From: Halegenticoccus soli
Lineage (GTDB): Archaea; Halobacteriota; Halobacteria; Halobacteriales; Haloferacaceae
DNA: 64,000 nt
Direction: 5' to 3'
Assembly: GCF_002844195.1 (NCBI RefSeq)
Contig: NZ_PEND01000003.1
Span: forward strand, 310,001 to 374,000
Positions 1 through 64,000 of this stretch are shown here, one piece after another. A model generated the notes under the pieces. The model was not told where the DNA came from. It worked only from the letters and a program-made list of their open reading frames with translations, and did no database searches. The position numbers and the translations under genes are program-made. Within the stretch, counting starts at the first letter, position 1; each line of letters begins with the position of its first letter.

Positions 1-66
1 AATCATCGGAGAATGTTCGTCACACCGGTTACGTCACTTATTGCCTTCCCGGACGTAGTTGGGAAT

Positions 67-324
67 ATGGCCCGCAAAATCAAGTACAGTGACATTTCGA
101 CCTTGCTTGATGAAATTGATTATCCCATCAGACGGACTACAGCATCGGAAGAACTCTCCGATGTGAGGTTGATACTGGCCGACGGTGAGGCAAATCTAGG
201 TAAATTGGTTTTCAAGACCTCCCGTGAGTCGTTCGAATCGGCTGCCGATATTGAGTCCGAGCTCCACAACGTACTCCCACGGGAGGCGGTCGGGGAACCA
301 TATCAATCTGAGGGAGACGCGTAA
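67..324 (+). CDS. DUF5789-type small protein
   Basis: An 85-residue acidic protein. The chosen ATG is followed by MARKIKYSD, the typical opening of a small haloarchaeal family (DUF5789-like from memory), and the tail LPREAVGEPYQSEGDA is also typical. An upstream ATG at 13 would add 18 residues that do not look conserved. Function is unknown. A distant relative of the same fold is encoded at 60554-60874. No operon partner: the next gene begins 245 bases downstream. Confidence 0.75.
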   Translation: MARKIKYSDISTLLDEIDYPIRRTTASEELSDVRLILADGEANLGKLVFKTSRESFESAADIESELHNVLPREAVGEPYQSEGDA

Positions 325-569
325 CGACTCATATTCCGGGACCATAGGAAGACAGATTTGCCCAGGTCAGCGACTAACGACCATTTTGCATCCATACCGT
401 GACGGTCCAAGAAAAATATCACATCAGACAGCGGTAATCAACGCGTCAAGTACATACGACCACTGTGCTGAATCCATCCTCTATATTCAGCACGCCGCTT
501 CTAACAACGTCCAAAGAGTAGAGAGAATGAGTATCTGAATCCTTGTGCTAATCCCTAGCTGCCTCTGAC
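325..569. other. Intergenic region with palindromic repeat
   Basis: No convincing gene. The only clear structure is an inverted repeat at 465-493, GTGCTGAAT and ATTCAGCAC separated by 11 bases, which is one copy of the dispersed repeat described below. Confidence 0.5.
465..493. repeat. Dispersed palindrome, copy 1
   Basis: Perfect 9-base arms GTGCTGAAT/ATTCAGCAC with an 11-base spacer, about 80 bases before the next start codon. Related copies lie at about 5712, 34587, 37162, 52292, 54353, 55861, 55928 and 57295. Confidence 0.65.
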
Positions 570-914
570 ATGGAAATCCCCGTCTATATCGAACCCACAT
601 ATCGCCCTACCGAATTCCCGGGCGACCGCTTCACGAGCTATCTAATCCCACTCGTGCTGAACGCAGGCGATGTGGCGTGGCTCACGGGCGCGCACACAAC
701 CTGGGTTCGAACGACAGACTCTATCGACTGGGAACACACGTACACCGAAGCGTACATCGTGCTCAACCTAGCCTCTACCGTCGCCACCGTGACGCAAGCA
801 ACGTGCGATCTCACCACCGCAGAGGTTGCCGCTTACGCACAGGTCGCCGAGCAGGTCCTCGGCCAAGAGATCGTCTCCCTCAAGTTAGAAGTACATGCTT
901 CTGTGGAGCGTTGA
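570..914 (+). CDS. Hypothetical protein
   Basis: A 114-residue open frame with haloarchaeal codon use, starting MEIPVYIEPT. I recognise no domain; it has two mildly hydrophobic stretches but no clear membrane helix or metal motif. Its 3' end overlaps the next gene by 20 bases in another frame, so either the two are coupled or its C-terminus is not original. Function cannot be assigned. Confidence 0.45.
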   Translation: MEIPVYIEPTYRPTEFPGDRFTSYLIPLVLNAGDVAWLTGAHTTWVRTTDSIDWEHTYTEAYIVLNLASTVATVTQATCDLTTAEVAAYAQVAEQVLGQEIVSLKLEVHASVER

Positions 915-1356
915 CGATCCTCTGCCGAGTACCGAAGCGGATCCGAAAGAGGTGGCGCGCCAGTACGTCGAAGTAGTGTGGAACAGGGGTGACATCGACG
1001 CGCTGGACGGGATCCTGACTGCGCACCAACTCTACCACGATCCAACTGGCGACGCCGAGGAACCACTTTTGGAATTCAAGGACTTCATCCAGGGATATCG
1101 GCAGGCATTTCCAGATTTGCACCTTAAGGTAGATCGTTACATCGCCGAAGGCGACTCTGTCGCGTTTTGGGGCCGGACAACGGGTACTCACGAAGGATCG
1201 TTCATGGGACTCGACCCGACGGGCAAGACCATTGATATCATGGGAATCAATGTAGTCCGTGTTGAAGACGGGAAAATCGCTGAGCGGTGGGCCAACTTTG
1301 ATCTGTTCGGCCTCCTCCAGCAACTCGGAGCCAATCCACTTTCTGATAGAGATTAG
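895..1356 (+). CDS. SnoaL-like ester cyclase family protein
   Basis: A 153-residue protein with the cone-shaped SnoaL/NTF2-like pattern: an N-terminal helix with VEVVWNRGDIDALDGILT, then FIQGYRQAFPDLHLKVDRYIAEGDSVAFWGRTTGTH and a closing strand VEDGKIAERWANFD. Members are often polyketide cyclases or steroid-isomerase-like enzymes, but most stand-alone haloarchaeal copies have no known substrate. The Asp/His residues of the pocket (FPDLH, TGTHEG) are kept, so it is probably folded and functional. It stands alone on its strand. The bases just after its stop (1351-1375) resemble those after the fragment at 52068-52247. Confidence 0.8.
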   Translation: MLLWSVDDPLPSTEADPKEVARQYVEVVWNRGDIDALDGILTAHQLYHDPTGDAEEPLLEFKDFIQGYRQAFPDLHLKVDRYIAEGDSVAFWGRTTGTHEGSFMGLDPTGKTIDIMGINVVRVEDGKIAERWANFDLFGLLQQLGANPLSDRD

Positions 1357-1521
1357 CGGAAGTCTTCGTACGCTTCGGTGTGGCAGAATGCCGACCTCTC
1401 GAAATCGTCGTGCAAGCTGCAGAGGATGCATGCAGTTGAGCGCTAAGTGACATCCTCGCCCGGCGTGAACGCCGGGGCTTCCACCACGGGTGGAATACCA
1501 GCAACGTGCTGGATTAAGGTT

Positions 1522-2841
1522 TCAAGACGTATGCGCGTCACCGGTCTCCGGCTCCGTCCCCGCTCCCACCGCTGGTGAGTTAGACGAAACCTTGTCATCG
1601 GAAGCCCGCCTCTCGGACGGGAAGCCCTCACTCGGTGACGTGTCTTCGTGGGCCTGCCACTGGCCCCCACTCCGAGGCGAGTCATCGCCTGCCGATATCC
1701 AAGGCAGGCTTTCTCCCCACGGATTCAGCCGATTAGCTATGTTCGCTGCTGCGTTCAAATCCGCTTGATACTCCGACACCCAACATGCCTCGTTCGTACA
1801 TCGGAACGTGCCCTGATGCGGTCGATACCCGATGTGCTGACAGGCGTGACATGTTTTCGACGTGTGATGCGGATGCACGTATTCCACAGGAATTCCGCGT
1901 TCCGCTGCCTTATCCTCGATGCGTGACTGCAACCGAGAGAGCAGCCACTTTCCGAGACGTCGATTCCAATACTTCCCAATGCCCTCGTCCGTGATACCAT
2001 CGAGGTATTCGAGGACCATAATCGGGTTCTCGAACTGTGACGTGTATTCGACGGCTCGTGTGGAGGCTTTCTCGATCTCGTCTTCGATGGCGTCTTGCCA
2101 CCGCCCCCACACGAGATCGTCCAAGAGATTCGACGCGTCGCGTGGTTTCAAGCGGTCTTCAGCAGAGACTTGTTTCTGTCGGAGGTGTCGGACGCGACCA
2201 CCATCCACGAACAACGGGTCAACGGGCGTGTCGTCTCGGAGGGCACAGCCCACCAAGAGTTTCGATTCGCCCACGTCGAACCCGACAGGAGTCACATCGT
2301 CACTTTCACACGAAAACGAGTGGTCGGCTTCCACTTCGTAGTTCGCCGTGACGTGCAACACCCATTGATTTCCGTCGCGTTGCAGGCGGAGTTCGCCAGC
2401 CCATACGCTGTCGTCTTCGTCGTCGATGAGTGCGTGCCACCAGTCTTCTTGCTTGGGATTCAATTGGAGTGGAATTCAGAAGTTCGTTCCATGACCGGAA
2501 AGCGGGACTTCCCAGCAGATTTCGTGGTGGCGATCTTCATCGTGGTCGAAGACGGCTGCGTTGTTGGCGTAGCGGATTGGATGAGTGTCTGCGAGTTGCT
2601 TTGCATCATACGTGTCCTCGTCCAGGAGGTTTGGAACGTACTTTTTGAGTGCGTTTTTCGAGTGCCAGTTGAGGTCTTCACCGCTAACGACCTCGTTCAC
2701 AGCAGTCATCGTGTCGCACTCGTCATTGAAACTGCGACGAAGCAACGATTCGTATCGTTCGTGTTCGTCGTGGAGTTTGCACTGCTTGTGCTGAGTGGGT
2801 GGGGCAAGATACGTTTCGAGCGTCTTGCACTCCTCCCTCAT
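1522..2841 (-). pseudogene. tnpB: tnpB (RNA-guided nuclease) with in-frame TGA
   Basis: TnpB is the IS200/IS605-family RNA-guided DNA nuclease. Read on the minus strand from 2841, one frame runs to 1522 apart from a single TGA at 2476-2478; the residue after GTNF is probably Trp by comparison with relatives. The RuvC parts are present: the first Asp in GFDVGESK, the Glu in VLEYLDG, a CHAC...CTNEAC zinc ribbon and the last Asp in EYQADLNAAANIA. The C-terminal tail of about 60 residues is encoded inside the element's right-end RNA region. A shortened protein starting after the stop (from 2463) would lack the N-terminal recognition part, so this copy is probably inactive. Confidence 0.85.
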
Positions 2842-2975
2842 TCGCCAGTAGCGTTGAGTCCTTGTTCCACGAGTTCGGCGTAGGCGAAGTCCATTCGCAG
2901 GCCGTTCTCTCGGGAGTATTCTTTTACTCGCTCGTGGAGCGGGCTTCCACGTTCGATGGCGATGTCAACACGCAT
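2838..2975 (-). CDS. Small ORF coupled to tnpB
   Basis: A 45-residue ORF, MRVDIAIERG...VEQGLNATGE, whose stop overlaps the tnpB start as ATGA. A TATA-like TTAAAAG at 3003-3009 lies about 28 bases from its ATG, suggesting it heads a leaderless transcript that also carries tnpB. Its pattern of a short strand followed by helices is reminiscent of ribbon-helix-helix DNA-binding proteins, but I cannot assign a family. It is intact although its tnpB partner is broken. Confidence 0.55.
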   Translation of the reverse strand: MRVDIAIERGSPLHERVKEYSRENGLRMDFAYAELVEQGLNATGE

Positions 2976-3130
2976 CCGTTTTACGGTACGTTTCTTCGTA
3001 CCTTAAAAGTTCGTGTTACGGTGGGGTATTCGATTGGCTGTTGTTCGTGGTTTGCGTAGTCGAGTGACGCGATTCACACCCGCCGTGAACGGCGGGATTC
3101 TTTCGCTGCTAAAAGATAGAGGTGATGAGG

Positions 3131-3781
3131 TTATCGCGATGTTGAATCCTCCTCCATCGAAGCCTCCTCCATGAACTCCTTTATTATTGCACCTTCGGCC
3201 CGGTGGAGAATGCCGCTCGCCGTCGCCTTATTGACATTGAGCGCATCTGCGAGGTCGGTGAGCGAACTGCCGCGTGGTGAGTCGTAGTACCCACGTTCGA
3301 GTGCTTTAGATACGAATTCTCGCTGGCGTTCGGTGAGCAGCTCGGTTGGGTCGTGCGACTGAGTTACGGATAGAAGTTCATACTTCACGCCCACCGCATC
3401 GAGTTGATCTTTGAACGCCGAGAGCCGATCATGGGTAGTGGTAGACTCGGCGTGGATCCAACCATCACGAAGCACCAACGGAAATGGAGGTGGGTTTCCA
3501 GATTCCCTTGCAGCTATTCCTGCGCCTGGCTCGGAGTCTTGGAGAAACTGGATAACTGCTTTGTGGTCGTCAATGTGAAGTACCTCGTATGTGAGTACCT
3601 CCGAATCATTCTCGAGAATGTCGGTCACTGTCCCCGGTTCAAGCGATTCGATTTCAACAAGGGTCATGTGTCCTGTATCTGTCGAGATGGACGTCAGGAT
3701 ACGGAACGTGGCATCCGGGTATGCTTTCGACAGCTCGGCGAGACTCCCAGATGCTTCAACCTTCATTCGGACTTTCGGCAT
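3131..3781 (-). CDS. HTH_10 (bacterio-opsin activator-like) regulator, locus 1
   Basis: A 216-residue transcription regulator. Residues 1-150 form the variable sensory part; the C-terminus from LLTERQREFVSKALERGYYDSPRG through LADALNVNKATASGILHRAEGAIIKEF is the HTH_10 domain typical of Bat-like regulators. It is clearly paralogous to the protein at 52368-52997 (shared starts MPKVRMKV/MPRVRLKV, GYYDSPRG/GYYDNPRG, HRAEGAIIK/HRAEGEIIK). The palindrome AACATGTT lies 40 bases before its start, and the downstream neighbours on the same strand (transcribed towards it) are a membrane protein and a halocyanin. It lacks visible Cys clusters or PAS/GAF domains, so its signal is unknown. It probably regulates itself and the halocyanin genes. 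Confidence 0.85.
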   Translation of the reverse strand: MPKVRMKVEASGSLAELSKAYPDATFRILTSISTDTGHMTLVEIESLEPGTVTDILENDSEVLTYEVLHIDDHKAVIQFLQDSEPGAGIAARESGNPPPFPLVLRDGWIHAESTTTHDRLSAFKDQLDAVGVKYELLSVTQSHDPTELLTERQREFVSKALERGYYDSPRGSSLTDLADALNVNKATASGILHRAEGAIIKEFMEEASMEEDSTSR

Positions 3782-3820
3782 ACTGTTTCAGAGGTCAGCC
3801 ACCTATTCAGCGATAACGCA

Positions 3821-3828
3821 AACATGTT
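3821..3828. promoter_or_regulatory. AACATGTT operator, site 1
   Basis: Core AACATGTT within CGCAAACATGTTCGCG, a near-perfect 16-base palindrome, exactly 40 bases upstream of the HTH_10 start at 3781. The paralogous regulator at 52997 has the same core at the same distance. Confidence 0.6.
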
Positions 3829-3851
3829 CGCGTTCGTCGAATGCTTGAAGT

Positions 3852-4658
3852 TCAACTCAATTCGGTCAGGGTGTCCCCACTCCTCCGGTGGCTCACCTCT
3901 CCAGCTACGATGAGCCCCGCAGCCCAGATGATGGCGAGTCCACCCCATATTGGCCCGGCACTTGACGCGAGCGCAGGATGTAGTATGGAGGTGACCCCAA
4001 GTACACCTACGAATCCTGCGGCACTCCAGAGCGGGATCCGCCAGCCGACGGGTTTCACACTGGCCAGCAGCCCCAACAGCAGGACGAGCAGGGAATACGT
4101 AACCATGTCCGCGTAGTGGTCAAGCTGAGCGTGGACGTCCCCTGACGCCTGGAGAGCATACTGATCTGCTGCGTAGATGGTGAATGGAATCCCCGCGAGG
4201 ACGACTAACCCGACCAGAACGGGACTGACCGAGCCCGCTGTCCGAACCCGGAGGACATCCCAGCCAGCGGGGTGCAGTGCAAAGTCTACCAACAACAAGC
4301 CGCCTAGGATCAACGCGGACGGGAAGATGAACCCCGTTAGGAAGTTCGATCCGGTGATGACAATGTTGACGAGCACGGCTTGCTGGATCCCCGCGACCCG
4401 TCTCTCGGGTTCATAGAGTTGGACGAGGAGTCCGAAGACGACCGTCCAGAGTATCGTGACGAGCGCGAGGTCGTGGAGGTGGTGAACCCCTGGCTCACTA
4501 ACAGTCCAGGCTGTGAAGATGAACGCGAGCGTGTCACCAAGGAAGGCCGTCATGAGTGCGAGGATCGTCACAATCGTCACGTAGAACGCGACGCGACGGA
4601 GGCCCCCAGCTTCTCGAAGTAGCTCCATTGATCGCTTCTGAGTTGTGTCAGCGGTCAT
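3852..4658 (-). CDS. Polytopic membrane protein next to halocyanin
   Basis: A 268-residue integral membrane protein with about seven or eight hydrophobic helices (for example VAFYVTIVTILALMTAFLG, VTYSLLVLLLGLLASV, WGGLAIIWAAGLIVAG). No transporter signature or haem-binding His pattern that I recognise. Its start overlaps the stop of the halocyanin gene as ATGA, so the two are co-translated; it may anchor, or exchange electrons with, the copper protein. Its 3' end lies 71 bases before the start of the HTH_10 gene. The family is unknown to me. Confidence 0.75.
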   Translation of the reverse strand: MTADTTQKRSMELLREAGGLRRVAFYVTIVTILALMTAFLGDTLAFIFTAWTVSEPGVHHLHDLALVTILWTVVFGLLVQLYEPERRVAGIQQAVLVNIVITGSNFLTGFIFPSALILGGLLLVDFALHPAGWDVLRVRTAGSVSPVLVGLVVLAGIPFTIYAADQYALQASGDVHAQLDHYADMVTYSLLVLLLGLLASVKPVGWRIPLWSAAGFVGVLGVTSILHPALASSAGPIWGGLAIIWAAGLIVAGEVSHRRSGDTLTELS

Positions 4659-5137
4659 TGGCCCTGTGCGCTTCCGTGCCCAGATTCTGCTGATGGTTCG
4701 ATGATGATGGTGCCGGTCATCCCGGCCTGCTCGTGGGGGATGCAGAAGTAGTCGTACTCGCCAGGCACTTCGAACGTGTGGCTGTATTCCTCGCCCTGGT
4801 AGAGGACACCAGCACCCTCGGATGCTCCCCTTCGGGCGGCCGCCTCGGTCATGAAGTTACCACTGGCGAAGTACTCCGCTTCTCGTGGGAGCTCCTCCTC
4901 ATAGGCGGTTACCGTGTGCGGAGCGTACCCCACGGTCCGCCAGACGACCGTCTCTCTAGCAGGAATCGTGGCCCTGTCAGGTTCGAATCGGTTATCGTCA
5001 GTCATCTCGATGAGTGTTCCGTCCACGTCCGGGGATGCAGCACCAGAGGACCCTATGCCGAGACATCCTGCGCTTGAAAGGCCGATGGCAACCCCACCAC
5101 CGACACAAATGTCTTGGAGGATTTCACGCCGATACAT
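4655..5137 (-). CDS. Halocyanin-like blue copper lipoprotein, locus 1
   Basis: A 160-residue type 1 copper protein exposed on the outer face of the membrane. The N-terminus has a signal-like stretch with the lipobox SSAGC, so it is likely lipid-anchored. Copper ligands fit the plastocyanin pattern: His in APHTVT, then Cys, His and Met in YFCIPHEQAGMTG. Such proteins shuttle electrons between membrane complexes. It is the first gene of a two-gene operon with the following membrane protein (4-base overlap). Its 5' region holds an AACATGTT site at 5276-5283, about 140 bases from the start. Confidence 0.9.
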   Translation of the reverse strand: MYRREILQDICVGGGVAIGLSSAGCLGIGSSGAASPDVDGTLIEMTDDNRFEPDRATIPARETVVWRTVGYAPHTVTAYEEELPREAEYFASGNFMTEAAARRGASEGAGVLYQGEEYSHTFEVPGEYDYFCIPHEQAGMTGTIIIEPSAESGHGSAQGQ

Positions 5138-5275
5138 TAGCTACTCCTCAGGTCTGTTGAGCGAAGGTGTCCCTCGACAAGGGCCTGGGCAGGTTGGCTT
5201 TCTTCACATTCGGTTGGTCGCGTGATTCGCGCCATGGCAGAGGGAAGGGACCGAATCTTCGTGGATATTGGCGCA

Positions 5276-5283
5276 AACATGTT
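5276..5283. promoter_or_regulatory. AACATGTT operator, site 2
   Basis: Core inside GCGCAAACATGTTTCCC, between the divergent halocyanin gene (start 5137) and the small membrane protein gene (start 5429); 83 bases from site 3. Confidence 0.55.
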
Positions 5284-5358
5284 TCCCTCCTTGTGACGGC
5301 GCTACTCTGTCGGCTGCAGATGGATTTTCGACGGCAAGGAGACAATGCAGCAGAGGGC

Positions 5359-5366
5359 AACATGTT
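5359..5366. promoter_or_regulatory. AACATGTT operator, site 3
   Basis: Lies in GGCAACATGTTTCCGAGAAT, 63 bases before the ATG at 5429. The same block, apart from two bases, occurs at 53121-53138 before the membrane protein of locus 2. Confidence 0.6.
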
Positions 5367-5428
5367 TCCGAGAATTGCTATTGGAATTGGCGACAACGTC
5401 CAATCTGCAACCCCTGACCGATGAATCC

Positions 5429-5665
5429 ATGACTGAGACGACCAGGAAGAATGCTCCCGGACAGGTACTATTCGACGTTCCATGGACCCGAGTTGAAGGG
5501 GTGCTGGCCGTTGGAGCCCTCCTCACCTCGTTCATATGGTTCCTCGGGATGCCTACGGGAATGGCGATCGGAGTCGGCTTCGGACTCGTCCTCCTCCTCG
5601 ACTTCTTTCGTGCATTGATCTTTGACTCTGCACGGTCCAGTGGGTCACGATTCACCCCCACCTGA
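5429..5665 (+). CDS. Small two-helix membrane protein
   Basis: A 78-residue protein starting MTETTRKNAPG with two hydrophobic helices (VEGVLAVGALLTSFIWFLGM and MAIGVGFGLVLLLDFFRAL). This ATG was preferred over one at 5345 because the earlier one would put the AACATGTT block inside the gene. Function unknown. It is divergent from the halocyanin operon and appears to share its control region. Confidence 0.6.
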   Translation: MTETTRKNAPGQVLFDVPWTRVEGVLAVGALLTSFIWFLGMPTGMAIGVGFGLVLLLDFFRALIFDSARSSGSRFTPT

Positions 5666-5989
5666 ATTCTCCAATCAGTAGCTCTTCATCTCCCAGTTCA
5701 CTAACATCAGCCGTGCAAGATACGCGCCCTCGATTCAGCACGATCTACCTACCAGTCACAGGGAAGTACATCAGTCGAATGTATGGGAACTGCTGCTAAT
5801 CCCTCTGAGTAGTATTCCATTGGTGCAGTGGGTTCTCATGAGCGTGACTCCGGGAGATGAGCTAATTGGCGTGTGTCCGTGGAGGGCTGATTAGTCTGGG
5901 ACCCCTTCGGCACGGACCACTTGCGGGATGTGTGGTTGTCGGTATATGTTTTGTGGTGAAATTTCTCCTCAACCACTAAGTGTAGAGAC
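5666..5989. other. Intergenic region
   Basis: No gene seen. It carries a copy of the dispersed palindrome (about 5712-5742) and the end of a decayed polymerase gene follows. Confidence 0.4.
5712..5742. repeat. Dispersed palindrome, copy 2
   Basis: Degenerate left arm GTGCAAGATACGCGCC and right arm GATTCAGCAC, 47 bases after the stop of the small membrane protein gene. Confidence 0.5.
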
Positions 5990-6958
5990 TCACCGGGAGT
6001 CAAACGCCGATAGCGTCGGCGTTGTCTGCTCCACCAAGTACCCTGCAACCTCAGCGCGACGCCACCCGAGCGATGCCAACACGCATTCTGTCGTCCGAAG
6101 CAATTGATCCGCGTAAAACGCTGTATCGTACCGCTTTGACGCTTCATACGCAAGCGCAATGCGATCGCAAGAGCGCTTCGAATCGTTGACGACCACGTAG
6201 GACACATTCTGGCCTGGCTGCGGATTTAATCCCACATCGTCGGCCCGTTCAAGCGCGGCAACCGTCCGCGTGTACTGCTGATACTCCTCCACGTGGTTCG
6301 ACGCACGATTGTTGATCGTGAGCCTCTGGGGATCGACCTCACCACCACGAAGCTCCGCTAGTCGTCGGCCCAGTCAATCATACACCGCTTCCGGTGACCG
6401 ATAGTGATCCACCGTCTCGATCAACTCCTGCTGGACATCTGCAATCCATGCTAGCGTCGAGCGTTGCCGACACTCGATCCCTCGGGACTTGTACTCCGCA
6501 TCTTCGCTGCCTGTCCCTGCGACCGTCCCGAAGTACTTAGTGAGCGCACCTCGCTCGCTATCGCGCAGCGGGACGAACGCCACCTACTCGAATGCCGCCC
6601 CGTACTCAAGCTGGATGCCCACACGGTCAGTAATCGCCGCTGCAAGCTCCTCCAGTGGCGTTTGTTCTTCATCGTCAATTGCGGTCACCCACAAACTATC
6701 GACAATGCCGTGAACCAAGCACCACCCGTTCGCTTCGAACACTGCCTCTGCGTCGAGTAGGATATCCCGTGCGTAGGCGTTGATCGCTTCGTGGCACTCG
6801 ATCCGTCCAAATTTTGCGTTCGAGAATCCTTGATAGCCGAAGCAACTGACCAGAATCCACTTGATTGCATCTGACCGGGCTTGCTGTGTCGTGGCCCACT
6901 CTGGCTCGTCTGTCCCGCGGATCTCTCGCTTGAACGCGTCGCGGGCGTCGATCAGCGG
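5990..6958 (-). pseudogene. polB: Family B DNA polymerase, C-terminal remnant
   Basis: The minus-strand frame carries the palm region of a plasmid-type haloarchaeal family B polymerase: the motif B-like segment CFGYQGFSNAKFGRIECHEA, the motif C-like HGIVDSLWVT, and the trailing YQQYTRTVAALERADD...YEASKRYDTAFYADQLL. The N-terminal half is missing; the coding starts abruptly at 6958 where an MFS fragment ends. The frame also has a TAG at 6584-6586 and a TGA at 6371-6373. It cannot encode an active polymerase. A matching N-terminal polymerase piece lies at 31714-32070, so an ancestral gene may have been broken and dispersed. Confidence 0.8.
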
Positions 6959-7132
6959 TTAAAGCATGTCAATCGGGAGGAGAAAGACGGCGTAACCGAG
7001 CGTGAATGCCGTGACGACGAGCCCAACCGCGAACCGGCTGAGGCCGAGCACGTCCCGGAAGAACTGTGTCGCGGCGAAAACCGCGTAGTAACAGGCGCTG
7101 GCGGATACCTGCCACAGCGTGACGTGCGACAC
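6959..7132 (-). pseudogene. MFS transporter N-terminal remnant
   Basis: About 57 residues ([22 protein letters not shown]...LGYAVFLLP) match the first two helices of the intact MFS protein at 11013-12266. The frame ends in TAA exactly where the polymerase remnant begins, so this is a recombination junction. Confidence 0.75.
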
Positions 7133-7321
7133 CGTCCGCTAGTACGATCGGTCCATCGGACGTCGCGTTTTCGACGGAAACCTCTCACCGTGCCGGAGCC
7201 GGCAAACGTGGGAACGAACGCAGGTCAGCGCCAGTGGTCAAGCACGCGCGACGTCCATCTACACCGACGAGGAGTGCGAGTGTCGGCGAGATGGCCGCAC
7301 AGGCCGTCACGTCCACCCGTC

Positions 7322-7696
7322 TCACTCGCCGTCCCACTCGCCGCCGACGCGGTCGACCCCCATCATCGCTTCCCCCGGGTGTTCGGTGAACACGACCTTC
7401 ATGTTCTCGTCGGGGACGTCGAATGTGGCCGCGACGTGTTCCATGACCGCCAGCGCGAACGCACGCTTGCGCTCGAACGGCCGGCCTCGACGGATCTCGG
7501 CGTCCAGGAACAGCAGTGGCCCCTCGACGGCGCGACCGAGGTAGAGATCCGCGGAGGCCCGGTCGCGTATCGTCACGGCGACGTGGCCCGCGGTCGTCGC
7601 CATCTCCGTCGTGTACAGTTCTGTCACCGTCTCCGCGAACGATGCCTTCTCTTCGGCCGACAACGATACCGTGGTGTCGAACTGCAGTAGCGGCAT
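7322..7696 (-). CDS. Tautomerase-superfamily protein
   Basis: A 124-residue protein opening MPLLQFDTTVSLSAEEK. Proline 2 is the catalytic base of 4-oxalocrotonate tautomerase/MIF-like enzymes once Met is removed. The pattern of a strand, the helix KASFAETVTELY, a strand and a second repeat unit fits a two-domain member. The physiological substrate is unknown. It has no co-directional partner, and lies between remnants and a zinc-finger ORF. Confidence 0.75.
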   Translation of the reverse strand: MPLLQFDTTVSLSAEEKASFAETVTELYTTEMATTAGHVAVTIRDRASADLYLGRAVEGPLLFLDAEIRRGRPFERKRAFALAVMEHVAATFDVPDENMKVVFTEHPGEAMMGVDRVGGEWDGE

Positions 7697-7835
7697 GCTA
7701 CGACTCGCCTCGTGTCGGTCTTATTCGTTCCGCCGCGCTGCTCGTGCTGGCTCGTCGAGACGGTTGACCGCGGGCGAACGCTCATCCCATCGACGGCGAC
7801 GGAGCCCTCGATCCTGCTGCCGGCGGTGGGATCGG

Positions 7836-7922
7836 TCAGTCAGGATGCCTCTGTACGAGGTGTTCGTCCCGTTCCTCTTCGCTATCGAACGTCTCGCCAC
7901 ACACGGGACACTCGATCGCCAT
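7836..7922 (-). CDS. 28-residue C2H2 zinc-finger microprotein
   Basis: The ORF reads MAIECPVCGETFDSEEERDEHLVQRHPD, but in shorter form: a single C-X2-C...H-X4-H finger and nothing else (Cys 5, Cys 8, His 21, His 26). Haloarchaea have many tiny zinc-finger proteins, several shown to matter for growth phenotypes. No partner gene is obvious; the flanking 7700-8180 region has no other convincing coding. Confidence 0.6.
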   Translation of the reverse strand: MAIECPVCGETFDSEEERDEHLVQRHPD

Positions 7923-8180
7923 GGGATCGGTCCTTTCTTGACATACTCGGCAAATGTAACTCGAGAGAAAAAAAAGTGCGTCCCGAGCCAAACTGGTCGA
8001 AGCCACCGCTCACTCATCGGTGGTGTCGAGTGCGTCCGGCGGTGCTCGCGGGTTGGCGAACCTCAAATCGAGACGGTCGGTTCGGCTCTCCATGCGGTGG
8101 CCTCCTACTGTCGGCTGTACGTCGACGACTGTGGTCGGTACCTCGGAATGCCAACGGTCCTGAAGCTACACCCGACAGTA

Positions 8181-8564
8181 TCAGCGGCTGCCGGAAAGCG
8201 ATCGCTTGGCCTCCACTGCCTCCCGAGCCGTCTCCGGGTCGCTGTCGACGTCAGCAAGCGCATCGACGGCCTTGAGTGTTCGGACCGCCTAGTCCAAGAA
8301 AGAGAGCACGTCATCCGGACACACGTAGAGCATGTATTCGTCGCCCAGCACCTCGACGATGTCGTCGGGGTCCAGTCCCTCGGTGCGGAGTTCGACTAGG
8401 TAGCGGACGAGTTGCCGCTCCGAGTAGCCTGTAGGAAGCTGCTCTTCATCCTCGCAGTCAAGGATGTTTGCCGCGAAGTCGGGGAAGCGGTCGCCCGTTG
8501 TGCCGTCGACCTTCGACAAACCCTCGTCGGAGTAGAGCGACTCGATGGTTGCGCCCTTGAGCAC
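8181..8564 (-). pseudogene. Hypothetical protein interrupted by TAG
   Basis: One minus-strand frame runs from a GTG at 8564 through ERQLVRYLVELRTEGLDPDDIVEVL and YMLYVCPDDVLSFLD, meets a TAG at 8289-8291, and continues in frame with AVRTLKAVDALADVDSDPET to a TGA at 8181. The part after the stop looks equally coding (helical, acidic), so this is probably one gene with a single nonsense change. The frame is also open upstream of 8564 without an ATG, so the 5' end may be missing too. Family not recognised. Confidence 0.5.
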
Positions 8565-9026
8565 CCCCTTTGGGATGGAGGTGGCGGGCTGCGAGACGAT
8601 TCGCCTACGATTCTTCAGGGAGCCTGTCGGTGATGGCCGCGGATTTCGTCTTCAACTACACGGGCAAAGGGGTCCCGTTCTCCCTCCAGGACGCCAATAC
8701 GGTGGCCTGCACCCGACGGACACCGACACGTACAGATACCCGTCATATCTCCCTCTGGAAAGCCCGAAAAGCACCAAGCTGAATAGATATGTACATCAAT
8801 TCACTGTCTCCGTTCACTCGGCAAAAGTGGCCTCTAAGCCACAGAACAAACGATTTATGATGCTCTCCACTCTGCTCTAGATAACAAGCAAAATGCATTC
8901 ACAGATCGGTACGTTGCCTTCTGCTGTTCGTCTAAGAGGTAGTTGAATCTTGTTTATCTCACAGTCCAGCACGTCGTTAAATCCAGTTCATGAAGCCCAG
9001 CACGGAAATCCTGTCCCCGAAAACCA
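8565..9026. other. Region without clear gene
   Basis: Open frames exist on the plus strand but their composition is not convincing. AT content rises near 8780-9000, ahead of the HTH gene. Confidence 0.4.
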
Positions 9027-9272
9027 ATGAGTCGTGTGGAATCAGTCTCTCCGGACGAAATTTCACCGATGGCTTGGCGACTTCTTCGGGTCGCCGCAGG
9101 ATACGAGCAACGAAGGGTCGAGCGGGAGATCAATGACCTCATGCAAGCGCACATCTCGATGTTAGAAAATGGAAACCGCGCTCTCTCGGAATCCCGACGA
9201 CGACTGCTATTCGAGCTCTATACCGCAGAACTCACCGAAGAACAGGTCCAAGCTATTGTTCTGAATTTTTAG
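9027..9272 (+). CDS. Small XRE-like HTH protein
   Basis: An 81-residue protein. Residues 15-70 (WRLLRVAAGYEQRRVEREIN, ISMLENGNRALS, RRRLLFELY) fit a Cro/XRE helix-turn-helix with the usual ISMLE-G-R recognition-helix pattern. It lies 74 bases upstream of the SLC13 gene on the same strand, so it is the nearest candidate for the factor that binds the GTATCAATGATAC palindrome at 9341 and 14987. That link is an inference. Confidence 0.65.
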   Translation: MSRVESVSPDEISPMAWRLLRVAAGYEQRRVEREINDLMQAHISMLENGNRALSESRRRLLFELYTAELTEEQVQAIVLNF

Positions 9273-9311
9273 TTTGATAATAGTAAATCAATATGTGGCA
9301 CTATACCAAGA

Positions 9312-9319
9312 TCTAATAA
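9312..9319 (+). promoter_or_regulatory. TATA box of dicarboxylate operon
   Basis: TCTAATAA lies about 28 bases before the ATG at 9347, consistent with a leaderless transcript. Confidence 0.5.
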
Positions 9320-9340
9320 CGGTGGTACAGAAATACGGGT

Positions 9341-9353
9341 GTATCAATGATAC
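9341..9353. promoter_or_regulatory. GTATCAATGATAC operator, SLC13 copy
   Basis: A 13-base hyphenated palindrome (GTATCA/TGATAC around one A) that overlaps the start codon of the SLC13 gene. An identical copy abuts the start of the UspA gene at 14986. A position between TATA box and start fits a repressor site. Confidence 0.65.
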
Positions 9354-10963
9354 AGCACCGTTTGACCGCAGTCCAGATGCAACTCGGTGAATTTTGCATT
9401 GCAGCTCTCGGAGCAGTGCTTATCGCGTTTGCGCCGACTCCAGAAGGACTCTCACTAGCTGGGCAGTATACGCTTGCAACGATGTTCTTCGCCGGATTGC
9501 TTTGGGTGACGGGGACGCTTCCACTTGCTGTTACTGCGCTTACGATTCCGGTTCTCCTCACTGGAACGGGTGTCTATGACGACATGGATACCGCACTCGT
9601 TGGGTTCGCCGATCACCTCATCTTTCTCTTCATGGCAGGATTCATGCTCGCAAATGCCGTTCAGAAGTACGATATCGACCGTCGTATCGCATTGTATACG
9701 ATGGCAAAAATGGGAAGTTCACCACGTCGTCTCATCGCGGCAATCATGATCTCTACCGCAGGGTTATCGATGTGGGTTTCGAACACGGCGACGACCGCGA
9801 TGATGACGCCGATCGCTGTTGGTGTCCTTTCGCAGGTTCTCAGCCGTGAAGAGGTACAATCGGTTGGGGAATCAACGCCCGAGAGTACTGGCTCAGGTAC
9901 GGTCGCAGATGGTGGTATAGGCACTACAGACGACTTCACCAACATGCAGATCGCGATGCTGCTCGGAACAGCATACGCTGCGAGCATCGGCGGTGTCGGG
10001 ACCATAATCGGCACGCCTCCGAACGCCGTTCTTGTCGGCCAACTCAACGCTACCCTGGGCTACGAGATTGGATTTGTCGATTGGCTGTTGATCGGTCTAC
10101 CAGTCGTCTTCATTACGCTTCCGCTCGTTTGGTATCTCCTTACCTACGTCCTCTATCCCCCACAGATATCGAACGTCGACGATGCACAAGAACAGGCGCG
10201 GGAGTACCTCGAAGAGGAGGACGAACTCGACTCGCGGGGGAAGCGAGTCGCAGTGATCTTCGGAGCCACTGCCGGACTCTGGGTACTGGGTGGACTCGGG
10301 AGTTTCTTGACTCCGTATCTGCCAGACGTGTGGATGAACACGCTCTTCGGCGGCGATGGGATGACCATCTTCGGCCTCGAAGGGCATCAGGGGCTTCTCT
10401 ACTACGTAATGGTTGGTGTCATGGCGATCCCTGCGCTCGTCCTGGCAGATACCATGGACTGGGACGAACTCGTCGATATCGACTGGGGGACGCTCCTCCT
10501 GTTCGGTGGGGGCATCGCGCTCGCGAAAGCACTCGCGGACACGGGAACCACAGAGTGGATCGCGAAGACGGTGTTCGGCGGACTTACCGGAACCCCCGTG
10601 ATACTCATCATCGCAGCCGTCGTGTTGCTCGTCGTCTTCTTGACAGAGATGACCTCGAACACGGCAACGACAAGCATCATCGTCCCGATCCTCATCGGCC
10701 TGGGAAGTGTCTTCGCAGCCACGCTCGGTCTCACGGACTTCAAAACGGCTATCTTCCTCGCTGTCTCCGGGACGATTGCCGCCAGTTTCGCGTTCGCGCT
10801 CCCGGTTGCGACACCACCGAACGCGATCGTATTCGGGAGTGGCTACATCAAACAGAGCCACATGCTGCGAACCGGGGTAATCCTCAACGTCATCATGACG
10901 GCAGTACTCACAGGTCTGATTTGGGGACTATTCAATTTCGTCTGGCCACACCTCCTCTGGTAG
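9347..10963 (+). CDS. SLC13/DASS-family dicarboxylate transporter
   Basis: A 538-residue, multi-helix sodium- or proton-coupled transporter. Both copies of the family signature are present: SNTATTAMM near residue 145 and SNTATTSII near residue 440, together with the paired substrate-site segments GTIIGTPPNAVLVG and ALPVATPPNAIVFGSG. Members carry succinate, malate, citrate or sulfate. The downstream malic enzyme makes C4-dicarboxylate (malate) the likely substrate. The start at 9347 is supported by a TATA box 28 bases upstream. It is the first gene of a three-gene operon; the next gene begins about 50 bases downstream. Confidence 0.88.
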   Translation: MIQHRLTAVQMQLGEFCIAALGAVLIAFAPTPEGLSLAGQYTLATMFFAGLLWVTGTLPLAVTALTIPVLLTGTGVYDDMDTALVGFADHLIFLFMAGFMLANAVQKYDIDRRIALYTMAKMGSSPRRLIAAIMISTAGLSMWVSNTATTAMMTPIAVGVLSQVLSREEVQSVGESTPESTGSGTVADGGIGTTDDFTNMQIAMLLGTAYAASIGGVGTIIGTPPNAVLVGQLNATLGYEIGFVDWLLIGLPVVFITLPLVWYLLTYVLYPPQISNVDDAQEQAREYLEEEDELDSRGKRVAVIFGATAGLWVLGGLGSFLTPYLPDVWMNTLFGGDGMTIFGLEGHQGLLYYVMVGVMAIPALVLADTMDWDELVDIDWGTLLLFGGGIALAKALADTGTTEWIAKTVFGGLTGTPVILIIAAVVLLVVFLTEMTSNTATTSIIVPILIGLGSVFAATLGLTDFKTAIFLAVSGTIAASFAFALPVATPPNAIVFGSGYIKQSHMLRTGVILNVIMTAVLTGLIWGLFNFVWPHLLW

Positions 10964-11012
10964 TACAGTGGTACTGTGGCCAGATAAACGGTTTATTCAT
11001 CCATTCCCCCTC

Positions 11013-12266
11013 ATGAAGCACACTCGAATTCTTTCGTTAGTTTTCTTCTGGCAACTCGCTGCGAGCATCTGCTACTACGCCGTGTTCGCCGCGACGCCGT
11101 TTCTCCGCGACGAGTTCGGGCTCACCGGAACGGCGGTTGGGTTCGTGGTGACGTCGCTCACGCTGGGCTATGCAGCGTTTTTACTCCCGCTTGGAGCACT
11201 CACCGACCGCTACGGCGAACACCGTATGCTCACCGTCGGTCTCGTCGGACTCGCCTTCGGGTCGTTCATCGTGCCGCATGCTGGGTCGTTCTCGGCACTG
11301 CTCGGCGCTGTTTTCGTCCTTGGTGCGCTGTACGGAACGGCGATGCCGGGCACGAACAAGGCAATTTTTGGGAACGTTTCGACCAGCCGTCAAAACCTCG
11401 CTACAGGTATCAAACAAGTCGGCGTCACTGCTGGGAGCGGAGTCAGCGCTGTTCTCGTGACGAAGGTCGCTGATCTCGTCTCATGGGAAGTTGGGTTCTA
11501 CGTCGCCTCAGTACTCGGAATCGCTATCGCCCTCGTCTTTGCCGTCACCTACAATCCCACGGAGAGCGAGGGTCACGCAGAGTTTCCAAACTTCCGAGTT
11601 CTTCTTCGGAACCGACCGTATCGGTCACTCTGTATCGCAGGGTGGTTCCTAGGTGCTGCCCTCTTTACCACTGTTGGATACACGATAATCTACCTGGACG
11701 AGGCCGTCGGCATATCGGTTGCGGTCAGCGGACTCGTTCTTGCCGGTCTTCAGGTCTCTGGAAGTGCCGGTCGGATACTCTCAGGGTGGTTGAGTGATAC
11801 GCTCCCGGGTGAGCCACGTCGGCGCATCGGATTGATTCTCGTCAGTCAGGCCCTCGCGAGCGCAGGTCTGTTCATCGTCGTCGCGTTCGTCGACGGTACG
11901 GTGGCAGCGACAGTGGCTTTCATCACACTGGGGTTCTTCGTTCTCGGTTTCACCGGGGTATACTATTCATGTCTCGCGACGCTCGTATCGAACGACGAGA
12001 TGGGTGGTGCGACCGCCGGTGGACAGTTGGCACTCACGTCGGGGGCACTGCTCGCACCACCGACCTTCGGATTTCTCGCCGAGACTGTCGGATACCGAGA
12101 AAGTTGGCTGCTACTCGCAGGACTAACGCTTCTCTCGGTGGGATTCATTATCCGCGTGATTACGACGCCAGCACCGGAAGCGAATCAACGGAGCGAGACA
12201 GCTAGTGCTGGCCTCGCTGACAAACGAAGAGGCTGCCAATCGCAACAACGAAGTGATAATCAATGA
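11013..12266 (+). CDS. MFS transporter
   Basis: A major facilitator superfamily protein of about 417 residues with 12 predicted helices. The loop between helices 2 and 3 carries the family motif in form [16 protein letters not shown] 11013 ([12 protein letters not shown]) is preferred to a GTG at 10968 because the first helix then begins at once. Its stop overlaps the malic enzyme start (ATGA at 12263), so the two are translated together, and its substrate is probably an organic acid. A truncated paralogue (first two helices) lies at 6959-7132. Confidence 0.85.
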
Positions 12267-14515
12267 CACTTGAAGACGACGCACGAGAGTATCACCGGCG
12301 TTCTCCGTCGGGCAAGGTAGAGATATCGACGACGAAGTCGACGAACACCCAGCGTGACCTCTCGCTGGCGTACTCACCGGGGGTCGCAGTACCGTGTCGC
12401 GACATCGCCGAGGACTCCGAACAGGCGTACGACTACACCGTGAAGGGGAACCTCGTCGGCGTCGTCTCGAACGGGTCGGCCGTTCTGGGCCTCGGTGACA
12501 TCGGCGCACAAGCCTCGAAGCCGGTGATGGAGGGAAAAGGCGTTCTGTTCAAGCGCTTCGCGGACATCGACGTGTTCGACGTCGAACTCGACCTCGACGA
12601 CCCCGCCGCGTTCACGCAGGCCGTCGCGGCGATGGAACCAACGTTCGGTGGCATCAACCTCGAAGACATCAAATCACCCGAATGTTTCGCGATCGAGTCG
12701 GATCTCTCGGAGCAGATGGACATCCCCGTGTTCCACGACGACCAGCACGGGACGGCCATCATCTCCGGTGCCGCACTCGTCAACGCCGTCGACATCGTCG
12801 GGAAAGAACTCTCAGACATCCAAGTCACCTTCGCGGGTGCGGGCGCGGCGGCGACGGCGACCGCCCGATTCTACGTCTCGCTCGGTATTCCTCGGGAGAA
12901 CATCACGATGTGCGATATCGACGGTATCCTCTCGGAGGCTCGTGCTGAGGCCGGTGACCTCAACGAGTTCACCGAACCGTTCGCCCGTGGGAAGGACGAT
13001 GGCGAACTCGAAGACGCGATGGAAGACGCAGACGTGTTCGTCGGCCTCTCTGTCGGCGATATTGTCAGCCAACAGATGGTTCGGTCGATGGCCGCAGATC
13101 CAATCATCTTCGCGATGGCGAACCCCGACCCCGAGGTCACCTACGAGGACGCGAAGGAGGCCCGCGACGATACGGTCATCATGGCGACGGGCCGGTCGGA
13201 CTACCCCAACCAGGTGAACAACGTCCTCGGATTCCCGTTCATCTTCCGCGGGGCACTCGACGTGCGGGCGACCGAAATCAACGAAGGGATGAAACTTGCC
13301 GCCGCCGACGCGCTTGCCGACCTCGCCCGCGAGGACGTTCCCGACGCCGTCGTCAAGGCCTATGACGACGAACCGCTCCAGTTCGGTCCCGACTATCTCA
13401 TCCCAAAACCGCTCGACCAACGCGTCCTCTACGAGGTGGCGCCCGCCGTCGCGCGGGCAGCAATTGAGAGCGGCGCAGCCAGAAAGAAGCTCGACCTCGA
13501 CGAGTACCGCGAAGAACTCGAAGCGCGGCTTGGGAAGTCTCGCGAGATGATGCGCGTCGTCATGAACAAGGCGAAATCGAACCCGAAGCGCGTTGCGCTC
13601 GCCGAGGGGGAAGACGAGAAGATGATACGCGCAGCGAACCAACTCGTCGAAGACGATATCGCTGAACCCGTTCTCATTGGTCGGACTGACCGCATACTAC
13701 AGAAAGCCGAAGAGCTGGGGCTGGACTTCGACCCGATTATCGTGAACCCGCGCGAGGGAGAGTGGACCCACTACGTCGATTACCTGTACGAGCGCCGGCA
13801 ACGCAAAGGACTCACACGGACGGAAGTCAGTGAACTCATTTGGCAGGACTCGAATTACTTCGCCAGCGTGATGGTGGAGATGGACGACGCCGACGCGATG
13901 CTCACTGGGCTGACGAACCACTACCCGTCGGCGCTCCGTCCACCCCTGCAAGTCATCGGCACGGCCGAGGACGCAGACTACGCCGCCGGCGTCTACATGC
14001 TGACGTTCAGGAGCCGCGTCATCTTCTGTGCGGACGCGACAGTCAACCTCGACCCCGACGAGGAGGTACTCGCCGAAGTGACGAAGCACACCGCCGAACT
14101 GGCCCGGAGCTTCAACGTCGACCCGCGTGCGGCGCTCCTGTCATACTCGGACTTCGGCAGCGTCACGAACGAGGGCACCCGCAAGCCACGAGATGCGGTG
14201 AGTCTCCTCCACGACGACCCCGAAGTCGACTTCCCAGTCGATGGGGAGATGCAAGCCGACACTGCTCTCGTCGAGGAGATGCTGACCGAGACCTACGAGT
14301 TCTCCGAACTCGACGGCCCGGCGAACGTGCTCGTCTTCCCGAACCTCGAAGCGGGCAACATCGGCTACAAGCTCCTGCAGCGGCTCGGCGGCGCGGAGGC
14401 CATCGGGCCGATGCTCGTCGGCATGGACAAGCCCGTCTACGTCCTCCAGCGCGGTGACGAAGTCAAGGATATCGTCAATCTAGCTAGCGTCGCTGTCGTC
14501 GACGCACAAAAATAA
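12263..14515 (+). CDS. maeB: NAD(P)-dependent malic enzyme with phosphotransacetylase-like domain
   Basis: A 750-residue MaeB-type enzyme that decarboxylates malate to pyruvate with reduction of NAD(P). Residues 1 to about 420 form the malic enzyme part: [12 protein letters not shown], the metal-site segment [13 protein letters not shown], the nucleotide-binding [14 protein letters not shown] and the [11 protein letters not shown] loop. Residues 430-750 form the phosphotransacetylase-like domain ([44 protein letters not shown]), which in bacterial MaeB acts as an acetyl-CoA-sensing regulatory domain. It is the last gene of the operon with the two transporters, so imported C4 acids can enter metabolism as pyruvate. 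Confidence 0.95.
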
Positions 14516-14542
14516 CAAACTGCGAGAGACGATGTACGACGC

Positions 14543-14986
14543 TTATTCCTGCCGGACAAACACTACTGGGCAGGGTGCAGAGAGGAGAACCTCTTGGGCT
14601 GTCGAACCGAAAACCGCCTTTCCAGTAGGCGACCGTTGTTGACCGCCGATAATAACGAGATCGACGTCCGCAGCAAGGTCGAGGATGCTGCTAGTGTGTG
14701 GTCCAACGGCGGTGCGGAGCTCGTAGTCGAGTTCCGTAGCGTCCAGGTAATCTACAATCGTCCTGAGCGTCCCATGCTGGCTCGCTATCTCCTCGGCCGG
14801 TACGTCAGACAAGTCACTAACGCCAAGGCTCTTCGTGGTAGCATCGTATTCGTCTTCTGTAAACACTTGGGCGACAAGAGTTCGAGCGTTGGCTGGTCCT
14901 GCAATATCGGCTGTTGTCCGTGCAAGTTGCTTTCCATACCCTTCGTTTCCAGGTCTAACTACAAGCAAGACTGTTTTGAGCCCCAT
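14543..14986 (-). CDS. Universal stress protein, UspA family
   Basis: A 147-residue single-domain UspA protein ([56 protein letters not shown]). The G-X2-R/S-X9-G(S/T) nucleotide-binding loop is present as [16 protein letters not shown]. It is convergent with the malic enzyme gene. The palindrome GTATCAATGATAC touches its start codon and a TATA box lies at 15011-15020, so it is very likely controlled by the same factor as the dicarboxylate operon. Confidence 0.88.
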
Positions 14987-14999
14987 GTATCAATGATAC
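14987..14999. promoter_or_regulatory. GTATCAATGATAC operator, UspA copy
   Basis: Identical 13-base palindrome to 9341-9353, directly upstream of the UspA ATG and downstream of its TATA box. Confidence 0.65.
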
Positions 15000-15010
15000 G
15001 GCCGCTCGGT

Positions 15011-15022
15011 ATTAAATTTATA
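15011..15022 (-). promoter_or_regulatory. TATA box of UspA gene
   Basis: Minus-strand GTATAAATTTAAT centred about 28 bases before the ATG at 14986, a leaderless arrangement. Confidence 0.5.
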
Positions 15023-15317
15023 CCACATGAACAATTGGTAGAGACCGACACCAGGCGTCAATCCGGGGAGCTAGCAGCGGATGTCTTAGATGTCTATTAA
15101 CATCCATGTATACTGGTTTGTGATAACGAGTGGAAATAAAGATCAAGAATTCCTGTTTACCATCCCGCCTGAGAAAGCACGTTCCTTGCCCGTTCGCTCC
15201 TCAATGCGGCCGACCAGGCTGAAAGGAATTGGAAGCACGGACTTTGAGCAGCCGAAGCACGTCGCTCGGCGATTGAAGTAGTCTCTTGTGGGGTGATGGG
15301 GGGTAACGGGACCTCTC

Positions 15318-15602
15318 CTACTGAGAGAGCTGTGGCGTTTCTTTCTGACTCCACTCAATCCACTCATCTAGCGCATCCTGGCCCTGCTCAGTGATCTCAT
15401 AGGAGTTCGTCCGGCGGTCGAGCCTTCCTTTCTCAACGTAGTCCTGCTGGACGAGCGTATCTAAGTTGGGGTACAACCGCCCGTGGTTGATCTCGTCTTC
15501 GTACACCTGTTCAATCTCCTCTTTGATGTCTTGGCCTGATGGTTGATCAAAACGTCTGATCACGACCAAGAGGTCACGCTGGAAGCCACTCAAGTCGAAC
15601 AT
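15318..15602 (-). CDS. PadR-family transcription regulator
   Basis: A 94-residue winged-helix protein: FDLSGFQRDLLVVIRRFDQPSGQDIKEEIE (helices 1-3), HGRLYPNLDTLVQQDYVEKGRLDRRTNSYEIT (wing). This is the common short haloarchaeal PadR. It stands alone. The region upstream includes CTATAGAGTC near the start. A truncated relative, opening with the same DLSGFQRDLL, lies at 37498-37662. Confidence 0.85.
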   Translation of the reverse strand: MFDLSGFQRDLLVVIRRFDQPSGQDIKEEIEQVYEDEINHGRLYPNLDTLVQQDYVEKGRLDRRTNSYEITEQGQDALDEWIEWSQKETPQLSQ

Positions 15603-15797
15603 ACAACTATAGAGTCAATCGACTTCACCATTGTTATTCATGTATGTCACGTTGTAACGAAACCCTACTGCGTAGGTACGCCTTTGATTAGATCGACACC
15701 ACTCCAATAGTTGCAAAAACGGTACACCCGAGGAATATAGACCCAATCCTTACCACCGAGAAGACTCACGGACTGACCGTGAGGTACCACCGTTACC

Positions 15798-16331
15798 TTA
15801 GTGAGCCGGTCCGTCGGCTGGTGCGACCATATCCTCAATACGGAGGATAAGGATGTTGCTGGTGTCATCGATTCCGTCAATCGTGCCTTCCACGACGAGT
15901 TTTGACAGCGGTGTTGGACCGACTGTCACCGCATCCCCTTCGTCAAAGTCGTGGAGAGAGCCTTGGACGTGGATTTCAGCCCGACATTGTTCAGGGTGAT
16001 GGACGCTCGAGAGGTCCACCTCCTGAACGTTCGCGCCCTCAACTGGCTCGTCGTTGTGAACCAGCGGAACTGATGCAGGCTCGTCCATCTGATCGATGTC
16101 GAGCGCCTCATATGCGTTCGTGGTCGGCTTGTAGCCACCCTTCGGACCAGGTACCCCTTCGACCAGTTGCAAGGCCTTGAGACTCTGCATCTGATTGCGG
16201 ATAGTGCCTGGGTTTCGGTTCACCTCCTCGGCAATGTCTTCACCCTTCACTGCGTTCTCGGTCTGGCGAGAGAGGTTGATGAGGGCGGTGAGTATCATCC
16301 GTTGGCTCGGCGTCAGATCGATTGATGACAT
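15798..16331 (-). CDS. Winged-helix regulator with C-terminal beta domain
   Basis: A 177-residue regulator. Residues 1-70 are a winged helix (LTPSQRMILTALINLSRQ, EDIAEEVNRNPGTIRNQMQSLKALQLVEGVPGPKGGYKPT) of the Rrf2/MarR-like type. Residues 110-177 are a beta-rich domain (CRAEIHVQGSLHDFDEGDAVTVGPTPLSKLVVEGTIDGID) resembling PilZ-like barrels. Many haloarchaea encode this arrangement; the ligand is unknown. A TTTATACC box about 28 bases upstream of the ATG supports the start. Confidence 0.75.
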   Translation of the reverse strand: MSSIDLTPSQRMILTALINLSRQTENAVKGEDIAEEVNRNPGTIRNQMQSLKALQLVEGVPGPKGGYKPTTNAYEALDIDQMDEPASVPLVHNDEPVEGANVQEVDLSSVHHPEQCRAEIHVQGSLHDFDEGDAVTVGPTPLSKLVVEGTIDGIDDTSNILILRIEDMVAPADGPAH

Positions 16332-16421
16332 AGGAAGGTATCACCGAGTAAGTGGTATAAATCCCAAGGGTACATTTTTGGGTTCCTGATTGTCAAACGA
16401 GTTCTCTATCGAAGAGGAGGT

Positions 16422-16628
16422 GTGCTATGGTTTCGTACACGAGAAGATGAGATGCCGTGTTTCCGGTGTGGTTTCAGTACCCTCGGGGCTGGTCGTTCCA
16501 CCCGCGAAATTCACGACGAGATCACCGTCGACGTAGACGGCCAGTTGGGCGCCGTGATGCAACCCGACGTCGAGGTGTCGATCGAACACTGCTGTGAGTC
16601 GTTGTCGGCCGCTATTAGTAATCTGTGA
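16422..16628 (+). CDS. Hypothetical small protein (doubtful)
   Basis: A 68-residue open frame ending EITVDVDGQLGAVMQPDVEVSIEHCCESLSAAISNL. The acidic, strand-rich second half looks haloarchaeal, but no family is recognised and the start is uncertain. Confidence 0.3.
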   Translation: MLWFRTREDEMPCFRCGFSTLGAGRSTREIHDEITVDVDGQLGAVMQPDVEVSIEHCCESLSAAISNL

Positions 16629-17015
16629 TATACTTTTTACTTGATATCTATCTCACGATAGCTGTTTGGCTCGAAATATAAGATGCGAACATTCACTGCA
16701 GGCGATTGATTCTTGTTCTACTCTCGGCTGAATTAGCATGAGAGCACTGCTTAGTTAAGCCGACTCGGGCGTCTGTAAGTGGTTGAACATCTGGGCGGTT
16801 ATCAGTCTCACCAGCAGATTCAGTTCGGTTGTCTACGGTGCCGGTAGGTGCTCACGCCCCTAATCGACGCATCGTAAGCCCCTCCCTGATAAGGGAGCTC
16901 CTCTTTTTCCGGACGCCCGGCTCTGGCGCTTATTTAGACAGTGCCAATCGGTATTCTAGGACACGCTTCGAGGGAAAGGAAGAGGGATGGAGAATCACTA
17001 TGCTCACATATCAGA
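16629..17015. other. Intergenic region
   Basis: Relatively AT-rich in its first half; no gene or strong repeat recognised. Confidence 0.4.
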
Positions 17016-17540
17016 TTAATCATCGGTTTGGTTACGTGGCCCTGTGTCTGTTTCAACACCTTTCAAATCTCGACATAGCCCCGCCTGAATGTCTGTCTTT
17101 ATCACATCGACATCGCCGACCGCAACGGTCAACACGGGAATCGGTGAGCACCGGACGACTTTTTCGGCGACGCTCCCCAGGAGATACCGTTCGTAGCCGG
17201 TCCGACCGTGAGTTCCCATGACGATGAGCTCGATGTCATTGTCGACCGCATAGGCAAGGATCGCAGCGCTCGGATCTCCACGACGAACCTCGCGGACAAC
17301 GGAGAGGCCGGCGTTAAGCGCCCGTTCTGCGACAGCCTTCGTCGCCATGTGACCGTCCTCTTCGAGCGTCTCCCGGAGTTGATCACGCATCTCGTCAGGA
17401 ATCGTCAGATACGCCCGTTCGTCCACAACGTGGAGCGTATGGACTGTTGCAGCACAGAGTTCGGCGAGTTCGAGACCCTGTGTCACTACCGTCTCCATCT
17501 CTCGTCCCCCGTCAGTTGGGAGCAGGATAGATTCGTACAT
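17016..17540 (-). CDS. Universal stress protein, UspA family
   Basis: A 174-residue UspA protein (YESILLPTDGG, IELIVMGTHGRTGYERYLLGSVAEKVVRCSPIPVLTV). The full ATP-binding loop G-X2-G-X9-G-S is present (GTHGRTGYERYLLGS), so this member probably binds ATP. The C-terminal extension of about 25 polar residues is not part of the fold. It is upstream of the urea-transport genes but 220 bases away with a small doubtful ORF between. Confidence 0.9.
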   Translation of the reverse strand: MYESILLPTDGGREMETVVTQGLELAELCAATVHTLHVVDERAYLTIPDEMRDQLRETLEEDGHMATKAVAERALNAGLSVVREVRRGDPSAAILAYAVDNDIELIVMGTHGRTGYERYLLGSVAEKVVRCSPIPVLTVAVGDVDVIKTDIQAGLCRDLKGVETDTGPRNQTDD

Positions 17541-17600
17541 GATTATTGAATATCGTCATCCATAACAACGTTTTCTATGAATCCAAACCTCTTCCGAGCC

Positions 17601-17783
17601 TCAGGAAGACTGCTCAGTGACTGATCGATCTTCCTCAAATGGCTGGTAACGCCACCGTCTTGGATCCAGCGGTACAGTTAATGTAGTGTAGAGCAAGTGG
17701 CTCGCAGGACGGCCAGCATCTACGGGTTCTGCTGCCTCGTCTCGGTAATCGAAGCGAAAAAGCAGGCAACCAAACCAGGCCAT
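17601..17783 (-). CDS. Hypothetical 60-residue protein (doubtful)
   Basis: Open frame MAWFGCLLFRFDYRDEAAEP... between the UspA and urtE genes. No family recognised and no clear promoter. Confidence 0.25.
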   Translation of the reverse strand: MAWFGCLLFRFDYRDEAAEPVDAGRPASHLLYTTLTVPLDPRRWRYQPFEEDRSVTEQSS

Positions 17784-17813
17784 CTACAGATACACGCGTT
17801 TTCTTTCGCTTAA

Positions 17814-18515
17814 TTAGACTGCCAGATATTTTGTGAGGACACTCTCATCTGCCAATGTCTCCGGACCAACTTCGTCCACGAGTTTGCCTCGTTCCATCGC
17901 GTAACAGCGATCGGCTAACTCGCGGATGACGCCAAGGTTCTGCTCAACGAACAAGATCGTCGTCCCGAGTTCCTCGTTGATCGCCTGCATGTCGCAGCTG
18001 ATCTGGTCGACGATCGAGGGTTGGATCCCTTCGCTTGGTTCGTCTAACAGAAGCAGGTCCGGATTCGAGACGAGCGCCCGCGCGATAGCGAGCATTTGCT
18101 GTTGGCCGCCCGAGAGCGTGCTGGCCTGCTGGTCGGCCCGGTTCGCTAAGACGGGGAAGTAGTCGTATATCTCGTCGTAGAGCGTCTCGTCGCTGTCAGC
18201 GTTGACCGTCTCCCCCATCCTGATATTCTGCTCGACGTTGAGTTTCGGGAACACCTCCCGGCCCTGGGGGATGTAGCCAATGCCGGCGCGGGCGCGTTCG
18301 TCGGCTGACGATTCGGTGACGTCAGTTCCTGCGTACGTGATGGTGCCATCGGTCGGTTCGAGCAGGCCGATGACCGTCTTCATCAGCGTCGTCTTCCCCA
18401 CCCCGTTCTTCCCCATCACGCCGACGATCTCGCCCGCTTCGACAGCGAGATCAACATTTCGGAGAATCGGGGTCGTGTCGTAGGCGGCGCTGACGCCGTC
18501 GAATTCGAGGATCAC
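17814..18515 (-). CDS. urtE: Urea ABC transporter ATP-binding protein UrtE
   Basis: A 233-residue LivF-like ATPase that powers urea uptake. Walker A GKNGVGKTT, signature LSGGQQQ, Walker B LLLLDEPSEGI and the switch His-free Glu loop are intact. UrtE is recognised by position and by sequence blocks such as FVEQNLGVIRELADR. The GTG start at 18515 overlaps the urtD stop (GTGA); frames opening further upstream are just the antisense of urtD. It is the last gene of urtABCDE. Confidence 0.9.
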   Translation of the reverse strand: MILEFDGVSAAYDTTPILRNVDLAVEAGEIVGVMGKNGVGKTTLMKTVIGLLEPTDGTITYAGTDVTESSADERARAGIGYIPQGREVFPKLNVEQNIRMGETVNADSDETLYDEIYDYFPVLANRADQQASTLSGGQQQMLAIARALVSNPDLLLLDEPSEGIQPSIVDQISCDMQAINEELGTTILFVEQNLGVIRELADRCYAMERGKLVDEVGPETLADESVLTKYLAV

Positions 18516-19303
18516 TGCTCGTCCCCCAGGTAGATCCGCTGGACGTCGGGATCGGCTTTGATCTCCTCGACGGGTCCTTCGCGGAACACGTCGCCGTTGT
18601 GCAACACGGTCACCTCGTCGGCGATGCTCGCGACGAAGTCCGTGTCGTGTTCGATAACGACGAAGGCGATGTCCTCCTCCTCGTTGAGGCGAACGATCCG
18701 CTCGGCGATGGCTTCGCGCTCCGCCACGTCTAGGCCGGCGACTGGTTCGTCGAGGAGCAGGAGGTCCGGTTCCAGCGCGGCGGCCATCCCGATTTCGAGC
18801 TGCTGTTGCTGCCCGTGCGAGAGCACGCTGGCGGCGACGTCCTCGTAGCCGGTAAGGCCGGCCGCCGCGATCGCGTCGTCGACGCGCCGGCGACGCTCCT
18901 CGCCGTCGGCGAACCGCTGGATGGGAAGCCGCGCGTTCTCCCGCACCGTCAGTTCGCCGTACACGGACGGCACCTGGAACTTCATGCTGATGCCTCGGCG
19001 GACCCGTCTGTGTGGGGCAAGGTCGGTGATGTCGCGCCCGTTGTAGTAGATGCTGCCGGCGCTCGGGGCGTACGTGCCGATGACGAGCTTCAGCAGGGTC
19101 GACTTGCCGGCCCCGTTGGGACCGATGAGACATCGGAGCTCGCCGGCGTCGACGCTGAAGTCGACCTCGTCAGTGGCGGTGAAGCCGCCGAAGTCCTTCC
19201 GAAGCCCGTCGGTCTGAAGCAGCGTGTCGGTTTTGTCGCCCGTTGCGAGTTCCGCAGCCGTCTGATGGACGTTGGGGTGGCCCGTTGGATCGATCGTACT
19301 CAT
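18512..19303 (-). CDS. urtD: Urea ABC transporter ATP-binding protein UrtD
   Basis: A 263-residue LivG-like ATPase. Walker A GPNGAGKST, signature LSHGQQQ, Walker B LLLLDEPVAGLD, H-loop VVIEHDTDFV. It works with UrtE on the cytoplasmic face of the UrtBC permease. The ATG at 19303 overlaps the urtC stop (ATGA). Confidence 0.92.
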   Translation of the reverse strand: MSTIDPTGHPNVHQTAAELATGDKTDTLLQTDGLRKDFGGFTATDEVDFSVDAGELRCLIGPNGAGKSTLLKLVIGTYAPSAGSIYYNGRDITDLAPHRRVRRGISMKFQVPSVYGELTVRENARLPIQRFADGEERRRRVDDAIAAAGLTGYEDVAASVLSHGQQQQLEIGMAAALEPDLLLLDEPVAGLDVAEREAIAERIVRLNEEEDIAFVVIEHDTDFVASIADEVTVLHNGDVFREGPVEEIKADPDVQRIYLGDEQ

Positions 19304-20424
19304 CAGTCGGACACCTCCACAGTCTCCGCCTCCGGGGGGTTCGACGCTGTAGCGTCGCCACGCGCATCGACGTAGGCTCGGTGGATCCATGGAACGATGC
19401 CGCCGGGAAGCCCGAGAACAAACACCAGTAGCAGGGATCCGACGGCGATAAACGCCCACTCGCCACCCAGCGAGTTCCTCACAAACTCGATGCCAACGGT
19501 GGCAACCACGGCCCCAAGAAGCGTCTTACGTCCGCCGACGCTCACCCAGATGACCGGCAGGGAGGCGAAGGCAAGCTCAAATACCTGCGGACTGACGTAG
19601 TTCCCCCACGAGGCGTACAGCACGCCCGAGAGACCCGCCAGCGCGCCGCCAAGTGTGAACACGGCGAGTTTTGTGCGTTTCACGTCGTAACCGAACATTC
19701 GGGTCCGGTCTTCGTCCTCTCGCACTGCGACCATCACACGACCGTAGTCGGAGTTGACCACCGCCCGCAGTCCGAGGTACGTTGCTATGAGCAGCGCCAG
19801 CACGAAGTAGTAAAACGTCACGCTGTCGAAAGTGAAGGCGGCACCGCCGACGCCGAGGGCGAGGGTGGGGATTGTCGGCATCCCGTTGAACCCGCCGAGC
19901 GCCGCAGTCCCGATGGTCCACTCGTCGCCGGCCGTCTGGGCCATGAACGTGTGGAGGACGAGCGTTGACACCAGCGTGATGATGGTGACGTAAACGTCGC
20001 GCACCCCGCCGTAGAACATGAAGTACCCCAGCACGGCGGCCACGAGCGCGCTACCCATGACGCCGAGCAGAAACGCTGCAGTGATGCCGAGGGGCGTCGC
20101 GAAGTTGACCGAGACGATGCCGAACGTGTAGCCCGCGATGCCGAAAAACACCACTTGGCCGAAACTCAGCACGCCCGCGTAACCCCAGACGACGGACAGC
20201 GAGAGGCCGAGGAAGGCGTATACGAGGAACAGCGAGAATCGGGACGCCTGGTAGGAACCGACCGCCAGCGGGTACGCCACCAGCGAGGCGACGGCGACGG
20301 TGAACCCGATCCAGAATCCGCGAGAGTTCCCTACGGTGTTTGGCCCTTCGATCCGGCGACGCAGCGCGTCCATGGGTCCGCCCGCGTCGGCGGAGCCTGC
20401 ACCGTCGGTCGTGTTAGCGACCAT
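19303..20424 (-). CDS. urtC: Urea ABC transporter permease UrtC
   Basis: A 373-residue LivM-type inner-membrane permease with about ten helices (for example LSVVWGYAGVLSFGQVVFFGIAGYTFG, the family's conserved loop). It pairs with UrtB. Its ATG directly precedes the urtB stop (UrtB ends at 20425), with no spacer, and its stop overlaps urtD. Confidence 0.92.
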   Translation of the reverse strand: MVANTTDGAGSADAGGPMDALRRRIEGPNTVGNSRGFWIGFTVAVASLVAYPLAVGSYQASRFSLFLVYAFLGLSLSVVWGYAGVLSFGQVVFFGIAGYTFGIVSVNFATPLGITAAFLLGVMGSALVAAVLGYFMFYGGVRDVYVTIITLVSTLVLHTFMAQTAGDEWTIGTAALGGFNGMPTIPTLALGVGGAAFTFDSVTFYYFVLALLIATYLGLRAVVNSDYGRVMVAVREDEDRTRMFGYDVKRTKLAVFTLGGALAGLSGVLYASWGNYVSPQVFELAFASLPVIWVSVGGRKTLLGAVVATVGIEFVRNSLGGEWAFIAVGSLLLVFVLGLPGGIVPWIHRAYVDARGDATASNPPEAETVEVSD

Positions 20425-21363
20425 CTACGCTCCCTCCTTGCGGCGCTCGCGCACGTGTTCGACATAGCCCGTAATGCCCTCCGGGAGGAACCGGATCATT
20501 AGGATCGCAGTGACGAGCAGCGCGATTCGACCGAAGAACGTCCCGACGAGGTTCGAGATCAGAGCGTTGATCGACCCCAGCAGCCCGCCGGCTAGCGCCG
20601 TTCCGAGCACGACGCTCGGGCCGCCGACGACGACCGCGACGAACGCCTCAACAAGGAACGCACCGCCGAGGCTCGGCACCATCGTGATCGTCGGGGCGTA
20701 CAGTGCGCCGGTCAGCCCGGCCACTCCAGAACCGATGGCGAACGTCGTCATGTACGTGCGCTCCGTGTCGACGCCCAGCGCACTGGCGATCGGCTTGTTC
20801 TGGATCGTCGCCCGCGCGCGCATCCCGTACTCGGTCCGAGTGAAGACGTAGTACGTGAGCGCCAGCACACAGACCGCAACTCCCGCGAGCAGCACACGGT
20901 ACGTCGGGTAGGAGAATCCGCCGTAGGCGAGTTTACCCAGCGGGGTTCCGATCTGATCGAGCGAGTTGCCCAATGTGAGGCGAACCCCCTGGACCATGAT
21001 CAGGCTCAGCCCCCACGTTGCTACCATCGAGTCGGCGAGACGGTCGTACAGCGGCTCGACGATGTCGCGACCGAGCGTCCGCCGACTCACGGCGTTCGGC
21101 ACCGCGCCGGAGATAATCACCCGCTCGACGACCAGGCCGAAAACGGCAGAGACGAGGACACCCGCTAGCATTGCTACGGGCAAGGGGAGTCCCAGCCGGA
21201 CGTTCGCCAGCGTGGTCGCGTACGCTCCGACCATGATGAACTCACCGTGAGCGAGGTTGATCACGCCCATGATGCCGAAGATGATGGCGAGCCCTGCGGC
21301 CGCCAGTACAATGAACGCGAAGCTATCGAGGAATTGAAACAGGAGGTTCAGTCCGTTGACCAT
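20425..21363 (-). CDS. urtB: Urea ABC transporter permease UrtB
   Basis: A 312-residue LivH-type permease (IIFGIMGVINLAHGEFIMVGAYATTL is the family hallmark). The ATG at 21363 (MVNGLNLLFQ) is one base beyond the urtA stop; a longer frame upstream has basic, unrelated sequence and overlaps urtA. Forms the channel together with UrtC. Confidence 0.92.
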   Translation of the reverse strand: MVNGLNLLFQFLDSFAFIVLAAAGLAIIFGIMGVINLAHGEFIMVGAYATTLANVRLGLPLPVAMLAGVLVSAVFGLVVERVIISGAVPNAVSRRTLGRDIVEPLYDRLADSMVATWGLSLIMVQGVRLTLGNSLDQIGTPLGKLAYGGFSYPTYRVLLAGVAVCVLALTYYVFTRTEYGMRARATIQNKPIASALGVDTERTYMTTFAIGSGVAGLTGALYAPTITMVPSLGGAFLVEAFVAVVVGGPSVVLGTALAGGLLGSINALISNLVGTFFGRIALLVTAILMIRFLPEGITGYVEHVRERRKEGA

Positions 21364-21364
21364 G

Positions 21365-22642
21365 CTACCCGGCCTCCTCGTAGAAGTCCTGTGGCGTGTA
21401 CTGGGTCTCCTCTGCCTCTTTGGGGAGGTTACAGCCAACGGTCTCCGAGAGGAACGTCTCGGGGATGACGCGGTTTGCGACGGCCTCGACGTTGTGCTTC
21501 TCGTCGGCTTTCATCACCCACATGTGGTGGTCGACGTGGTGGGTTGCGCCATCGAGCCGTATCTCCTCGCCTTCAGGCGCTTCCGGCGCAGGGTACGTGA
21601 TGCCAGACTCCAGCGCTGCTTTCACTTCCTCTTGGTCGGTCGTGCCCGCCTGCTCGACCGCCCGCTTATACATGTAGATCGAGAAGTAGTTATTCTCGGC
21701 CTCCTCGTTGAGGTACGGCGCGTCCGGGAACTTCTCGAAGTAGCGGTCGACGAAGCCGCCGTCCTCCGTGTTGCGCTTCGTCGGAACCTCCTCCATGTAG
21801 TTGACCCCAGCGTAGACGTTGGCCATCGCCGGCGGGTCTAGGCGGAGGTGTTCGTATCCCTGGGCCATCGCCGTCGACGTCCCGATGGGAACCTCCAGTC
21901 CGGCCGACGCCTTCTGCTCGTAGAAGGAGGTATGATTCGCGCCGACGAGCATCGACATCACGAAGTCTGGATCGGCCTCCTGGATGCGGTTTATCGTCGA
22001 CCCGAACTGAGAGTTCGACAGCGGAATGAACTCCTCATTGATTACCTCCGCGCCGTTCTCCTTCGCCAGCACTTTTACCCAGTCAGCCGAGAGCTGCCCG
22101 AAGTTGTAGTCCGCGGCGATAGTGTAGATGTTCGGCCCGTACTCGTCGACGAGGTACGGCAGGACGATACCCAACTGTTGGCGAGCCGTCGGACCGACGG
22201 CGAAGACGTTCTTGTCGCAAACGCCACCCTCGTACTGCGTCGTGTAGAAGTATAGCTGATCCTCGCGGTCGATGATCGGACGGATCGCTTCGCGAGTGGC
22301 AGAGGAGTACCCCGCCCACAGCGCGTCGACGTTCTTCTGGCCGATCGCTCGACGAGTCAGCTCTTGGTAGCGCTGGTTGTCTGACTGAGGGTCAGGATCG
22401 AACACTTCGATCTCTTTGCCGTTGATGCCGCCGTCGGCGTTGATCTCCTCGATTGCGAGCATCGAGGCTTTGTGCTTCGGGTCGCCCACCAGCGCGAAGT
22501 TCCCGGAACGGTCCTCCAACACGCCGAGCGTGACCGTGTCGCTGCTGGAGGCACTCTGTCCGATACAGCCGGTGAGCGCCGTCCCGGCCAATCCCGCCGC
22601 CGACGCGAGGAACCCACGGCGATCGGAAAGACTGGCAGTCAT
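21365..22642 (-). CDS. urtA: Urea ABC transporter substrate-binding protein UrtA
   Basis: A 425-residue lipoprotein that captures urea or short-chain amides outside the cell. The signal peptide has twin Arg (SDRRGFLASAAG) and lipobox LTGC, so Tat export and lipid anchoring are expected. The mature part matches the UrtA type: TVTLGVLEDRSGNFALVGDPKHKASMLAIEEINADGGING, LYFYTTQYEGGVCDKNVF. The ATG at 22642 places the signal at the N-terminus; an in-frame ATG at 22690 would add 16 charged residues. First gene of the urtABCDE operon. Confidence 0.93.
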   Translation of the reverse strand: MTASLSDRRGFLASAAGLAGTALTGCIGQSASSSDTVTLGVLEDRSGNFALVGDPKHKASMLAIEEINADGGINGKEIEVFDPDPQSDNQRYQELTRRAIGQKNVDALWAGYSSATREAIRPIIDREDQLYFYTTQYEGGVCDKNVFAVGPTARQQLGIVLPYLVDEYGPNIYTIAADYNFGQLSADWVKVLAKENGAEVINEEFIPLSNSQFGSTINRIQEADPDFVMSMLVGANHTSFYEQKASAGLEVPIGTSTAMAQGYEHLRLDPPAMANVYAGVNYMEEVPTKRNTEDGGFVDRYFEKFPDAPYLNEEAENNYFSIYMYKRAVEQAGTTDQEEVKAALESGITYPAPEAPEGEEIRLDGATHHVDHHMWVMKADEKHNVEAVANRVIPETFLSETVGCNLPKEAEETQYTPQDFYEEAG

Positions 22643-22971
22643 ACCGCTTCCCTCACGATTCCACGGCATTTGTTCATTCTCATCGCGCATGAGCTGTACG
22701 TAGCCTCATATTTTACGAAATACTCCAAACGTCTGTCCATCATATCGTTCACACTCTTGCGTTCAACAGTGCATAAATAAATCTTGCTTATCCGATCATA
22801 TATTCTCCTTCAAATAGAGGGAAGTGTATAAGGAACTGTTAGGTCTGTTCCGAATATGGTGACAATCAGTGGTTAATCACTGTCATTTTTGGACATCTTA
22901 AATTTCCATAGCCGTCGAGCGTCGCCGTCGAACGGGAGGGTGACGTGGGCGCCTTAGCTTGTGCGGTGCAG

Positions 22972-23025
22972 GACGCTAAGCCCCTTCCTCGACGAGCGAC
23001 CGAAGGAATCGAGTAGGGGGATACA
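22972..23025 (+). repeat. tnpB right-end-like hairpin, partial
   Basis: AAGCCCCTTCCTCGACGAGC followed by CGAGTAGGGGG resembles the terminal stem of the element at 39070-39128 (AAGCCCCACCCTC ... GAGTAGGGTGGGG). No coding accompanies it. Confidence 0.4.
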
Positions 23026-23229
23026 ACGCCCGTCATCGGTTAGATTCCATCGGTAGAGTTATCTTCCGAATGCCCGTCGGCAAGCGCAAGATGGGCGTTC
23101 CGTGCTTCCGCTTTCGGCTCGCTCGCCGTCCCGAGAGGGACGGCTCGCTCCTTGCGGGAGTGGAGGGGACGGCTATCGTTCAAGTGCGACAAGAAGCGTG
23201 CGGTAGCCCGTGGAACCCCCCATCGAGCC

Positions 23230-23372
23230 ACTAGGAGTGGGAGACTCCGAATCTACGCCTGTGGCGTCTGCGCTCCCTGTGCGTCCGTGTGACGTAAAAA
23301 AGCGCGACGCCGAATCAGAAAGCCCCGCCCTGCTCGCGCTGACGCGCTCGCTGAGGGCGGGGTAGTTCACGA
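23230..23372 (+). ncRNA. Orphan omega-RNA-like right end
   Basis: From GGAGTGGGAGACTCCGAATC through CGCCTGTGG, CTGCGCTCCCT and AAGCCCCGCCCT to GAGGGCGGGGTAGTTCAC, this stretch follows the 3' part of the intact tnpB element (38931-39128) block by block. In TnpB systems that part forms the guide-RNA scaffold. No tnpB lies beside it, so it is either a dead remnant or a trans-acting guide; the next 16 or so bases after TTCAC (23373 on) would be the guide. Confidence 0.5.
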
Positions 23373-23492
23373 GTGGGTATGGTGTATGCGCTATCGTTGC
23401 GTCTAGGCCCATTTATTCGCTCCGCGTCGGGTACACGAGATACCGTCTCCTAGGCGACGAGCGGCGAAGAACGAGAGAAAACGCTCACAAAG

Positions 23493-24212
23493 TCACAGTA
23501 ACGTCGGTATCCCGTCCGCGAGGAGCGACACCGCGAGGGCCGCGATGGCAACGCCGGCGACAGTCTGCGCAGCGCCGTGGAACGTCGCGTTGCGATCGCG
23601 AGTGAGCCCGAATAGTGCGCCGGCACCCGCCCCTAGCAGGCACATTGTCGCCGTGATGCTCACGGCGTAGACGAAAACGGCCAGCGCGATGACGCTCACC
23701 CCGTAGTCCGGGAGCAGCGTTGATGAAAAGACGATCATGGACACCGGCGGCGAAAGGGTGAACAATGCACCGACCAGACCGATCCGGAGGTAGGCGATGG
23801 TGTTGTGGTCGTGATCGTGCCCGTCGAATCCCGGTAGCGGGAGGTGGAGGTGCGGATGGCTGTGCGTCACGTCGCCGTGATCATGTTCGTCCGTCCGCAC
23901 GGCGCGACGAACCCCCGCGACGGCCATCCCAGCCCCGAGCACCCCGAGCATCACCCCGACGCCGACCGTCCCGACAGCGTCATAGACAGCAGCGAATTCA
24001 GTCCGGCCAAACAGCAGGTACGCGACGCAGAGCCACCCGACAACGAGCGCTACGTGACCCAGGCTGAAACAGGCCCCAACCAGCGCCGAGAGACGGAAGT
24101 CACCGTACTCGCTGGTTAAAGAAGAAATTCCGGCGACGTGATCAGGTTCCATTGCATGCGTCACGCCGAGCGCACAGGCGGAAACAAGCGCGGTCAGAAC
24201 AGCCGCGCTCAT
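23493..24212 (-). CDS. Nickel/cobalt permease, UreH/NicO-like
   Basis: A 239-residue membrane protein with about six helices and the metal-selectivity motif HAMEPDHVAG (H-X4-DH). The loop around residues 110-135 is His-rich (DEHDHGDVTHSHPHLHLPL...GHDHDH), as in transporters that gather Ni2+. It lies divergently 235 bases from ureB, so it very likely supplies nickel for the urease. Confidence 0.88.
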   Translation of the reverse strand: MSAAVLTALVSACALGVTHAMEPDHVAGISSLTSEYGDFRLSALVGACFSLGHVALVVGWLCVAYLLFGRTEFAAVYDAVGTVGVGVMLGVLGAGMAVAGVRRAVRTDEHDHGDVTHSHPHLHLPLPGFDGHDHDHNTIAYLRIGLVGALFTLSPPVSMIVFSSTLLPDYGVSVIALAVFVYAVSITATMCLLGAGAGALFGLTRDRNATFHGAAQTVAGVAIAALAVSLLADGIPTLL

Positions 24213-24447
24213 CGGCTTGTAACCTCGCAGCGCCGGTCGGTCCTGAGTGCGGACTGATCGAACGTGGTCGAATTGGATACGCGCATCGAAGTCCGGTATA
24301 CAGTTTTTCAGTAAGTCACTTCGTTACTATGCAAATATTATCCTCTACCCGTCTTTTTATGCCTAACGTCTCGAAATGCACGCCGATGATGGATGAATAT
24401 ACATCTAATCTCTGGCACCCCACCATCGGCGGAGGTGTTGTGGGAGG

Positions 24448-24894
24448 ATGACGGAGGATCTCGTTCCCGGTGAAGTGGTCACGGGAGACGGGACCGTGAC
24501 ACTGAATCGGGACCGGAAGACTGCCGAGGTGACCGTCAGTAACACTGGCGATCGTCCAGTCCAAGTGGGCTCGCACTTCCACTTCTTCGAGGCCAACGCG
24601 GCGCTGGCGTTCGACCGCGAGGCGGCCTACGGGATGCGGTTGAACGTCCCCGCGGGGACCGCCGTCCGGTTCGAACCGGGTGACGAGCAGACAGTCGAAC
24701 TCGTCGCTATCGGCGGAAAGCGCCGTGCCCACGGCATGAACGGCCTGGTCAACGGAAGCATCGACGGTGATCCGAGCGCGGCGATAACGCACATGCGGGC
24801 GGCCGGGTTCGCCGACACCAGCGACCGGACCGATAGAGACGACGCCGCGACCGACGGCGACGACGAGATCGATGCCGGAGGGACCGGTGCATGA
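24448..24894 (+). CDS. ureB: Urease subunit beta
   Basis: A 148-residue subunit; residues 1-105 match UreB ([53 protein letters not shown]). The C-terminal 40 residues are an acidic Asp/Thr tail typical of halophilic adaptation. A TATA-like TTTTTATG lies near 24351. First gene of ureBCAGDEF; its stop overlaps ureC (ATGA). Confidence 0.95.
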
Positions 24895-26597
24895 CCCGCG
24901 AGATCGACCGCGAGGCCTACGCAGAGCTGTACGGCCCGACGGAGGGCGACAAGGTTCGGCTGGCCGATACCGAGCTGTTCGCCCAAGTGGAGACGGACTA
25001 CCGGACCCACGGCGACGAGGCCGTCTTCGGCGGCGGCAAGACCCTGCGGGATGGTCTGGGGATGGCCCCCGGCGTCACGCAGAAGGATGGGGCGCTCGAC
25101 TGGGTCCTCACGAACGCGACGATACTTGACCCCGTTCTCGGGATCGTCGCCGCCGACATCGGCATTCGGAACGGCGAGATTGCCGGGATTGGCAAGGCCG
25201 GGAACCCGGACACGATGGATGGGGTTGACATGGTCGTCGGTCCGTCGACGGATGTCTACCCGGCCGAGGGGAAGATCGCGACCGCAGGTGCGCTGGACAT
25301 CCACGTCCACTGGAACTCCGCACAGCTGCACGAACACGCCCTGTCATCGGGCATCACGACGATGCTTGGTGGCGGCTACGGTGGCGGCGCGACGACCTGT
25401 ACGACCGGTCCGGAGAACATCAAGCGGTACCTCCAAGCTGCCGAAGCGTGGCCGGTCAACGTCGGCTTCTACGCGAAAGGTAACGCGTCCGACCCTGCGC
25501 CGCTGCGCGAACAGGTCGAGGCAGGTGCCTGCGCACTTAAATTGCACGAGGATTGGGGCTCGATGCCCGAAGCGATCGACACCGCGCTCTCCGTCGCCGA
25601 GGACGAGGACGTCCAGACGTGTATGCACACGGATACGTTGAACGAAGCCGGCTTCGTCGAGAACACGTTCGAAGCCGTCGACGGTCGGACGATGCACCTG
25701 TTCCACATCGAGGGGGCTGGCGGCGGTCACGCGCCGGACATTATGGAACTGGTCGGCGAACCGAACATGCTCCCCTCGTCGACGAACCCCTCGATGCCCT
25801 ACACTGACAACACGTTCGACGAACACCTCGACATGGTGATGGTGTGTCACCACCTCAACCCGAACGTTCCCGAGGACGTTGCATTCGCCGAATCGCGCGT
25901 GCGGGCCGAGACCATCGCCGCCGAGGACGTGCTCCACGATATGGGGGCGATCTCGATGATGACGACCGACTCCCAGGCGATGGGACGAATGGCGGAACTC
26001 GTGCCGCGGACGTGGCAAACCGCATCGAAAATGAAGTCACAGCGCGGCCCGCTCCCCGAGGATGAGGGGACCGGAGCCGACAACCACCGCATCAAACGCT
26101 ACCTCGCAAAGTACACGGTCAACCCCGCTATCGCGGCCGGGATCGAACCGTACGTCGGTACACTCGAACCCGGTAAACTCGCTGACGTGGTCCTGTGGGA
26201 TCCAGCGTTCTTTGGAATCAAACCGGCGATGACTTTCAAGGGCGGCTGTCCGGTCCACTCGGAGATGGGCGAGGCCAACGGTTCGCTGATGACCTGCGAG
26301 CCTATTCTCCAGCGCGAACGGGCCGGCGCGGTTGGCAAGGCGAAATACGGCCTCTCACTGTCGTTCGTCTCGCCAGCCGCGGCTGAGGCGGGCGTCGACG
26401 AGGCGTACGGCCTCGACACGCCCATCGTCCCCGTCGGGGGGACGCGCACGCCCGGCAAGAACGACATGGTGTACAATGACTACTGTCCCGACGACATCGA
26501 CGTCGACCCCGAGACGTTCGAGGTGCGGGTCGACGGGGAGCACATCACCTGTGAACCGGCCTCAGAACTGCCACTTGCCCAGCGGTACATGCTATGA
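24891..26597 (+). CDS. ureC: Urease subunit alpha
   Basis: The 568-residue catalytic subunit, hydrolysing urea to ammonia and carbamate at a bi-nickel site. Metal and catalytic residues are in place: the HVH pair in ALDIHVHW, the carbamylated Lys in LKLHEDWG, His in CMHTDTLNE, His in [13 protein letters not shown], the flap Cys-His in MVCHHLNPN and the Asp in [10 protein letters not shown]. The haloarchaeal [14 protein letters not shown] replaces the bacterial HIHF segment. Full family length. Overlaps ureB and ureA by four bases each, so subunits are made in step. Confidence 0.97.
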
Positions 26598-26983
26598 AGC
26601 TCACGACCAAAGAACAGGAACGTCTCATCGTCTTCACCGCCGCAGAGATCGCGCGGCGCCGCAAGAAACGCGGTGTCCCGCTGAACCACCCCGAAGCAGT
26701 CGCGTTCATCAGCGACTGGTGCATCGAACGCGCTCGAGAAGGACAGTCCGTCGCCGAGATACGCTCGGGTGCCTCACAGTTACTCGGACGGGAGGACGTG
26801 ATGGACGGCATTCCGGAGATGATCGACATGATTCAGGTCGAACCGATGTTCCCCGACGGGACGAAGCTCGTCACCGTTCACGACCCGATCCGCTCGGACA
26901 GCGTCGGAACCGCCGACGTGAGCAGAGAGACCGAGACGGAGGAAGCCGGTCCGGAAGAGACTGCGGAGGCGTCCGACGCATGA
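26594..26983 (+). CDS. ureA: Urease subunit gamma
   Basis: A 129-residue protein matching UreA over its first 100 residues ([67 protein letters not shown]), with an acidic halophilic tail. Structural subunit of the (alpha beta gamma)3 trimer. Its stop overlaps the ureG start (ATGA). Confidence 0.95.
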
Positions 26984-27603
26984 AGCGAACCCACCGCGAC
27001 GTGGCGACGGTCGGAATCGGCGGCCCAGTCGGCTCGGGAAAGACGTCACTGATGACCGAACTCGTTCCACGCCTCCGGGAGGAGGGCTTGGACGTCGGCG
27101 TCATCGCGAACGACATCCTCACCCAGGAGGACGCCAACGTCCTCCGCGAGCGTTTCCGCGGAGTCGTTCCCGAGAGCCTCGTCGCCGGCGTCGAAACCGG
27201 CGCGTGCCCTCACACCGGCATCCGCGAGGATCCGTCGGTGAACCTCCAGCAAATAAATGCTTTCGTCGACGACCACCCGGAACTCGACCTCGTCCTCGTC
27301 GAGAGTGGCGGCGATAACCTTGCCGCAACGTTCAACCCCGAACTCGCTGACTACTCGCTGTACGTTATCAGCGTAGCCGAGGGCGACGACATCCCGCGCA
27401 AGCGCGGCCCTGGCGTCGTCGAGTGCGACCTGCTGGTCGTCAACAAGACCGACCTTGCGCCGCACGTCGGCGCGGACCTCGACGTAATGGAGCGAGACGC
27501 CCTCGAAGTCCGGAACGGCCCGTTCGTCTTCACTGACTGCAAGGCGCGAGAGGGAATCGACGAGGTGCTGATGCACGTCCGCGAGGGGGTGCTGTTCGCC
27601 TGA
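26980..27603 (+). CDS. ureG: Urease accessory GTPase UreG
   Basis: A 207-residue SIMIBI-class GTPase that delivers nickel to apo-urease with UreD, UreF and UreE. P-loop [11 protein letters not shown], the metal-site Cys-Pro-His ([13 protein letters not shown]), Walker [11 protein letters not shown], and NKTDL for guanine. The ATG at 26980 overlaps the ureA stop; open frame upstream is only antisense-free overlap with ureC/ureA and is not part of UreG. Overlaps ureD by one base. Confidence 0.95.
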
Positions 27604-28508
27604 TGGCCGCTGACGCGCCCCACCCGACTTTCGAGGGGTACGCCGCGGAGCCCGTTCCGCAGGCCGCCGTCGGCTCGCCAGGCAAGGACGGAGTGCTGGA
27701 GCTGACGTTCGCGGCCACTAGTCGCGGGACGAGGCTCGTCCACGACTACGCGACCGTGCCGTTCCACGTCTCTGGGACGCTCGCTCACGACCCCCATCCC
27801 AACGCCGAAACCGTGTTCGTCCAGTCACCGACCGGCGGTGTCGCGCAGGGCGACCGCCTCGACGTGACCGTGAGGGTCGACTCCGACGCCGTCGCCCATG
27901 TCTCGACCCAGAGTTCGACGAAGGTGCAAACGATGCAACGTAACTACGCCGGCGCGCGCACCGCGCTCTCGGTCGGCAGCGGCGGACACCTCGACTACGT
28001 GCCCGAACCGACGATCCTCCACGAAGGCGCACGCTACTGTCAGGAACTAACGCTCGAACTCGCTGCCGACGCGACGGCCGTCGTCGCAGACGTCGTTGTG
28101 CCCGGCCGACTCGCCCGCGGTGAACGGTTCGACTTCGAGCGGTACCTCTCGCGGGTCCACACCAAGGGACCGGACGGGTCGCTGTTCGAGGACGCCACGC
28201 ACCTCGCGCCCGCCGAGTCTGACCCGACGGCACCGGGCGTCTTCGGCGAATTCGCGGTGTACGGCACAACGTTCGTCGTCGCCCCCGGGCGGAACGCGGC
28301 GGCGTTGAGCGACACCCTGCACGAGGCAGCGTCCGACGCGGACTCGGACGCTCGCGCCGGCGCGACCGAACTCCCCAACGACGCAGGCGTCGCGGTTCGC
28401 GCGCTCGGTGACTGCGCCAATGCGGTTCAGACCGTCTTACACGCCGCTTGGGATTGCGCTCGCCGCGAGTTACTGGACGCGCCGGCACCGGTCGGGAGGA
28501 AGTACTGA
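27603..28508 (+). CDS. ureD: Urease accessory protein UreD
   Basis: A 301-residue UreD/UreH chaperone that scaffolds the activation complex. Family blocks: PTGGVAQGDRLDVTV, STQSSTKVQTMQRNYA, YVPEPTILHEGARY, and the C-terminal GDCANAVQTVLHAAWDCARRELLDAPAPVGRKY. One-base overlap with ureE (TGATG at 28506). Confidence 0.92.
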   Translation: MAADAPHPTFEGYAAEPVPQAAVGSPGKDGVLELTFAATSRGTRLVHDYATVPFHVSGTLAHDPHPNAETVFVQSPTGGVAQGDRLDVTVRVDSDAVAHVSTQSSTKVQTMQRNYAGARTALSVGSGGHLDYVPEPTILHEGARYCQELTLELAADATAVVADVVVPGRLARGERFDFERYLSRVHTKGPDGSLFEDATHLAPAESDPTAPGVFGEFAVYGTTFVVAPGRNAAALSDTLHEAASDADSDARAGATELPNDAGVAVRALGDCANAVQTVLHAAWDCARRELLDAPAPVGRKY

Positions 28509-29161
28509 TGCTGGTCGCCGACGGCTACCTCGGACACCACGACGACCCGGCCATCGTGGACCGATTGGCCGACGCCAACGCGCACCGGGTGGTCCTCTCG
28601 GACACCGACCGGCGTCGCTCGCGCGTCCGCACGGAAACCGACGACGGCCGGGATCTCGGCGTCGTCGTGGCCCGCGACCTCTGCGACGGCGACGTCCTCG
28701 AAACCGAGGAGGGCGACCTGGTCGTGGTCGAACTCGCGCCTGTTGAGGCGTTGGTCCTGGACTTCACCGACGCCGACGTGGGGGCGATCGCGGCGCTGAC
28801 GCTCGGCCACACCCTCGGCAACCGCCACTGGGATCTCGCGATCCGCGGGAGTCGGGCGCTGTTTCCGGTCGCGGACACCTACGAGCGTATGGAGACGATC
28901 GTCGCTGACCTGCTCCCCGACGGTGTGACGGTCCGCTCAGAGACCGTTTCGCCGACGACGTTCGACGAGACGGGAGCAGACCACGCTCACGGCCACGGTC
29001 GCGGTGACGGGGACCACCCGCACGGCGACGAGGGCTACGTCCACACCCACGGCGATGACGGGCACGTTCACACCCACGAGGATGGCGGGCACACGTATGG
29101 CCACAGTCACGGGGACCTCTCGCACGTCCATCCACACAGTGCCGACGGGGATGAGACGTGA
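28508..29161 (+). CDS. ureE: Urease accessory metallochaperone UreE
   Basis: A 217-residue nickel chaperone. Residues 1-75 are the peptide-binding domain, residues 75-145 the metal-binding domain with LGHTLGNRHWDLAIRG. The last 60 residues hold more than fifteen His (AHGHGRGDGDHPHGD, HTHGDDGHVHTHEDGGHTYGHSHGD), a nickel store. The ATG overlaps the ureD stop; the frame upstream of it belongs to ureD sequence read out of frame. Confidence 0.92.
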   Translation: MLVADGYLGHHDDPAIVDRLADANAHRVVLSDTDRRRSRVRTETDDGRDLGVVVARDLCDGDVLETEEGDLVVVELAPVEALVLDFTDADVGAIAALTLGHTLGNRHWDLAIRGSRALFPVADTYERMETIVADLLPDGVTVRSETVSPTTFDETGADHAHGHGRGDGDHPHGDEGYVHTHGDDGHVHTHEDGGHTYGHSHGDLSHVHPHSADGDET

Positions 29162-29847
29162 CCGCGGACGCCACACTGGAGGCGTTTCGGCTCGCCGACT
29201 CATTTCTGCCGGTCGGGACGTACACCGCCTCCTACGGCCTCGAACAGTTCGTCCAAGAGGGGCGCGTGAGCGACGCGACAGACCTCGAAGCGCTGCTTTC
29301 GACGTATCTCGAACGACAGGTCGGTCCGGCCGACCTGATCGCGCTTCGGGCCGCACACGCCACCACCCGTGAGGGCGACGTCGACGCCGCCTGTCGAGTC
29401 GACCGCCGGTTGACTGCGGTGACGCTGGCGGCGGAGTTCCGAAAGAGCGCGGAGCAGTCCGGCGAGCGACTCCTCTCACTCCAGCGGGACCTCCGCGAGG
29501 CGTCATTCCTCAACCAGTACGCTGAGCGCGTCGCCGACGGCGACGCGCCTAGCAACTACGCCGTTGTTCTGGGTGTCGTGACGGGGCTGGCAGATGTCGA
29601 CGAGCGGTCGGCGTGTCTGCTATGCTGTCACGGGTTCGTCACGGGACTCCTGGGGGCCGCCCAGCGGCTGCTGTCACTCGGCCACACCGACGCACAGCGG
29701 ATTCTCGACGATCTGCGGCCGAAGATGATTGCGGCCGTCGACGCGAGCGCCGGCCGGACGCCTGACGACATGATGCCGTTCGCCCCGCTGATCGACGTGA
29801 TCACGGCGAACCACGAACGCGCCGACCGACGGCTGTTCATGAGCTGA
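29158..29847 (+). CDS. ureF: Urease accessory protein UreF
   Basis: A 229-residue all-helical UreF, which binds UreD and acts on UreG. Blocks FRLADSFLPVGTYTASYGLEQFVQEG and HGFVTGLLGAAQRLLSLGHTDAQRIL are characteristic. GTG start overlaps the ureE stop (GTGA at 29158). Last gene of the urease operon. Confidence 0.92.
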   Translation: MTADATLEAFRLADSFLPVGTYTASYGLEQFVQEGRVSDATDLEALLSTYLERQVGPADLIALRAAHATTREGDVDAACRVDRRLTAVTLAAEFRKSAEQSGERLLSLQRDLREASFLNQYAERVADGDAPSNYAVVLGVVTGLADVDERSACLLCCHGFVTGLLGAAQRLLSLGHTDAQRILDDLRPKMIAAVDASAGRTPDDMMPFAPLIDVITANHERADRRLFMS

Positions 29848-30254
29848 TCCCTCCGGATCGCCGGCTGGTCGTCTCGCTTAGGTTCGACGGACGAAGCTCA
29901 CAAGCAGACTACTCCACCTTACTGCTTACCTGACGGCTCGCGGGTAAGGGTAGAGTCTCCTGTTTTGATGACGTGCTTTGCACGGGCCGGAGGGGTGCCC
30001 GAAGAGAGCGCAGTCACTACAGGCGCTAACGGGAGCTTCACCCCGTTCTCCCATCAGACCGCTTTACGTTCAGATGACACTATCTTCCTCCTATTAACAC
30101 CATTCTATCGCTCATTGAAGAAGAGGGCTCAGCACCTCAATTCAACTAGAGAATATAACTAGATTAGATTCTTAGATCGTATCCGAGATAACATGGACAA
30201 AAGCAAAATAAATGAGGCCAATCACATTACGAATGCGACGATGTGGTGAGAGGA
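29848..30254. other. Intergenic region
   Basis: No gene recognised. The sequence becomes AT-rich after about 30070 (leader region of the next small gene). Confidence 0.4.
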
Positions 30255-30458
30255 ATGAAAGAGAGACCAACCGGAAACACGGATGATCCCACTACTGGTA
30301 TAGACGCTGCCGACCAGTACGAACACATCACGATTAGAAACGAAGACAGTATGGTTGAATGTACGATTCTCCCCTGTAACTGCAGCAGTGCAGAGCTGGT
30401 GACCCACTGGCTTACTGCTAGCGGCGACTCGTTTGTCTCCCTTCAAGAGATGCAATAG
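30255..30458 (+). CDS. DUF7511-like small protein
   Basis: A 67-residue protein whose second half, VECTILPCNCSSAELVTHWLTASGDSFVSLQEMQ, has the E-C-T-I-x-P ... L-x3-W ... S-F-V-x-L pattern of a small haloarchaeal family (DUF7511 from memory). The ATG at 30255 follows a GGTGAGAGG purine-rich stretch; a GTG at 30243 is the alternative. Function unknown. Confidence 0.6.
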   Translation: MKERPTGNTDDPTTGIDAADQYEHITIRNEDSMVECTILPCNCSSAELVTHWLTASGDSFVSLQEMQ

Positions 30459-30559
30459 TTCTTTACACATCTGCAACCTACTGAGCTCACCGAATTTGAA
30501 TAGCTTCTTTTAATTCATAATATAAATCGTTATTTTTTGAGATAATTAAAATTGAGGAG

Positions 30560-30673
30560 GTGGTCGAAGGGTTTGAGGTTGAGAAAACGAAACCAATCAA
30601 GGTCTCAAGTCACATCAAAGATACAGAAACTCGACAGCTAAGGGATGAGCTCGTAATTTCAGAGATACGATGA
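30560..30673 (+). CDS. AT-rich remnant ORF (doubtful)
   Basis: A 37-residue frame from GTG 30560 (VVEGFEVEKTKPIKVSSHIKD...) that is also open without a start further upstream. AT-rich compared with its surroundings, so it may be the end of a foreign gene. No family recognised. Confidence 0.25.
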   Translation: MVEGFEVEKTKPIKVSSHIKDTETRQLRDELVISEIR

Positions 30674-30810
30674 GGAAGCCCGGAGTAGGTGACGGAGCTT
30701 ATCCTGAATGCGGATCTTGGAGGGCGGTAAAATATTAGTTCTATAAGGAGTAGGCCTTTATACTTCCATATTAGACCTGTGTACGCAGAATAAGAGATGA
30801 AACTTGGAGC

Positions 30811-31695
30811 ATGAGTAGCAAAAGCGAAACAAAAACGCAGACAAGATACGTGGGGGAAAGCAACGAGTTCCTTTCGAGTCACCTCGAACTTGAGACCACC
30901 CGTGAGGAAATCATTTCGTACATTCGAAATACCGTCGACGACTCTGGAATGTACGGCGCAATTGTCGCTCTGAGTGGTGGCATTGACTCGACACTGACCG
31001 CCGCTCTCGCCGTTGAAGCGCTCGGTAGCGATCGAGTTCTTGGCCTAAGCCTTCCGTGTCACAAAGCAGAGAGCCCTCATGCACACGAGGCCCGCATCAT
31101 GGCGGAAGCGTTAGGAATCGAGTTTTACGAGATTCAACTCCGACCGTTGCTTGATTTCTTTGAGGATATGATTGCCCCGTGGCTTGAACCAGGACCGGCA
31201 GAGCAGGAAGGATTCCATGTTATGGATCAGACGATCGGAAATCTCATTGCTCGACTGCGAATGACCTGCATCTACTATGCGGCGAACAGATGGTCCCGTC
31301 TCGTACTTGGAACAGCGAATCGGTCAGAGTTACTACTAGGGTACTTCACAAAGTACGGTGACGGGGGTGCGGATCTGTACCCGATCGGTGATCTCTATAA
31401 GACCGAAGTCCGCGCCCTCGCTGATCACATCGGTGTGCCGAAGCGGATTATTAGTAAAGATCCCACCGCTGGATTCTGGGCAGGACAGACTGATGCAGAC
31501 GAACTGGGGGCCACCTACGACGTGATTGATCCCCTTTTGAGGCGTACTGTCGATCGAAATGAAAGCCCTGACGTCGCCGCGACGATGCTTGGTGTTGATT
31601 TGGCTACTGCTCGTCGAATCACCTCACTGCACGCTAACACCAGCCACAAACGAACGGTACCGCCGACGCCTAGTACAGTACAGCGCAAAAAGTGA
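30811..31695 (+). CDS. nadE: NAD+ synthetase, ammonia-type
   Basis: A 294-residue NadE that amidates nicotinic acid adenine dinucleotide to NAD+ with ATP. The PP-loop SGGIDST is near residue 54; GTANRSELLLGYFTKYGDGGADLYPIGDLYKTEV and KDPTAGFWAGQTDADELG form the ATP and NaAD sites. No glutaminase domain is present, so ammonia is the direct nitrogen donor. It lies about 1 kb downstream of the urease genes, which produce ammonia; co-regulation is not shown. TATA-like TTTATACTT lies near 30757. Confidence 0.92.
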   Translation: MSSKSETKTQTRYVGESNEFLSSHLELETTREEIISYIRNTVDDSGMYGAIVALSGGIDSTLTAALAVEALGSDRVLGLSLPCHKAESPHAHEARIMAEALGIEFYEIQLRPLLDFFEDMIAPWLEPGPAEQEGFHVMDQTIGNLIARLRMTCIYYAANRWSRLVLGTANRSELLLGYFTKYGDGGADLYPIGDLYKTEVRALADHIGVPKRIISKDPTAGFWAGQTDADELGATYDVIDPLLRRTVDRNESPDVAATMLGVDLATARRITSLHANTSHKRTVPPTPSTVQRKK

Positions 31696-31713
31696 AATCA
31701 AAAGGTGGCGCTC

Positions 31714-32163
31714 TTATGGAGAGTTGCGGAGAGCCCCGATAACGAGGCAGTCGATGGTGAGTTCTGTGATCGGTGGATTCGCCAGTTCCACTGGTTCAAC
31801 CTTGAGTGAGAGTGTCGAGGGAGTCTGTGTCGGAGTTGGATCGAGATCGTTCTCGAGGCAGTAGCGGAATTCGCGCGAGAAATCGACATTGAAGCACTTG
31901 TACTCGCCCGGCCGGCCAAGCTCGCGAATCTGATGAGCAACCGGAAGCGCTGCGTCGACGTTGGTGACCTCGATCGTGAGAACATCTTCGTGGTCGTGGC
32001 GGAATCCCCGTCGCCACTGTTCGATGTAGAGCGAGTCAATCCGTGGAGAAGGTTCAAATCGATCACGGAGAGCAGCGAATCCAAGCGAATCAAGGTCGTC
32101 GCGCACCTGGCGCTGGTTGCAGATGCCAGCGGTGTAGGTTTGGGTGACGACCTGTTTCGCCAT
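31714..32163 (-). pseudogene. tnpB/polB fusion remnant
   Basis: Residues 1-31 (MAKQVVTQTYTAGICNQRQV...) match the N-terminus of a haloarchaeal tnpB. From about residue 33 the frame changes to PSPRIDSLYIEQWRRGFRHDHEDV...CFNVDFSREFRYCLENDLDPTPT, which resembles the N-terminal region of plasmid-type family B polymerases. Neither protein is complete and the frame ends soon after. The join is best explained by recombination or a one-ended insertion. The polymerase C-terminal remnant is at 5990-6958. Confidence 0.6.
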
Positions 32164-32282
32164 GCATAGCCTATGTCATTGAATATACTTAACATCGACC
32201 TATGCGGAGTAAAAGTGAACGTAGACGTGGAATATCCAGTCGGCGGTCGCCGGCGGTTGGCTACTACCATGTCGGATTCACG

Positions 32283-32300
32283 CCCGCCGTAAACGGCGGG
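32283..32300 (+). repeat. IS1341-type terminal hairpin
   Basis: CCCGCCGT, AA, ACGGCGGG preceded by GATTCACG and followed by ATTCTCTCC; nearly identical to the hairpin at 3079-3096. Confidence 0.6.
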
Positions 32301-32529
32301 ATTCTCTCCTTGATGAAGATAGTATCGCGGTACGTCGGGTTAGTACGGCCCATTTGCGGTCACCCCGGCGTTTGCGGTCCAGTCTGTGCCGTCTCGTACA
32401 ACGGCTGTCTCGCTTGGAGGATACACTCCCAGAACGCGAGCGTCGTTTGGAGCTGGCCGCCGCCGACCGGGTGGCACTCAACATCTCCAAACTGCGCTGA
32501 CCGGAGCAGCACTCCGATTTCAAACAGAA

Positions 32530-32679
32530 CGGAATGGAAATTGGAACACTATCGAACGAAGTTTTCGAGAGCTCAAGCGCCGCACATCCCCGTTCTCGCA
32601 CTGGTTCAGCCACATTGAGCCTCAGACCGCTAAAAAGTGGCTCCAAGCATTTGCCGCCTGGTTCAATCCTACAAACTAA
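32530..32679 (+). pseudogene. IS6-type transposase C-terminal remnant
   Basis: The last 49 residues of a DDE transposase: RNGNWNTIERSFRELKRRTS, SHIEPQTAKKWLQAFAAWFN match the end of haloarchaeal IS6-family (ISH-type) transposases, including the Glu of the catalytic triad in NTIERSFRELKRR. The rest of the gene is missing. Confidence 0.7.
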
Positions 32680-32707
32680 ACACGACCGGATAGAGAGGAG
32701 GTAGTGT

Positions 32708-34099
32708 TCAATCTGGGGCGAGGAGGTTGTCTAGCTCCGTGAGGCCGAGTAGTGACCAAGATTCGTCGAGCTGGTCTTCGAGTCCGTCGACGAACCCGCT
32801 TTTCGAGAACAGTGCGAAGCGTTCGTCTCGGTCACTGGGTCCCCACCGTACGTTCGCGGCCTTCGCCCGCAGACTCTCTACCAGTGCGTTGCCGACTGGT
32901 TCCGAGGTCCACTTGCACTCGGCGAAGAGGATCCGGTCGTCGTTCGGCGCAAGGCCAACGATATCGATCTCCTCTTCCCGGTACCACCAGCGACCGACCT
33001 CCGAGTACGGGTCGAACTCACCACGTCGAACCCCCTCCCAGACGGCTTCCTGACACACGTCTTCGAACGTGGCTGCGGTGTGGGTCGACAAATCAGGGGC
33101 AATCGTCCCGTCGTAGACGATATCCGGCGCTTCCTCGATACTCGACCGGTTCGGCTCGACATACCGGAACCAGAAACGGAGGAACTCGTCTGCGACACGG
33201 TACCGTGACCGCTTTGACTTCTTGCCCGACGCAGTCACAGGAACTTCCCGGTCGATGAGTCGGAGCCGGCGAAGCGTCTGTAAATACTTCGACAGCGGGC
33301 CAGAATCGATCCCCGTCGCACCAGCGACCTCGTTCGGCGTCGTGTGCCCCAGCGCGATCGCTTCGAGGATGCTCATGTACCGAGCTGGACTCCGGAGCTC
33401 CGTCCGGAGCAAAAACTCCAGTTCGGTATACAATACCGCTGTCGGCGATAGCACCTGTGATTTGACGTTCTCCGCGAGCGACTGCTCGTAGTCGAATAGT
33501 GTAAGATACATCGGCGTTCCGCCGGTAACCGAGTATGAACGAATTGCATCTGCTATATCGTATTCGATGACATTCCGTGCCTGCAGAAATGAGAACGGCC
33601 GCACGTCGAGCTGTGCCGTTCGACGACCGTATAACGGGCTCTCGTGGCCGAACACCTCCGATTCCATTGTGCTCACATTCGACCCGCACAGAACCAGCAT
33701 CGAATCCGTCTCCTTGAGTTGCTCGTCGACCAACCCCTGCACATAGGATGGAACCGAGTCGTTCTCTGCAACGAGGTACGGGAACTCGTCGATGACAACG
33801 ACCAGAGCTTCGGCATGGAGTTTCTCTCCGAGGTATTCGAACGCCTCGTCCCAGCCGTTAACCCGTGGAATACGCTCGTCGAAATAGTCTGCGACCTGGT
33901 CGACGAACTTCTCGCGCTGGCGACTCTCAGCTCCCTGCGCCGCCAAGAAGTAAATGTGCGGACGGTCAGCACAGAACTCCTTGAGCAGCTCCGTCTTACC
34001 GACACGACGCCGCCCGTAGACGACGAAAAAGTCTGCACCGGGAGACTCGAACGCAGCTGTCAGCGTGTCAAGCTCCTCTTCTCGATTGTAGAAAATCAT
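32708..34099 (-). CDS. AAA ATPase with DUF234 domain
   Basis: A 463-residue archaeal ATPase. Residues 1-200 carry the AAA part: FYNREEELDTL, P-loop YGRRRVGKTELLKEF, Walker B VVVIDEFPYL, and the sensor LCGSNVSTME. Residues 230-300 hold a winged helix (LGHTTPNEVAGATGIDSGPLSKYLQ). The C-terminus from 340 is the DUF234 nuclease-like domain with EIDIVGL and LFAECKWTSE (D-X-V ... E-X-K core). The role may be nucleic-acid processing or defence; it is unproved. ATG 34099 is favoured because GCATAAGT lies about 28 bases before it; two in-frame ATGs lie upstream (34120, 34114). Confidence 0.85.
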   Translation of the reverse strand: MIFYNREEELDTLTAAFESPGADFFVVYGRRRVGKTELLKEFCADRPHIYFLAAQGAESRQREKFVDQVADYFDERIPRVNGWDEAFEYLGEKLHAEALVVVIDEFPYLVAENDSVPSYVQGLVDEQLKETDSMLVLCGSNVSTMESEVFGHESPLYGRRTAQLDVRPFSFLQARNVIEYDIADAIRSYSVTGGTPMYLTLFDYEQSLAENVKSQVLSPTAVLYTELEFLLRTELRSPARYMSILEAIALGHTTPNEVAGATGIDSGPLSKYLQTLRRLRLIDREVPVTASGKKSKRSRYRVADEFLRFWFRYVEPNRSSIEEAPDIVYDGTIAPDLSTHTAATFEDVCQEAVWEGVRRGEFDPYSEVGRWWYREEEIDIVGLAPNDDRILFAECKWTSEPVGNALVESLRAKAANVRWGPSDRDERFALFSKSGFVDGLEDQLDESWSLLGLTELDNLLAPD

Positions 34100-34694
34100 A
34101 CTTTGGATAATCATTACCATGATAATGACTTATGCGTTCCGGGCAACTCCTCGACTAGCATTCACGCAAGAGATGAGGACAAACAACATGGAACACGTGG
34201 AGGGATTAATCCATTGTTCACCGAGGCGAATGAGATAGTGCCGACCAATTTCAATCTAGACTTTGGACGCCGATCGAATCACCTTCGCCAAAATCAGCTG
34301 CTTCCGAGCGTGTTAGTCCGCGTTGTTGCTCCTCGTACGCGTTGCGCCATTCTTCTATAACGGGACGGTTCCCTGCACCGTGGGAAGTACAACGCTCCTG
34401 CATCTGAATCAACGCCAGCGTATTCATCGCGTCGCCAGAAACGACCGCTTGCCCAGGTGTCAGACCAGGTAACCGCGGAGGACATCTTCCCCGGCAGCCT
34501 CAACGGATTTCTCGTTCAGGGGAGTGCAACACGGCATAACATGCGCAGTCTGAACAGGGAGTACGACGGCCCTGAGTCGGTCAGTCGGTGAACGATACGC
34601 GCTCTGTATTCAGCAGGGCAAACTCTACGGATGAGATAAATCTTGGATGGTGTGAAAAAAGTTCAACTCCTGTCGCGTCCTCTCTACGCAGGTT
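34100..34694. other. Intergenic region
   Basis: No clear gene. A plus-strand frame about 34356-34590 is open without a good start. It ends near one dispersed palindrome copy (34587-34616). Confidence 0.4.
34587..34616. repeat. Dispersed palindrome, copy 3
   Basis: GTGAACGATACGCGCTC then TGTATTCAGCA, 79 bases before the DUF1428 start. Confidence 0.5.
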
Positions 34695-35075
34695 ATGGAA
34701 CGATACGTCGATGGTTTCGTCATCCCGGTCCCGACCGAGAAGCTCGATGCGTACCGCGAAATGGCCGACGAGGCCGGAGAACTTTGGATCGAACACGGCG
34801 CCCTCGAGTACTTCGAAGGGATGGGAGACGACATGGAGCCAGACATGGGCGGGATGCAGATACGGGCCTTTCCACAACTCGCCGAAACCGGGGACGACGA
34901 AACGGTCGTGTTCTCATTTATTGTGTTTGAATCGCGGGAGCACCGCGACGAGGTGAACGCGAAGGTCATGGAAGATTCCGCGATGGATCCAGAACAGGTC
35001 GCCGAGGACATGCCGTTCGACCCCAAGCGCATGGCCTACGGCGGCTTCCGCTCCATCGTCAGCTACGAGGGCTGA
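34695..35075 (+). CDS. DUF1428 family protein
   Basis: A 126-residue single-domain protein of the dimeric alpha/beta-barrel type: YVDGFVIPVPTEKLDAYREMADEAG, VVFSFIVFESREHRDEVNAKVM, FDPKRMAYGGFRSIV are the family's conserved blocks. Function unknown. Stand-alone gene. Confidence 0.88.
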   Translation: MERYVDGFVIPVPTEKLDAYREMADEAGELWIEHGALEYFEGMGDDMEPDMGGMQIRAFPQLAETGDDETVVFSFIVFESREHRDEVNAKVMEDSAMDPEQVAEDMPFDPKRMAYGGFRSIVSYEG

Positions 35076-35137
35076 GTGAAGTTTGAGAGGCGTCTTTCGA
35101 CGAGGAAGATACCAATCAGCAGCACCTGCTTAGCTAC

Positions 35138-35383
35138 TCATGCTCGACCGTTAGTCCTGCGCTCATTGGAGTTCACATTGCAGTGTTTCCGACGGCGACA
35201 CTCATCACACTCCCAATACTGAGCGTCAACCTCACTCTCGTTGACGGACGCTAAGTGTGCGAACAACGGCCCATAGTAGTGGCCTTCCGCCTGCGTACCG
35301 TCTTCCGTGTCACGGAGATGGATGTCAGCCCCGCACATCGCACAGCAGCGGACCATTTCACGGCTCGTCTTGGTCTGTAACAT
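35138..35383 (-). CDS. Small zinc-ribbon protein
   Basis: An 81-residue protein with two CxxC knuckles, CAMCGADIHLRD and CDECRRRKHC, spaced about 35 residues apart, the pattern of a small zinc ribbon. Function unknown; family not named. Confidence 0.6.
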   Translation of the reverse strand: MLQTKTSREMVRCCAMCGADIHLRDTEDGTQAEGHYYGPLFAHLASVNESEVDAQYWECDECRRRKHCNVNSNERRTNGRA

Positions 35384-35702
35384 ATCTTACCGACTGACAG
35401 TCATCGGTAAATACTTTCTGTCCAAGAGAATCGTTTCGAAGAGCGGTACGAGGGCGCGCCTTCTCAAATCAGCTCTCTCAGCCAGTACTTTGAAAAAGCG
35501 AACGGACTGAGTTGGATAATTCAGAAAAAGTCTACATAGAGGATCGTGTCGCCAGGTCTAGGTGCTATCAACGGGAGCAGGTAAAGGATGATCTGCAACC
35601 TGGAGATTGCCGGCTTGCAGTTGCTGACTATTTTGCATCGTTTGCGCAGGCACCAGTCGCTGCCGGAATGGCGCTAAATAGCTAGTTGACTCCTCAAACC
35701 TA
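35384..35702. other. Intergenic region
   Basis: No gene recognised; moderately AT-rich upstream of the flavoprotein gene. Confidence 0.4.
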
Positions 35703-37112
35703 TTGGCTCCTGTTATGGCAGTCACATCCCCGGTCAATGAGAGCGCCGTTACTGAGTTTCAGGAGCGGTTTCGGGGGACACTACTTCGTCCGGACGACGA
35801 GGGCTACGATGAGGCTCGGACAATCTGGAACGCGATGATCGATCGCGAACCGGCACTCATCGCCCAGTGTGCGGGCGTCGCAGATGTCATCGCGTCGGTA
35901 ACCTTCGCCCGTGAGAATGATCTCCTCCTGTCAGTCAAGGCTGGTGGACATAACGTCGCCGGGAACGCGATCTGCGATGGCGGCCTCGTGATCGACCTTT
36001 CTCCGATGAGATCAGTACGGATCAATCCCGGTGCGAAAACTGTCCGGGTCGAACCCGGTGTCACGCTGGGGGAACTTGACCATGAGACGCAAGCGTTCGG
36101 GCTTGCCACGCCAGCCGGGATCGTCTCGACGACCGGAGTGGCAGGACTCACGTTGGGTGGTGGATGGGGATGGCTTAGTCGAACGTACGGCCTTACCATC
36201 GACAATCTCCGGTCAGCCGATGTCGTCACCGCTGACGGCGAACTCCTGCACGCGAGTGACAAGGAACATGAGGATCTCTTCTGGGGAATCCGCGGCGGCG
36301 GTGGGAACTTCGGAATCGCCACCTCCTTCGAGTTCGACGCCCACGAAGTTGGTCCGGAGGTTCTAGGCGGGATGATCGTCCATTCGTTCGATGATGCTGC
36401 AGACGTCCTCCGATTTCACCGGGAGTTCACAGCCGGCGCGCCGGACGACCTCTGCTGCTACGCCGCCATCCTGACCGCGCCCCCAGCGCCGTTTCTCCCA
36501 GTGGAGATACACGAAACAACGGTCGTTGCGCTCGTTCTATGCTATTCGGGCCGCATCGAAGAGGGCGAAGAAGTCATCCAACCGCTCCGGGAGTTCGGCG
36601 AACCGATTGTTGATCTTGTCGAACCCCTCCCGTTCACGGCCATGCAGCAGATGTTCGACGAGGAGTTGGGACCGGGCTACCGAAACTACTGGAAGACCCA
36701 ACTGATAGAGCCGCTTCCCGACGAAGCGATCGACATCGTAGTGAAACGCGCTGGCACACTCCCGTCACCGGAAACCCAGATCGTATTAGAACACATTGGC
36801 GGAGAGATCGCGCGGGTTGATCCGGCTGCAACGGCGTATCGCCACCGAAACGTCCCATTTTCGTTTAACATCCTCCCGCGATGGACGGATCCTGAAGACG
36901 ACGACGCAATCATCTCGTGGGCCCAGGAATTCCTGAAAGAGGTTGCACAGTATGCGACGCCGGGGGTCGCGCCGAATTTCCTCAGCCTCGAAGGTGACGA
37001 ACGGGTAAAGGCAGCGTACGGTGCCAATTACGATCGGTTGGTCGAACTCAAGAACAAGTATGACCCCGAGAACCTGTTCCGAATGAATCAGAATATCAAA
37101 CCGAGCGTCTAA
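35703..37112 (+). CDS. FAD-linked oxidoreductase, BBE type (paralogue 1)
   Basis: A 469-residue flavoprotein of the berberine-bridge-enzyme/6-hydroxynicotine-oxidase group. The FAD-binding domain (PP-loop, residues 30-240) has the AGGHNVAG segment whose His binds FAD covalently; TTGVAGLTLGGGWGWLSRTYG and GGGGNFGIATSFEF follow. The usual second anchoring Cys is absent. The C-terminal BBE segment ends YDPENLFRMNQNIKPSV. The substrate is unknown. A closely similar protein is encoded at 54434-55813. A dispersed palindrome follows 50 bases after the stop. Confidence 0.9.
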   Translation: MAPVMAVTSPVNESAVTEFQERFRGTLLRPDDEGYDEARTIWNAMIDREPALIAQCAGVADVIASVTFARENDLLLSVKAGGHNVAGNAICDGGLVIDLSPMRSVRINPGAKTVRVEPGVTLGELDHETQAFGLATPAGIVSTTGVAGLTLGGGWGWLSRTYGLTIDNLRSADVVTADGELLHASDKEHEDLFWGIRGGGGNFGIATSFEFDAHEVGPEVLGGMIVHSFDDAADVLRFHREFTAGAPDDLCCYAAILTAPPAPFLPVEIHETTVVALVLCYSGRIEEGEEVIQPLREFGEPIVDLVEPLPFTAMQQMFDEELGPGYRNYWKTQLIEPLPDEAIDIVVKRAGTLPSPETQIVLEHIGGEIARVDPAATAYRHRNVPFSFNILPRWTDPEDDDAIISWAQEFLKEVAQYATPGVAPNFLSLEGDERVKAAYGANYDRLVELKNKYDPENLFRMNQNIKPSV

Positions 37113-37161
37113 GGGTCGGTCTCCACTCTCCCCCGAAGCGTCCGGGTTATTTTACTGAGGT

Positions 37162-37190
37162 GTGCTGCATTCGCGCCTTCTATTCAGCAC
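37162..37190. repeat. Dispersed palindrome, copy 4
   Basis: GTGCTGCATTCGCGCC on the left and TATTCAGCAC on the right. Confidence 0.55.
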
Positions 37191-37301
37191 GCCCGTCAGA
37201 AGCTCCCATCGAGAGAGCGGTTCACCCGACCCGAAAACGAACACAGCAGGAGATGCAGCTTTACGAAGCGATCGTGCTCGATACGCATCCCCAGCCATTC
37301 A

Positions 37302-37340
37302 ACTAACCCACACCTCCCCCTCAACTTCGTGTGGGTTAGT
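37302..37340. repeat. Perfect 12-base inverted repeat
   Basis: ACTAACCCACAC and GTGTGGGTTAGT with a 15-base pyrimidine-rich loop. It may be a terminator or the end of a lost insertion element. Confidence 0.5.
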
Positions 37341-37497
37341 AGAAAATCACCCCAAGCCATCTCCTCGCTCGGTGTGACAACGCTTTCCCAACTTCCCAGT
37401 CAACCAACAGAGATTCAAGACTCTTCTGTCCATTTAGTACTCCCTCACACCACACAATGCTGACGATTATATCCGTGGCTGGTGTCCCTTCTCGGTG

Positions 37498-37662
37498 ATG
37501 ACCCTCTTTGACCTCAGTGGCTTCCAACGAGACCTCCTGACCGTGATCGCCGGCCACGACCAGTCCTCCGGCCAACAGATCAAAACAGACCTCGAAGACG
37601 CCCGCACAGTTCTCAAACGTGTTCGGTGGCAGGTCCACAGGCCCACGTTCCGTCACACTTAG
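37498..37662 (+). pseudogene. PadR-family regulator, truncated
   Basis: A 54-residue frame starting MTLFDLSGFQRDLLTVIAGHDQSSGQQIKTDLEDA, matching the first 35 residues of short haloarchaeal PadR regulators (compare 15318-15602). After that the sequence is unrelated, and the wing is missing. The tnpB element begins just downstream, so the element, or a deletion next to it, cut the gene. Confidence 0.7.
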
Positions 37663-37687
37663 CCACATATCTTGTGTAACTTGTCGT

Positions 37688-37810
37688 GTGGTAAAGCGCA
37701 AGAACATCTCGATACGCGACGACCAAGAGGAGTGAATTCAGGAGAATCACCTGAATCTCTCGCGGTTCGTTCAAGACAAATTGGACGAACTTATCGAGGA
37801 ACGCGAGTAG
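37688..37810 (+). pseudogene. Ribbon-helix-helix ORF with in-frame TGA
   Basis: From GTG 37688 the frame reads VVKRKNISIRDDQEE, then TGA at 37733-37735, then IQENHLNLSRFVQDKLDELI and EERE before TAG at 37808. Joined across the stop (Trp is the likely missing residue) this is a 40-residue CopG-like protein: one strand (KNISIRDD) and two helices. It ends five bases before the tnpB start. Relatives of this ORF commonly precede haloarchaeal tnpB. Confidence 0.6.
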
Positions 37811-37814
37811 CGTT

Positions 37815-39125
37815 ATGTACTACGCCTACAAGTATCGATTTAAGCCGCCCGACGCCCACCGTGAGGAGTTGGACCGCCACCGCGATATTTGTCGGCAACT
37901 GTATAATCACGCGCTCTATCGATTCAATCAAATTGCCGACGACGTAGGCACCGTCAAACAGCGCGTCCGGTCAGTCCGAGACGAACTCCCCGACCTCAAA
38001 CAGTGGTGGGACGACCTTCCCACCGTCTACTCGACGGTGCTTCAGACCACCGTCATGCCTATCGCCGACAGCGTCAACGCACTCGGGAAGTTCAAACAGA
38101 ACGGCTACGGCGTCGGCCAACTCAAGTGGAAGCCCCCACGGGAGTTCCACAGTTTCACGTACAGTCAATCCGGCTTCAAGCTCGACAAGAAGGGCGGTCG
38201 GACGCTACTGTCACTCTCGAAACTCGGCGACATCCCGATACGGCTTCACCGCACCATCCCCGACAACGCGACGCTCAAGCAGGTCACGCTCAAGAAGGAA
38301 CCGACCGGCGAGTGGTTCGCCACGTTCGGCGTCGAACTCGACCGTGAGCCGCCGACGAAGCCCGAGAATCCCGAGCGGTGCGTCGGGATCGACGTGGGGA
38401 TTCTCACGTACGCCCACGATACGAGTGGGACGGCGGTCGGGTCGCTCGACCTGTCTTCCGAACGTGAGCGATTGGAACGCGAGCAACGGAAACTCTCGCG
38501 GAAGCAACACGGCTCTGCCATCTACGAGAAGCAGAGGCGTCGAGTGGCGGAGTGTCACGCGGACCTTCGGCGGAAACGCCGGGACTTCTTGCACAAACTC
38601 TCGACCTACTACGCTTGGGAATACGACCTCGTCGCCGTCGAAGATTTGAACGTTGCCGGAATGATGCAGTTCAATTCAAACTCGCGTAACCGAGTATCCG
38701 CCGCATGGGGGACTTTTCTGCGGATGCTCGAATATAAGTGCGAGCGAGAAGGAACACACTTCATTCCAGTCAATCCACGGAACACGACCAAAGAATGTGC
38801 GGCATGTGGCGTGAAGAGCGACAAGCCGTTGTGGATCCGCGAACACTCGTGCCCGACGTGCGGGTTCACCGCCGACCGAGACTGGAACGGGGCGTGGAAC
38901 ATCCTCCGGCGCGGAATCAAGAAAGTAGGAGCGGGACGCTCCGAATCACCGTCCTCAGAATCACACCGCGATTCTGACAGGCTGCGAAAATCGTGGAACG
39001 ATTTTCGAACGCCTGTGGAGGCTGCGCTCCCTACGGGAACCATAGTGGTTCCTGCACAGCGCGTCGTGGAAGCAGGAAGCCCCACCCTCAAGCGCGAGCG
39101 AAAGCGAGCGAGTAGGGTGGGGTAG
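37815..39125 (+). CDS. tnpB: RNA-guided endonuclease TnpB
   Basis: A 436-residue TnpB with all key parts. Residues 1-180: helical/wedge recognition region starting MYYAYKYRFKPPDAHREELDRHR. RuvC: first Asp in CVGIDVGILTYAHD, Glu in DLVAVEDLNVAGM, zinc ribbon CAACGVKSDKPLWIREHSC (second knuckle CPTC), last Asp in TADRDWNGAWNILRRG. The final 65 residues, rich in Ser and Arg, are encoded inside the right-end RNA region and are probably not part of the nuclease fold. Guided by a right-end-derived RNA, such proteins cut DNA next to a short motif and help retain the element. It looks active. Confidence 0.93.
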   Translation: MYYAYKYRFKPPDAHREELDRHRDICRQLYNHALYRFNQIADDVGTVKQRVRSVRDELPDLKQWWDDLPTVYSTVLQTTVMPIADSVNALGKFKQNGYGVGQLKWKPPREFHSFTYSQSGFKLDKKGGRTLLSLSKLGDIPIRLHRTIPDNATLKQVTLKKEPTGEWFATFGVELDREPPTKPENPERCVGIDVGILTYAHDTSGTAVGSLDLSSERERLEREQRKLSRKQHGSAIYEKQRRRVAECHADLRRKRRDFLHKLSTYYAWEYDLVAVEDLNVAGMMQFNSNSRNRVSAAWGTFLRMLEYKCEREGTHFIPVNPRNTTKECAACGVKSDKPLWIREHSCPTCGFTADRDWNGAWNILRRGIKKVGAGRSESPSSESHRDSDRLRKSWNDFRTPVEAALPTGTIVVPAQRVVEAGSPTLKRERKRASRVG

Positions 39126-39130
39126 TTCAC
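38931..39130 (+). ncRNA. Predicted omega RNA / right end
   Basis: The 3' end of tnpB and the sequence to TAGTTCAC fold into several stems (CCTCAGAATCACA/GATTCTGA, TGCGAAAATCGT/ACGATTTTCG, GGAACCA/TGGTTCC, and the terminal AAGCCCCACCC/GGGTGGGG). This is the usual place for the TnpB guide RNA; the bases after 39130 would be its guide. Confidence 0.55.
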
Positions 39131-39149
39131 AATCCTGGAGTGTATATCC

Positions 39150-39485
39150 TTACTCGTGGTTCGCCGACGCGTTCGGTTCCTTGTTCTCACTCCAACCATG
39201 CTGTTTCATCCCACGGTCCTCAAGTGTCTCAAGAAATGTAAAGATCTGTTCGCGAGCATCCTCTAAGCGGTTGCTCACCGTGTCATCGTCAGTTTCTTCG
39301 GCGATATCGTGAAGGGCATGCTGGATACGATCAAGTACCCCGAGGGCAGGCGTGGCGTCCCGCTGGGCCTGCGACCGAAGCTGGTCGGCGAGAGACGCCA
39401 AACGATTACTTGTATCCTTGGCAGGTCTTTCCGTCTCGACGGCTTCTACATTGTCAGCGGCCTGGTGAAGGAGGTCGCGTGCCAT
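39150..39485 (-). CDS. Helical haloarchaeal protein, DUF7553-like
   Basis: A 111-residue, acidic, all-helical protein: RDLLHQAADNVEAVE, RLASLADQLRSQAQRDATPALGVLDRIQHALHDIAEE, AREQIFTFLETLEDRGMKQHGW. It resembles a small haloarchaeal family (DUF7553 from memory). No metal or membrane motif. It begins right after the tnpB element on the opposite strand. Confidence 0.6.
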   Translation of the reverse strand: MARDLLHQAADNVEAVETERPAKDTSNRLASLADQLRSQAQRDATPALGVLDRIQHALHDIAEETDDDTVSNRLEDAREQIFTFLETLEDRGMKQHGWSENKEPNASANHE

Positions 39486-39760
39486 TCGATAACACCTCTA
39501 CTGGTAGTTCACCAAGTAGATGCTTAAAGATAAGTATCACTTACTCTGATACTCGGTATACTCAACGTTGGTCGATCCCTGTTCTGTATCTCTTGATCCG
39601 ATTCGGATTCGTCTGGGTGAGCCTCCGGGCTGAGTATGCGCGGTATAGGCAGCACGCGTAACTCGAACTACTCGGTTTGTGTCAAGTATGTGGTGACCGA
39701 CTCAGAAAATCTATTCAGCAGAGCGTGGGGGCTTTCGCCTCGTCATTCTGACGACCGTTC
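39486..39760. other. Intergenic region
   Basis: No gene or repeat recognised. Confidence 0.35.
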
Positions 39761-40495
39761 TCATCGAATGATTGGCGAGGCATCAAGGTGCTCTGCGAGC
39801 TCGACAAAGTCATCGGCCACGATGTCGTAGGCGGATTCGTCGGGCTTCTCGGTGCTGTCGGCCTCGTCGGGGCCCCACTCCAGCGGCCGATGGATGTACG
39901 CGGTGTGGAGCCCCGCGGCGCGGCTCGCATCGAGATCACGTTCGTGTGCCGCGACCATCATGACCTCATCAGCGTCGAGATCGAGAAGGTCCACCGCGGT
40001 CAGGTACACCTCTTCGTCCGGTTTGTAGTGCCCCGAGAGTTCTGCGGAAAGGATCAGATCCCAGGGGATGCCAGCTCGTTTGGCGATATTCGTGAGGAGT
40101 CGCACGTGGCCGTTCGAGAGCGGAGCGATCACGTAGTCGGACTGGAGGCGCAGAAGTCCAGGGATCGCGTCCGGCCAGGGGTCGAGGCGGTGCCAGACGC
40201 GATTGAGGTACTCGATTTCCGTCTCGGCCAGGCCCTCGACGCCGAAGCGGTCAAGCAACTCCTCAAGTGCCTCACGGTGGAGCGCGTCGAGGTTCTGCCA
40301 GGAACGCTCGCCCCGCCGGACGCGATCCAGCGAGGGACGGTATTCCCCGCGCCACGCGTCTGCGAACACCGCCCAGTCGACAGTGATATCTTTGGATTCG
40401 TTGACTCGCTTCCCGTCACGGATGACGCCACTCCGCCAGTCCACGACCGTGCCGAATACGTCGAAAACGAGGGCATCCACAGTCGGGACCGTCAT
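39761..40495 (-). CDS. HAD hydrolase, type II 2-haloacid dehalogenase-like
   Basis: A 244-residue HAD-superfamily enzyme. The nucleophile loop is LVFDVFGTVVDW, motif II Ser-Asn in APLSNGHVRL, the motif III Lys in SGHYKPDEEVYL, and motif IV in MMVAAHERDLDASRAAG (HERD in place of the usual N-D or D-D). The subfamily removes halide from 2-haloacids, but many members act as phosphatases. ATG 40495 (MTVPTVDALVFDV) fits the family length better than the in-frame ATG at 40510. Confidence 0.85.
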   Translation of the reverse strand: MTVPTVDALVFDVFGTVVDWRSGVIRDGKRVNESKDITVDWAVFADAWRGEYRPSLDRVRRGERSWQNLDALHREALEELLDRFGVEGLAETEIEYLNRVWHRLDPWPDAIPGLLRLQSDYVIAPLSNGHVRLLTNIAKRAGIPWDLILSAELSGHYKPDEEVYLTAVDLLDLDADEVMMVAAHERDLDASRAAGLHTAYIHRPLEWGPDEADSTEKPDESAYDIVADDFVELAEHLDASPIIR

Positions 40496-41114
40496 CAGGG
40501 GCCACCCCATCCGGGATGATATCGATCGATATCGTCGTTCCTCGTGTCCCTTTGATGCGACGGGATAGCAGGGTGCTTCATACAGGACGGAACGAGCAGG
40601 TAGTCTTTACTCTTTGGTGGTACTGACGAAGCCTCCACGAAGGAATGGCAAGGTAGGTGTGAGGTGTTCAGTCCAATTTGAACTCATCTTCGTGTGAGAG
40701 GTACGCCTTGTATTCCGCCCAACCGCTAGGAACCTATCAACAACAGGCAATTTAAATAGGGCTAAAAGATCAGAGGGGTCGCAACGGGTGGAGAACCCGC
40801 AGATCCACGACGAACACACCAAGGAAGAACGTCACAATGACCAGTAAGTCGTCGATGAAAAACGGCCCTGATGTATAGCGAAGCCGACCGGTGATACGAT
40901 CACTGTGAACCTTACGTGTAGTTCGAGGATTTTGGCCGGTCTGGCGTGGTGTCTGGTTGTCCAACCCAGACAACCACTCACCAAGAATACTAACACAACT
41001 GACTGTAGCGTTCTCTGTACCGAAACCCATGCCCTTAGAATTGCCACCAGACGCATCGAGTGGCCTTCTCCACCCAGTCTCGCCCTTCACCACTACTCCT
41101 TCGGGGAAATATAA
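40496..41114. other. Region without clear gene
   Basis: Frames here are short. A minus-strand frame ending RYTSGPFFIDDLLVIVTFFL (about 40770-40910) looks like the end of a small membrane protein but has no clear start. Confidence 0.35.
41107..41114 (+). promoter_or_regulatory. TATA box of nucleotidyltransferase gene
   Basis: AAATATAA lies about 30 bases before the ATG at 41142 and directly abuts an ATG at 41115, which decides the start in favour of 41142 if the mRNA is leaderless. Confidence 0.45.
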
Positions 41115-41141
41115 ATGACACCGAAGCGCGTACCACCGCAC

Positions 41142-41507
41142 ATGGACGACGAGACCGCGCACGAGACACTCCCCGCTGACGCTCACACCGACGCAGCGGC
41201 GGCGTTCGTCAATCGCGCGCGGTCTCAGCACGGTGATGAAATCGCCGAGCTGTACCTCTTCGGTTCGACTATCCGCGGAGAGGCGCACGGCCTCAGCAGT
41301 GACGTCGACGTCCTCATCGTCCTCGACGACGACATCGACCAGAACACCACCGCCGACTCACTCCGTGATCTCGCCTACGACGTGATGTTGGAGTACAGCC
41401 CTGTCGTCGAACTCCACATCCTCTCCGAATCCACGTTTACCCGGCATCAGCGAGAGGGGAATCCGTTCATCAGAAACGTCGTCACCGAGGGCCGCTCATA
41501 TGCCTGA
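41142..41507 (+). CDS. MNT-type nucleotidyltransferase (antitoxin-like)
   Basis: A 121-residue minimal nucleotidyltransferase: the core LYLFGSTIRGEAHGLSSDVD has the G-S-X10-D-X-D pattern, with a third acidic residue in VVELHI. In MNT/HEPN pairs this protein AMPylates and silences the HEPN RNase. It overlaps the HEPN frame at 41500 by eight bases. It looks intact, unlike its partner. Confidence 0.85.
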   Translation: MDDETAHETLPADAHTDAAAAFVNRARSQHGDEIAELYLFGSTIRGEAHGLSSDVDVLIVLDDDIDQNTTADSLRDLAYDVMLEYSPVVELHILSESTFTRHQREGNPFIRNVVTEGRSYA

Positions 41508-41900
41508 TGACGACAAGCCCGGTGAAGCCGCGGTCGAAGACCAACTTCGGCAAGCTCACCAAGCGCTTGCCGACGCCGAGGGTGCGCGGAATGCGAACCT
41601 CTCTGATGCAGTCGTTATCAACCGGCTGTACTATGCTGTTTCCATGCTGCACAAGCCGTTCTGGACGACCGCGGCCACGACCCCAGTACCCACGGAAGCG
41701 TTCTCTCCCTCTTCGGGTCCGAGGTCGTCCTCGCTGGCGACGCGCGGCGTGAGGACGGACGCTTCCTGAACGATCTCTCTGAACTCCGCAAGCAGGCCGA
41801 TTACGGCTACGAAACCATCGACGAAGACGTCGATGCACTGCTCGCACGGACTCAGCAATTCGTTTCGCAGGTGGAAACCCTCTGCATCTCCGCCGACTAA
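41500..41900 (+). pseudogene. HEPN-domain protein (toxin-like), frameshifted
   Basis: The first frame gives VEDQLRQAHQALADAEGARNANLSDAVVINRLYYAV; then the coding moves to another frame, AAQAVLDDRGHDPSTHGSVLSLFGSE...DYGYETIDEDVDALLARTQQFVS, ending TAA at 41898. One missing T near 41640 explains the shift. The R-X4-6-H RNase motif would span the shift, so the product is probably inactive. Confidence 0.8.
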
Positions 41901-41902
41901 CG

Positions 41903-43158
41903 ATGCCGCACTACGCCCGCTTCGACGGCCTCGACGACTTTGAGCAGTTCTACTGCGAGGAGATTGTGCCTACGCTCCGCGCCGACCCCGACATCGACGT
42001 CGATCCTGACCGGAATACCCCACCTACCCGTGGCTCAAGAGCAACTTCTCGGGATTCGTTGAACGCCTCCGCCGCGACCACGAGCTCTCCCCCGGCGAGT
42101 TTTACGACGCGGTCGGTTTCCCGCCGAATCCCGACGGCACGGACGACACATGGGGAATCGGCCACGAACCGACTATCCGAGGGCTCGAAGACTATCTAGA
42201 AGAACTCAAGCACGACCGCGGGCGCGCCGAGACCACGGTCGGCCCCCGCCGGTCCCGGCTGCGGACGTACGTCACGACCTACCGGGAGGTGAACCAGACG
42301 GGCGACCTCCTCTCGCCGCTGCTGGACGAGACCGCGAAGCCCGACGAGATCGCACGCGTATGTGATACGTTCCGCGTCCTCGACGAGGAACTGGGAACGC
42401 TCGCCTCGAAGAAGAAGTACGTCTCCGCGATGAAAAACTGATACACCTTTCTCGAAGAGATGGGCAGCGGCCTCTATAACCCCGCCGAGAACCTCCTGAA
42501 CCGCTTCGGGTGGGATGGAGATCCCCGATACGACCATCCCAGCCTTGGTCGCGAGGACCTCGCGGCGCTGCTCGCCGCCGGCGACGACGAGGAGCGCTTC
42601 CTCCTGCTCGCGCTCGCTGGGTGGGGACTCCGACCCGTAGAGGCGTGCGAACTGCACGTGAACCAGCTAGTGCTCGACCCCGACGACGACATTCCCTACA
42701 TCGAGTTCGAGGCTGACTAGCGTAAGAACGCACGGCGTACCAGAAACACGGTCGAACTCCTCGTCGGCGTCGACGCCATCTGTGAGCAGATCGACATCCT
42801 CGGCGCGTATGACGACTGGACGAGCTACCTGCTCCCCGGGCAGTCGATTGAGAGCCCCATGTCGACGGAGACGGCACGGCGGTGGTTCCGCGATGTCGGT
42901 GAACGCGCCGACGTCCGGATCGCCGGCCGTCACCCGTTCCCGAATATGGATCGCCAGACGTGGTATCGGCTCTACCGTCAGCAGCGCCCCAGTATCGAAG
43001 CGGGAACGGCGGCGGTCGCGGCCTCACAGGGAAGTCGAGACTCGTCTGTGTCGGAACTGAATTACCTCGACGAACGGACACGACGACAGGCGCGCGCTGA
43101 CGCGATGCGCGATCTTGTACAGGAGGAACTCGCGGAGATCTTCGACGGGTCCCTCTAA
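41903..43158 (+). pseudogene. Tyrosine recombinase-like integrase, decayed
   Basis: Reads as one protein of about 415 residues once a missing base near 42015 and two stops, TGA 42439-42441 and TAG 42718-42720, are bridged. The N-terminal SAM-like part (GFVERLRRDHELSPGEFYDAV), the first catalytic Arg in LALAGWGLRPVEACELHVNQL, and a C-terminal part (TARRWFRDVGERADVRIAGRHPFPN, DRQTWYRLYRQ) fit plasmid or virus integrases. Starts three bases after the HEPN frame, suggesting a former operon. Confidence 0.75.
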
Positions 43159-43671
43159 CTATGGCCTTGTAATAGATAGTGTGACACCCCAGACAAATGA
43201 ATCCTCTAGATTGCCGCATGATGAGTACCGAATATACTCACTCTGGAATCGATAGGTACCAGGCTTTAATGGCTCTCCTGTATTTTGAGGAGCATCCCAA
43301 ACATCGTATTGAATCGAGGTAGATTCGTCGGGTGGGAGACGATTTACTATTTCTGCAGCATCGAAGGCGATATTCCGTTCAGTTGGTCTAAATTGGTGGT
43401 CCTCAAATTCGAGTGGCAGTTCTGGAGGAAGAAGAACTAGTCCCGGCGCTGTCTCGGCGCTCCACACCTCACCGAAGACCCTCATATACCCCGTCACATA
43501 CACCCGATCAGTTCGCGAACGATTGCTCATCGTAATTCGTATCCGAGCAGGGTGCTCACGCGTCACGAGCGAGTTCATGAGTTGAACGTCAAGAGAGATA
43601 CTGTGCAAATCAGGGACCTCATTAATAGCCTCCATAGAAACATGCCGAAAACCAGTCTCTTCGTCAGTCAT
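43159..43671 (-). CDS. Hypothetical beta-rich protein
   Basis: A 170-residue protein rich in beta strands (HPARIRITMSNRSRTDRVYVTGYMRVFGEV, LPLEFEDHQFRPTERNIAFDAAEIVNRLPPDESTSIQYDVWD), possibly an immunoglobulin-like fold. No signal peptide or lipobox. A TATA-like ACTTAAAAT near 43730 favours the ATG at 43671 over 43722. Function unknown. Confidence 0.6.
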   Translation of the reverse strand: MTDEETGFRHVSMEAINEVPDLHSISLDVQLMNSLVTREHPARIRITMSNRSRTDRVYVTGYMRVFGEVWSAETAPGLVLLPPELPLEFEDHQFRPTERNIAFDAAEIVNRLPPDESTSIQYDVWDAPQNTGEPLKPGTYRFQSEYIRYSSCGNLEDSFVWGVTLSITRP

Positions 43672-44403
43672 CGAATTATGTTCTCTTCCAGTGTACGAAT
43701 AGAAGCGGATACCACGGCCCATATTTTAAGTCCCAGCTGAGTACTAGCGGCCTTGGTCCGATGTGCACACTCTCGCTTTGATGAAGACTGATCGACGCGG
43801 AGATGTAGTGGCTTGAGGGCAAGAGAACAAATAGACCTACGAGTTTGGATCTAATCTGACATCTGCGCATTTGGAACCAGTGTACCAGTCTCACGTCCTG
43901 TGAGGACGTTCACGCTGGGTTTACGATCACGAAGGAGTTGTGCGACCCCCCTTTCCTTTGCTTGATGAGGGCCGAGTGTGAGATCCATGGCGCACTGACG
44001 GCCTCAGATCCCACAGTTGGGTTGACACACCACGTTGACCACGAGGACCACAGGCGATCGGAGAGTAGAGATCTCAGACGCCTGTTTCTCCTCTAAGCGT
44101 CAGGAGCTCAAGCGATTAGAGGCACCTTTGCGGGGAATTCCCGCATATACGTTGTGTACCATTAGATGGTTCGTCCCATTGCCTGCGTGTACAAGCCACT
44201 TATCCGTCTCGCGTCCACCGCCATGAGGAAGTGAGACAGCATGATCACATCATCTCCTGAACTGATTGGTAATATACATAACAGTTATCAATGAGTGCAG
44301 AGAATATAGAGATGTAAACGGAAGTAGAGAGAAGTGATCTCTCTACTACACTTTCGTTCGTAAAACCGCGTTGGTGTTCCACCCCGTCTATAAACCGAGC
44401 CTC
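43672..44403. other. Region without clear gene
   Basis: Contains one doubtful 45-residue minus-strand frame (43851-43988). Otherwise no coding recognised. Confidence 0.4.
43851..43988 (-). CDS. Possible 45-residue ORF (doubtful)
   Basis: MDLTLGPHQAKERGVAQLLRD followed by KPSVNVLTGRETGTLVPNAQMSD has haloarchaeal composition and might be the start of a truncated protein. No family recognised. Confidence 0.2.
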   Translation of the reverse strand: MDLTLGPHQAKERGVAQLLRDRKPSVNVLTGRETGTLVPNAQMSD

Positions 44404-44622
44404 ATGACCCAACGCGACCGTGACACGAATGAAGTGTTGAGAGAGTGTGAACAGTGCAACAAAGAAACAGTCCATAACGTATCTCTTCGGCTGGACTCAA
44501 CGGCTGACGAATCGGAGGTGCTTTCAGAAAACACCAAGTACGCTAAAGCACCATCTCGGGAAGTTACATGTACTGTATGCGGAACCGTCACTCACGAAGG
44601 GCGCTTTCAACATGAAGAGTGA
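44404..44622 (+). CDS. Small zinc beta-ribbon protein, DUF7835-like
   Basis: A 72-residue protein with knuckles CEQCNKETVHNVSLRL and CTVCGTVTHEG, matching the layout of a small haloarchaeal zinc-ribbon family (DUF7835 from memory). ATG 44404 (MTQRDRDTNE) chosen over a TTG upstream. Function unknown. Confidence 0.65.
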   Translation: MTQRDRDTNEVLRECEQCNKETVHNVSLRLDSTADESEVLSENTKYAKAPSREVTCTVCGTVTHEGRFQHEE

Positions 44623-44661
44623 GCTGACGGAACGCTAGTGCATCAGGTTTTTCCGAGTGAA

Positions 44662-45327
44662 CTAAGGGCTGTCTTGATCAGAAGTGACGTTGAGTGTATC
44701 ATCGAGGATAGCTCTGACCGCGCGTCGAAGTCGTTCAGAGACGGCCTGGCCTGAAGTCCCGAGGTCGGCTGCAAGCTTTTGTTGACTGACTGCACAAGGG
44801 ACGTTGAAATACCCACGGGTATAGGCGGTGACCAGTGCCTCGTATTGGCCGTCAGTGAGGCTCGCGGTGACGTCTTCACCGCCGTGCTCTGTATAGATCG
44901 CTCTAAAATCCGTCTGGACGCCGTGCTCGTGCAATTTTGTCGCGACGGTTGAGACGGCGTCTCTATCAACTGCGCGGAGCCAAAACTGCCAGCCGGCGGC
45001 TGTGACCGTCCCCCGTTCCAGAAGGGTATCGTGATCATAGAAAAGGATCTGAAAGAGCGAGCGCAGCTCCTCGTGTTCTGCTTCAACCCGATAGAGCCGA
45101 GACGAGCCCTCCGTCGTTACTGTGACAAGCTCCTGGATGAGAGAATCTTCGTCTGCCTGTACTTCAAAGCGCTCGAAGTCATCTCCCGAGGCCCAGACAA
45201 GGAGTCGTGTTTTCTTCTCAGCGATAAAGGGGAATTGTCCTGGCTCGATCTGTAGCTCCATGTCTGGGACCGCGGCAAGCGCCTCTTGGAGAAACGGAAC
45301 CTGGAGGGTGAACTTTGCGGTGATCAT
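44662..45327 (-). CDS. HTH_10 (bacterio-opsin activator-like) regulator
   Basis: A 221-residue protein with a C-terminal HTH_10 domain (LTDGQYEALVTAYTRGYFNVPCAVSQQKLAADLGTSGQAVSERLRRAVRAIL). The N-terminal 150 residues are a small sensory domain of alternating strands. It is most like the protein at 49806-50483 (same VSERLRR/VSERMRR end) and less like the locus 1 and 2 regulators. No AACATGTT site was seen upstream, so it probably controls other targets. Confidence 0.85.
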   Translation of the reverse strand: MITAKFTLQVPFLQEALAAVPDMELQIEPGQFPFIAEKKTRLLVWASGDDFERFEVQADEDSLIQELVTVTTEGSSRLYRVEAEHEELRSLFQILFYDHDTLLERGTVTAAGWQFWLRAVDRDAVSTVATKLHEHGVQTDFRAIYTEHGGEDVTASLTDGQYEALVTAYTRGYFNVPCAVSQQKLAADLGTSGQAVSERLRRAVRAILDDTLNVTSDQDSP

Positions 45328-45849
45328 GAGCTCTCAGCTCGGAGGAGCGGTGGACAGTCACATACGGTTCTGTGCGGCAGTTCTCTGTCTGCGGATGTCA
45401 CAGTAGGGGAGTACAGACCGTCCACGGGGAAAATGCTCCTGGCGGAAGTCATTTCAGAAACCCATCTCGGCACAAAATATGAAGGCGCTCAGAATGACGC
45501 GGAGAGATGAGACGACGCCTGGGCCGCAGAGACACAGGTATTTTCCCAGAAAGGGAACATAGTTCCGTGAGTGAGGATCCCGTGCGGGACACCTGCGTGT
45601 GCGGAGAGACTGCTTCCTACAGGTGCTAAATTCCCTCGCGATCAGCCCTCTGAGGAGAGCGTTGTCCCGTCTCGGACCCGCGATCAAGAACACCCACCCA
45701 GCCCTCAGAAATAGTGACGACGATGGATCCGCTTGATCAAATCTCATAGAGAGACGACATTGTTCCTGAGAACACGGAATTGGCGCGACGGAGGGGCTGT
45801 AGATTAGACGGTAACCGAAATAGGAGATTCATGTTTATAATAAAAGAGC
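45328..45849. other. Region without clear gene
   Basis: Several scrambled short frames; no coding recognised. Confidence 0.35.
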
Positions 45850-46398
45850 TAGTTAGTACACACCGGCGACCCGCAGGTGGTTGCAGACATCGCCACGGAC
45901 AGCGACTTCGCTGCCTGGCGGGAAGCGACGCTCGAACGCGGCGCTCGGTCGCTGGTCTGCATCCCGCTCGCCTACGACGACACAGCGTATGGCGTGATGA
46001 CCGTCTACGCCGACCGCCCTCAGTTGGACGAAGACGAGCAGAATCTGGACGTGCTCTCGGAGTTCGGCGACACGATCGCGCATACGCTCAACGCCAGAGA
46101 GACGAGAGCGACGCTGTAAACCGACAGCGTCGTCGAACTCACGCTCCAGTTTGAGGACGCCGACACACCGCTATGTCGCCCGGGAGACAGGATGTGCTAT
46201 CGACCACCAGGGTTTCGTCCTCCGGTCGAAGGGGCATGCCGACATCTTCTTCATTGCTCGCGGAATCTCACCGGAGGATGTACGGGCCAGGAAGTCACCG
46301 AACTCTTAGGAATTTTCCAGCCCACATTCTCCGAGCATTTGCGGGCCGCTGAACGATCCATTTGCGACGTCATCTTTGATGAGATATCGCACGCGTAG
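45850..46398 (+). pseudogene. Bat-like regulator remnant (GAF plus HTH pieces)
   Basis: The first part, LVHTGDPQVVADIATDSDFAAWREATLERGARSLVCIPLAYDD...YGVMTVYADRP, is the GAF domain of a bacterio-opsin-activator-type protein; a TAA at 46118-46120 interrupts it. It continues as TDSVVELTLQFEDADTPLCR, shifts frame near 46180 (ARETGCAIDHQGFVLRSKGHADIFFI), and ends with the recognition helix VTELLGIFQPTFSEHLRAAER. Most of the C-terminal domain is deleted. Not functional. Confidence 0.7.
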
Positions 46399-46657
46399 GG
46401 TCAATTGGTGCTCTCATTCAAACGACCTGATCGTCACCCATTTAAAAACAAACTGAAGTATTGAAATCGGACTGAAAAGCGGTTTTACTATTTAAGGTAA
46501 ATCTTTTCACTCACACGTTCTCTACGTGCCTCAGAGCAAGACAGGGGTGAAGACCAATAGTATCCTCACAGAATAGAACTCATGGCTTCGGGAGCACTCG
46601 ACTGCGTGAGCTCGTTCTCAAACCAAACAGAGATCCACAGAGGCGGTGGCATATACG
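46399..46657. other. AT-rich intergenic region
   Basis: AT-rich leader (about 46430-46510) before the DUF7344 gene; no other feature. Confidence 0.35.
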
Positions 46658-47050
46658 ATGACACCAGGCGACGATGCTGAACCGGGTCGAACAGACAACA
46701 CGTCCTCGGCCACTCTCGAAACGGACGGGGGCGGTGACCATCGACGACTGGATCGGATGTTCGACGCGCTCAGTCACCAGTATCGTCGCCGAGTTCTTTT
46801 TCCTCTGAATAACTACTCTCCTCGTGACAAGGCTGAGCTTTCCGTCGATGAATTCGTGGCCGAAGGTGATGATTTTGAACGACTCAAGGTGGCACTCTAT
46901 CACACCCACCTTCCGAAACTCGCGAAGGCTGGATACATTGAGTGGGACAAAGACACCGGAACGGTTCGACGAGGCCCTAACTTCGAGGAGATTTCTCAGT
47001 ACCTCTCGCAGGTGTACGACCACGAAGACGAAGACACCTCAACAACTTGA
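46658..47050 (+). CDS. DUF7344-type winged-helix protein
   Basis: A 130-residue protein with the conserved core LDRMFDALSHQYRRRVLFPL, LYHTHLPKLAKAGYIEWDKDTGTVRRGPNFEEI. This small winged-helix domain is common in haloarchaea and probably regulates transcription. ATG 46658 is preferred to the GTG at 46646. A second, membrane-linked relative lies convergently at 47216-47605. Confidence 0.75.
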   Translation: MTPGDDAEPGRTDNTSSATLETDGGGDHRRLDRMFDALSHQYRRRVLFPLNNYSPRDKAELSVDEFVAEGDDFERLKVALYHTHLPKLAKAGYIEWDKDTGTVRRGPNFEEISQYLSQVYDHEDEDTSTT

Positions 47051-47215
47051 ATGGCAGTGAATCCTTCAACTCACTTTGTCATACTGAGACCGTGCATCGT
47101 TACGTCCACCACTGACGTGAGAATGACATCTTCCTCGCCAGTTGCAGCGAGGGGTCCCATTTGTACGCTCAGAGTTGACTTGGCCATTTCACCCCCTACA
47201 AGTGTCTCTTTCTGG

Positions 47216-47605
47216 TTAACGTCTTGCCTGGGTGACGATCGAATAGCAGGAGAGTACCAGAAAGAGTCCGAAAATCACCTCCGTCCAGTGGACAACCGAG
47301 AGGGTCGCAAACGGTCCAACCTCAAAGTACGAGCCGACCACGCTTATGAGGCCTGCCCCACTTAGAAATGTATACACCCACCCCGGAACCACGCTCTCCG
47401 CTGGCCGATCCATTCGCTGGTGCTCTTTCTCTCTTTCAAGAACTTCCTCAGTGAGCTTGGACAAGTGCAGTTCACCGTCAGCGTCTGCAAGGGCACTGAT
47501 GACTGCCCGCGACCGCTCATCGTCCAGGATCTCCGAAAGCGTCTCTCCCTGCGTGTCTGGTTCGTGTTCGGTCTTACGTACCGATTCACGCTGTCCGCTC
47601 ATCTC
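47216..47605 (-). CDS. Winged-helix protein with C-terminal membrane helices
   Basis: A 129-residue protein: residues 20-70 resemble the DUF7344 winged helix (LSEILDDERSRAVISALADADGELHLSKLTEEVLE), and two hydrophobic helices follow (VYTFLSGAGLISVVGSYFEVG and VIFGLFLVLSCYSIV). A membrane-bound regulator is plausible. ATG 47605 (MSGQRESVRK) chosen. Confidence 0.6.
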   Translation of the reverse strand, partial: EMSGQRESVRKTEHEPDTQGETLSEILDDERSRAVISALADADGELHLSKLTEEVLEREKEHQRMDRPAESVVPGWVYTFLSGAGLISVVGSYFEVGPFATLSVVHWTEVIFGLFLVLSCYSIVTQARR

Positions 47606-47984
47606 AGGTCTCCAGCCCAAGCCAGTGGTTACCCTGTAACCGGTGGCTCATCCAGTGCCCGTGCCCGGTCAATTCTGAGCAACCGAGTCTTGTGTGTTGA
47701 ATGTCCATAAGGTGCCTCTGATTGCCTACGCGATCATCACTTGGAGCTAGTACGTGCCCTCCCTAACACTCACTGCCCACGGAACCGGTAATACTCTACA
47801 CTTCTCCAACTCATATCTTGCTAGTGCATGAATATTACACTTCTGGTATTAAATGTACCGTTCCTATTTGGACCCTGTCTCAATTTTGATCGCGGAAATA
47901 GTTACTCGTTCAGTAGGTATCGAATCGAGAGCTATCCCTCGATATCGAAAGCTCGAGTCCGGTTTGTGAGCAAGAAGTAAGGAA
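47606..47984. other. Intergenic region
   Basis: No gene or repeat recognised; AT-rich around 47815-47870. Confidence 0.35.
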
Positions 47985-48308
47985 ATGTCGTGACTCGTTC
48001 TCTTCGTCGCTGGCCTGTTCGAAATCGCCTAGGCGATTGGTTTAGAGTATTCTGACGGCCTCTCAGAACCGGTCCCGACGGTGGGAACAGTCGTGGCGCT
48101 TACCATCGGTATGGTGTTGCTCGCGAAAGCGATCCAGGATTTGCCGATCGGGACCGCGTATGCTGTGTGGACGGGGACCGGCGCCGTCCGAACCGCTTCG
48201 CTTGGTATCATCGTATTCGACGAACCGGCGACGAGCGCTCGCCTCCTGTTTATCTCCGTGATCATCTTTGGAATCGTCGGCCTCCACCTCGTCTCTGGAG
48301 AGCACTGA
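47985..48308 (+). pseudogene. Small multidrug resistance (SMR) transporter with two stops
   Basis: From ATG 47985 the frame gives MS, TGA (47991-47993), LVLFVAGLFEIA, TAG (48030-48032), then AIGLEYSDGLSEPVPTVGTV and the other three EmrE-type helices to a normal end (LLFISVIIFGIVGLHLVSGEH). Both stops are at positions where SMR proteins carry Trp (MSW..., FEIAWAIG). A frame from 48081 lacks the first helix with its essential Glu and cannot transport. Confidence 0.85.
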
Positions 48309-48338
48309 CAACACCTCACCGAACGGTGTCTGGCGTGG

Positions 48339-48803
48339 TCACCAGTCGTACTCCTGGTGGATCTGGCGGCCTTCCTCGTTCAACAGCGGCCCGACCACGT
48401 CGCTGACGCCAGCAAGGATTTCTGCGGACCGGACTGCTAGCTCGTTCCCAGTGAACGCCGCGATTTCATCACTTTCGACACTGTAGACGACGCGCCCGAA
48501 CCTACCTGTCGCCATTCCCCCAGCACACATTGGACAGGGTTCAGTGCTCGTATACATCACTATCTCAACGCGTTCATCGGCGTCATACTCTCGACACGCA
48601 CGGTACGCAAGATGGAGTTCGGGATGACGCCGGATATCAGTCTCTGTTCGCACACGATTTGACTCGGTCATGATGATAGTATCGTCGTGGACGAGAACGG
48701 ATCCAAGCGGCTCGTCGCCGCGGGCCGCAGCCTCGCGCGCGAGCTCGAAGGCCTCATGCATGTGCGACTCGTGCGAAAAATCATCGAACTGTGGAGTGGT
48801 CAT
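48339..48803 (-). CDS. Zinc-dependent nucleoside/cytidine deaminase-like protein
   Basis: A 154-residue member of the cytidine/guanine deaminase superfamily. The second zinc motif is intact (STEPCPMCAGGM). The first motif reads HPELHL instead of the usual HAE; Glu is kept, so catalysis is possible. The GDEPLGSVLVHDD strand-loop fits the family. The substrate may be a free base or nucleoside. It is convergent with the SMR pseudogene. Confidence 0.8.
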   Translation of the reverse strand: MTTPQFDDFSHESHMHEAFELAREAAARGDEPLGSVLVHDDTIIMTESNRVRTETDIRRHPELHLAYRACREYDADERVEIVMYTSTEPCPMCAGGMATGRFGRVVYSVESDEIAAFTGNELAVRSAEILAGVSDVVGPLLNEEGRQIHQEYDW

Positions 48804-48835
48804 GGCTGTATAGAGGAGGTATGAGGAAGTAGGAG

Positions 48836-49217
48836 TTAATAGCGGGTGTCGATTGCCTTCACGGTGCGATCTGCGAGTTGAGAGAATCCGACTGTGTCTG
48901 GGATTACGTCCACCATGATACCCTGTTCCCGAATCGCACGAACCGTCGGCATCCCATGGCCCCGATAATTGTCCCCGCTACTCCCCGCTGGAGTGCGGAG
49001 ACACCGTCTTGCTCGGCCGCGATCTCGCAGAAGTGGTCCACTGTCCTCGGTGACGTGAACAGTATCCCATCGAGTTGACCATCCGTTGCGAGGGTGACTG
49101 GCCTGCAGCAGTCGTCGGGCAATCTAATCGATACAGCTGCGTCTCATGGACATCCGCACCGGCGGCCTCCAGTCCTTGGTTGACTTCCTCCTCCGCGTTC
49201 ACGCGGAGGAATCCCAC
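48836..49217 (-). pseudogene. hemD: Uroporphyrinogen-III synthase-like remnant
   Basis: Across three frames the minus strand reads GLEAAGADVHETQLYRLDCP, then ATDGQLDGILFTSPRTVDHFCEIAAEQ, then MPTVRAIREQGIMVDVIPDTVGFSQLADRTVKAI, in the order of HemD (uroporphyrinogen-III synthase). At least two frameshifts and loss of the N-terminal half make it inactive. A tnpB remnant lies directly upstream and may have interrupted it. Confidence 0.65.
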
Positions 49218-49740
49218 GGCACCGCACCGCTGGAGTGGGATATTACGGTTTGCAGTCTACCACCCGTTCCTGTGGTGAGAATCCACAGGTGAGGTCATGA
49301 AGGTAGACTGAAGGCTGAGCCAACCAGCCGGTACTCCTATCCCCGGACAACTGCCCGGAAGACTCGGAGTTACTTTGGGACAAGTCCAGACGGATGTTCT
49401 TCGCCCCATTCACGTCAGTGTTGAACGCCGCATCACACTCTTTACAGACGTACAACCCGCGTTCAACACGCTGACCATCGTCTTCTCTACCGCACACCGA
49501 ACACGTTTTGCTCGTATCGTACTCGGACACTTCTCCGACTTCGATGCCTGCAATCTTCGCTTTGTATTCGAGGATGTTTGAGAATCGGTCGACGCCCACC
49601 CATGCAGGTCAAGGTTTCCGTGCTTACCTCGGTTTTTCGACTCACCGTTCTCGTCTTCACGGACATCAGCGAGCGTCCCGAGTTAATACGGCCTACGCCT
49701 CGTTCAGATGCCCCTGGAGTACAGAGACGCGTTCGACGAG
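49190..49740 (-). mobile_element. IS1341-type element remnant
   Basis: Right-end hairpin CTCCGCGT/ACGCGGAG at 49191-49208 with TTGAC beside it, then the C-terminal tnpB fragment, then broken tnpB coding up to about 49740. The left end is missing. Confidence 0.65.
49243..49599 (-). pseudogene. tnpB: tnpB C-terminal fragment
   Basis: About 60 residues retain the zinc ribbon and last RuvC Asp (DTSKTCSVCGREDDGQ, CKECDAAFNTDVNGAKNI). The preceding coding is present but frameshifted and carries several stops (ADVREDENGESKNRGKHGNL is legible near 49610-49670). Dead copy. Confidence 0.8.
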
Positions 49741-49805
49741 TTCCTCACGACCTCGGTAAGCGTGTGAGTTCTTACCCCAGTGACGTATATTCAACGACCC
49801 ACACC

Positions 49806-50483
49806 TCATTCTTCCAGTTCTTCAGAAACTGGCGTCTCTGGAGTGATCTCCAACATCCGCATGAGAAGCGCCTGAACGCCACGGCGCATCCGCTCAGAAA
49901 CAGCTTGCCCCGAAATCCCAAGTGTCTGTGCGAGTTCAGCCTGACTGATCTTGCGCGGAATCTCGAAGTACCCTTCCTTGAGGGCGGTAGTGAGAAGATC
50001 GTATTGCGCTTGGGTAAGTACCTCGTCAGTAGAATCGGTGAGATCGACCGAGTAGGCCAACTTCACCACGGTAATGTGAATACCGTTAGCACGACAGTGA
50101 GTATGAAACTCACTTGCGTCAGTATCGTCCGGAAAGAGGACTCGAAACGTCCAGTGACTATTTTCACTGTAGGCAGACAGAAGAATTGCCTCAACGTCAA
50201 CGAGCGTCTGAATGAGCCCATGCGAGAGTCCCTCCCACTCAACAAGATACAGTGACTTTTGATTTTGACTCCCTAAAAATTTGATATCATCTACGTGTGG
50301 ATGCTTTGGAATTTCCTCATCGAAGCGCTCTCTATCCGGGCCAGAGACCCATAGTAAAGGGAAGGTGTGCCCCCCAAGTGGGATAATTCGCTCAATTTCG
50401 AAGGTAAGGTGGAGGTTCTCTTCAAGTGCTCGTCCGAACGGAAAGTCGTCAGTAACGACGTCGAACGTGAGAATTGCGCTCAC
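49806..50483 (-). CDS. HTH_10 (bacterio-opsin activator-like) regulator
   Basis: A 225-residue protein with the HTH_10 domain at residues 150-210 (LTQAQYDLLTTALKEGYFEIPRKISQAELAQTLGISGQAVSERMRRGV). The N-terminal domain (EENLHLTFEIERIIPLGGHTFPLLWVSG) is of the same type as in 44662-45327. The start is supported by AT-rich TATA-like sequence near 50515. Signal unknown. No AACATGTT site upstream. Confidence 0.85.
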   Translation of the reverse strand: MSAILTFDVVTDDFPFGRALEENLHLTFEIERIIPLGGHTFPLLWVSGPDRERFDEEIPKHPHVDDIKFLGSQNQKSLYLVEWEGLSHGLIQTLVDVEAILLSAYSENSHWTFRVLFPDDTDASEFHTHCRANGIHITVVKLAYSVDLTDSTDEVLTQAQYDLLTTALKEGYFEIPRKISQAELAQTLGISGQAVSERMRRGVQALLMRMLEITPETPVSEELEE

Positions 50484-50973
50484 ATCCCTACGGTGGTACT
50501 GTGGCTATTTGTATGTATTTTATATACAACAAGTCTGTCAACGTATTGGTCAAATCATTAACTGAGACTGGTTACCGGAATATCATTAACGCGCCACCAA
50601 ATCACCCTCCTCCCTCATCTGTTCTCTCATCTTGAGTAGCCCTGCTCTCGTCGGCAGACTTCGGACCGCTCTGTCAGCGGCAATGTTCTTCCACGGAGGC
50701 GGTATCCATGACTACGACTAAGCATACGAGATGGAAAGGATTGCTGACACGGCCGTCGGCGGTGACCTCGTCCACGAATAGGGGATTACGGTACGCGAAG
50801 AAACGGTGCAGGAAGCACACGATGCAGAGGAGATCGTCTAGTTGTGGGTTTGCCCAACGCTATCCTTCCTACATCGATCAACGGTGGGTTTGGGATCCCA
50901 GTAGTAGTGCGAGTTCAAAGACTCTCTAAGCAATCGCTGATCCAAACTGACGTCTCAAGTCGCTCCATCGAGG
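50484..50973. other. Region without clear gene
   Basis: A plus-strand frame near 50730-50830 (MERIADTAVGGDLVHE, TAG, GITVREETVQEAHDAEEIV) looks like a gene broken by one stop, but the family is not recognised. Confidence 0.35.
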
Positions 50974-51768
50974 TTACTCTCCAGACTCACGCGCACCCAT
51001 CGCCTGGGTGACATGCGTGAGCGTAACCAAGCCAAGTCCGCCGACGAAATTGCCAATTGTCACAACTGTAATCATCACCGCGAGTGTGCCAAAGCCGACA
51101 TTCGCCCCGAACAGGATACCGAAGAAGACGTGCAACGCGGTGACGACGACGTGATTAAACGGTCCGAGGGCGAGGAGAAACCCCACAACGTACGCTAGGG
51201 TGGCTCGGGTCCGGACGCTGTTGACAGCCACAAGAAGGAATGACAGCAGACTCACGAGTGCACCTCCTGCGATTGCGCTCGCAAACCACGCTCTAGCTCC
51301 TTGGCGTGCGGTTTCTTCTGCGAACGCAGTCAATACTTCTCCCGTTCCTGGAGGAAGTGCGCCGTGGACAGTGAAGGTAAGCGCGAAGAGGCCCCCACCG
51401 AGTAAATTGAACACGAGCGTAATGACCCAGAGACGAAAGAGTGAGGAAAGCATCCACGATCCAGAGCGGTCGGCTGCCGCCGCGACCGGGTCGAAGAAAT
51501 TTTCGTTGAATAATTCCGTCCGCCCCACGACGAGGAACACAAGGCCAGCCCCAAAGGCAAGTGCCCCCGTGATTTTGGCTATCTCGCCGAAGTGTGGCTG
51601 AACAATCGCTTCAACAATGCCGAGTGCGACGATGCCAAAGACGATCGTGAATCCGGCGATGAAGCTGGTTGAGACCAATTCAAGCAGCGACTGATCGAGT
51701 CGGCGCGTACCTTCCTCGACGGCTCGATTAAATATCTCACCCGGACGAGGAGTAGGAGTCTCAGTCAC
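50974..51768 (-). CDS. Formate/nitrite transporter (FNT) family channel
   Basis: A 264-residue membrane protein with six helices and the FNT blocks GALAFGAGLVFLVVGRTELFNENF and LGPFNHVVVTALHVFFGILFGANV, which contribute the pore His and constrictions. Substrates in the family include formate, nitrite and hydrosulfide. No partner enzyme lies beside it. Confidence 0.88.
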   Translation of the reverse strand: MTETPTPRPGEIFNRAVEEGTRRLDQSLLELVSTSFIAGFTIVFGIVALGIVEAIVQPHFGEIAKITGALAFGAGLVFLVVGRTELFNENFFDPVAAAADRSGSWMLSSLFRLWVITLVFNLLGGGLFALTFTVHGALPPGTGEVLTAFAEETARQGARAWFASAIAGGALVSLLSFLLVAVNSVRTRATLAYVVGFLLALGPFNHVVVTALHVFFGILFGANVGFGTLAVMITVVTIGNFVGGLGLVTLTHVTQAMGARESGE

Positions 51769-52067
51769 ATCGTGAGTACTGGTTTAACACGCAAAAACCC
51801 ACGGTTGAGAATGACGGTCTTGTCTCGAGTGATGAACCGTTCCTCACCGTTACCGCCACGTCTCGTAACTCTCTAGAAATATGATATAGGTAGTAAATCC
51901 ATAGCCAAAGGGCAACTAATCCCAGCTGCTTAGGTTCTCACCGTCAGCTCTTACTCCGTTCGCCTGGAGTTCGTCGACGCTGGTGTAATCCGTCGTAAGT
52001 TTAGCTTGGAATGATGATAACAGGTGACAGGAGAAAATGGTTTGCACACGAATCTACTACCAGAGAT
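51769..52067. other. Intergenic region
   Basis: No gene recognised. Confidence 0.35.
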
Positions 52068-52247
52068 ATGCTGACTCGGTGGACGAACTGGACACACGTG
52101 ACGAAGGTTGATCCCGACAAATCACTCCCTGACGGCAACATCTACGCGGCGATCGCTGACACGGGCACGGATACACTCATCATCGGCGGCACCACAACCG
52201 TCACTGAACACCACGTCCGGTCGCTTCTCGGCGACCTCTCTCAGTGA
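52068..52247 (+). pseudogene. GGGP synthase N-terminal fragment
   Basis: A 59-residue frame, MLTRWTNWTHVTKVDPDKSL, IADTGTDTLIIGGTT, matches the first two strands of geranylgeranylglyceryl-phosphate synthase, including the KxDPDK phosphate-binding segment. The remaining three quarters of the barrel is missing. Bases after its stop resemble those at 1351-1375. Confidence 0.7.
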
Positions 52248-52291
52248 TTAGCGGACGTCTGTATACGCTTCAACGTCACAAGTTTCCTCCC

Positions 52292-52324
52292 TACTGAAAT
52301 CTGCGTGCTGAATACAGCGCGCGT
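52292..52324. repeat. Dispersed palindrome, copy 5
   Basis: Reverse orientation: GCGTGCTGAATACAGCGCG followed by CGTGTCTCGTATTG. Confidence 0.5.
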
Positions 52325-52367
52325 GTCTCGTATTGGATCAATTCACATTCTTCCACGTGTTTTCTCT

Positions 52368-52997
52368 CTACTGGTCACGCGGGTCGCCGATCGCGTCTTT
52401 GATGATTTCACCTTCAGCCCGATGAAGAACGCCGCTAATCACTGACTTATTCACCCCAAGTTCGTCGGCAAGACCAGTCAACGAACACCCTCGTGGATTA
52501 TCGTAGTATCCCCGTTTGATAGCGACTGTGAGGATTTCTCGTTGACGAGCGGTGAGCGAATCGAGAACGTTGTATCCCTCGGTGATAGAGAGAATCTCGT
52601 ACTTGACGTTTCGTTCGTCGAGTGACTCCCACAGGGCCGCCATCTTTGACTCCGGCATCACGAACTCGATGAAGAGATACCCGTCACGGGCGACGACTGG
52701 AGTCGTCGGGTGGTACTCGATATCTTCGGAAACGAAATATCCCTCCGGTGGCTCCCCTTCAAAGGTTACGACGATCGTATCTTCATCGCTGTGTAGGATC
52801 TCGATAGTATCTGCTTCCCAATGCGCCAGTGCTTCGTGAATGAAGCGGTCCGGATCATCCGTCCGAATTTCCAAGACGCTACAGACGCCCTTATCAGTCG
52901 GATAATTCGCTAAAAACCGGATAACAGTCTCCGGAAATGCCTCGGCAACGGCTTCCATATCCGGCATCGGGCCGACCTTGAGGCGAACTCGTGGCAT
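52368..52997 (-). CDS. HTH_10 (bacterio-opsin activator-like) regulator, locus 2
   Basis: A 209-residue paralogue of the regulator at 3131-3781, sharing MPRVRLKV at the start, the ARDGYLFIEF/LRDGWIHAES segment and the HTH_10 end (LTARQREILTVAIKRGYYDNPRGCSLTGLADELGVNKSVISGVLHRAEGEIIKD). The AACATGTT core sits 40 bases before its ATG, the same as in locus 1. It is divergent from a membrane protein gene and a halocyanin gene, so it likely controls itself and these neighbours. Confidence 0.87.
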   Translation of the reverse strand: MPRVRLKVGPMPDMEAVAEAFPETVIRFLANYPTDKGVCSVLEIRTDDPDRFIHEALAHWEADTIEILHSDEDTIVVTFEGEPPEGYFVSEDIEYHPTTPVVARDGYLFIEFVMPESKMAALWESLDERNVKYEILSITEGYNVLDSLTARQREILTVAIKRGYYDNPRGCSLTGLADELGVNKSVISGVLHRAEGEIIKDAIGDPRDQ

Positions 52998-53036
52998 GAG
53001 TTTCCTTGGCTTCGTGGGATAATGGGGATAGAGGTA

Positions 53037-53044
53037 AACATGTT
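53037..53044. promoter_or_regulatory. AACATGTT operator, site 4
   Basis: Within GGTAAACATGTTCACC, a near-perfect 16-base palindrome 40 bases upstream of the HTH_10 ATG at 52997. Confidence 0.6.
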
Positions 53045-53122
53045 CACCTACGTTTCCTGTGGTTAAACCCCGGAAGTTCCTCCATGGAACGGAGGGAATT
53101 CCAGTGGCTCACTCCGCAGGGC

Positions 53123-53130
53123 AACATGTT
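53123..53130. promoter_or_regulatory. AACATGTT operator, site 5
   Basis: Within GGCAACATGTTCACGAGAAT, 41 bases before the GTG at 53171 and 86 bases from site 4. The flanks match site 3. Confidence 0.6.
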
Positions 53131-53170
53131 CACGAGAATTTTCAATCAGGTCTCCGCGAAGCCTTCTAAT

Positions 53171-53620
53171 GTGACGCATTCAGCCCAAGTAGAGAAGACA
53201 GACCAAATTACTACAATCCCATCACGAGTTCGATGGGCTACGTACTGCTACCTCGGAGCATCTCTTCTCCTTACAGCCAGTGTTCTCATTCAAGTATACA
53301 TTGCCGGTCTGGCTGTGTTTGTGGATCCAGCTCGGTGGAGCACCCACGTTTCGTTCGGCAATATTCTGCCGGTATTCCTACTGATACTGTTCGTACTTGC
53401 GTTCATCGGACGTCTACCGCGGATTCACAAGGGACTTCCAGTTGTGATTTTCCTCTTATTCTTCGTGCAATTCAGTACCGCCCATCGGTTTGGGTCGCTC
53501 GTCGGGGCAATTCACCCCGTTAATGCAGTTGTGATATTCTGGCTGTCAACGGTTACTGTCCAGCGCGCATGGGCGGAAGTCACGGCTGAAGGAGGCTCCA
53601 CAGGAGATCACACATCATAA
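53171..53620 (+). CDS. Four-helix membrane protein, DUF6220-like
   Basis: A 149-residue protein with four hydrophobic helices (ATYCYLGASLLLTASVLIQVYIAGLAVFV, GNILPVFLLILFVLAFIG, LPVVIFLLFFVQFSTAHR, AIHPVNAVVIFWLSTVTVQRA). His residues near helix ends (STHVSFG, TAHRF, AIHPVNA) could bind haem, but this is a guess. The GTG at 53171 is used because it lies after the operator block; a longer frame from 53006 would run through it. The family resembles DUF6220 from memory. Followed by the halocyanin gene 123 bases downstream. Confidence 0.6.
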   Translation: MTHSAQVEKTDQITTIPSRVRWATYCYLGASLLLTASVLIQVYIAGLAVFVDPARWSTHVSFGNILPVFLLILFVLAFIGRLPRIHKGLPVVIFLLFFVQFSTAHRFGSLVGAIHPVNAVVIFWLSTVTVQRAWAEVTAEGGSTGDHTS

Positions 53621-53743
53621 ACGAGGATCTCAAGGACCAATCTGACAGGGAACTCGAACAGTGGGGATCTAATCCCTGGTGTCAGTTCTTCGAGACTCAA
53701 ACCACCGGCCAGTCTGCAGACCATCAGCAACTCAACACTCGAC

Positions 53744-54253
53744 ATGACTGAAGAGTTCATAAATTACTCTCGACGCACCGTATTTCGAATACTGGGAGCG
53801 ACAGCAGTCTCCACAGCCTTAGCAGGGTGCCTTGGCGACTCCGGGGAGGAGACCGACACGACGAGGACTCCTGATGGGAGGTACGTCGATTCTGCTCCCG
53901 ACTACGATGGCTGGTTCGATGACGTTAGCAACTACAGTGGAACCGTGGACAGAAGGGGACAGGACGAGGTAATCGTACGTGTTGGTGCGAGGGAGCAAGG
54001 AATGGCCTTTGCCCCTCCAGCAGTGATGGTCTCCCTAGGCACGACCGTCGTCTGGGAATGGACCGGTAATGGAGGCACCCACAACGTCGTTGCACAGAAT
54101 AGCGAATTCGAGTCAGAGTATTCATCCTCGGACGGGTATACGTTTGAATACACGTTCGACGGTGAGGGTGTCTACAAGTACGTTTGTGAACCGCACCGTT
54201 CGACGGGAATGAAGGGAGCGGTCACCGTCGAGTCGCAAGGGGGAGGTGTGTAA
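53744..54253 (+). CDS. Halocyanin, locus 2
   Basis: A 169-residue blue copper lipoprotein. The N-terminus has twin Arg (YSRRTVFR) and lipobox LAGC, indicating Tat export and lipid anchoring. Copper ligands: His in GGTHNVV, then Cys, His and Met in YVCEPHRSTGMKG. Residues 45-75 (YVDSAPDYDGWFDDVSNYSG) are the halocyanin-specific lead segment. Paralogous in role to 4655-5137. Confidence 0.92.
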   Translation: MTEEFINYSRRTVFRILGATAVSTALAGCLGDSGEETDTTRTPDGRYVDSAPDYDGWFDDVSNYSGTVDRRGQDEVIVRVGAREQGMAFAPPAVMVSLGTTVVWEWTGNGGTHNVVAQNSEFESEYSSSDGYTFEYTFDGEGVYKYVCEPHRSTGMKGAVTVESQGGGV

Positions 54254-54352
54254 AGCGCCGTTGTCACCTCACGACGGAGTCACCCACCTCTTCTCGACGC
54301 TCATTACATGCTCTCGACTCTGTGAGATCCTCAGTAGATGATACGAACGGCG

Positions 54353-54379
54353 TGCTGAATACAGAGTATGTATTCAGCA
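54353..54379. repeat. Dispersed palindrome, copy 6
   Basis: The most symmetric copy: TGCTGAATACA and TGTATTCAGCA with a 5-base centre, 55 bases before the flavoprotein start. Confidence 0.65.
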
Positions 54380-54433
54380 GACCTTGCGCTACGGTAACGG
54401 CTAACTCGATTCGTGCGGTAGGGAACGTAAGAC

Positions 54434-55813
54434 ATGGTGCCAGTTAACGACTTCCGAGAAACGCTTCGAGGCACCCTAATCCTGCCCCACGACAAGGGCT
54501 ACCACGAGGCCCGTGCGGTCTGGAACGGGACGATCGACCGCCATCCTGCGGTCATCACCAAGTGTGCAGGCACCTCGGACGTGATCACGGCTGTGAACTT
54601 CGCACGGGAGCACGGCCTCGAAATCGCGGTACGCGGCGGCGGCCACAACGTCGCCGGCACCGCCGTCTGCGACGACGGGATCGTCATCGATCTCTCAGCG
54701 ATGCGAGCCGTATGGGTCGACCCTCGCGCGCGGACCGCCCGGGTACAGGGCGGTGCCCTGTGGAGCGATGTCGACCACGAGACCCAGGCCCACGGCTTGG
54801 CAACCACGGGCGGCATCGTCAGCCACACCGGTGTCGCCGGACTCACACTCGGCGGGGGGATCGGCTGGCTGATGCGCAAGCACGGCCTTACCGCCGACAA
54901 CTTGCTCTCCGCCGATGTGGTGACCGCCGATGGTAAGTTCATCCGAGCCTCGGACGACGAGCACTCGGACCTGTTCTGGGCGCTCCGAGGCGGCGGCGGA
55001 AACTTCGGAATCGTGACTTCCTTCGAGTTCGCCCTCCACCCTGTCGGTCCCACTGTACTTGCCGGCCCCGTGTTCTGGGCGGCGGACGACACCGCCGACG
55101 TGCTACGCTTCTATCGCGACTTCGCGCGGGATGCTCCCGACGAGCTTGGCACCGTCATCAGGTTCGGGACTATTCCTCCCCTCCCAGCCGTCCCCGAGGA
55201 ACTTCACTGGCGACCCGCCATGGCCATCAACACCTGCTACACCGGCCCGGTCGACGAGGGTGAACACGTCCTCCGACCATTGCGTGAGCACGGCACACCG
55301 CTTCTCGACCTGGTCTCCCCCACACCCTATCTGGCGCACCAGGGCGGGCTCGACAGCACCGTCCCCCATGGATGGCACTACTACTGGAAGTCGACCAATC
55401 TGCCGGAACTGTCCGACGACCTGATCGACGTGTTCGTCGACCACGCCTACTCGGCAGAGTCACCCCGCTCGTACTCGGTGATATTCCACCTCGGCGGTGC
55501 GGTGAGGCGCGTCCCGGACGACGCCACTTCCTACGCCGGTCGCCACGCGTCGCACAATATCAACATCAACGGCGTATGGCGTCCCGACGAAGATTTCGCT
55601 GAGTCGGACACCGAGTGGACTCGTGAGTTCTTCGACGCGCTCGAACCTCATCGAGAGGGAGTCTACGTGAATTTCCTCGACGCCGATGACGGCACCCAAC
55701 GGGTCCGCGAATCCTACAGTGAGGACACCTACTGGCGTCTCGCCGAGATCAAGACCGAATACGATCCCGAGAACGTGTTCCACCTCAATCAGAACATTGA
55801 GCCGACCGTCTGA
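54434..55813 (+). CDS. FAD-linked oxidoreductase, BBE type (paralogue 2)
   Basis: A 459-residue flavoprotein closely similar to the one at 35703-37112. It has GGGHNVAGTAVCDDG with the FAD-linking His, THTGVAGLTLGGG in the form VSHTGVAGLTLGGGIGWL, GGGGNFGIVTSFEF, and the C-terminal BBE segment YDPENVFHLNQNIEPTV. Opening residues (FRETLRGTLILPHDKGYHEARAVWNGTIDRHPAVI) match paralogue 1 (FRGTLLRPDDEGYDEARTIWNAMIDREPALI). Substrate unknown. Flanked on both sides by dispersed palindromes. Confidence 0.9.
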   Translation: MVPVNDFRETLRGTLILPHDKGYHEARAVWNGTIDRHPAVITKCAGTSDVITAVNFAREHGLEIAVRGGGHNVAGTAVCDDGIVIDLSAMRAVWVDPRARTARVQGGALWSDVDHETQAHGLATTGGIVSHTGVAGLTLGGGIGWLMRKHGLTADNLLSADVVTADGKFIRASDDEHSDLFWALRGGGGNFGIVTSFEFALHPVGPTVLAGPVFWAADDTADVLRFYRDFARDAPDELGTVIRFGTIPPLPAVPEELHWRPAMAINTCYTGPVDEGEHVLRPLREHGTPLLDLVSPTPYLAHQGGLDSTVPHGWHYYWKSTNLPELSDDLIDVFVDHAYSAESPRSYSVIFHLGGAVRRVPDDATSYAGRHASHNININGVWRPDEDFAESDTEWTREFFDALEPHREGVYVNFLDADDGTQRVRESYSEDTYWRLAEIKTEYDPENVFHLNQNIEPTV

Positions 55814-55860
55814 GACGTTTTCCCTCGACATTCCTTCGAAGTAGCGGTTGATCCGGCAAA

Positions 55861-55892
55861 GCGTGATGAATACGTGCTGTGTATTCAGCAGC
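55861..55892. repeat. Dispersed palindrome, copy 7
   Basis: GCGTGATGAATAC and GTATTCAGCAGC, 48 bases after the flavoprotein stop. A further degenerate copy follows at 55928-55960. Confidence 0.5.
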
Positions 55893-55927
55893 AGCTCGAC
55901 GAACTACCGGATTTCAGTCAGAAACTG

Positions 55928-55960
55928 CGTGCGAGATACAGAGGGTAAATGCAGCAGGTC
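55928..55960. repeat. Dispersed palindrome, degenerate copy 8
   Basis: GCGTGCGAGATACAGAGGG then AAATGCAGCAGGTCGG; the arms have lost pairing. Confidence 0.35.
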
Positions 55961-56009
55961 GGTAGCGACAGACGAGAGAGTCATCTTTTCGAGCGAGATT
56001 CTGGTTCGG

Positions 56010-56678
56010 TCAGTCCTGCGGACGCCGGGTCAGGCGATAGAGCGTCACCGCGTGAAGCACGATCCACCCTGTCAGGAGGAGAAGGAACTGTCGCTGGGCC
56101 ACGCCCACCCACCACGTGTCCAGCCCAACCCGAAAGACCGCGAGTGACGCAAACAGGACAATGGCGAGCCCGACACTCGTGAATCGGTACCGATACTCCG
56201 GCCACCGCTCGCTCCGCTCGAATTCCCACGACGCGAGCGACATGCCGATCAGTGCAGCAACGAATGCCACGCCTGAGACGAGTTGGTGTATCTGCGCTGT
56301 CGTCGAGTGTGGGTTCGCTACGTCGTCCTGAAATACCCCCGCACCCACGATGCCTGCGCCGAATACCCCAATCAAGACGATCCCGAGCCACAGTCGCCGC
56401 CCCTCGCGTGACCAGCGATCGAGGCCGAACGCGAACGCGAGGATGCTCCCACCAAACATGACGAAGTTTGCCCGCTGGACGATGGCGTAGGGCGCATTGA
56501 TAGCACCGAGTGTGCTGATGTAGTCAGAGACGACGCTATAGCCTGGTGTGACGACTCCCAACACGACAACGACCACCCAGAACAGCACCGATCCGGCGAT
56601 ACCTGCGATAGAAAGCATTCGGAGAGTTGACTCATCCCTCACCGGACTGTGGACTGATTGCTCGGTCCCACCGGTCAT
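56010..56678 (-). CDS. DUF998-family membrane protein
   Basis: A 222-residue protein with six helices: AGIAGSVLFWVVVVVLGVVTPGY, FVMFGGSILAFAFGLDRW, LGIVLIGVFGAGIVGAGVF, HQLVSGVAFVAALIGMSLAS, SVGLAIVLFASLAVFRVGL, and LLLLTGWIVLHAVTLYRLT. The YSVVSDYISTLGAINAPYA segment after helix 1 is the family hallmark. Role unknown. It is not in an obvious operon (the next gene on the strand is 104 bases upstream). Confidence 0.85.
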   Translation of the reverse strand: MTGGTEQSVHSPVRDESTLRMLSIAGIAGSVLFWVVVVVLGVVTPGYSVVSDYISTLGAINAPYAIVQRANFVMFGGSILAFAFGLDRWSREGRRLWLGIVLIGVFGAGIVGAGVFQDDVANPHSTTAQIHQLVSGVAFVAALIGMSLASWEFERSERWPEYRYRFTSVGLAIVLFASLAVFRVGLDTWWVGVAQRQFLLLLTGWIVLHAVTLYRLTRRPQD

Positions 56679-56782
56679 TCCCGTGAGAGTCTACGCATCA
56701 TTGCTCTGTTTCCTTCTCCACCCGACTGTACCGGTTCCCCTGACAAACACACCCTTGAGGCTGGGCAATACGCGCACGCTGT

Positions 56783-57232
56783 TCACCCTTCAAAGGCCTC
56801 GTCGATCGCCCTGACGAACTCCTCGGTGTCTTGTGAGCCGATAAGAATTGTGCGCCCGTTTGTTCGTTCGATCCATATGCCTCGATTGCCGCTGACATTG
56901 TATGCGAGTTTCCCGGGTACCCAGCGGATTCCCCAGCCCCCGAACTCACGAAGTGGCCGGTACCGTCTGGGCTCGTATCGCCCGATCTCTGCCCACGAAA
57001 TCCGACGGAATGACCGGTGAAGTGGCCACATTTTGAGGTAGATGCCGTCGGCTCTGACCTCGGTCTGGAGCCGAAGACTGTAGAGGAGTACGGCAATGGG
57101 ACCAACGATGATGAGCCCTCCCCACGAGATCGGCCCCAACACGAGCATGAGAAGCGTGGTACCCCCGAGTAGTGCCCACAGCCACCGCTGACGAAACCGC
57201 TGTACTTCATGAAATGCAGGCTCCGCCTCCAT
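56783..57232 (-). CDS. DUF6141-like membrane-anchored protein
   Basis: A 149-residue protein with two N-terminal helices (WLWALLGGTTLLMLVLGPISWGGLIIVGPIAVLLYSL) followed by a beta-rich domain (LQTEVRADGIYLKMWPLHRSFRRISWAEIGRYEPRRY). It resembles DUF6141 from memory, a PH-like membrane protein. Function unknown. Confidence 0.65.
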   Translation of the reverse strand: MEAEPAFHEVQRFRQRWLWALLGGTTLLMLVLGPISWGGLIIVGPIAVLLYSLRLQTEVRADGIYLKMWPLHRSFRRISWAEIGRYEPRRYRPLREFGGWGIRWVPGKLAYNVSGNRGIWIERTNGRTILIGSQDTEEFVRAIDEAFEG

Positions 57233-57294
57233 GAGAGAGTCATACGGACTTGTCGCTCCTCGGTAATGGGAGTATCGGATACCGGGACGCTGTC

Positions 57295-57324
57295 GTGCGA
57301 GATACGCGCCCTGTATTCAGCAGT
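57295..57324. repeat. Dispersed palindrome, copy 9
   Basis: GTGCGAGATACGCGCC then CTGTATTCAGCAGTC, 63 bases upstream of the DUF6141-like gene. Confidence 0.5.
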
Positions 57325-57477
57325 CGGTTAGCGCAGTAGTTGAGACTCCTAGTCTCAATGCATACGGTCAGCGCAGTACAGTTCATCACGCAAACGGCGC
57401 TTCGCACACCCCAGCCTCTAGAATCAAGGGTGGGATAGGCATAACCATCCAGCACTCCTCTCACTAGAGAGTTATCC

Positions 57478-58689
57478 ATGGATATCTCCGAGATACTCTC
57501 GGCGGAATTCACCGAGTTCGACATCGGAACCCCGCTCTCGAAAGTCGCCGGGGCGTTCGAGAACCAGGAACTCGATGCCGTAGTCGTGACGGACGGCGAC
57601 GAGTACCGCGGTGTCGTCAGTCGTCGACAGCTGGCGTCCTCGTCCAACCAGCCGTCTGCGAAGGTCGGCTCACAGGCACAGCACGTCCCGACGGTCGACC
57701 GTACCGAGGACGTCCGCGAGGTCGCGCGACTCATGATCGGTAGCGACGCCAAAACGCTTCCCGTACTCGACGACGACCGTGTCGTCGGGGTGGTGACCGG
57801 CGATGCCGTCCTCGAGGCCGTCCGTCCGTTTCTCGACGCGGTGACGGTCGACGACGCCTACACGGCAGAGTTGATCAGTGCGATCCCTGAAACCACAATC
57901 GGGAAAGCGCTCAATATGCTCCGAGAAGCTGGTATCGCTCATCTCCCCGTCGTCGACGGGGACGACCTCGTGGGAATGCTGAGTCTGTACGACGTCATCG
58001 AATTCACGACGCGGGGCGGCAGCAAGAGCCAGGGCGGTTCGTCGAGCGGCTTCGGTGGCAGCGGTGGCGGGGGGCAGAACCGTGGCGGGTTCGGCGCGCG
58101 CGAGGGCGACGCCGACCGTCTGCTCGACCTGCCGGTCCGGAACCTAATGTCTGACGCGGTCGTGACGGTCGAGCGGAGCGCACCGCTCGGCGAGGTCGTC
58201 GAGACGATGTTCGAACAGGAGATCTCCTCGCTCGTCGTCACGGCCGACGGGGCGGACGAGCCGGTCGGGATCATCACGAAGACGGACGTCATCGAGGCGC
58301 TCACCTGGGAACGCGACGACCGGAACGCCGTGCAGGTGTTCGGTCTCGACCTACTTGAGGGGATGGATTACGACGACGTCGCCGCGCTGATCGAGAACAT
58401 GACCTCGAAGTACGGTGAGATGAGCGTGATCAAGGCCAGCATCGAACTGCAGGAGCACAAGGAGCAATCGCGGGGAGTCCCACTCGTGCTCGCACGGATC
58501 CGCTTGGTCACCGACCGCGGCTACTTTACGGCCGATGGCGAGGGCTATGGTGCCGCTCACGCCCTCCGTCTGGCAGCGAACGCAGTCGAACGCCAGCTCC
58601 TCAAGGGGAAGACCTACGGTCAGTCGAAGAAGCATCCCGAAACTGACGAGCAAGAACAGCTCTACGGCTGGTGGCTCGGGGGCAAATAG
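57478..58689 (+). CDS. CBS-domain protein with HPF-like C-terminal domain
   Basis: A 403-residue protein. Four CBS motifs lie at residues 1-60, 70-115, 120-175 and 215-280 (for example VPTVDRTEDVREVARLM, HLPVVDGDDLVGMLSLYDVIE). A Gly/Ser-rich linker (GGSSSGFGGSGGGGQNRGG) joins the second pair. Residues 290-390 resemble the ribosome-hibernation factor fold (ASIELQEHKEQSRG, VTDRGYFTADGEGYGAAHALRLAANAVERQL). CBS pairs usually bind adenosine nucleotides, so this may link energy state to ribosome activity. That role is an inference. Confidence 0.8.
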   Translation: MDISEILSAEFTEFDIGTPLSKVAGAFENQELDAVVVTDGDEYRGVVSRRQLASSSNQPSAKVGSQAQHVPTVDRTEDVREVARLMIGSDAKTLPVLDDDRVVGVVTGDAVLEAVRPFLDAVTVDDAYTAELISAIPETTIGKALNMLREAGIAHLPVVDGDDLVGMLSLYDVIEFTTRGGSKSQGGSSSGFGGSGGGGQNRGGFGAREGDADRLLDLPVRNLMSDAVVTVERSAPLGEVVETMFEQEISSLVVTADGADEPVGIITKTDVIEALTWERDDRNAVQVFGLDLLEGMDYDDVAALIENMTSKYGEMSVIKASIELQEHKEQSRGVPLVLARIRLVTDRGYFTADGEGYGAAHALRLAANAVERQLLKGKTYGQSKKHPETDEQEQLYGWWLGGK

Positions 58690-58740
58690 TGCCAAAGGGG
58701 GTGAACACGTTGATACGACTACACCTCGAATGAATAAAGT

Positions 58741-59118
58741 ATGCCGACGCACCGCCATGGAACGCAGTCATTCATCGATTTCATGCAGACGTACCTTCAG
58801 GATCATCCCAAACGCTGCAAAGAGTGTGGAAACGTCGCCCGTGCCCGGTCAGAGTGGCGCATAGAAAAACGTGATGAGGATGGTCTCCACTTCGTACATA
58901 CCTGCCCACACGGTGTGGCGCGGAGAACGACGTGTTTCTCAACCTTGCCCCAGAACACGAGCGATCTCGGGGGTAGGGAGGGCTATGTGCAGCGTCTCAC
59001 TTACTATTGGTTCAAACACCCCGGATTCCGCTACGTCACGTCGGTTTCTGGGATTTATGCGACGCGAGACGGGGTAACCGTATGCAAGAATTCACGATCA
59101 ATGTCCAACAGCAGATAG
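58741..59118 (+). CDS. Small zinc-ribbon-like protein, end uncertain
   Basis: Residues 1-60 look real: FIDFMQTYLQDHPKRCKECGNVARARSEWRIEKRDEDGLHFVHTC, the layout of a haloarchaeal zinc ribbon (HVO_0649-like from memory). The second knuckle reads CPHG instead of CPxCG, and the rest of the frame overlaps mgtE, so the natural C-terminus has probably been lost by a frameshift near 58915. Confidence 0.4.
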   Translation: MPTHRHGTQSFIDFMQTYLQDHPKRCKECGNVARARSEWRIEKRDEDGLHFVHTCPHGVARRTTCFSTLPQNTSDLGGREGYVQRLTYYWFKHPGFRYVTSVSGIYATRDGVTVCKNSRSMSNSR

Positions 59119-60332
59119 CTGCCTCGGAGACACCAGGTGCGGAGTTCCAGGCACTACCGTGGACACGACAACGAGTCGTATTCTTCCATCTACCCGAGTC
59201 GATCCAGCGAGACGTACTCGATGACATGGATCGCCAGGAGGTGCGGCGATTCGTCCGCCGGCTCGACCCTGACGATGCGACCGACGTGATCGGATTGCTC
59301 GACGGGGACACTCAGGAGGTTGTGCTCAGTCAGCTTGATACCGATCGAAGGGAGCGGATCGAATTCCTCTTGAAGTTCAGTCCGGACAGCGCCGCCGGTA
59401 TGATGAATCTCAACTATGTCACCGTCGACAAGGACCAGGGGTTCGAGGAGGTGGCACGGCTCGTCCGACGCCACGAGGCTCGAACGGGGCGCTTCCCGAC
59501 TGTCTTCGTCACCGATGGCGACGAGGTGTTGGGGGAGTTACCTGGCCATACCTTGGCCCTGGCTGGCCACGGGTCGGCTGCCATCACCGAGTATCTTCGC
59601 CTCTCTCCCACGATTCGATACGAACAGCCCGACTCGGAGGTCATCGAGGTGTTCAGGGCCAACCCGCAGAGTAAAATCGTCGTCCTCGACGAGGACGACA
59701 GCATTCTCGGAGTCATTTACGCGGACGACCTCTTGCAGGCCATCGAGGAAGAGGCCGGCCAGACGCTCTATGAGTTCACGGGTGTCGACGAGCAGGAGAG
59801 CGTTCTCGATGGCGCCCTTGAGAAGGTTCGCCGGCGGTACAGGTGGCTCATCATCAACCTCGGGACCGCCTTTCTCGCGGCGGCGACTGTCGGGTTATTC
59901 GAAGACACAATCGCGGCGTTGACGCTGCTGGCGATCTACATGCCGGTCGTCGCCGGGATGGGTGGGAACGCCGGCACGCAGTCGATGGCCGTGACGGTCC
60001 GCGGAATCGCGTTAGAGCAGATCTCGCTTCGAACTGGGAGACGCGCCATCGGCAACGAGGTGCTTGCGGGGGGTGCAAACGGTGTGATTACCGGTAGTAT
60101 CGTGGCCGCCATCGCCACCCTGTTCAACCAGAGTCCGCTGTTGGGGCTGGTCATCGGCATCGCGATGGTGCTGAACCTCGTCATCGCCGGGTTCTTCGGC
60201 GCACTCGTCCCGCTCGTACTGGACCGGGTCGGCTACGATCCGGCAACCTCTGCGACCATATTCATCACAACCGCGACTGACGTCCTCGGATTCTTCATAT
60301 TCCTCGGACTGGCGCAGGTTGTTCTTCTCTGA
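59082..60332 (+). CDS. mgtE: Magnesium transporter MgtE
   Basis: A 416-residue MgtE. Residues 20-130 are the N domain (LPESIQRDVLDDMDRQEVRRFVRRLDPDDATDVIGLLDGD), 130-255 two CBS domains (MNLNYVTVDKDQGFEEV, IVVLDEDDSILGVIYADDLL) and the last 160 the five-helix pore with the Mg2+ gate (MPVVAGMGGNAGTQSMAVTVRGIAL). The ATG at 59082 (MQEFTINVQQQ) was chosen; the longer frame from 59007 overlaps the zinc-ribbon gene and has no family match. Channel opens when cytoplasmic Mg2+ is low. Confidence 0.93.
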   Translation: MQEFTINVQQQIAASETPGAEFQALPWTRQRVVFFHLPESIQRDVLDDMDRQEVRRFVRRLDPDDATDVIGLLDGDTQEVVLSQLDTDRRERIEFLLKFSPDSAAGMMNLNYVTVDKDQGFEEVARLVRRHEARTGRFPTVFVTDGDEVLGELPGHTLALAGHGSAAITEYLRLSPTIRYEQPDSEVIEVFRANPQSKIVVLDEDDSILGVIYADDLLQAIEEEAGQTLYEFTGVDEQESVLDGALEKVRRRYRWLIINLGTAFLAAATVGLFEDTIAALTLLAIYMPVVAGMGGNAGTQSMAVTVRGIALEQISLRTGRRAIGNEVLAGGANGVITGSIVAAIATLFNQSPLLGLVIGIAMVLNLVIAGFFGALVPLVLDRVGYDPATSATIFITTATDVLGFFIFLGLAQVVLL

Positions 60333-60553
60333 ACTGACTGTTAGAGATACTAGTCCGTACCGGTGGTCTAGCACCTATGCAAATGGGAATCGACCCATGA
60401 AATCCTCCTGAGACGATGGCGCTCTGGTACTCAGTGGAGACCGCACACGACGAAAAAGAGCTCGGCAGGGCGCAAACAGGGTAGACAAAAGTGTCAACAC
60501 GACCAGCCTAGAGAACTACCAGGATAGAATTCGGCACATTGCGAGCCGATTCG
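60333..60553. other. Intergenic region
   Basis: No gene recognised. Confidence 0.35.
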
Positions 60554-60874
60554 TTATCGATGTATCAGTCCCAGTATTCGACTTCGAACATCATCAGCAG
60601 AGTCGTACGTTTGGTTATCAGTGGAAGCGAGCACTTCCTCTAGGGATTCCGTCCCTCCCTGTGTTTCGATTTCGTAGTCGCCATAGGCCTCGACCAATTC
60701 ATCCGTCGTGATGGGATAACCGTGGGTTTCGAGTGCTTCATCGAGATCACCAAGTCGCCCACCAGGGTCACCGCTCATCGCTCGGTCTTCATGTGCGCGG
60801 TCACGTTCTTCTTCTACCTCTCGCTCTGGCTGTTGTCGCTGTTCGTCGTCTCGGCTCTGTTTGTCGTCTGGCAT
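60554..60874 (-). CDS. DUF5789-like protein with acidic N-terminal tail
   Basis: A 106-residue protein. The first 35 residues are very polar (MPDDKQSRDDEQRQQPEREVEEERDRA in shorter blocks). The C-terminal part, LDEALETHGYPITTDELVEAYGDYEIETQGGTESLEEVL, matches the DUF5789-type helical fold, related to the gene at 67-324. Function unknown. ATG 60874 chosen because the preceding residues in the longer frame are not acidic. Confidence 0.6.
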   Translation of the reverse strand: MPDDKQSRDDEQRQQPEREVEEERDRAHEDRAMSGDPGGRLGDLDEALETHGYPITTDELVEAYGDYEIETQGGTESLEEVLASTDNQTYDSADDVRSRILGLIHR

Positions 60875-61226
60875 CCTTTCTACTAGGCGTCCGGTTCGGA
60901 TAACTGTGTGGACGCTCGTCGGTGTGAACACCGCGGGTACATCTCGTAGGGAGTAGCAGTTTATCGAACGTACTCAATGGCCTTCGCCAATGGAGATGAA
61001 CGATCTCAACGAAAAGCGGCCGACGGTGCCAGCTGATGAATTTTGGGAGTACAACCAGAATGCTCGAGCAATCGGAAAACGGGTGGTTCGACGCATATGC
61101 AGGCGAACAGCCAGTAAGCCACGAGTGCCATTCGAGCAGTCATTTCCCCTCTGTCAACTCGTGGAAAGAAGAGGCTATCGTGTAAACCAACTACCTGTCA
61201 ATGCGGGATCGAACCTGAGTCGAAAC
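60875..61226. other. Intergenic region
   Basis: No gene recognised. Open frames on the plus strand here are the antisense of the next gene. Confidence 0.35.
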
Positions 61227-61655
61227 CTATCTCTGCGTTTGACCGATAAACTCATCGAGTTGCTCTTCGATGAGCGTCGCGACGCGTTCGCTATATTGCC
61301 AGAGTGCTGCGTTGAGTCGCTCTTCGGTCTCGTCGTCGAGATCGTCGGCCCCGCGAAGGACGGAGTCTTTGGTGATCTGTGGGTGGTACACACAGACCAC
61401 TCCGAGTGAGGTATCCGAACTTGAGGTCCCCGCCGTGTGGATTCCGTACTGATCGGTTCCCCAGACACCATCGCCGCCCTCTCGCTCCAGTTCGGAATCG
61501 AGCGCATCAAGCAATTGCACCTCTTCAGGGGAGAGGAGGCGATCGTCACCCTCGAACAGTTCAGCGTACGCCTCCATTCGGGCACTTTTCGTCCACTGGT
61601 CCAACTGGGAACGCGCTCGTAGTACGAGTTGTCGTTCGTCTGGAAACTCGGCCAT
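61227..61655 (-). CDS. Acidic haloarchaeal protein, DUF7539-like
   Basis: A 142-residue acidic protein: ERQLVLRARSQLDQWTKSARMEAYAELFEGDDRLLSPEEVQLLDALDSELE, VWGTDQYGIHTAGTSSSDTSLGVVCVYHPQITKDSVLRGADDLDDETEERLN. It resembles a conserved haloarchaeal family (DUF7539 from memory) with no known function. It lies between two transport genes but is not coupled to them. Confidence 0.7.
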   Translation of the reverse strand: MAEFPDERQLVLRARSQLDQWTKSARMEAYAELFEGDDRLLSPEEVQLLDALDSELEREGGDGVWGTDQYGIHTAGTSSSDTSLGVVCVYHPQITKDSVLRGADDLDDETEERLNAALWQYSERVATLIEEQLDEFIGQTQR

Positions 61656-61750
61656 ATACTTAGCACGGCCGCCAGGTGAATCAACGTTCGTACGACGCCC
61701 TCAGTCAGGGATGGTGGCGTTTCGCACTCTCCGGAGCGAACCGGGTCGTT

Positions 61751-63619
61751 TCACACGCGGACGCCCCAGAAGAACGTGATCCCGAGGACGGTGACGATCG
61801 AGAGGAGGAACTGTAACGGCGCACCGACCCGAATGAAGTCGGAAAACGTGTACCCACCGGGCCCGTAGACGAAGAGATTCGTCTGGTATCCCACCGGCGT
61901 CATGAACGCCATCGAGGCTGCAAACGTGACCGCCAAGACGAACGCGAACGCGTTCGCCCCGATTGACTGGGCCGCGTTGGCAGCCACCGGAATCATCAAC
62001 ACGACGCTCGCGTTGTTACTGATGACGCTCATCAACAGCCTGGTCGCGAGGTAGAAGATCCACAGGACGCCAATCGGTGGCAGGAACACCGACGTCGTAG
62101 CGACGGCATCACCGAGCAGCGCCGCAGCGCCCGTCTGCTGCAGGGCGATACCAAGCGGGATGACGACGGCGAGGAGGAAGATCACGTTCCACTCGACGGA
62201 GGAATAGAGTTCTGTCGGCTTGAGGACGCCGGTGAAGATCATCGCCACAACGCCGGCAAGTGCTGAGACGACGATCGGGAGGATGTTCAACGCCGGCAGT
62301 GCGACCACGCCGGCGATGATACCGACTGCGAACGGAATTTTCTCGCTCCGGTAGGTCACCTCGTCGAACTCGTGGGCGACGATGAAATCTTCGTTCTCGA
62401 CAAGCCGTGTGAGGCTATCGGGCGGTGCCTGGACGAGGAGCGTGTCACCGACGCGAATACGGATGTCCTCGAACCGGTCCCGGACGACGTCTCCACGGAT
62501 GCGAAAGGCCAGAACGTTCGCGTCGTAGCGCTGTCGGAACGACGAACTCGTCAGCGTCTCGCCAACGAGAAACGATCCCGACGGGATGACGACTTCGACG
62601 AGCACCGGTTCTTCCTCCTCCGGATGCAGGTCGTCCTCGGTTCGCGGACCGCCCGACAGTGTGAGTCCTTCCGCATCTATGACGTCCTCGAGTGTCTCTC
62701 GGTTCGTCCTGAGGCGGAGCGTGTCGTTTTCGTGGGTCTCCTTCCGAGCAAGAGGTTCGTCGAACCGCTCACCGTAGCGAATCAGCTGTAAGACGTCGAT
62801 ATCGAGGTCGTCGCCGAGCGCCTCCCCGACAGTCTGGCCGATCAGTGCCGAATTCGCCGGGACGACCACGTCCGCGAGATACTCCTGGAGAGCGTGCTCC
62901 TCGACGAGGTCCTCGTCGGCCGGAATCCGTTCGGGAAGGAGCCGAACGCCGATCGTCATGAGATAGAGGGCACCGACGGCGAAGACGATGACACCGAGTT
63001 TGGTGAACTCGAACATCCCGAACGCATGTAATCCGAGCCCGGGCGACCCCGCCCCGAGCTGGGCCGCGATATCGCTCGCGAGGATGTTCGTCGACGTCCC
63101 GATGAGTGTGAGCGTCCCCCCGAGCATCGACGCGAACGACAGCGGCATCAGTAGCTTCGACGGAGAGGTTTTCCCCTCGTGTGCGAGATCAGCGATCACG
63201 GGGACCAGAATCGCGACGACCGGCGTGTTGTTGATGAACCCCGAGACTGGACCGGTGACCCCGACCGTGGCGGCGAGTTGCTTGCGACGGTCGGTCCCGG
63301 CGAACGTGGCCATTTTGCGGCCGATCAACTGGACGAGGCCGGTTCGGTTGATCCCCGTACTCAGGATGAGCATTGCCAGCACCGTGATCGTCGCCGGGTT
63401 CGCGAATCCGGAGATTCCCTCCCGCGGGGATATCTGTGTCCACGGTTCGAGTACCATCAACAGCACCATGATCAAGATGGCGGTGACGTCAATCGGGAAC
63501 CGTTCGGTCGCAAAGAGAACGAGTGCGAGGAGAATGAGGACGAAGATGACAAGCATCTCGGCCGTCACCGGCGTTGAGGCCAGACCCTGAACTGCCAGAG
63601 AATTCAAAGGGAAAGACAT
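61751..63619 (-). CDS. SLC13-family permease with two TrkA-C domains
   Basis: A 622-residue membrane protein. About six N-terminal helices carry the first signature (GFINNTPVVAILVPV), residues 215-400 hold two RCK/TrkA-C ligand domains (VPANSALIGQTVGEALGDDLDIDVLQLIRYG and VVIPSGSFLVGETLTSSSFRQ), and the C-terminal half has the second signature (SVISNNASVVLMIPVA) and FMTPVGYQTNLFVYGPGGY. Relatives move sulfate, arsenite or dicarboxylates. ATG 63619 (MSFPLNSLAVQ) chosen. Not closely related to the SLC13 protein at 9347. Confidence 0.88.
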   Translation of the reverse strand: MSFPLNSLAVQGLASTPVTAEMLVIFVLILLALVLFATERFPIDVTAILIMVLLMVLEPWTQISPREGISGFANPATITVLAMLILSTGINRTGLVQLIGRKMATFAGTDRRKQLAATVGVTGPVSGFINNTPVVAILVPVIADLAHEGKTSPSKLLMPLSFASMLGGTLTLIGTSTNILASDIAAQLGAGSPGLGLHAFGMFEFTKLGVIVFAVGALYLMTIGVRLLPERIPADEDLVEEHALQEYLADVVVPANSALIGQTVGEALGDDLDIDVLQLIRYGERFDEPLARKETHENDTLRLRTNRETLEDVIDAEGLTLSGGPRTEDDLHPEEEEPVLVEVVIPSGSFLVGETLTSSSFRQRYDANVLAFRIRGDVVRDRFEDIRIRVGDTLLVQAPPDSLTRLVENEDFIVAHEFDEVTYRSEKIPFAVGIIAGVVALPALNILPIVVSALAGVVAMIFTGVLKPTELYSSVEWNVIFLLAVVIPLGIALQQTGAAALLGDAVATTSVFLPPIGVLWIFYLATRLLMSVISNNASVVLMIPVAANAAQSIGANAFAFVLAVTFAASMAFMTPVGYQTNLFVYGPGGYTFSDFIRVGAPLQFLLSIVTVLGITFFWGVRV

Positions 63620-63873
63620 ACCGAAAAGAGACGCTAACAACGGAAAGAACTGGTATTGACACTGTCTCATCTGCGCCCTGGCAGATCCATTTTGTGCGAT
63701 TCACAGAGTGTTACGTAGGTGTCTAGTACTATAGTTTGATTGTCGCTGATTCTCAATCTGACGTGACTACACCCGTTTCAATAGTGGCAGTACTCGGAGC
63801 CAGTGACGACCATTGACAGATGACCCGATTCTGTACACACAAATCAAGAATGAGGGGAATCTCTATACTGAAT

Positions 63874-64000
63874 ATGACTGAACAGGGAGACCGTCAGCAT
63901 TGGTTGTCGGACCACGTTGTACTGTCGATCTTGGCGATAGTGAGCGGCGTTCTCGGCCTACTTTTCGTGTTCACACAGCTTCAGTATATCTTGCTCGCGA
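63874..64000 (+). CDS. Membrane protein, N-terminal fragment (runs off window)
   Basis: From ATG 63874 the frame reads MTEQGDRQHWLSDHVVLSIL then AIVSGVLGLLFVFTQLQYILLA to the window end: a polar start followed by a long hydrophobic helix. An in-frame ATG at 63850 is an alternative. Family not recognisable from this part. Confidence 0.5.
   Translation, partial: MTEQGDRQHWLSDHVVLSILAIVSGVLGLLFVFTQLQYILLA

Follow-up and report, generated by a model that had tools for sequence, protein, structure and literature searches.

The window analysed here, a 64-kb stretch of haloarchaeal DNA, carries two gene sets in which an HTH_10 regulator gene, a halocyanin gene and a gene for a histidine-rich membrane protein lie together under palindromes with the core AACATGTT. 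Judged by sequence comparison, both sets are real conserved units. We consider it fairly likely that each is an electron-carrier unit complete in itself, served by an HTH_10 factor that is dedicated to it, regulates its own gene and would act at a palindrome marked by its flanks. The motif and the HTH_10 family are known. In the literature searched, no description was found of the units, of their conservation or of flanks specific to a clade.

Two gene sets with a common palindrome core

The gene content of set 1, checked against Pfam profiles, is as the earlier note had described: an HTH_10 gene, a membrane protein gene overlapping a halocyanin gene, and a divergent gene for a small membrane protein. 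HTH1 (3131..3781, minus strand; 216 aa) matches PF04967 with E 1e-15. MEM1 (3852..4658, minus strand) encodes a 268-aa membrane protein with eight predicted transmembrane helices, and its gene overlaps by 4 bases that of HCY1 (4655..5137, minus strand), a halocyanin-like type-1 copper protein with a signal peptide (Copper-bind E 2e-13). A 32-aa ORF beginning MARITRPTECEESQ (5137..5235, minus strand) starts ∼44 bp from the site upstream of HCY1, and its stop overlaps the HCY1 ATG (TAATG); its first six codons are similar in another genome (G225), and a role as leader peptide is offered as speculation. SMP1 (5429..5665, plus strand), a 78-aa small membrane protein with probably two helices, has homologs that are 79% identical in G225 and 72% identical in Natronococcus sp. 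CG52; its start is most likely the ATG at 5429 rather than 5345, because homologs in two other genomes conserve it. Just downstream of set 1, at 1522-2841, lie pieces resembling a TnpB-type transposon gene, with C-terminal CxxC motifs.

Set 2 comprises HTH2 (52368..52997, minus strand; 209 aa, PF04967 E 6e-16), a DUF6220 membrane protein (53171..53620, plus strand; PF19728 E 8e-18, 65 bits against a cut-off of 29.8) and the halocyanin HCY2 with a TAT-type signal (53744..54253, plus strand; Copper-bind E 1e-17, TIGR03102 141.4 bits). The DUF6220 protein has 149 aa when read from the GTG at 53171, most likely its start because this codon is conserved in aligned orthologs. The earlier note had called the second set paralogous to the first, and this is right for the HTH_10 proteins (39% identity), the halocyanins (∼25%) and the presence of two more sites; the membrane proteins, by contrast, are unrelated. 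A formate/nitrite transporter gene ∼600 bp away (50974-51768, minus strand) was rejected as a part of set 2, as it is not conserved beside set 2 elsewhere. A short PcrB-family fragment at 52011-52247 (78 aa of a 226-position profile) is probably a gene remnant.

The core AACATGTT occurs at 3821, 5276 and 5359 in set 1 and at 53037 and 53123 in set 2, so the three and two copies that the earlier note had counted are all in place, and all five lie in gene-start regions. One hundred dinucleotide shuffles of the window gave a mean of 0.45 copies and a maximum of 3. The whole 4.6-Mb genome has 18 copies, compared with 10 of the word read backwards, and the window therefore holds 28% of them. Site 1 (3815..3834) is the 20-bp near-perfect palindrome AACGCAAACATGTTCGCGTT, centred 43.5 bp upstream of the HTH1 ATG; site 2 (5274..5285, CAAACATGTTTC) lies upstream of HCY1-MEM1 and site 3 (5357..5368, GCAACATGTTTC then CGAGAATTGC) upstream of SMP1. 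The centre of site A (53033..53048, GGTAAACATGTTCACC) is likewise 43.5 bp upstream of the HTH2 ATG, and that of site B (53120..53133, GGCAACATGTTCAC) 44.5 bp upstream of the DUF6220 GTG; no strand is assigned to these palindromes.

Conservation of the two sets

Set 1 is entire and in the same gene order in G225, a genome from a different genus within the family (HTH1 81%, MEM1 80%, HCY1 66% and SMP1 79% identity). All three sites are found there at matching places, with sites 2 and 3 separated by 84 bp (83 bp in the window), and the site before the HTH1 homolog is a perfect 20-bp palindrome, AACGCAAACATGTTTGCGTT. In Natronococcus sp. CG52, a plasmid-borne HTH1 homolog (59%) lies opposite an SMP1 homolog (72%) and a gene for an FAD-dependent oxidoreductase (PF01494); two sites are present, at 43.5 bp from one start codon and 52.5 bp from the other.

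Set 2, with its HTH_10, DUF6220 and halocyanin genes, is present in five genomes of two other families (G041, G171, G190, G211 and G282), at identities of 73-85% for HTH2, 59-85% for DUF6220 and 60-71% for HCY2. Sites A and B, 86 bp apart in the window, are separated by 82-89 bp in loci with two exact sites. G041 has ∼1.7 kb between its two sites, and a single base of site B is altered in G211. When the spacers are aligned, the two sites stand out as conserved islands in sequence that has otherwise diverged. DUF6220 homologs found elsewhere without HTH2 are mostly without a site too.

As a separate observation, HTH_10 genes of the HTH1-like kind have expanded locally on the Natronococcus sp. 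CG52 plasmid (NZ_CP099392.1, L110), where ∼7 kb contain four such genes or gene fragments.

Relation to the denitrification motif

The earlier note did not recognise this module as described. The palindrome core, at least, is published: it is identical to the core of a denitrification motif of Haloferax mediterranei, where the semi-palindrome CGAACATGTTCG occurs in the nirK, nor and nosZ promoters and its mutation significantly lowers nos and nor promoter activity (PMC10062603). The motif as published, CGAAYATDKTYG, sits 66-79 bp before start codons, is degenerate and takes in halocyanin promoters (PMC10062603, PMC11218638). Like the window palindromes it is linked to halocyanins and to an HTH_10 gene (the 'bacterioopsin activator' gene E6P09_00735), being found before halocyanin genes and before the HTH_10 gene of the nirK-nor cluster (PMC11218638). 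The regulators acting on it were stated to be unknown (PMC10062603), and one HTH_10 gene has been proposed (PMC11218638). Unlike this motif, the window sites are flanked as GCAAAC... or GTRAAC..., lie beside their own HTH_10 paralogs and occur also in genomes without nirK. None of the five is an exact CGAACATGTTCG; the best, CAAACATGTTCG, has one mismatch, and each of the remaining four departs from it at three or more positions.

This genome itself has nirK and a qNor-type nor, with a ThiS-like gene between them. The variant CGAACGTGTTCG precedes nor as well as the ThiS-like gene next to nirK. A third HTH_10 gene, HTH3 on contig C8, has three denitrification-type sites upstream and is surrounded by DUF2249-like, cupin, NnrS-like and radical-SAM genes (all but the last named from sequence reading). 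We regard this locus (C8:125500-144500) as probably a control locus for NO and denitrification. Further sites lie nearby in the same interval (L046/L118), where COX1-family genes are also present.

Among the seven genomes that carry set 1 or set 2, nirK is present in four and gave no match in G225 (set 1) or in G190 and G171 (set 2). The units are therefore not confined to denitrifiers, and a tie to nitrite reduction was discarded as a requirement.

A fixed-distance site upstream of HTH_10 genes across the order

A scan of 146 genomes from the order gave 141 copies of CGAACATGTTCG, spread over 78 of them, compared with 5 copies of the reversed word. Among the matches listed, 28 of 75 sites are followed by an HTH_10 match at a distance of 60-96 bp; other sites precede ThiS-like, DUF2249-like, NnrS-like, cupin-like and nor genes. 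For 63 of 112 HTH_10 genes, a site that differs from the core by at most one base has its centre 36-60 bp before the start, compared with 0 and 1 in two control intervals, in a gene set of which about eight members had entered through the motif search and are slightly favoured, the others having entered by protein similarity or synteny. The motif is thus enriched upstream of these genes relative to elsewhere, and the regulatory link between HTH_10, halocyanin and membrane protein genes that the earlier note had drawn appears sound; the palindrome at their promoters is far above chance and conserved between genomes. The order-wide linkage of a fixed-distance site to one HTH_10 clade in many genera also provides a specific class of candidates for the regulators of the denitrification motif.

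Most HTH_10 genes of this class have the palindrome 40-56 bp upstream. The remaining 49 of the 112 genes are without the core there; some have other palindromes (GTGAATATATTCAC, GGAAACCGGTTTCC), and many have none evident. An AT-rich stretch follows 8-18 bp after the site centre, as expected of BRE/TATA, and the site is therefore probably just upstream of the BRE/TATA of a nearly leaderless transcript. In several HTH3-type genes (e.g. L077, L098, L122 and L151), a first palindrome at ∼44-52 bp is joined by a second at 7-14 bp before the start codon, a location to be expected if the regulator acted there in feedback repression.

Flanks follow the regulator clade

The flanks are conserved inside each set and differ between the two. 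Set 1 has the form GC(A/C)AACATGTT(T/G)GC (site type GCAAACATGTTTGC), set 2 the form GGTRAACATGTTYACC, also written GTGAACATGTTCAC (site type GGTGAACATGTTCACC), and the HTH3 clade, with the denitrification sites, the form CGAACRTGTTCG; further HTH_10 clades have GTGAATATATTCAC and GGAAACCGGTTTCC at the same place. On a tree of 98 proteins, with the window's own hybrid HTH1 site filed under CG, the operator classes require 22 changes, compared with 43.1 for shuffled labels, and none of 200 shuffles was as low. All six members of the HTH2 clade have the same operator class. This pattern of a common core with edges that differ between clusters suggests that, in the course of evolution, related regulators came to use addresses of their own.

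At residue 190 of the recognition helix (HTH1 numbering), 43 of 45 CG-class proteins have E or D, every one of the 10 proteins of the GTGAAC/GTGAAT class has G, and the 5 of the GGAAAC/GGAAC class all have K or R; two HTH1-clade genes with CG sites have V instead of E. Because the association comprises just one or two phylogenetically independent contrasts, it is a hypothesis rather than a demonstrated code, suggestive and not separable from phylogeny.

HTH1 and HTH2 are members of the HTH_10 family (57.7 and 58.5 bits for the C-terminal PF04967 domain; cut-off 23.1), and neither has a Pfam match to PAS or GAF. They share the HTH_10 domain with Bat of the Halobacterium bop regulon, where the upstream activator site (UAS) adjoins TATA. 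Whereas Bat has PAS and GAF sensor domains, these proteins are ∼210 aa long with an N-terminal part that matches neither, and we do not take them for Bat orthologs. Nor do they fit the NarO subfamily: NarO has a cysteine-rich N-terminal oxygen-sensing motif, which is without counterpart in HTH1 (zero cysteines) and HTH2 (two isolated ones). In being small and without PAS or GAF they do resemble NarO of Haloferax volcanii and DmsR of Halobacterium, HTH_10 regulators that control anaerobic respiration (PMC11218638). The CsmR motif TATCA(N4)TGATA, which has been compared with Lrp/AsnC motifs (PMC13286277), was dismissed as an identity for the window palindrome because the sequence differs.

Two local units or one regulon

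The earlier note had inferred a regulon-level unit. Almost all other exact copies of AACATGTT in the genome, however, lie within long ORFs, and the site before HTH3 is the only one of them that an HTH_10 gene of this class adjoins. We therefore abandoned a single AACATGTT regulon and, since the flanks follow the regulator clade, favour two separate units of local reach, with the HTH_10 protein encoded in each as the probable reader of its sites. In the mechanism that we propose, the HTH_10 factor, probably as a dimer, would bind a 14-20 bp palindrome with the core AACATGTT just upstream of BRE/TATA, both in front of its own gene and at the one or more divergent promoters of the unit. It would thereby set the expression of the halocyanin, an extracellular type-1 copper electron carrier, and of the histidine-rich membrane protein, which may donate electrons to it or accept them from it; the signal would presumably be oxygen, NO or redox state. 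The denitrification/NO regulon would use the same core with HTH3, a paralog, as its linked regulator, and the flanks (GC.AACATGTT.GC in set 1, GTGAACATGTTCAC in set 2, CGAACRTGTTCG in denitrification) would probably keep the paralogs apart.

Could HTH3 or some other factor instead read all sites with the AACATGTT core, making both sets outlying members of the denitrification/NO regulon with the local HTH_10 proteins further downstream? The identical core, the degenerate published motif CGAAYATDKTYG with its halocyanin promoters, the nirK and nor genes with CGAACGTGTTCG sites in this genome and the transporter near set 2 would all fit. Yet that transporter is not a conserved neighbour, exact CGAACATGTTCG is found at none of the five sites, the flanks are kept within each set and are unlike between sets, and G225, G190 and G171 carry the sets with no nirK match, so we think this unlikely. 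The same constancy of the flanks with regulator phylogeny, together with the linkage to a limited range of functions and to HTH_10 genes and the 141 occurrences against 5 of the control word, makes it very improbable that the palindromes have nothing to do with HTH_10 proteins and serve as conserved elements of the core promoter or the nucleoid, even though they lie within promoters and their binding by HTH_10 proteins is deduced from sequence.

As to the sign of regulation by the local factors, activation is favoured, from the position of the sites and from the effect reported for the core at the nos and nor promoters. Autorepression, with the site blocking TFB/TBP access until a signal frees the regulator and induction follows, seems to us rather unlikely. 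It would agree with a site that abuts the presumed BRE/TATA and with the repressor-like place of the second site in HTH3-type genes, but the HTH_10 genes of the window have the upstream site only, and a place adjacent to the promoter on its upstream side suits activators, as for Bat at the bop UAS. At the nos and nor promoters, the motif has a positive effect (PMC10062603).

More broadly, the short HTH_10 family may represent a haloarchaeal expansion of self-addressed regulators, each binding a palindrome at a fixed place before its own promoter; the half-site RAAC/T would be common to all, and the recognition helix would determine the flanks typical of a clade. Duplication of a regulator together with its site would then supply an electron-transfer unit with a switch that is new and insulated, and the CG-class member would be the reader of the denitrification motif. 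We put this forward tentatively, the balance falling a little short of even. With regulator paralogs that have separate sites in one genome, the two units of the window offer a natural case for how archaeal transcription factors split their targets.

Candidate partners of the halocyanins

The His, Cys, His and Met copper ligands are readable in both HCY1 and HCY2, and both have the Copper-bind domain; for the NCBIfam halocyanin domain (cut-off 93.8 bits), HCY2 scores 141.4 bits and HCY1 33.5 bits. MEM1 has no match among Pfam and NCBIfam family profiles. It gives a confident eight-helix model (pLDDT 88), and in 19 homologs H59, H62, H129, H176, H181 and E254 are invariant. DUF6220 gives a four-helix model (pLDDT 86) with H59 and H115 invariant. 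Histidines conserved in or near membrane helices suggest heme or copper, and through it an electron path between the membrane and the halocyanin; as neither protein has a significant fold match among PDB structures, the binding of heme or copper is a guess. The 'copper-protein redox module' of the earlier note is thus plausible, its basis being domain content only. In a first sample, MEM1 homologs in 14 other genomes have no halocyanin gene, HTH_10 gene or site nearby, which rules out MEM1 as an obligate partner. MEM1 and DUF6220 nevertheless represent two uncharacterised histidine-rich membrane families that are possible partners of halocyanins.

A subclade of HTH1-type genes (L112, L116 and L161) has CG-type sites and adjoins a recurring small multi-helix membrane protein (H...GyEH..AMIAE); beside one of these loci there is also a HiPIP gene.
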